Below, in pieces: positions 1 to 20,243 of a stretch of 20,243 bases of DNA (position 1 is the first letter of the stretch; each line of letters opens with the position of its first letter). This stretch comes from Vulcanimicrobiota bacterium (GTDB taxonomy: Bacteria > Vulcanimicrobiota > Vulcanimicrobiia > Vulcanimicrobiales > Vulcanimicrobiaceae), in NCBI GenBank assembly GCA_013289785.1, contig JABCZE010000003.1, positions 1 to 20,243 on the forward strand. The letters run 5' to 3'. The notes beneath the pieces were generated by a model. The model saw only the letters and a list, made by a program, of their open reading frames with translations, had not been told where the DNA came from and searched no databases. Both the position numbers and the translations under genes were made by a program.

Positions 1-171
1 CCACGCGAAAACCAGGACGGCCGCCCAGAGCGGCGCGTGTTCGTTGCTGACCAGCTTGCCGATGTTGAGCAGCTCGGTGGCGGCAAAGATGAGCGTAAAG
101 GCAAACAAACCAAAGCCGAACGGGCCTGAAAGCTCCGTCAGCATATAGCGATCGAGTATGGTGAATTTCAG
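1..171 (-). CDS. LptF/LptG-family LPS export permease, N-terminal part (runs off window)
   Basis: The 57 visible codons encode a short leader with I-L-D-R-Y, then a long hydrophobic segment (about residues 14-32) and a second one at the window edge. This is the usual opening of YjgP/YjgQ (LptF/LptG) permeases, the inner-membrane subunits that with LptB and LptC extract LPS and pass it to the periplasmic bridge. Position directly after lptC-lptB supports this. The start is unusual. The frame has a stop at 175-177, and the only near-cognate codon before the conserved I-L-D-R-Y is CTG at 169-171, which overlaps the lptB TGA as CTGA. An ATG at 142-144 would remove those conserved residues. A GAAGG lies about 9 bases upstream of the CTG. 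LptF and LptG cannot be told apart from this fragment. Confidence 0.82.
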   Translation of the reverse strand, partial: MKFTILDRYMLTELSGPFGFGLFAFTLIFAATELLNIGKLVSNEHAPLWAAVLVFAW

Positions 172-911
172 AGCCTAAAGCCTTCGCCCAAATAGAATTG
201 ACGGGCGATCGGCGACTCCATAACCTCTTGGGCCGAACCCGACACTTCGATGCGGCCGTTGTTCATAATGTACGCTCGATCGACGATCGCGAGCGTCTCG
301 CGTACCTGGTGATCGGTGATGAGGATGCCCAGCCCGCGATCGCGCAGTTGACGAATCATCGCCTGGATATCGGCCACGGCGATCGGATCGATTCCGGTAA
401 ACGGCTCGTCGAGCAGCAAGAAGGCCGGCTCGATCGCCAGCGCGCGGGCGATCTCGACACGCCGGCGCTCGCCGCCCGAGAGACTGTCGCCGCGAGCGTC
501 GACGAAGGCGCGTAACCCAAACTCTTCGAGTAAGGCCGGAAGGCGCCGTTCCCGCTCGTCGTGCGGGATGCCGTTCTGTTCCCAGATCAAGCGGATGTTG
601 TCGCCGACGGAGAGCTTGCGAAAGATCGAGTTCTCCTGCGAAAGGTATCCAATCCCGTTACGAGCGCGAGTATACATCGGCGCCCCGGTAAGGTCGGTCT
701 CGCGCGCTCCGTTGGCCAAGAGGACGGTCCCGCCGTCGGGCTTGATCAGACCGACGACCATGTAGAAGGTCGTGGTCTTTCCTGCCCCGTTGGGGCCGAG
801 CAATCCAACGACCTCGCCGGTTTTTACGTCGGCGGTCACGCCGTTGACCACGGTCCGCTCGCCGTACCGCTTGACCAGCCCTCGGATAATGATCGATGGT
901 CTCTGGCTCAT
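168..911 (-). CDS. lptB: LPS export ABC transporter ATPase LptB
   Basis: This 247-aa cytoplasmic ATPase would power LPS extraction from the inner membrane together with LptF/LptG and LptC. All ABC motifs are present: Walker A GPNGAGKT at residues 39-46, Q-loop glutamine near 92, signature LSGGE at 144-148, Walker B FLLLDEP at 164-170 and the switch histidine at 201. The C-terminus Y-L-G-E-G-F-R-L is typical of LptB rather than of LivF/LivG amino-acid importers, and the length matches the family. The ATG start overlaps the lptC stop as ATGA. The gene lies between lptC and an LptF/G permease, the expected partners. No odd residues were seen. Confidence 0.97.
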   Translation of the reverse strand: MSQRPSIIIRGLVKRYGERTVVNGVTADVKTGEVVGLLGPNGAGKTTTFYMVVGLIKPDGGTVLLANGARETDLTGAPMYTRARNGIGYLSQENSIFRKLSVGDNIRLIWEQNGIPHDERERRLPALLEEFGLRAFVDARGDSLSGGERRRVEIARALAIEPAFLLLDEPFTGIDPIAVADIQAMIRQLRDRGLGILITDHQVRETLAIVDRAYIMNNGRIEVSGSAQEVMESPIARQFYLGEGFRL

Positions 912-1459
912 CGCATACGCATGTGGGTGAGGGATGTATCCGAATCGAAGCTCGAACCCGTCGCCCAGAAGCCTCTGGGATCAGTAATAATCACGTTGCC
1001 GTCTCCGTGCAAGGTTGCGTCGGCCTGCCGATAGACGAGCCGATCGCAGTGCAGCGTCATCCCCGCGGCCGTGCGCGCGACCACGCCTCCGCGCAGCGTG
1101 ACGGCATCCGTCGTCTGGTCGACTTCGGCTTGCGGCGCGCTCGCGGTAATTTTCGATCCGCGCGGGTCGCTAAAGGTCACCCGTGCATTGCGGAAGATGG
1201 AACGCATGTCGTTCTCTGGGCCCCTACTCTCGTACGAGCTTGCCAGCAAATCGTAGTCGATGCGGTTGTGGACTTGCTGAAAGACGTGAATCGGACGTTC
1301 GGCGGTCCCCTTTCCCGTGACGACGAGCGTAAGGGGCGTTGCTCGGGCGCGGGGACTCGCGCTCGGCGACGGCGTGGCCGCGGTCTTGACCGGCTGCGGG
1401 TTACAGCCGCCAAGCGCCCAGAGCGCCGCCAGCCCCATGAGTGCAGCCTTTCGCTTCAA
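908..1459 (-). CDS. lptC: LptC-like LPS export lipoprotein
   Basis: A 183-aa protein starting at TTG (1457-1459), which overlaps the stop of the upstream ligase gene as TTGA. The N-terminus has a K-R-K n-region, a short hydrophobic core and a lipobox L-G-G-C (Cys19), so it is probably an exported lipoprotein. The rest is beta-rich, with repeats of the type found in LptA/LptC-like folds, and it ends in a motif resembling the LptC C-terminus (L-x-x-D-x-L-x-Y, then V-x-I-T-x-P-x-G-x-x-x-x-G). LptC connects the LptB2FG extractor to the periplasmic LPS bridge. The longer reading from an upstream ATG at 1522 would overlap the ligase gene by 67 bases and place an Arg-rich stretch before the signal, so it was not chosen. 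An ATG at 1438 is a second alternative. E. coli LptC is membrane-anchored and not lipidated, so the lipobox differs from it. Confidence 0.83.
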   Translation of the reverse strand: MKRKAALMGLAALWALGGCNPQPVKTAATPSPSASPRARATPLTLVVTGKGTAERPIHVFQQVHNRIDYDLLASSYESRGPENDMRSIFRNARVTFSDPRGSKITASAPQAEVDQTTDAVTLRGGVVARTAAGMTLHCDRLVYRQADATLHGDGNVIITDPRGFWATGSSFDSDTSLTHMRMR

Positions 1460-2655
1460 TCGAGCGCCTGGTCGGCGGTGCCCCGTGCCGCCGCGAGCGC
1501 TAGGGCCATCGTGGGCATCCATAGCCCGAAAATTACCACGCTCACCGTATCGATCAGGCCTTGCACGGCGACGCCGGCCAGTCCCGCTGCTGCACCGCAG
1601 GCCAGCAAGGCTGCGGGCTGGGAAGCACTCGCCAAACGCGATCGCAGCTCGATCACGAATCGCCAGATCGTCCAGACTACGGCGCAGACGCCCACGATGC
1701 CGAACTCCGCGAAGAACGTGAGGTAGAGGCTATGGGCATGGAAGGCCGTCGGATCGCCGTCGGGAGCGCGCACGAGCGGATAGAGACGGGAAAAGTTGAA
1801 CGGCCCGACGCCTAGCAGAGGAAACCGGTCGATAATCTGGATTGCGGCCTGCCAGATCGAGAGACGGGTGTAGTCCTCGCTCGGATCGTGGTGCGCGTTG
1901 AAGAGGAGCACGACGATGCAAATCCCCACAGCGACGACCGCGGCGGAGACCGCCGGCCGCCGCGTGCGCACCGCAACCAAGAACGCAGCCGCTGCCGCGC
2001 ATCCCATCCAGCCGGCGCGCGAAAACGTAAGCGCCAGCGCGACCAAGCCGACGCCGAGCGCGCTCCAAGCGATCGCGCCTAAGACGCGCGAGCGCGCGAT
2101 GCACCCAACGGCGTAGGCGATCGGTAGGAGAACGATCAGGTAACCGGCGAGCTCTCCCGGTAAGATGAACGTGCCCGTTGCGCGCCCGTGTTGGAGCGCG
2201 TAAAGATTCACGGGAGAGCGCAGTGCCACCATCGCGATCGCGATCGCCGCAGCAATCCCGCCCGAGAGTAGAAAGCCCCCGAAAATTAGCGTCGCCGCAT
2301 ATCGATCACCGTAAAAGCGTAGGATCGAAGAGGACCATACGATGCCGAGTCCGCCGATAAACGTGAAGACCAAGCCGGAACGCGGGTCGAACCCTAAGCA
2401 GCCCGCGAGCAGACCCGCACCAAAGACCATCAGCAAGGGCGCGAGCAACGGTTGCGAGCCGGCGATGGGATAACGCGCAAGCATCGCGAGAGCATAGATT
2501 GCAAGAACGCAGCAGCCCGCGAAAACGGCCAAAATCGCCGGCACCGGCAAGAGCGAGACTCCCGGAAATGCGACGCCGGTAAACGTGATGAAACTGGGAA
2601 AGAGCGGCACAGCCATGAAGATCAGTCCGAGCGCCGCGGGCATATAGCGCCGCAT
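1456..2655 (-). CDS. O-antigen ligase / Wzy-type polymerase family membrane protein
   Basis: A 399-aa polytopic protein with about ten to eleven hydrophobic segments. It carries family hallmarks: an R-A-T-G-T-F segment near 158-163, F-S-R-A-G-W at 211-216, and a large periplasmic loop with W-Q-A-A near 268, G-V-G-P-F-N-F at 282-288 and F-H-A-H-S-L-Y-L at 305-312. These define the Wzy_C/O-antigen-ligase family, whose members transfer undecaprenyl-linked glycans to lipid A-core (WaaL) or polymerise repeat units (Wzy). Location inside the lipid A/LPS export operon favours a WaaL-like role, but WaaL and Wzy cannot be separated by sequence alone. The ATG at 2655 overlaps the upstream stop as TGATG and has AGGGG seven bases before it. 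A longer in-frame reading to 2781 lies inside the upstream gene and was rejected. Confidence 0.85.
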   Translation of the reverse strand: MRRYMPAALGLIFMAVPLFPSFITFTGVAFPGVSLLPVPAILAVFAGCCVLAIYALAMLARYPIAGSQPLLAPLLMVFGAGLLAGCLGFDPRSGLVFTFIGGLGIVWSSSILRFYGDRYAATLIFGGFLLSGGIAAAIAIAMVALRSPVNLYALQHGRATGTFILPGELAGYLIVLLPIAYAVGCIARSRVLGAIAWSALGVGLVALALTFSRAGWMGCAAAAAFLVAVRTRRPAVSAAVVAVGICIVVLLFNAHHDPSEDYTRLSIWQAAIQIIDRFPLLGVGPFNFSRLYPLVRAPDGDPTAFHAHSLYLTFFAEFGIVGVCAVVWTIWRFVIELRSRLASASQPAALLACGAAAGLAGVAVQGLIDTVSVVIFGLWMPTMALALAAARGTADQALD

Positions 2656-3818
2656 CAGCTTTCCCCTGTCAGCGATGCGATGCGATCCGCGATGCGGTGC
2701 GCGGCGCCGCCGGCACCCATGCGCGCACGCCCGGTTTCGCTCATCTGCCGCCGGCGCGCCGGGTCGTCCAAAATATCGCACACGCCGCGTGCGGCATCGG
2801 CGGCATTACCGGTCAGAACGGCGAGCGCGTCGCCCAGTAGACCTCGTTGTCGCCGGCGATACCAACGTTCGTTCGACGCCCGGTCGCGGGCAAACGCTAC
2901 AACGGGAACGCCGGCCGCCGCGGCGCCTTCGTTCGCGGTTCCGGCTTGGCCCAGGACCAGCGTGGCGTCTTTGAGCAATGAGGCCGGGCTTCCGGTCCAA
3001 GCGCGCAAGACGGTGCGCCCGTTCAAACTCAAAGCGAACGGAATGCAATCGTGAGATTCGCGGGTGATTTGCCAGCCGGTGCGTTGCGCGCCGGCCGCAA
3101 AACGCTGCGCGTCGAGCCCGCGCGCGATCGAAAGCACCGCCCCGACGCCGGGCCTCGCGCCGGCGATCTCGCGCAACACCTCGAGCAGGAAGCCCGCGTC
3201 GTCGTACGCGCCGGCACGACTTCCGGGATAGAGCGCGAGGATCGTCGCGAACCCGGCGACCGCGGCTTCGATGGCCGGGTCGTCGCCGGGCGCGAAGAGA
3301 TCGACGATTACGTTGGCGCTAGGCTCGACCGACAAGCCGTGCTCGCGCAGCGCCTGCGCCGTCGCTTCGTCGCGCACGAAGCAGGCCTGCGCGCGCCGGA
3401 GAACTCGTTCTTCGAGCGCGCCGTAGCGGGCAACGCGAACGCTCTTCGCGGTGCCGACGAAGACGGTACGCGCTCGCGCGCGAAGCGTCATCGCCAGGGC
3501 GTAAACGTCGCCGACGGCGACGGCGACGTCGTACGATCCACGGACGGCACGCAAGAACTTTCTTTGCGCCACAACCAGCGGCAGCAGACCGGCGCGCAAA
3601 TCTTGCATCAGATTCGCGATGTTTCCCATTGCGATCAAACCACCGCTGGGCATCGTGCGGCGCGGACCGACCTCTCGAAGCGAATCCGAGACCGGTTCGC
3701 CCACCAAGGCTAAATGGTCGAGCATTACTTCGGGCGCGACCGCGTGCAGCTCGGCGGCGATGCGGTCCGCGATGGCCGCTTCCCCGTGTCCGTTCGAAAC
3801 GAAGAGCACACGCTTCAC
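2655..3818 (-). CDS. LpxB-related glycosyltransferase (lipid-A-disaccharide synthase-related family)
   Basis: A 387-aa protein with a GT-B type layout. The N-terminus has S-N-G-H-G-E at residues 8-13, G-D-V-Y-A-L near 103-108 and P-G-S-R at 198-201. A G-Q-A-G-T-A-N-E-G segment near 290-300 corresponds to the donor-binding region of LpxB. This matches the family described as lipid-A-disaccharide-synthase-related, known from cyanobacteria and Deinococcus, whose reaction I do not know to be established. It is clearly different from the true LpxB in this operon. It starts at GTG, overlapping the stop of the metallophosphoesterase gene (GTGA), and its stop overlaps the O-antigen ligase start. The context suggests glycosylation of lipid A or of an envelope lipid; that is inference. 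No signal peptide is present, so it is probably cytoplasmic or peripheral to the inner membrane. Confidence 0.82.
   Translation of the reverse strand: MKRVLFVSNGHGEAAIADRIAAELHAVAPEVMLDHLALVGEPVSDSLREVGPRRTMPSGGLIAMGNIANLMQDLRAGLLPLVVAQRKFLRAVRGSYDVAVAVGDVYALAMTLRARARTVFVGTAKSVRVARYGALEERVLRRAQACFVRDEATAQALREHGLSVEPSANVIVDLFAPGDDPAIEAAVAGFATILALYPGSRAGAYDDAGFLLEVLREIAGARPGVGAVLSIARGLDAQRFAAGAQRTGWQITRESHDCIPFALSLNGRTVLRAWTGSPASLLKDATLVLGQAGTANEGAAAAGVPVVAFARDRASNERWYRRRQRGLLGDALAVLTGNAADAARGVCDILDDPARRRQMSETGRARMGAGGAAHRIADRIASLTGES
2663..2667 (-). promoter_or_regulatory. Ribosome binding site fixing the O-antigen ligase start
   Basis: AGGGG lies inside the end of the upstream glycosyltransferase gene, seven bases before the ATG at 2653-2655. 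It supports the 399-aa start over the 42-codon longer reading, and it places initiation at the TGATG junction as expected for coupled translation. Confidence 0.6.
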
Positions 3819-4558
3819 GAAGCATCCAGGAGGGGAACCAGCGCAAAATCGTCGACCGCGAAGCGGCGACGGTTCGCGTCATACACCAGCTCGCTGCGCG
3901 ACACGAACTTCCCATACGGCCCCGCGTGAACGATCGGGACGTCTCCGACGTAGCGCGGGGCCGGCAGGGTATCGTGGCTGTGACCGCCCAGCAGCAAATC
4001 GATGCGCGGAACCCGCGCGGCCAGCTCGCAGTCCAGAGAGAGTCCTAAGTGCGAAAGCACGACGAGCGGCTCGCCTTCGGCCACCGCGGCCGCGAACGGT
4101 GCGATGGCCTCCCACGGGTTGAGGAAACGCCAGCCGAAGACTCGCTCCCAGAAGCTTTGCTCGGGGTACTGCATGATCAGCAACCCAAGGACGTTCACGT
4201 ACGTCGGGTCGCCCTGCAAGCCGGTCGCGCGCAAGCGCAACGACTGCGCAAAAGGCAACGGACGCCCTTTGGTATCGCGTAAGTTCGTACAGACCAACGG
4301 GTGGTGCATTCGCACCGCACGGGCGCGGAGCGCTGCGAAGAGATAGTGAAATTCGCGATTCCCGATGCTCTGCGCGTCGTAGCCGGCCTCGTCGAGCTCC
4401 GCAACGATCGGCTCGCTGCGGTGGTACACCGTTTGGCTGCCGCGCAGCGAGTCGCCGCAATCGAAGAGCCAACCCGGCTGCTGCGCGCGCAACGCTCGCA
4501 AGCGCCCGGCGAAACCGCGCCGGTCGTGCAAATCGGAGGTGTGATAGATGCGGATCAC
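3815..4558 (-). CDS. Calcineurin-like metallophosphoesterase in the lipid A operon
   Basis: A 247-aa enzyme of the 5'-nucleotidase/UshA-like metallophosphoesterase fold. Motifs run in order: D-L-H at 9-11, C-G-D-S at 34-37, G-N-R-E at 66-69, S-H at 169-170 and G-G-H-S-H-D at 191-196. These supply the Asp, His and Asn ligands of a two-metal site. The third motif normally reads G-N-H-E/D; here His is replaced by Arg. There is no signal peptide and no C-terminal nucleotide-binding domain, so it is unlike secreted UshA and is probably cytoplasmic. GTG at 4558 overlaps the lpxB stop (GTGA), and a longer reading to 4906 lies wholly inside lpxB. Lipid A synthesis needs cleavage of UDP-2,3-diacylglucosamine by LpxH, LpxI or LpxG before LpxB, and none is recognisable elsewhere here. 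This gene is a candidate for that step, but the substrate is not shown by the sequence. Confidence 0.85.
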   Translation of the reverse strand: MIRIYHTSDLHDRRGFAGRLRALRAQQPGWLFDCGDSLRGSQTVYHRSEPIVAELDEAGYDAQSIGNREFHYLFAALRARAVRMHHPLVCTNLRDTKGRPLPFAQSLRLRATGLQGDPTYVNVLGLLIMQYPEQSFWERVFGWRFLNPWEAIAPFAAAVAEGEPLVVLSHLGLSLDCELAARVPRIDLLLGGHSHDTLPAPRYVGDVPIVHAGPYGKFVSRSELVYDANRRRFAVDDFALVPLLDAS

Positions 4559-5679
4559 CGGCGGCGCGAATCCGAGGCGCGCGCCAGTTCGACGGCGTAA
4601 CGCGCGCAACGCTCGAGCGCGTCGGGCGGTCCGAGCGCCTTTCGAAACTCCAGAAAATCCTCGTACTGCTGCGACGGGTCGTTCATCAGCGCCCCGAGTG
4701 CCGTCGCCAGCCCTTCGGGGCTCGCGCGCTCTTGAAGCAGTTCCGGAACGACTTCGCGACCCAATACGAGGTTCGGCAGCGTAATGAAACGGTGTTTGAC
4801 CATGCGGCGGCCGTACCAAATCAGCGCCGGCGGAATCACGTAGATCGCCACGGCCGGCACGCCGATCAGCGCAGTTTCGAGTACCGCGGTTCCAGAGGCG
4901 ACCCAAGCGCCGTCCGCATTCTCTAAGGCCGCGGTCACACCCGGCGCAATTTCCACGTTACTCAAACGCTCGCGCGCGATCGCCGCTTCGATCGTCTGCA
5001 TTGCGCGCGAGTCTGCCGCTCCGAAAACGCCGCGAAGCCCGGGCCGCCGCGCTTGCAGCGTACGATACGCCGCGGCAAGCGCCGGCAGATGCCGTCGTAA
5101 CTCGCCGCCGCGACTGCCGGGCAGCAGTGCCACGACGCCGCCATCCGCAGGTGGAGCCGGCCGGAGCGGCCGCATTGCGTATCGGCTCGTCAGCGGATGT
5201 CCGAAGAACTCGATACGACAACCCAGACTCCGATAGAAATCGTATTGATGCGCGAACGCCGTCACCGGAACGCAAACGGCACTCACTTGACGCGCCTTCT
5301 TTTCGTCGTCGAGCCACGCGCCGGGCGGAAACAGGTCGAGAATCGGCCCTTCATAGCGCAACCGTCGCAGCTGGTTTGCCAACCGCAAGTTAAAAACGCC
5401 GAAGTCCACCAGCACGACCAAGTCGGGTTTCGAGACGACGATATGAGCGGCAGTGCGGAGCATGGCGTCGAGCAGCTTAGGAATCCGCGGAATCGCGGCG
5501 GCCGGACCCATGCTGGCCCAACCGGTATGATCGCGCCATAACGTAAAGCCGTGCGCGCGCATCGCCGTGCTCCCGATGCCTTCAAACTCCGCCTCCGGAT
5601 CGTTTGCGCGAATCGCTTGCGCCAGCGCGATCGCACTCGCCTCCCCCGACGGTTCCCCAGTCGAGACGAAGTACTTCAT
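4555..5679 (-). CDS. lpxB: Lipid-A-disaccharide synthase LpxB
   Basis: A 374-aa GT19 glycosyltransferase that would join UDP-2,3-diacylglucosamine to lipid X, forming the beta-1,6 disaccharide of lipid A at the cytoplasmic face. Visible motifs are G-E-P-S-G-E at 8-13, V-D-F-G-V-F-N with Asp92 aligning to catalytic Asp98 of E. coli, F-G-H-P at 159-162, L-L-P-G-S-R at 185-190, A-S-G-T-A-V-L-E at 261-268 and L-P-N-L at 301-304. Length is normal (E. coli 382). The usual S-P-x-x-W-A-W loop is divergent, reading F-P-P-G-A-W near 117-122. The gene follows lpxA by 21 bases, with no lpxI between them, and its stop overlaps the metallophosphoesterase start. Confidence 0.94.
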   Translation of the reverse strand: MKYFVSTGEPSGEASAIALAQAIRANDPEAEFEGIGSTAMRAHGFTLWRDHTGWASMGPAAAIPRIPKLLDAMLRTAAHIVVSKPDLVVLVDFGVFNLRLANQLRRLRYEGPILDLFPPGAWLDDEKKARQVSAVCVPVTAFAHQYDFYRSLGCRIEFFGHPLTSRYAMRPLRPAPPADGGVVALLPGSRGGELRRHLPALAAAYRTLQARRPGLRGVFGAADSRAMQTIEAAIARERLSNVEIAPGVTAALENADGAWVASGTAVLETALIGVPAVAIYVIPPALIWYGRRMVKHRFITLPNLVLGREVVPELLQERASPEGLATALGALMNDPSQQYEDFLEFRKALGPPDALERCARYAVELARASDSRRR

Positions 5680-5700
5680 CGCGCGCGCAAAACTAGGCCT

Positions 5701-6468
5701 TCACTTTAGCACGCCGCGCTCCGAAGGCGCTTCGAGAAAAGCGATGATCTCGCGCCCGGCGTCGGTTCTAACTTCGGCCTTCATCGCTTCGATTGCTTGG
5801 GAGACGTTGAGCTTGGGATCGTACAGCAGCTTATAGAAGCGTTTGATCTCCGAGCGCTGCTCGACCGGAAAGGCCGCGCGGCGAAGGCCGACGCTATTGA
5901 GACCGTAGGGTTGGCACGGATTACCCTCGACGAGAAAGAACGGCGGCACGTCTTTGGTTAGTTTGCTCATTCCGCCGACCATGGCATGGCGGCCGACGCG
6001 GGTAAACTGATGAATGCCGGTCTGACCGCCAATCGTCACGTAGTCGCCGACGTTGACGTGTCCCGCGAGCTGCGCGAGGTTGCTCATCGTGACTCCATTG
6101 CCGAGAATGCAGTTGTGGGCGATGTGAACGTAGGCCAGCAGGAGGCAGTCGTCACCGACGGCGGTGAGTTCGTCCCGGCCGGTCGCGCGTTGGATGCTGA
6201 CGTATTCGCGCAGGATCGTACGGTTTCCAATGCGCGTGAAGGCTCGCTCGCCTGCGTACTTGCGATCTTGCGAGGCCGCCCCGACGGTAGAAAAAGGGTA
6301 GAGCTGACAGTCGTCCCCGATTTGCGTCCACCCGTTCACGACGACGTGCGCTTGCAAGATCGAACGCGCGCCGATCGATACGTGCTCGCCGACGATGCAG
6401 TACGGCCCGATCTCCGAGTTTTTTCCGATCTCCGAGTTAGGGTGAACGATTGCCGTGGGGTGAAGCAT
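5701..6468 (-). CDS. lpxA: UDP-N-acetylglucosamine acyltransferase LpxA
   Basis: A 255-aa acyltransferase catalysing the first lipid A step, transfer of a 3-hydroxyacyl chain from acyl carrier protein to the 3-OH of UDP-GlcNAc. The N-terminal two thirds is a left-handed beta-helix of hexapeptide repeats. The H-I-A-H-N-C segment carries His118, aligning with catalytic His125 of E. coli, and G-I-H-Q-F lies further along. The C-terminal helical segment begins with the F-F-L-V-E-G-N-P region. Length is close to E. coli LpxA (262). It starts at ATG, 13 bases after fabZ. LpxA and LpxD are similar folds; the A-H-I-A-H type motif and the C-terminal domain favour LpxA. Confidence 0.96.
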   Translation of the reverse strand: MLHPTAIVHPNSEIGKNSEIGPYCIVGEHVSIGARSILQAHVVVNGWTQIGDDCQLYPFSTVGAASQDRKYAGERAFTRIGNRTILREYVSIQRATGRDELTAVGDDCLLLAYVHIAHNCILGNGVTMSNLAQLAGHVNVGDYVTIGGQTGIHQFTRVGRHAMVGGMSKLTKDVPPFFLVEGNPCQPYGLNSVGLRRAAFPVEQRSEIKRFYKLLYDPKLNVSQAIEAMKAEVRTDAGREIIAFLEAPSERGVLK

Positions 6469-6481
6469 CAGCGCCCCGAAA

Positions 6482-6955
6482 CTATACGTGGAGCACGGTG
6501 GAGTCCGCGCCGAACATGCGCGGGTTGGAAACGATCGAGAACATGATCTCGGCGGAGCAGGCGAACTGGCCGTCGACGGTCGCCTCGCCGCTCACCCAGC
6601 CGATGTTGCGCTTATGGCGCAGCATCGTTACGACCATGTCCAGCCTGTCGCCCGGAACGACCGGACGGCGGAACTTCGCTTTGTCGATCCCGGCCAAATA
6701 GGGCGTCTTGCGCGAGAACTCGCCGGGTTCCAAGATCATCGCGCCGCCCAACTGCGCGAGCGCCTCGATCATGTAGACGCCCGGTAGGACGGGATTCCCC
6801 GGAAAATGGCCGGCAAAGATCTGTTCGTTGTACGTGATGTTTTTATAACCACGCGCCCGTACCATGTGCTCGAACTCGAGAATGCGGTCGACGAGCAGCA
6901 TCGGGTAGCGATGCGGCAATATTTCAAAGATCTGGCGGATGTCGAGTTCGGCCAA
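6482..6955 (-). CDS. fabZ: 3-hydroxyacyl-ACP dehydratase FabZ
   Basis: A 157-aa hot-dog-fold dehydratase of fatty acid synthesis, acting on 3-hydroxyacyl-ACP, the same pool LpxA and LpxD use for lipid A. The hallmark G-H-F-P-G-N-P-V-L-P-G-V at 49-60 holds catalytic His50, and Glu64 lies in I-E-A-L-A-Q. I-L-P-H-R-Y-P at 12-18 is typical of FabZ. It starts at TTG, with AGGAGAG seven bases upstream overlapping the lpxC stop. No LpxC-FabZ fusion is present, unlike in some diderm lineages; the two genes are separate, ten bases apart. Clustering with lpxC and lpxA is common in LPS-making bacteria. Confidence 0.96.
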   Translation of the reverse strand: MAELDIRQIFEILPHRYPMLLVDRILEFEHMVRARGYKNITYNEQIFAGHFPGNPVLPGVYMIEALAQLGGAMILEPGEFSRKTPYLAGIDKAKFRRPVVPGDRLDMVVTMLRHKRNIGWVSGEATVDGQFACSAEIMFSIVSNPRMFGADSTVLHV

Positions 6956-6960
6956 GGCTG

Positions 6961-6967
6961 CTCTCCT
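6961..6967 (-). promoter_or_regulatory. Strong ribosome binding site deciding the fabZ TTG start
   Basis: AGGAGAG overlaps the last bases of lpxC, including its TAG stop, and lies a few bases before the TTG at 6953-6955. It supports initiation at TTG and coupling of fabZ translation to the end of lpxC. Confidence 0.65.
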
Positions 6968-7787
6968 ATGCAGAAGGCACGCGCATTCGCGAGCGTAATG
7001 CGGTCGTTAGCGAAGAATGGAGTTGGTGCCCGCTCTTGATGGCGATCAGCTCGCAGTGCGGCCACGCTCCGAGTAACGCGAGGTCGCCGATTAAATCGAG
7101 CACCTTGTGGCGCACGGCCTCGTTGGGCCAGCGCAGGGGCTGCATCGGGCCGTCGGCGGTAAAGATCAGCGCATTTTCTAAACTCCCGCCCTGGCCCAAA
7201 CCGCTTGCGAGCAACGCCTGCACCTCATGCAAGAACGCGAACGTGCGCGCGCCGGCGATCTCCTCCACGTACTGCTTGGGATCGATTTCGCCGGAGAAGT
7301 ATTGCGTTCCGACCGGTTGCGGGAAATCGGCGAGGAAGCGCACGCGAAAGCTCGGGGCGGGAAAGGCTGCGACCAGTTTGTCGCCATCGCGGACGATCAC
7401 GGGTTCTTCGAGGTCGAGGATCCTGCGCGGCGCGAACTGCTCCTGCAAGCCGCACTGCTCGATCGCGGCAGCAAACTCGGATGCGCTTCCGTCCCGCACC
7501 GGAATCTCGGGGCCTTCAACCACGATATCGGCGTTGGCGACGCCCATGGCAAAGAGCGCGGAGAGCAGGTGTTCCGTCGTCGAAACGGTGGCGCCGTCGC
7601 GACCGAGAACGGTCGCTCGCGTCGTATCGACAACGAACTCTGCCGTCGCCGGAACGCGAATGCTCCCAAGCAGAAAGGTGAAGCCGGCGTCGGCCGCCGC
7701 GGGGCGTACCTCGACGCTGCAGTGCGCTCCCGTATGGAGCCCGACGCCCCCAAAACGAAGGCTCTGGCGCAACGTCGTTTGCATCAT
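6966..7787 (-). CDS. lpxC: UDP-3-O-acyl-N-acetylglucosamine deacetylase LpxC
   Basis: A 273-aa zinc deacetylase catalysing the committed step of lipid A synthesis. Zinc ligands are visible as His73 in T-T-E-H-L-L and His227 plus Asp231 in R-H-K-V-L-D-L-I-G-D, with Glu72 beside the first. His254 in G-H-Q-L-H aligns with the catalytic His265 of E. coli. The N-terminus G-V-G-L-H-T-G at 14-20 is typical. At 273 aa it is shorter than E. coli LpxC (305), mostly because it lacks a C-terminal tail, and so may lack the tail that directs FtsH degradation there. Two adjacent ATG codons (7787 and 7784) could both start it. It follows lpxD by six bases. Confidence 0.96.
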   Translation of the reverse strand: MMQTTLRQSLRFGGVGLHTGAHCSVEVRPAAADAGFTFLLGSIRVPATAEFVVDTTRATVLGRDGATVSTTEHLLSALFAMGVANADIVVEGPEIPVRDGSASEFAAAIEQCGLQEQFAPRRILDLEEPVIVRDGDKLVAAFPAPSFRVRFLADFPQPVGTQYFSGEIDPKQYVEEIAGARTFAFLHEVQALLASGLGQGGSLENALIFTADGPMQPLRWPNEAVRHKVLDLIGDLALLGAWPHCELIAIKSGHQLHSSLTTALRSRMRVPSA

Positions 7788-7793
7788 CGGGCG

Positions 7794-8762
7794 TTACTTA
7801 GGGCGCGAAGACGAGCGCTCCAAAGCCTCGACACGATCGAACAACTTTGGCAGCTTACGAATCATGACCTGTCGGCGAAGCTCGTCGTGGTGGCGCTGCG
7901 CCGGGTTGCCCGAAATCGTGACGCCGTCTTCCACGTCACCCCAAATACCGGATCCGCCGGCGATCGTCACGTTCGAGCCGACCGTTATGTGTCCGTTGAA
8001 ACCGGCCTGGCCGCCAACGCGGACGTAATCTCCAATGACCGTCGAGCCGGCCAGCCCCGTTTGCGAGGCAATCACGCAGTGCTTTCCGATGCGGCAGTTG
8101 TGCCCGATCTGGACCAGGTTGTCGATCTTCGTGCCGGCGCCGACGACGGTGCTTCCCGTCTGAGCACGGTCGATGCACGAGTTCGCGCCGATTTCGACGT
8201 CGTCTTCGAGCACGACGTTTCCAACCTGCGGAATTCGTTGCGCTTGTCCGTCCACGAAGGCCCAGCCGAACCCGTCGCTGCCGATTACGCAGCCCGGATG
8301 CAAGACGGCCCGGTCACCGACTACGCAGCCGTCGGCGACATACGCGCCGGCGCCGACGACGGTTCCCGCTCCGATCGAGGCGCCGCTGCCGATGTAGGCG
8401 TGGGCCTCGACGTACACGTCGCCCGCCAGGCGCGCGTCGGGTGCGATCACCGCGCTGGGATGACGAAAGGCGCCGCGCGCTCTTGAGGGACGCAACGCTT
8501 CAAGCAGCTGCGCGAGAGCCGCGCGCGCGTTTCCGACGACCAATAACGGCTTGGGCGCCGACCGGGCACCCAGCGATTCATCGACGAGCACCGCTGCGGC
8601 GTTGCTCGAACACGCTGTAACGAAATACGCTTCGCTGGTTGCAAACGTCAACGAGTCGCCGCCTGCCTCTTCCACGCTCGCGATCCGAGCGATTGGGACG
8701 CTGCCGTCGCCAACCACGCGTCCGCCCACACGACTGGCCAGCTCGTTCAGCGTGCTCGGCAC
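7794..8762 (-). CDS. lpxD: UDP-3-O-acylglucosamine N-acyltransferase LpxD
   Basis: A 322-aa acyltransferase adding the N-linked acyl chain to UDP-3-O-acylglucosamine. Three parts are visible: an N-terminal uridine-binding domain (about 1-98), a left-handed beta-helix of hexapeptide repeats (about 100-285) and a C-terminal helix. G-S-D-G-F-G-W-A at 161-168 and N-L-V-Q-I-G-H-N with His221 match the family; His221 aligns with catalytic His239 of E. coli. The start is GTG at 8762, abutting the TAA of the preceding Skp-like gene with no intervening base. Order skp-lpxD matches the common bamA-skp-lpxD arrangement in Proteobacteria. Confidence 0.96.
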   Translation of the reverse strand: MPSTLNELASRVGGRVVGDGSVPIARIASVEEAGGDSLTFATSEAYFVTACSSNAAAVLVDESLGARSAPKPLLVVGNARAALAQLLEALRPSRARGAFRHPSAVIAPDARLAGDVYVEAHAYIGSGASIGAGTVVGAGAYVADGCVVGDRAVLHPGCVIGSDGFGWAFVDGQAQRIPQVGNVVLEDDVEIGANSCIDRAQTGSTVVGAGTKIDNLVQIGHNCRIGKHCVIASQTGLAGSTVIGDYVRVGGQAGFNGHITVGSNVTIAGGSGIWGDVEDGVTISGNPAQRHHDELRRQVMIRKLPKLFDRVEALERSSSRPK

Positions 8763-9173
8763 TTAGATGCCCGGCGTCGGAGTGGCCTTTTCCGTGATGT
8801 TGAGCGCCTTTTCCACGTCGCTGGTGATGTCCACGCCGCCGTAGCCGATGCCCTCGCGCGTCAGCACGAGCTTCAGCTGGTTCTGCGAGGCGATCTTGCC
8901 CGCGGCATCGCGAATCTGAGCCGAGAGCTGATCGGTGACCTTCGCGTATTTGCGCTCGAGCGCGGCGGCATCGCTTACCCTGCGCGCCGCACTCTCCCTC
9001 CGCGACGAAATCGAGCGTTCTTCGGTCATGAGCTGGCTTTGATAGCCCTGGTACTCCGGCCAATTGCTGACGATCCGCTGGACGTCGACGAGGCCGATCG
9101 ACCCGTGCGCGGCGCAGCCTGCAAGCGTTGCGGCGATACAAATCAGGATGGCGTGCTTGTAGTTATTTCTCAC
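8763..9173 (-). CDS. Short Skp/OmpH-like lipoprotein
   Basis: A 136-aa protein with a lipoprotein signal (lipobox L-A-G-C, Cys20). It has the typical Skp opening I-G-L-V-D-V-Q-R at 26-33, a charged helical stretch about 45-95 likely to form a coiled coil, and a C-terminal Y-G-G-V-D-I-T-S-D-V at 111-120 that matches the end of E. coli Skp (K-D-I-T-A-D-V). Skp/OmpH proteins are trimeric periplasmic chaperones for unfolded outer-membrane proteins. Here the predicted lipid anchor would tether it, unlike soluble Skp. The GTG start overlaps the preceding gene stop as GTGA. It is the smallest of three adjacent paralogues and the one nearest normal Skp size (about 160 aa with signal). Confidence 0.85.
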   Translation of the reverse strand: MRNNYKHAILICIAATLAGCAAHGSIGLVDVQRIVSNWPEYQGYQSQLMTEERSISSRRESAARRVSDAAALERKYAKVTDQLSAQIRDAAGKIASQNQLKLVLTREGIGYGGVDITSDVEKALNITEKATPTPGI

Positions 9174-10480
9174 TCGTGTTGGCTTTCGATGTCGCTGATG
9201 ACTTGGTTTGTCATATCGTAACCGCCCGCTGCGGCCCAGATGTTGATGAAGACGATGCTCAGACCGCGGTCCTTCGCGATGCGCGTTGCGTCGCGTTCGA
9301 CCTGCGCGACGATCTCTTGATAGAGATCGTTGCGGCGCTTCTGCAGCGAATCGAGTTCTTTGGCCGCCGCCCCGGTGGCTCCCACGTCTGCCCCGTGCAA
9401 AGCGGCGAATTGCCGGTCCAGATCGCTCTTGGTCGCGTTGTACTCGGCGATGGTCTTACCCGAGTCGGCGGCAAACGCACCGGCGTACTGCTTTTGAATC
9501 TGCGCAATCTGTGCTTGAACTTTAGGCGAGAGCTGGGCGGACGGTGCGACCGGCGCGAGGCGCTGTAACTGCGACCCGACCGCATCGCGATGCTCCTCGA
9601 GCTTTGCTCTGGTCTGCGCCGAGATCGAGCCCACTTGCGATCGTATCGCGTCGCTCGTCTCGCGATCCAGTTGCGCCCGGTAGGCCTTCAACGTCGCCGC
9701 ATCGGCGCTGCGCTGGGCGCCGACCTGCGCGCTTTCCTTTGCATTAATGCTCGCGAGTTCGGAATCGGCCTTCTGGCGGGCAGCCGGGTCCATGGCGAGA
9801 TTCGAGAGGCGCATCTTAATCGCTAAACGAGCCCCCGCATCTTGCTGCGTCAACCGCAGCGTTAAGTCGGTTTCGTTCTGCTGCAGCTGCTCGGCCTTTG
9901 CCCGGAATTTTTGAGCCGCCTGCGCTTGCAGCTGATTGGCGATGGAGTTGGTCGCCGCGTTGTCTTGGGCAACGACGCTTTGCTGGTATGCCTGCAAGTC
10001 GGCATTGGCGGCTGCGGCGGCCTGCTGCTGCGAAGCCGCGGATGCACCGCTCATCTGTGAGGCCGCAAGCGCGCCGGCGCCAGGGATCCCGGCGGCCGTC
10101 AGCGCGGCGGCGACTGCCTGTTGCTCGCGCGCCGTGTACGTGCGTTGCTTTTGGGCCAATATCTTGTTTGCACGATCTTGCGCGGCGCGCAGCTCTCGGT
10201 TGAGCTCCTGGGTCTGCGCCGCGATCTGCCGCGCTCCAAGCGGCACCGAAGGAGCCGACGATTTGAGCGTTATTGCGGCGATCGCTTCGTCGAGCTGCGA
10301 GATCTGCGGATAGAGTGGATCCCGCTTGATGGCTTCGTCGATGCGAACGTACCCGGCTCCGCGGACGGCGGCCGAGTGCACGTTGACGCCGCACGCCGGG
10401 AGCGACGTGGCGGCGAGAGACAGTCCGATTGCCATCCTTAGGAAAGCTCCGGCACTATTTGGCGAGCTCGTTCTGGACAT
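9170..10480 (-). CDS. Long coiled-coil Skp/OmpH-like probable lipoprotein (436 aa)
   Basis: A 436-aa protein with a signal-like N-terminus ending in L-P-A-C (Cys30), a plausible but imperfect lipobox because of Pro at -2. An opening G-Y-V-R-I-D-E-A near 43-50 resembles the start of Skp modules. A long helix-prone region rich in Ala, Gln, Lys and Arg covers roughly 75-400. The C-terminus (L-S-I-V-F, then A-A-G-G-Y-D-M-T-N-Q-V) is a degenerate version of the L-x-V-V-x...Y-G-G-x-D-I-T-x-D-V end found in both neighbours. It is therefore best seen as a Skp-like protein with a greatly expanded coiled coil. The ATG at 10480 overlaps the upstream gene by 26 bases; an ATG at 10435 is an alternative but would drop the basic residues before the hydrophobic core. 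Chaperone, tether or structural function is unknown. Confidence 0.75.
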   Translation of the reverse strand: MSRTSSPNSAGAFLRMAIGLSLAATSLPACGVNVHSAAVRGAGYVRIDEAIKRDPLYPQISQLDEAIAAITLKSSAPSVPLGARQIAAQTQELNRELRAAQDRANKILAQKQRTYTAREQQAVAAALTAAGIPGAGALAASQMSGASAASQQQAAAAANADLQAYQQSVVAQDNAATNSIANQLQAQAAQKFRAKAEQLQQNETDLTLRLTQQDAGARLAIKMRLSNLAMDPAARQKADSELASINAKESAQVGAQRSADAATLKAYRAQLDRETSDAIRSQVGSISAQTRAKLEEHRDAVGSQLQRLAPVAPSAQLSPKVQAQIAQIQKQYAGAFAADSGKTIAEYNATKSDLDRQFAALHGADVGATGAAAKELDSLQKRRNDLYQEIVAQVERDATRIAKDRGLSIVFINIWAAAGGYDMTNQVISDIESQHE

Positions 10481-11258
10481 CTGAAGTGATGTCCGTGCCT
10501 CCGTAAACGATATCTGCGCGATCGACGACCAAGAGCAAGCTCTTTTTGCGGGCGACGTCCGCCGTTGCGGACTTCGTTTGGTCCACCAGCGGCTTGAGCA
10601 GTTGGTCCTGTTTGTCGGAGATCAGCTTGTTGTACTCCGTCAAAATCTGCTGCTTATCTTGGGCACTCTTCGCCTGCGCCAATCTCGACGCATAGATCTG
10701 CCGCTGCGTGGTTTCGTACTGGCTCATCTCCGAGTTGGCAGACTGGACCCTCGGAACTCCGTCGAGCGCGTTCTGATCGACGAACCCGATTTCGGACGGC
10801 GGCGGTGTAGCAGCCGGCGGCGAGATCGCCTGCGGCCCCGAGAAAACCGCTTCAACGTCTTTGGTGATATCCTGGCCGCCGTAGATGACGATCCGCTTGT
10901 CCACCACGACGGATAGATTGCGGGTGGCGCTCACGGCCGCGATTGCCAGTTGCTCCCGCTGAAGGAGCGGCCCCGCCATCTCGCGCTGCTTATCGGTGAG
11001 CTGCGTTTGAAACTGCATCGTGACTCGCTGTTTGTCGGCGTCGGTCGCAGCGTGCTTGATTTGAGCGTTGTACTGCGTGACGATCTGCGCCTTATAGGCG
11101 GCGAGCTGCCGGTCCGCGTTCACGAAGACCGGCAGATTGGCAATATCCGCTGGATCGACGAATCCGACGTCGCTGATATCGGCCGCAATTGCACCGGGCG
11201 CCAAGGACGCCGCCAGCAGAGCCGCGGTCGTAAAAAGTATGGCCGATCGAATCTTCAT
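10455..11258 (-). CDS. Tandem two-module Skp/OmpH-like periplasmic protein
   Basis: A 267-aa protein with a signal peptide (M-K-I-R-S then a hydrophobic core, likely cleaved after A-I-A-A near 26) and two homologous Skp-like modules. Module one spans about 28-140, from V-G-F-V-D to Y-G-G-Q-D-I-T-K-D-V. Module two spans about 155-267, from I-G-F-V-D to Y-G-G-T-D-I-T-S-D-V. A Pro-rich linker (P-P-A-A-T-P-P-P) joins them. Each module has a Gln/Lys-rich helical middle likely to form a coiled coil. Skp chaperones protect unfolded outer-membrane proteins, and the place directly after bamA fits this. ATG at 11258 was chosen because GAG lies nine bases upstream; ATG at 11267 is also possible. An ATG-initiated reading to 11336 runs into bamA and is unlikely. 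Confidence 0.85.
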   Translation of the reverse strand: MKIRSAILFTTAALLAASLAPGAIAADISDVGFVDPADIANLPVFVNADRQLAAYKAQIVTQYNAQIKHAATDADKQRVTMQFQTQLTDKQREMAGPLLQREQLAIAAVSATRNLSVVVDKRIVIYGGQDITKDVEAVFSGPQAISPPAATPPPSEIGFVDQNALDGVPRVQSANSEMSQYETTQRQIYASRLAQAKSAQDKQQILTEYNKLISDKQDQLLKPLVDQTKSATADVARKKSLLLVVDRADIVYGGTDITSDVQNELAK

Positions 11259-11280
11259 TTTAATCATCTCGAGTTTCGCA

Positions 11281-13536
11281 TTAGAAGCTTTGACCGATTC
11301 CAAAGCTCGTGTGCGTTCCATTATATCCTTTGGCAAAATCGATGCGAACCGTCCGCAGCCCTAGCTGCGGCACGTCGAATCGTATTCCGAAGCCGGCGTC
11401 GCCGTAGAGCGCCCAATCGGCTGGATAGCCCGTGATTCGATTGGTGTACGGATCGAGCAGCGGGTAGGCTCCTCGAATTCGATAATCGAGCTCGTCGACG
11501 AAGACTGCCAGCGTTATCCGGCGGTCGAGCGCCACCGGCTGGCGGAGTTCGATCTGCCCCAGGTACGCATTGGTCGCGTAAAAGACCTGGTTATACCCGC
11601 GCATCTGCTGGTCGGAGAACGTGAAGAGCGAGCTGGGCGGAATTACGCCGGTCGAGAAATAGCCGACGCCGTGAAAGCCGATCGTGGCGTCCCGGAGCAC
11701 GGGGAAAAACCTCGCCAGATCCACCGTGCTCTGCGTGAACGAGAAGTTCGAGCCGATCGCCGGCGCCGAAAACGTCGTGCTGAGCACGGCCTTGAGCCCC
11801 TCACGCGGATTGAACGGGTCGTCGAGGGTAATCGATTGCAAGCTCAGGCCGCTGGTTACCAAGTTGTAGGGGGCGCCGGTGTTGACGTCAGCGATCGACG
11901 AAGCCGCGATGCCAAAAGAGCCGCCGAAGTTTTGTTGCTGCGAGCTGATCGGGCTCGGCGTCGGTCCGATGAAGATGTTGGGTTGATTACCTTGGAAATA
12001 GTACGGTGAAGGCACCGTCGTATCGTATTTGATCTTCTCGCCCGTTACCGAGAACGACAAGATCGTATAGTCGCTCAGGCGGCGCCCGATGTTCCCCGTA
12101 GCTCCGTTCGCGCTCGAGGTGCTGGTCGCCACGATGTTCGAGAGCTGCTGCGCCGTCGAGCTGGGATAGAGGGTGACGGGAATCGGTACGTTGTTTCCGC
12201 TCGCCACCGAGCTTCCGCTGCCCGTAATGCTGTACACGGGATAGTAGTACGTCGAATGGTTCGTAAAGATCGAGCCGCCCGCCGTATACTTTTCCGCCTG
12301 GGGCGTATCGCCGAGATACGGAATCGATCCGCTTAGCTGTGCGACCCCCGTACGCGCGCCTTCCTCGAACTGAATCCCGGCAGAGTCCCCAGTGCCGTGC
12401 AAGTTGTTATCCGTGAGACCGAGCGTCGCATAGAGGCCCAGTCCCGTCAAGCCGCCCGAATACCCAAGCCCGACCGAAGCCGACGCGGTGCGCTGCTCGG
12501 TGACGTGCCAGACGACCGTGACGTCTTGCGGCTTCTTTGGATCGGGGCCCGGCCTGACGTCGGGCTCGACCTTCGAAAAGAAGTTGAGCGCGTTGAGACG
12601 CTGGTAGTCACGTTTGATCGCATCGGTGTTGAGTACCATGCCGGGACGCTCCCGTAGCTCCCGGCGGATCACTTGGTCTTTGGTGCGGGTATTGCCGGTG
12701 ATCTCAACGACGGCGATCCGGGCGACGTAGATGTTGTATTTTACGTCGGCCGTTCCGGCGGTCAAATTGATCGACGAGGGGACGATGCCGCCTTCAAAGT
12801 TGCCCAACTCGAAATGGAAATGGTCTTCGTATAACTTTTGAAGCGCCTTATAGTCCGCATCGCGCACCGCATCGGAGTAGACGCTGCCGACTTTCAAGGT
12901 GAGCGACGGCAGGATCAGCGGGGGTGGAAGCAGCGGGTCGCCGCCGATCTCGATCCGCTTTACGATCAGGCCTTCCTGGATCGTGAGCGTGAGCACTCCG
13001 CTCTTGGGATCGAGGTTGATGTCCTTGACGTGGGTGGGAACCTGTCCGCCGTATCCGATGCGCTCGTAATAGTTATTGATCTTGAGGACGTCCTGGCGGA
13101 AGGTGTTCGTGTTGAAGACTTGGCCGACCGAAAGGTCCATCAGCGCCAGCAGCGTGTCGCCGGGGACCTTCTGGTTCCCCGTAAAAACGATTCGAGAGAT
13201 CACCGGATTTTCCACGACACGGTACGTAATGGCGATGCCGTTCGGCCTTTCGCGCACCAGCGGCGGCGCGATATCCGCGAAGTAGCCCAGCGCGTTGATC
13301 CGAGCCAGGTCGTCCTGAACCACCTTCGGGTTGTACGGCTGCCCTGGGCGTGCCGCAACGACCGACATGATCGTCTGCGTCGGGACGCGCAGATTTCCCG
13401 TGACGTCGACCGACACGATCTTCGGCGCCGGCGCCGACAACGCGGGAGCAAGATTCAACCGAGCGACCGCGATCAACAGAAGGATGCCGAGCAGGACCCT
13501 GCCGGCGCTCAAGCGCCGCCCCGGATCAAAGGTCAT
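11281..13536 (-). CDS. bamA: Outer membrane protein assembly factor BamA (Omp85)
   Basis: A 751-aa Omp85 protein that would insert beta-barrel proteins into the outer membrane. A signal peptide with Arg7-Arg8 and cleavage near A-L-S-A (35) is followed by four POTRA domains, about 39-110, 112-189, 191-272 and 273-348, then a 16-strand-type barrel from about 350. The Omp85 signature appears as M-R-G-Y near 645-648, and the protein ends G-I-G-Q-S-F with a terminal aromatic beta-signal. E. coli BamA has five POTRAs (810 aa), so one is absent here. Ser/Thr-rich stretches in the first half of the barrel look like long loops. ATG at 13536 gives a clean signal peptide; TTG at 13554 is an alternative. 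It lies between tamB and the skp-like genes. Confidence 0.94.
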   Translation of the reverse strand: MTFDPGRRLSAGRVLLGILLLIAVARLNLAPALSAPAPKIVSVDVTGNLRVPTQTIMSVVAARPGQPYNPKVVQDDLARINALGYFADIAPPLVRERPNGIAITYRVVENPVISRIVFTGNQKVPGDTLLALMDLSVGQVFNTNTFRQDVLKINNYYERIGYGGQVPTHVKDINLDPKSGVLTLTIQEGLIVKRIEIGGDPLLPPPLILPSLTLKVGSVYSDAVRDADYKALQKLYEDHFHFELGNFEGGIVPSSINLTAGTADVKYNIYVARIAVVEITGNTRTKDQVIRRELRERPGMVLNTDAIKRDYQRLNALNFFSKVEPDVRPGPDPKKPQDVTVVWHVTEQRTASASVGLGYSGGLTGLGLYATLGLTDNNLHGTGDSAGIQFEEGARTGVAQLSGSIPYLGDTPQAEKYTAGGSIFTNHSTYYYPVYSITGSGSSVASGNNVPIPVTLYPSSTAQQLSNIVATSTSSANGATGNIGRRLSDYTILSFSVTGEKIKYDTTVPSPYYFQGNQPNIFIGPTPSPISSQQQNFGGSFGIAASSIADVNTGAPYNLVTSGLSLQSITLDDPFNPREGLKAVLSTTFSAPAIGSNFSFTQSTVDLARFFPVLRDATIGFHGVGYFSTGVIPPSSLFTFSDQQMRGYNQVFYATNAYLGQIELRQPVALDRRITLAVFVDELDYRIRGAYPLLDPYTNRITGYPADWALYGDAGFGIRFDVPQLGLRTVRIDFAKGYNGTHTSFGIGQSF

Positions 13537-13699
13537 GTGAAAAAGTCGTTTCAATATGCTTTCAGACTTGACGGCGGTCCATAAAATGCCGCCGCGAGCA
13601 AGCGAAGTGCGCGCGGCTCGGCTCGCCCTGTTCCGCCCGGCTTCGCCGGTGTCCTTGCTCGCGCCAGCGCCCGTCACGCTCGTTTTAATCAAATTGCCA
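13537..13699 (-). other. 163-base tamB-bamA gap with nested inverted repeats
   Basis: This is the longest non-coding stretch in the envelope cluster, where other junctions overlap or are under 25 bases. Read on the minus strand it contains GCGAGCAAG (13654-13662) pairing with CTTGCTCGC (13594-13602). Inside this lies a hairpin CCGGC-GAA-GCCGG (13637-13649), and after it a second stem CGGCGG/CCGCCG (13589-13594 with 13572-13577) around an A/T-rich loop. The bamA frame is open through the gap, but the N-terminal extension would be Arg/Ala-rich and lacks a plausible signal, so I treat it as non-coding. It may be a 5' leader RNA, a processing or attenuation site, or a dispersed repeat. No convincing U-tract terminator or promoter was seen. 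Confidence 0.5.
13594..13662 (-). repeat. Imperfect long palindrome with 9-bp perfect arms and an inner hairpin
   Basis: The arms at 13594-13602 and 13654-13662 are exact reverse complements over nine bases. The 51 bases between contain a perfect 5-bp hairpin with a three-base loop (13637-13649) and a GGCTC doublet near 13615-13624. The arrangement suggests a folded RNA or a palindromic intergenic repeat. No second copy was noticed elsewhere in this window. Confidence 0.55.
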
Positions 13700-16600
13700 T
13701 CACCAGAAATAGTGCTGCACGGTAAGGCTGAAGCCGGTGTTTCCTATTAAAGGTTGGCTGGTTAGATAGCCTGCGCTGTAGCCGACCGGAGAGCCGGGTA
13801 ACTGCAAAAGCTTCGTGGGGCCGCTCTGGTAGAAGAAGTTCAGCGACGCCGCAGTCGTCGGGCCCGGCTGCACGACCAATCCGAACGACTGAATCTGAGG
13901 AATGCCGAACGTGACCGCGTAGACGGCGCTGACCGCTTTGCCGAGCAGCCGTGTGGCGGTAAGCCCGACATTGCCATAATATCCGAGCGTTAGGTTAACG
14001 CTGGAGAGTCCCAGGCCTTGTCCGAGCGTACTTTCGAACGGAGCCAGCAGGCCTGAGGTAAACTGTGCGTTGAGAATATTGAAGGCTTCCTGCCCCACCG
14101 TAATGCTGCTGCCCCGTTGGGACAACGCTACGTTTGGAATAGGCGAGAGCGTTCCGAGCGGCGTTATGCCGCTGGGTTGTTGGCGTGCGAGCATTGACTG
14201 ACGGCTGAACGAGATGCCGTTGAAGAAACCGCCGAAAGGCGCGATCAGGCCCAAAATTTCGTCCCGGCTGTATCCGGCCGGGTTCGACTCCAGGCCGATT
14301 TTCAGCCCCGCGATGGGTCCGTCCACGGTGATCGTCACATCGGCGTTGCCGTAAGGGTTTCGGGCCCGGTCGGGGTCCGGGTTTACCACGCTGGTCGTGG
14401 CGACGGCGTGCAGCGTCGGCAAGACCCCGTCAGCAGCATTAAAGCGAACATTTGCTTGCTGGACGCGGAACGCGCGATCGAAGTAGGTGAGCGTTCCCCC
14501 GGTCGACTTGAACGCCCCCGCCAGCGTCGGCGCCGCGAGCGTCCCGCCCAGCTGGACCGAGCCCGTCGCCCCGATGTCCAGGCCGGCTCCATACCCGCTG
14601 CCACGTACCCGGACGTTCTTTCCTACCGTAGCCGCAACGTCGAAGGCCAGCGGGAGCTGCGCGGCCCAGCCCGCGGAGCCCGACTGGGTCGCGGCCTTGA
14701 TGAAGGTCGCGAAGGGTAGCGTGGCGTCGCTCAGGGTGGCGTTCCCCGATAGAAGCGCGGTCGCACCGGGCTGTTTGAGCAGGGCGAGCTTCGCATCGAT
14801 CGTTCCACTCCCATAGGCCGGCAGGTCGAACTGCGCCCGGCGAGCCGTCCCGTGAATCGAGAGCGCCAGGCCGCCTCGCGAAAGCCCGTTGGGAAACTCC
14901 ACGCTCCCCGAGCCGTTAACGGTGCCGTTTCCAGCCTTGGCCGAGGCTCGGTCGATCGAGACTGAGGCGTGATTGAAGGAAAGGTCCGCTACGATTTGGG
15001 TCAAGGGGGTCCGCTCGAGGTCGCTTACGTACGAGCCGTGCGTTAGCGAGACGCGTCCCACGACGACCGGCTGGCGGACGGTCCCCGAAAGCCCGATGTG
15101 ACCGTCGATGAGCCCTTGAAGCTTCGTCTTGCTCCCAAATGCTTGGTCAAAGATCGAGGGGTCCAGACCGACGACATCGAGGTCGAAGCTCAGGGGCGAA
15201 TCGGGGGCTGCGATTCGTAGCGGAGCCGTTGACAAGGGCAGCGAGCCGGCGAGGGTCGCCTCACCGCGTTGAAAGGTCACGCCGGCATCCGAGAGCACCA
15301 GCTCATGTCCCCGCAACCGGACCTCTCCGAAGAGCGAGGAGATCGGTATGCCGTACGCCAGCACGCTGGTTGCATCGAAGCCCGCCAGCAACGTGGGAGC
15401 CCGGTACGTTCCCCCAACCGATAGAGTCGTTTCGAACGCTCCGGTAATTGGCACGCGGCGGCGCGACGCATCGTAGATGAGCGCAGCGAGATCGCTGGTC
15501 GCCGCATGCACCTGCAAGTCGAGCGGTTGCGTCGCGGCAAGCCCCAGCGAGCCGGTCGCCGTAGCCGAGAGCTCGGGCGTCGTCATCTCGGCACGATCGA
15601 TCACGATTCGACTTCGGACCGCATGCACCGCGAGATCGGCGCTGTCGAGCGTAAGGGGGCCCAGCGTGCCGGCGGTAACGCGAGCGTTGCCTCGCACGTC
15701 GATCTGCGGAAAGCTTCCCCGCACGGTCGCCAGGCCCGAGGCTCGCCCGGTAATCGGCAGCGCCTGCATTCCAAGTGCGGGCAGCCAGAGCCCGAGATCC
15801 AGATTGCCGACGTCGGCGTCCAGATCGAAGCGCGAGCGTTCCAGTGTGGAAAGCCAGGGCCCGGGGGGCGCCAGACCGATCGAACCGCGAGCGTGAAGCT
15901 CGCCCTCGCTTCCCCCCACGGCCAGTGCTCCCACGACGACGTTCCGCGCGCTCGACCAGACGGCTCGAGTGTCGCCGATCGGTAAATTCCGGTATCGAAA
16001 GCCTCGAATGTTGATGTCGCCGCTCGAAGTGATGCGGGTGTTGCGAGAAGCGCTTGCAATGCGAACGCCGCCCCTTCCGGCCAGCGTATCGCCCGTATCG
16101 AAGAAGTTGTTGAAGTCCGCAAGATCGGCCCTGGGTGCGCTGACGTGCGCCGCGACGTTGCGCGGCCGGACCACGGCATCGAAGCGCATGGCCGTCGAAC
16201 CGACCAGCACCGATCCTTGCCACATGCTGACGCCGCTGCGGTCGGCGTCGATCGCGGCACGGCCGTCGATGAATGGGAGACCGTTGACATCACCGGCCGG
16301 AACGCCGATCGTCCCGCCGATCGTCGGCGAAACGCTACGCCCGCCGACGAGCACCTGCGCGTTAAAGGAACCGTCGGTCATGTAGTTCGGAAGGCCGAAA
16401 GCGCGCAAGGTATGCGCGACCTGGGCGGCCGGCACGTTTGCGCGAATGGCGTAAGTCGGGGAGCCCGACGAAAGCGATCCAATGGAGCCGTCGGCTCGAG
16501 CGTACGCGCCGCCGATCTGTCCGACCATTCGCGTTAGCGCAACGGCGTCGCCGGAAAGGTTGACGTCGGCCTCGCCGGCGATCGGAAACTGGGCGATACG

Positions 16601-18946
16601 CGCGTTATTGACGGTAACGCCGCCCGCAAACGCGGGCAGCTTTGCTCCGGCTCGCAGCTCGCCGCTGGCATAAATCGTCCCGCCTTCGAGTGGTAATCCG
16701 ATACCACGGAGTTGCGAGCTGGCGAGGTTCTCGGCGACGAGCGAGAGCGCGTTCGAGCTCGAAGCCCCTGCGCGCGGCGACAACCAAAGCGTGCCGGCCG
16801 CAACGACGTCACCGCCCGCCGCGCTCGCATGTGCGGAGTAAATGCGCAAGCGGTCGCCTTCCACTGCCAGCGTCAGACTCGCGTGGTCGACCGGAACTCC
16901 GCGCAGCGTCGCTCCGGGCATCGACAGATTCGAGCCAACGACTACGATGCGTTTGGGTTCGACTGCAATCCCAACGGTGCCGCCCAGTCTTCCGCGCCCA
17001 GTAATGGCGCTGCCGAGAAACGGCGCGAGACCCTCGAAGCTTCCTCGATAGTCTCCATAGGCGACGAATCGTTGGGTCGAAAAGTCGCCGCGCCCGCGAA
17101 AGCTTCCCCATGGGCCGGAGGCGCGCAGCCGATTGATCGGTGCGTCTTGCATCGTCCCCGCCAGTGCTGCCTCCAGACTGGTGAAGTGTACGCCCGAAAT
17201 GCTGGTATTTGCGCCGCTGACCATGCCGCCCAGGAAGATGTGGCTGCCCGAACCGCCGCCCGCGATCGCGGCGCGAACCGTTCCCCCGTCGATCTTCGGC
17301 ATTTGCGGTAAGCTCAAATTGGGAAACGCCGGATATGCCGGCGCTCGCATGCGCAAATTGTCCGAGACCAACCAAAAAGCGCTCGTATTGTGTGGCCTGT
17401 CTAGTAGATACGATCCGTCGAGATCGCCCCGAGGCGTATGGAGCCAAAACGGATCGACGAGCGCCGTCCCGTTCTCATCCATGCGAAGTATCGCCGCGAC
17501 ACGATCGATGCCTCGCTCCGAAGCCACGCTTCCGATAACGTGAAAGAGCAAATCGTCGCCCGTCGCGCCGGCATCGATCACGATCGGTTCGTCTCCCAAC
17601 ATCTCGTCGAGATAGGGCAGCCGATTGGCCGGTCCGGCGACGTGCACCGCAAACTCCGAGCGCAGGTGCGCACCAGTTCGCAGCGTACCGCGCACCGCGA
17701 TCGCAATGCCGCCGTACGACGCGCGCAGCGGAGCGAGCGCGACGACGTTTGCGTGATAGACGACGCCGGCAGTAATTCGGTCGAACGGCAGATTCCGGTA
17801 GAGCGCGCGGGCTCCGTTTGCGCGCGCGACGATCACCGGATCGCCGATCGGCCCCCCTACCAGCACTCCGAGCGTCACCTTTCCCGAAATCGGTTGGTCG
17901 CGCGTGAAGCCGAAGGCGGCTCGGAGGTCGGCGAGATCGCCGGCACCCGAAACCCCCAGACGCAGCTGCGGTCCGCCGGTCACCGCGCCGTTTAAGTCGT
18001 AGACCCCACCTTGGATGTGCAGCGGAATGCCGGCGAGCGTGGCGCGGGCATCGCTGATAAAGAAATCGTTGTCGACGACGTGAAGCGTTCCGGCGATATT
18101 CTCGATCGGCAGCGAGAGCACGCTCAGGCCGAGGCGTCCGCCGTCGATATCGAGGCCGAGGCTAACGTGATATGCGGGTGCGACGTTGGGTTGGACGTCG
18201 AGCGCATACAGAACCGCGTCGAAGTTGCGCGCTCCTCCGTGGAGAATGCGCACGTCGGGAGTTTGCGCGAAGTAGTTGGCCAGCGCGCGGACCGGGAAGC
18301 GAGGCGCCTTGGCATGGTGCATCGCGAAACCCGCGATCGCATCGACCTTGCCGACAATGGTAAATGGTTCTTCGCGTCGCTCTTCAAACGCGCCGCCGAT
18401 GCGGTACTGCGTGATCGCCGACGTGTCGACGCTTCCGTCGATGCCGATGCGATCGATGTGCACGTCGCGAGCGCTCGCGTCATACGCCGACGGCTCGCGC
18501 AGCTCGATTCGGCCGTTGCGAACTTTGAACCGAAAAGCAATCGGCACGGCGTCGATTCGCTGCGGCGCCGGCACGGACGGCGCGCCTGCAGCGGGCAACG
18601 GAATGTTGAAGGCGCCGTCGCGCGAACGCGAGATCGTCAGCTTGAGGCCGCTTATGTCGACGCTCGTCAGGCCGAAGCGGTGGCGGCTGCCCGGAAGAAG
18701 ATCGCGCAGCGAGTACCCGATCGTAATGCGGTCGGCCTGCAGGAGCGGCTCCGCGCCACGTTCGATGCGAAGGTCGCGGAGCGTTACGCGGTCGCCGCCG
18801 GCTTGAAGCTGGGCGATTCGAACGTCGTATCCCGCGAGCGTAGCAGCCGCCTGGATGGCAAAGCGCAGCAACTCGTGGCGCGAAGCCGCCACGAGCCCGA
18901 CGACGACGGCGGCGGCCAGCAGGCCGATTGCAAAGCGCTTGCGCAC
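13700..18946 (-). CDS. tamB: TamB-like translocation and assembly / lipid transport protein
   Basis: A very long (1748-aa) protein with an N-terminal membrane anchor (about 5-21, after V-R-K-R), then AsmA/TamB-like repeats of beta-strands such as V-T-L-R-D-L-R-I. The C-terminal region of about 300 residues matches the TamB (DUF490) domain, with Y-F-D-R near 1480, a Y-S-R-D-E-I-L-G-L-I segment near 1560 and a strand-rich end finishing in aromatic Y-F-W. TamB proteins span the periplasm as a hydrophobic-grooved beta-sheet and act with an Omp85 protein in outer-membrane assembly or phospholipid movement. E. coli TamB is 1259 aa, so this one is notably longer. GTG at 18946 was chosen because GAGGA lies five bases upstream and the signal anchor then starts cleanly; a GTG at 19000 adds 18 residues. 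bamA follows after 163 bases. Confidence 0.92.
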   Translation of the reverse strand: MRKRFAIGLLAAAVVVGLVAASRHELLRFAIQAAATLAGYDVRIAQLQAGGDRVTLRDLRIERGAEPLLQADRITIGYSLRDLLPGSRHRFGLTSVDISGLKLTISRSRDGAFNIPLPAAGAPSVPAPQRIDAVPIAFRFKVRNGRIELREPSAYDASARDVHIDRIGIDGSVDTSAITQYRIGGAFEERREEPFTIVGKVDAIAGFAMHHAKAPRFPVRALANYFAQTPDVRILHGGARNFDAVLYALDVQPNVAPAYHVSLGLDIDGGRLGLSVLSLPIENIAGTLHVVDNDFFISDARATLAGIPLHIQGGVYDLNGAVTGGPQLRLGVSGAGDLADLRAAFGFTRDQPISGKVTLGVLVGGPIGDPVIVARANGARALYRNLPFDRITAGVVYHANVVALAPLRASYGGIAIAVRGTLRTGAHLRSEFAVHVAGPANRLPYLDEMLGDEPIVIDAGATGDDLLFHVIGSVASERGIDRVAAILRMDENGTALVDPFWLHTPRGDLDGSYLLDRPHNTSAFWLVSDNLRMRAPAYPAFPNLSLPQMPKIDGGTVRAAIAGGGSGSHIFLGGMVSGANTSISGVHFTSLEAALAGTMQDAPINRLRASGPWGSFRGRGDFSTQRFVAYGDYRGSFEGLAPFLGSAITGRGRLGGTVGIAVEPKRIVVVGSNLSMPGATLRGVPVDHASLTLAVEGDRLRIYSAHASAAGGDVVAAGTLWLSPRAGASSSNALSLVAENLASSQLRGIGLPLEGGTIYASGELRAGAKLPAFAGGVTVNNARIAQFPIAGEADVNLSGDAVALTRMVGQIGGAYARADGSIGSLSSGSPTYAIRANVPAAQVAHTLRAFGLPNYMTDGSFNAQVLVGGRSVSPTIGGTIGVPAGDVNGLPFIDGRAAIDADRSGVSMWQGSVLVGSTAMRFDAVVRPRNVAAHVSAPRADLADFNNFFDTGDTLAGRGGVRIASASRNTRITSSGDINIRGFRYRNLPIGDTRAVWSSARNVVVGALAVGGSEGELHARGSIGLAPPGPWLSTLERSRFDLDADVGNLDLGLWLPALGMQALPITGRASGLATVRGSFPQIDVRGNARVTAGTLGPLTLDSADLAVHAVRSRIVIDRAEMTTPELSATATGSLGLAATQPLDLQVHAATSDLAALIYDASRRRVPITGAFETTLSVGGTYRAPTLLAGFDATSVLAYGIPISSLFGEVRLRGHELVLSDAGVTFQRGEATLAGSLPLSTAPLRIAAPDSPLSFDLDVVGLDPSIFDQAFGSKTKLQGLIDGHIGLSGTVRQPVVVGRVSLTHGSYVSDLERTPLTQIVADLSFNHASVSIDRASAKAGNGTVNGSGSVEFPNGLSRGGLALSIHGTARRAQFDLPAYGSGTIDAKLALLKQPGATALLSGNATLSDATLPFATFIKAATQSGSAGWAAQLPLAFDVAATVGKNVRVRGSGYGAGLDIGATGSVQLGGTLAAPTLAGAFKSTGGTLTYFDRAFRVQQANVRFNAADGVLPTLHAVATTSVVNPDPDRARNPYGNADVTITVDGPIAGLKIGLESNPAGYSRDEILGLIAPFGGFFNGISFSRQSMLARQQPSGITPLGTLSPIPNVALSQRGSSITVGQEAFNILNAQFTSGLLAPFESTLGQGLGLSSVNLTLGYYGNVGLTATRLLGKAVSAVYAVTFGIPQIQSFGLVVQPGPTTAASLNFFYQSGPTKLLQLPGSPVGYSAGYLTSQPLIGNTGFSLTVQHYFW

Positions 18947-18951
18947 GTGAG

Positions 18952-18956
18952 TCCTC
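18952..18956 (-). promoter_or_regulatory. Ribosome binding site deciding the tamB start
   Basis: GAGGA is placed five bases before the GTG at 18944-18946. It supports this start over the in-frame GTG at 19000, whose upstream AAAGG is only three bases away and whose extra residues precede the basic n-region. Confidence 0.6.
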
Positions 18957-19033
18957 GTGCTTCTATACCCTTTGAACTGCGGAGGACCCCGCTGCCTCAC
19001 AAGCCTTTAACTAAAAAAGGAGGCGTTGCGTTC

Positions 19034-20243
19034 CTAGAGATCGAGGTTTTTGACGCTTTTTGCGTATTCGAAAATATATTGTTTGCGTGGCTCGACCTTA
19101 TCACCCATGAGGTCGGTGAAGATTTGCTCGGCCTCGACGGCGTCTTCGACCGTAATCTGCTTGAGGCGGCGGTTGCCGACTTCCATCGTGGTCAAGGCCA
19201 GCTGCTCGGCGTCCATTTCCCCTAGGCCCTTGTACTGTTGAATCGTGTAGTCTTTACCGTCTTCGCCGACGACCGCCTTGAGCTCGGACTCGGTGAACGC
19301 CCACCACTGTTTTTTGCCCTTGCGAATGCCGTAGAGCGGCGGCTGCGCGATGAAGACGTGTCCCTCTTCCACCAGCGGCTTCATCTGACGGTAGAAAAAC
19401 GTCAAGAGCAGGGTACGGATGTGAGACCCGTCCACGTCGGCATCGGTCATGATGATGATCTTGTGGTACCGCAGCTTTTCCACGTTGAACTCGTCCCCGA
19501 AGCCGGTGCCCAACGCCGTGATCATCGTGCGAATTTCCTCGTTGGCCAGCACTTTGTCCAGGCGCGCCTTTTCGACGTTGATGATCTTTCCACGCAGCGG
19601 AAGAATGGCCTGATTGTTCGGATCCCGGCCGCCCTTCGCAGTCCCACCCGCCGAGTCGCCCTCGACCAGGAAGAGTTCGCATTCGGCGGCGTTTCCGTTC
19701 TTACAGTCGACGAGTTTACCGGGCAGACCGGAGCCTTCCAGGGCGTTCTTGCGCCGGGAGAGGTCGCGGGCTTTCTTCGCCGCGTCGCGCGCGCGCTGGG
19801 CCTGCATGCATTTGTCGACGATCGCACGCGCGTACTTCGGATTCTCCTCGAGAAAGAAGTCGAGCCGCTCGGAGACGAGACCCGCAACAATGCTGCGCAC
19901 TCTCGCGTTGCCGAGCTTCGTCTTGGTCTGGCCTTCGAACTGCGGATCCTGGAGCTTCACGGAGACGACCGCGGTCAGGCCCTCCACGATGTCGTCGGTC
20001 GACAGCGAGTTGTCCGCTTCTTTGAGCATGCCGCGTTTGCGGGCATAGCCGTTCACCGCATTGGTAACGGCCTGGCGAAAGCCTTGGAGGTGCATTCCGC
20101 CCTCGATCGTCGCGATGTTATTTGCATACGAGAAGATCTGGTCGGCGTATGCATCGGTATACTGCATCGCAACTTCGACGTCCACTCCGTCACGCTCGGC
20201 GTGGGTGGAAATAATCGGGTGAAGCGCATCCTTTTTTGCGTTG
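19034..20243 (-). CDS. gyrB: DNA gyrase subunit B, C-terminal part (5' end outside window)
   Basis: 402 residues are visible and the frame stays open to the right edge, so the GTG at 20185 is not a start. Conserved blocks of type IIA topoisomerase B subunits run in order: E-R-D-G-V and the A-N-N-I-A-T-I-E-G-G transducer segment, E-G-L-T-A-V-V-S-V-K, F-E-G-Q-T-K-T-K-L-G-N, TOPRIM E-G-D-S-A-G-G (about 19643-19663), P-L-R-G-K-I-I-N-V-E-K-A-R, D-A-D-V-D-G (about 19427-19444) and the C-terminal K-G-L-G-E-M-D with E-P-R-K-Q-Y-I. The enzyme introduces negative supercoils with GyrA. The roughly 165-residue insertion of E. coli GyrB is absent, as in most bacteria. GyrB is preferred over ParE from the overall motif wording, though a ParE-type enzyme is not strictly excluded. 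The gene ends 87 bases before tamB. Confidence 0.93.
   Translation of the reverse strand, partial: NAKKDALHPIISTHAERDGVDVEVAMQYTDAYADQIFSYANNIATIEGGMHLQGFRQAVTNAVNGYARKRGMLKEADNSLSTDDIVEGLTAVVSVKLQDPQFEGQTKTKLGNARVRSIVAGLVSERLDFFLEENPKYARAIVDKCMQAQRARDAAKKARDLSRRKNALEGSGLPGKLVDCKNGNAAECELFLVEGDSAGGTAKGGRDPNNQAILPLRGKIINVEKARLDKVLANEEIRTMITALGTGFGDEFNVEKLRYHKIIIMTDADVDGSHIRTLLLTFFYRQMKPLVEEGHVFIAQPPLYGIRKGKKQWWAFTESELKAVVGEDGKDYTIQQYKGLGEMDAEQLALTTMEVGNRRLKQITVEDAVEAEQIFTDLMGDKVEPRKQYIFEYAKSVKNLDL

Follow-up and report, generated by a model that had tools for sequence, protein, structure and literature searches.

The lipid A locus and its metallophosphoesterase gene

The window, a stretch of 20,243 nucleotides from a Vulcanimicrobiota bacterium, carries on its minus strand lpxD, lpxC, fabZ, lpxA and lpxB, followed in this order by a gene encoding a metallophosphoesterase and a gene encoding an LpxB-related protein that matches TIGR03492 (Table 1). 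The initial annotation had described the lipid A pathway as present save for the hydrolase that acts on UDP-2,3-diacylglucosamine, and the five pathway genes were indeed found in sequence. It had also placed lpxA and lpxB 21 bases apart; the same spacing was measured here and leaves no space for an lpxI gene between them. The start codon of the phosphoesterase gene and the stop codon of lpxB overlap by four nucleotides (GTGA), and its own stop codon overlaps the GTG start of the TIGR03492 gene in the same manner (four nucleotides, GTGA). Beyond the TIGR03492 gene lie genes for a Wzy_C O-antigen-ligase-type protein, an LptC-related protein and an ABC ATPase which is read as LptB, and OmpH-like proteins, an Omp85/BamA-type protein and TamB are encoded upstream of the lpx genes. 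Named relatives are labelled mostly as Eremiobacterota, Vulcanimicrobiaceae, Baltobacteraceae or Cybelea, with a few other labels.

Table 1. Genes of the lipid A locus and conserved blocks of the candidate enzyme (window coordinates)
Feature	Coordinates	Strand	Remarks
TIGR03492 LpxB-related glycosyltransferase-like protein	2655..3818	-	206.2 bits, cut-off 219.2
Candidate UDP-2,3-diacylglucosamine pyrophosphatase	3815..4558	-	247 aa from a GTG start; UshA-type metallophosphoesterase with no leader
lpxB	4555..5679	-	PF02684, 193 bits
lpxA	5701..6468	-	NF003657, 333 bits
fabZ	6482..6955	-	NF000582, 183.8 bits
lpxC	6966..7787	-	PF03331, 291 bits
lpxD	7794..8762	-	NF002060, 326 bits
D9-x-H11 metal-ligand block	4526..4534	-	invariant in 83/83 rows
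G35-D36 metal-ligand block	4451..4456	-	invariant in 83/83 rows
GNRE block (G66-N67-R68-E69) with Arg for the usual His	4352..4363	-	GNR in 84/84 phylum copies
H170 metal ligand	4049..4051	-	invariant in 83/83 rows
H193-x-H195 metal-ligand block	3974..3982	-	invariant in 83/83 rows

A single domain was detected in the phosphoesterase by Pfam (Metallophos, PF00149, 23.5 bits against a cut-off of 21.5); the C-terminal 5'-nucleotidase domain is absent, as the protein ends at residue 247. It has no leader, its first predicted strand being formed by residues 2–7, so that both this and the overlap with the end of lpxB are as first described. Among solved structures, those of 5'-nucleotidases and SoxB come closest in fold; no LpxH chain is among the 50 rows listed from the fold comparison, which leaves some similarity to LpxH still possible. 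Nine NCBIfam models match the protein, all far below their cut-offs (for SoxB, TIGR04486, 67.9 against 550 bits), and the LpxH model TIGR01854 (lipid_A_lpxH) is not among them. On its predicted fold, the phosphoesterase is a single-domain UshA/5'-nucleotidase catalytic domain; the fold comparison and the family searches both agree with its earlier assignment to the UshA/5'-nucleotidase branch, to which SoxB also belongs. With E. coli UshA, CD73, NadN, YunD and SoxB it has in common the catalytic-domain fold and the metal-ligand blocks, and it differs from them in the missing leader and C-terminal domain, in Arg68 for His, and in residues S41, Y72 and Y131 (75/83), which are family-specific with respect to the first 15 of the controls described below.

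An arginine in the third metal-ligand block

Residues D9, H11, D36, N67, H170, H193 and H195 are invariant in 83 aligned rows; LpxH has seven listed metal ligands, and these residues are given the same role by analogy. Where UshA-type enzymes have GNH(E/D) as their third block, the phosphoesterase has GNRE, in all 83 aligned rows and in one further copy from genome G025, i.e., in 84 phylum copies. Among 232 collected proteins (the window's included), a set chosen for relatedness and therefore not a random sample, 227 carry GNRE, two GNHE and one GSHE, and two matches stop short of the block. None of 25 UshA-type controls, consisting of E. coli UshA and 24 same-phylum paralogues that are part of those listed, carries GNR: 21 have GNH and four have no GN block. 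These four are found among the ten paralogues read last (six GNH; GEA, GLC, GEG and GEG), again with no GNR. Block-less paralogues of this kind (GEG, GEA, GLC) occur in deep genomes at L252:1109-1885, L253:929-1741, L254:903-1727 and L256:792-1850, and are possibly non-catalytic. In a tree of 62 GNR copies and 15 controls, the copies fall on one side of a branch with support of 100/99. A strict contig scan returned 93 matches, of which 80 were kept; as its pattern includes GNRE, these matches cannot test the motif, and other lineages would be missed. Scan records named Proteobacteria, Armatimonadetes, Bacillota, Burkholderiales, Chloroflexi and Melainabacteria were taken as MAG labels and not as other phyla.

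Replacement of this His by Arg is described in an excerpt of Opiyo et al. (PMC3087551) as occurring only in LpxH among the proteins examined there, and the P. aeruginosa LpxH structure paper, in the portion consulted (PMC5016852), also calls it unique to LpxH and reports that the Arg forms a bidentate salt bridge to the lipid X phosphate. LpxG retains GNHD according to an extract of PMC4807358; since LpxG performs this step with GNHD, the Arg is a signature of LpxH and is not needed for the reaction, and Arg68 may serve something other than hydrolysis of UDP-2,3-diacylglucosamine. The GNR change, absent from the initial annotation, adds independent support to the reading of this protein as a replacement for the usual enzymes.

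Distribution and linkage across the phylum

The window's own assembly is 66% complete, so that an absence there says little, and a sample of 148 genomes of the phylum Eremiobacterota/Vulcanimicrobiota, 85 of them good, was used instead. An LpxH or LpxI elsewhere in the genome had been named by the initial annotation as evidence against its proposal; profile searches of the 148 genomes, the window's own and 147 relatives, found no match to LpxI (PF06230; the control Caulobacter matches) and none to LpxH (TIGR01854 at E 0.001; the controls E. coli and Bacteroides ihuae match). The LpxI_C domain PF06230 likewise had no match in the phosphoesterase or in its own genome. For LpxG, which the initial annotation had named alongside, E. 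coli YaeI was taken by us as a proxy. Relatives of YaeI were detected in 26 of the 148 genomes (12 of the 85 good ones), with none in the 116 genomes of the window's class (families f1–f3) and all 26 among the 32 genomes outside it, and the GNR protein is present in both groups. A YaeI-like protein therefore cannot serve the window's class; only in the deep lineages might it be a further candidate, next to the GNR protein.

Both LpxB and the phosphoesterase were detected in 141 of the 148 genomes; among good genomes the counts are 85/85 for LpxB and 84/85 for the phosphoesterase, the latter counting any match at E 0.001, so that paralogues could inflate it. The two occur together in 138 genomes. 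LpxB is found without the phosphoesterase in three (G078, G116, G131), where it lies at or near a contig end, and the phosphoesterase without LpxB in three others (G100, G113, G133), where it lies at a contig end on the side on which lpxB is expected. Four genomes have neither: G103 and G141 also lack an LpxC match, and in G135 and G143 lpxC is located at, or no more than 1.4 kb from, the contig start, the end towards which the later genes are expected. Genome G025 was considered as an exception lacking the phosphoesterase and was rejected as such, for it carries a GNRE copy just upstream of its TIGR03492 gene, with lpxB on another contig.

Linkage was assessed at the loci of 83 of these 141 genomes, comprising the 30 best matches and chosen lineages (G025 was added later). 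In 77 of the 83, lpxB lies no more than 4 kb upstream in the same orientation, and in 52 no more than 200 bp; among the remaining six, four have no lpxB on the inspected piece and two (G020, G023) carry it close by on the other strand. The TIGR03492 gene lies downstream on the same strand in 80/83 genomes and within 200 bp in 79, and the phosphoesterase is thus tied more tightly to this gene than to lpxB. Copies were read in all 16 families of the sample, and in 14 of these (the exceptions being f6 and f11, with no lpxB on the inspected piece) they share a piece with lpxB, so the observation is not due to chance; we judge the conserved linkage to be far beyond what chance would give for unrelated genes. 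The initial annotation had asked whether the gene replaces LpxH/LpxI throughout the phylum, and its frequency and its position behind lpxB are in favour of this.

At 12 deep loci, the genes between lpxB and the phosphoesterase encode, as judged from their first residues, a second LpxB-like glycosyltransferase (nine loci) and a small methyltransferase-like membrane protein (ten loci); the proteins from L031 were the ones scanned against families. TIGR03492 itself is matched at E 0.001 in 145 of the 148 genomes, in 58 of them over the cut-off. It also matches in the controls Synechococcus and Deinobacterium, and Deinobacterium has no match to LpxB or LpxC. The LpxB control search also matches Bacillus and Lactococcus, so that an LpxB match in the controls is not specific.

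Candidate function, alternatives and wider setting

We propose, with a probability of roughly three in four, that the phosphoesterase supplies the fourth enzyme of the lipid A pathway, otherwise missing in this phylum, and acts in the cytoplasm as a metal-dependent UDP-2,3-diacylglucosamine pyrophosphatase. Its ancestor would be the catalytic domain of the UshA/5'-nucleotidase family; it has neither a leader nor a C-terminal nucleotidase domain, retains all seven presumed metal ligands, and has Arg at the position of the His in the GNH(E/D) of its relatives. On the model of LpxH, UDP-2,3-diacylglucosamine would be attacked at its alpha phosphate by a water molecule that the metal pair activates, with the beta phosphate held by Arg68. 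A good leaving group such as the sugar phosphate may do without the His. The expected products are UMP and lipid X (2,3-diacylglucosamine 1-phosphate), or its GlcN3N counterpart, for use by LpxB, and the enzyme would presumably dock at the membrane. E. coli UshA is annotated as a UDP-sugar hydrolase, and cleavage of a UDP diphosphate is therefore old chemistry for this fold.

The beta/gammaproteobacterial LpxH belongs to the same metallophosphoesterase superfamily, has the GN-Arg block in common with the phosphoesterase and catalyzes the reaction that the latter is expected to perform. LpxH binds the acyl chains through a helical insertion. It lies in a different branch of the superfamily, with no detectable sequence kinship beyond the motif: alignment of the family with one E. 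coli LpxH sequence by hhalign gave only a 16-column match (E 0.094), and kinship is accordingly not claimed. The chlamydial LpxG is also a calcineurin-fold stand-in for LpxH outside LpxH/LpxI; it differs in its GNHD and in a membrane helix predicted at its N-terminus, neither of which is found in the phosphoesterase. LpxI, which performs the same step and is often encoded in the lpx cluster, is an unrelated protein. LpxJ was considered as a further hydrolase name and set aside, as no hydrolase use of the name was found among the literature entries listed; LpxJ is an acyltransferase. The lpxH gene is located outside lpx clusters, according to an excerpt of PMC3087551, whereas the phosphoesterase gene adjoins lpxB. 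With LpxH, LpxI and LpxG as the three enzymes described for this step in the consulted part of PMC4807358, the best explanation of the sequence data appears to be a fourth class of UDP-2,3-diacylglucosamine pyrophosphatase, one that evolved independently and converged on LpxH. A new enzyme for this hydrolysis step is a strong inference, and the case for a new class acting at a known step, which is how the protein is best read, is stronger than the initial annotation could see. No report of such an enzyme in Eremiobacterota was found in the open-licence literature, which was the scope of the search.

The tight coupling to TIGR03492, downstream in 80 of the 83 genomes and nearer than lpxB in the deep lineages, could instead mean that the phosphoesterase serves that protein in a glycolipid step that comes later or is separate, the UDP-2,3-diacylglucosamine hydrolase being an unrecognised protein encoded elsewhere. 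The TIGR03492 matches in Synechococcus and, apart from LpxB and LpxC, in Deinobacterium are in keeping with this. Such an enzyme may exist, since four-gene organisms such as Synechococcus match neither the LpxH nor the LpxI profile. We regard this alternative as unlikely, since in 148 genomes neither LpxH nor LpxI then offers a candidate for the step, the LpxH-type Arg goes unexplained, and the phosphoesterase–TIGR03492 pair stays with lpxB in 77/83 genomes.

Considerably less probable is removal of the 1-phosphate from the lipid A disaccharide on the cytoplasmic side, yielding a phosphate-free lipid A as in cyanobacteria, whose LPS is described as lacking phosphate in an excerpt of PMC3087551. 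LpxK is nearly absent from the phylum, with weak matches in three of the 148 genomes, one of them over the cut-off, which makes this a cyanobacteria-like lipid A pathway, and relatives of UshA are also phosphomonoesterases. The loss of the His, to judge from LpxH, would suit cleavage of a diphosphate better, and the step before LpxB would stay unfilled. A small ICMT/PEMT-type membrane protein in one scanned deep lpx cluster (L031:3079-3651) furthermore hints that the 1-phosphate stays; its match to the lipid A 1-phosphate methyltransferase of Leptospira, LmtA, has an E of 4.2e-17 and, with 62.7 bits, lies far below the cut-off of 325, a remote similarity only.

With a slightly lower probability again, the protein could be a nucleotidase, a UDP-sugar hydrolase or an enzyme similar to SoxB that acts in the cytoplasm and owes its place in the operon to chance or to regulation. 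Its nearest solved folds would fit such a role, which is at odds with the scores of all nine NCBIfam models, the lack of a C-terminal domain, the GNR in each phylum copy read and a linkage that is kept across the phylum. That a YaeI/LpxG-like phosphoesterase performs the step can be given almost no weight, for although LpxG is a calcineurin-fold enzyme for this very reaction (an extract of PMC4807358) and YaeI-like proteins are common outside the window's class, they are missing within it. Other metallophosphoesterases were also considered (PF00149 members at 50 loci, L171–L220, in 12 genomes), and the 38 proteins read contained no GNR. The motif script read GNH, GNT, GNK, GNS or GNC in these, with the frame possibly wrong in some (e.g., L189), and no motif at 12 loci (L190, L192, L197, L198, L201, L203–L207, L212, L220). 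Two of the proteins, read from G022, share no match at 1e-5 with four from G006. A second conserved cytoplasmic metallophosphoesterase, with GNT or GNK for GNH, was observed in the window's family (L176, L185, L191, L193, L194).

Lineages with only lpxA, lpxB, lpxC and lpxD are described in part of PMC3087551 as having a four-enzyme, perhaps primordial, pathway. The control Synechococcus elongatus, in which LpxB, LpxC and TIGR03492 match and LpxH, LpxI and LpxK do not, agrees with the description of cyanobacteria in the same excerpt. A phylum-wide, operon-linked candidate with the signature residue of LpxH makes this four-enzyme gap directly testable and, if the pyrophosphatase assignment is true, would be a clear case of the same arginine having evolved twice, in separate branches of one superfamily. 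Published work on the phylum records LPS genes and an outer membrane covered with LPS (excerpts of PMC6664022 and PMC9758169), and the cultured Vulcanimicrobium alpinum has such a membrane together with 3-hydroxy fatty acids (PMC9758169, in part).

Four short GNRE proteins (P0224, P0225, P0226 and P0227) are sister to the phylum family, with support of 100/97 for the joint branch in a tree of 44 rows. When P0225 was searched against 58 phylum genomes, the 15 best places were GNR copies; in several deep genomes (e.g., G005, G020 and G043) a long GNH paralogue outscores the GNR copy. A tblastn search of plasmids with P0225 gave 273 records, of which the 20 listed are annotated as UshA, 5'-nucleotidase, metallophosphatase or SoxB or are unannotated, and no relative was found in the viral contigs searched. 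We advance only tentatively, at somewhat less than even odds, the wider suggestion that these proteins carry an UshA-derived fourth class with the LpxH arginine beyond one phylum and that the "four-enzyme" primordial pathway had an overlooked fifth enzyme.

The lipid A loci of the deep lineages vary in several other respects. LpxB proteins of ~800 aa are encoded at L044:6121-8541, L066:7523-9970 and L067:8529-10943; the second half of the L044 protein weakly matches the LpxB/TIGR03492 models, and other deep genomes have, after lpxB, a separate LpxB-like gene whose product begins in the NSPGEL manner, so that two glycosyltransferases look fused in the long form. A Gfo/Idh/MocA oxidoreductase, whose best NCBIfam match is UDP-GlcNAc 3-dehydrogenase (below the cut-off), is encoded between fabZ and lpxA at L042:6230-7240 and L043:12017-14178, at L043 together with a DegT aminotransferase; these are possibly GnnA/GnnB-type genes for a GlcN3N lipid A. 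A second LpxD-like gene is found near the lipid A cluster at L044:11500-12456, L047:14809-16188, L066:3369-4352 and L076:8911-10089.
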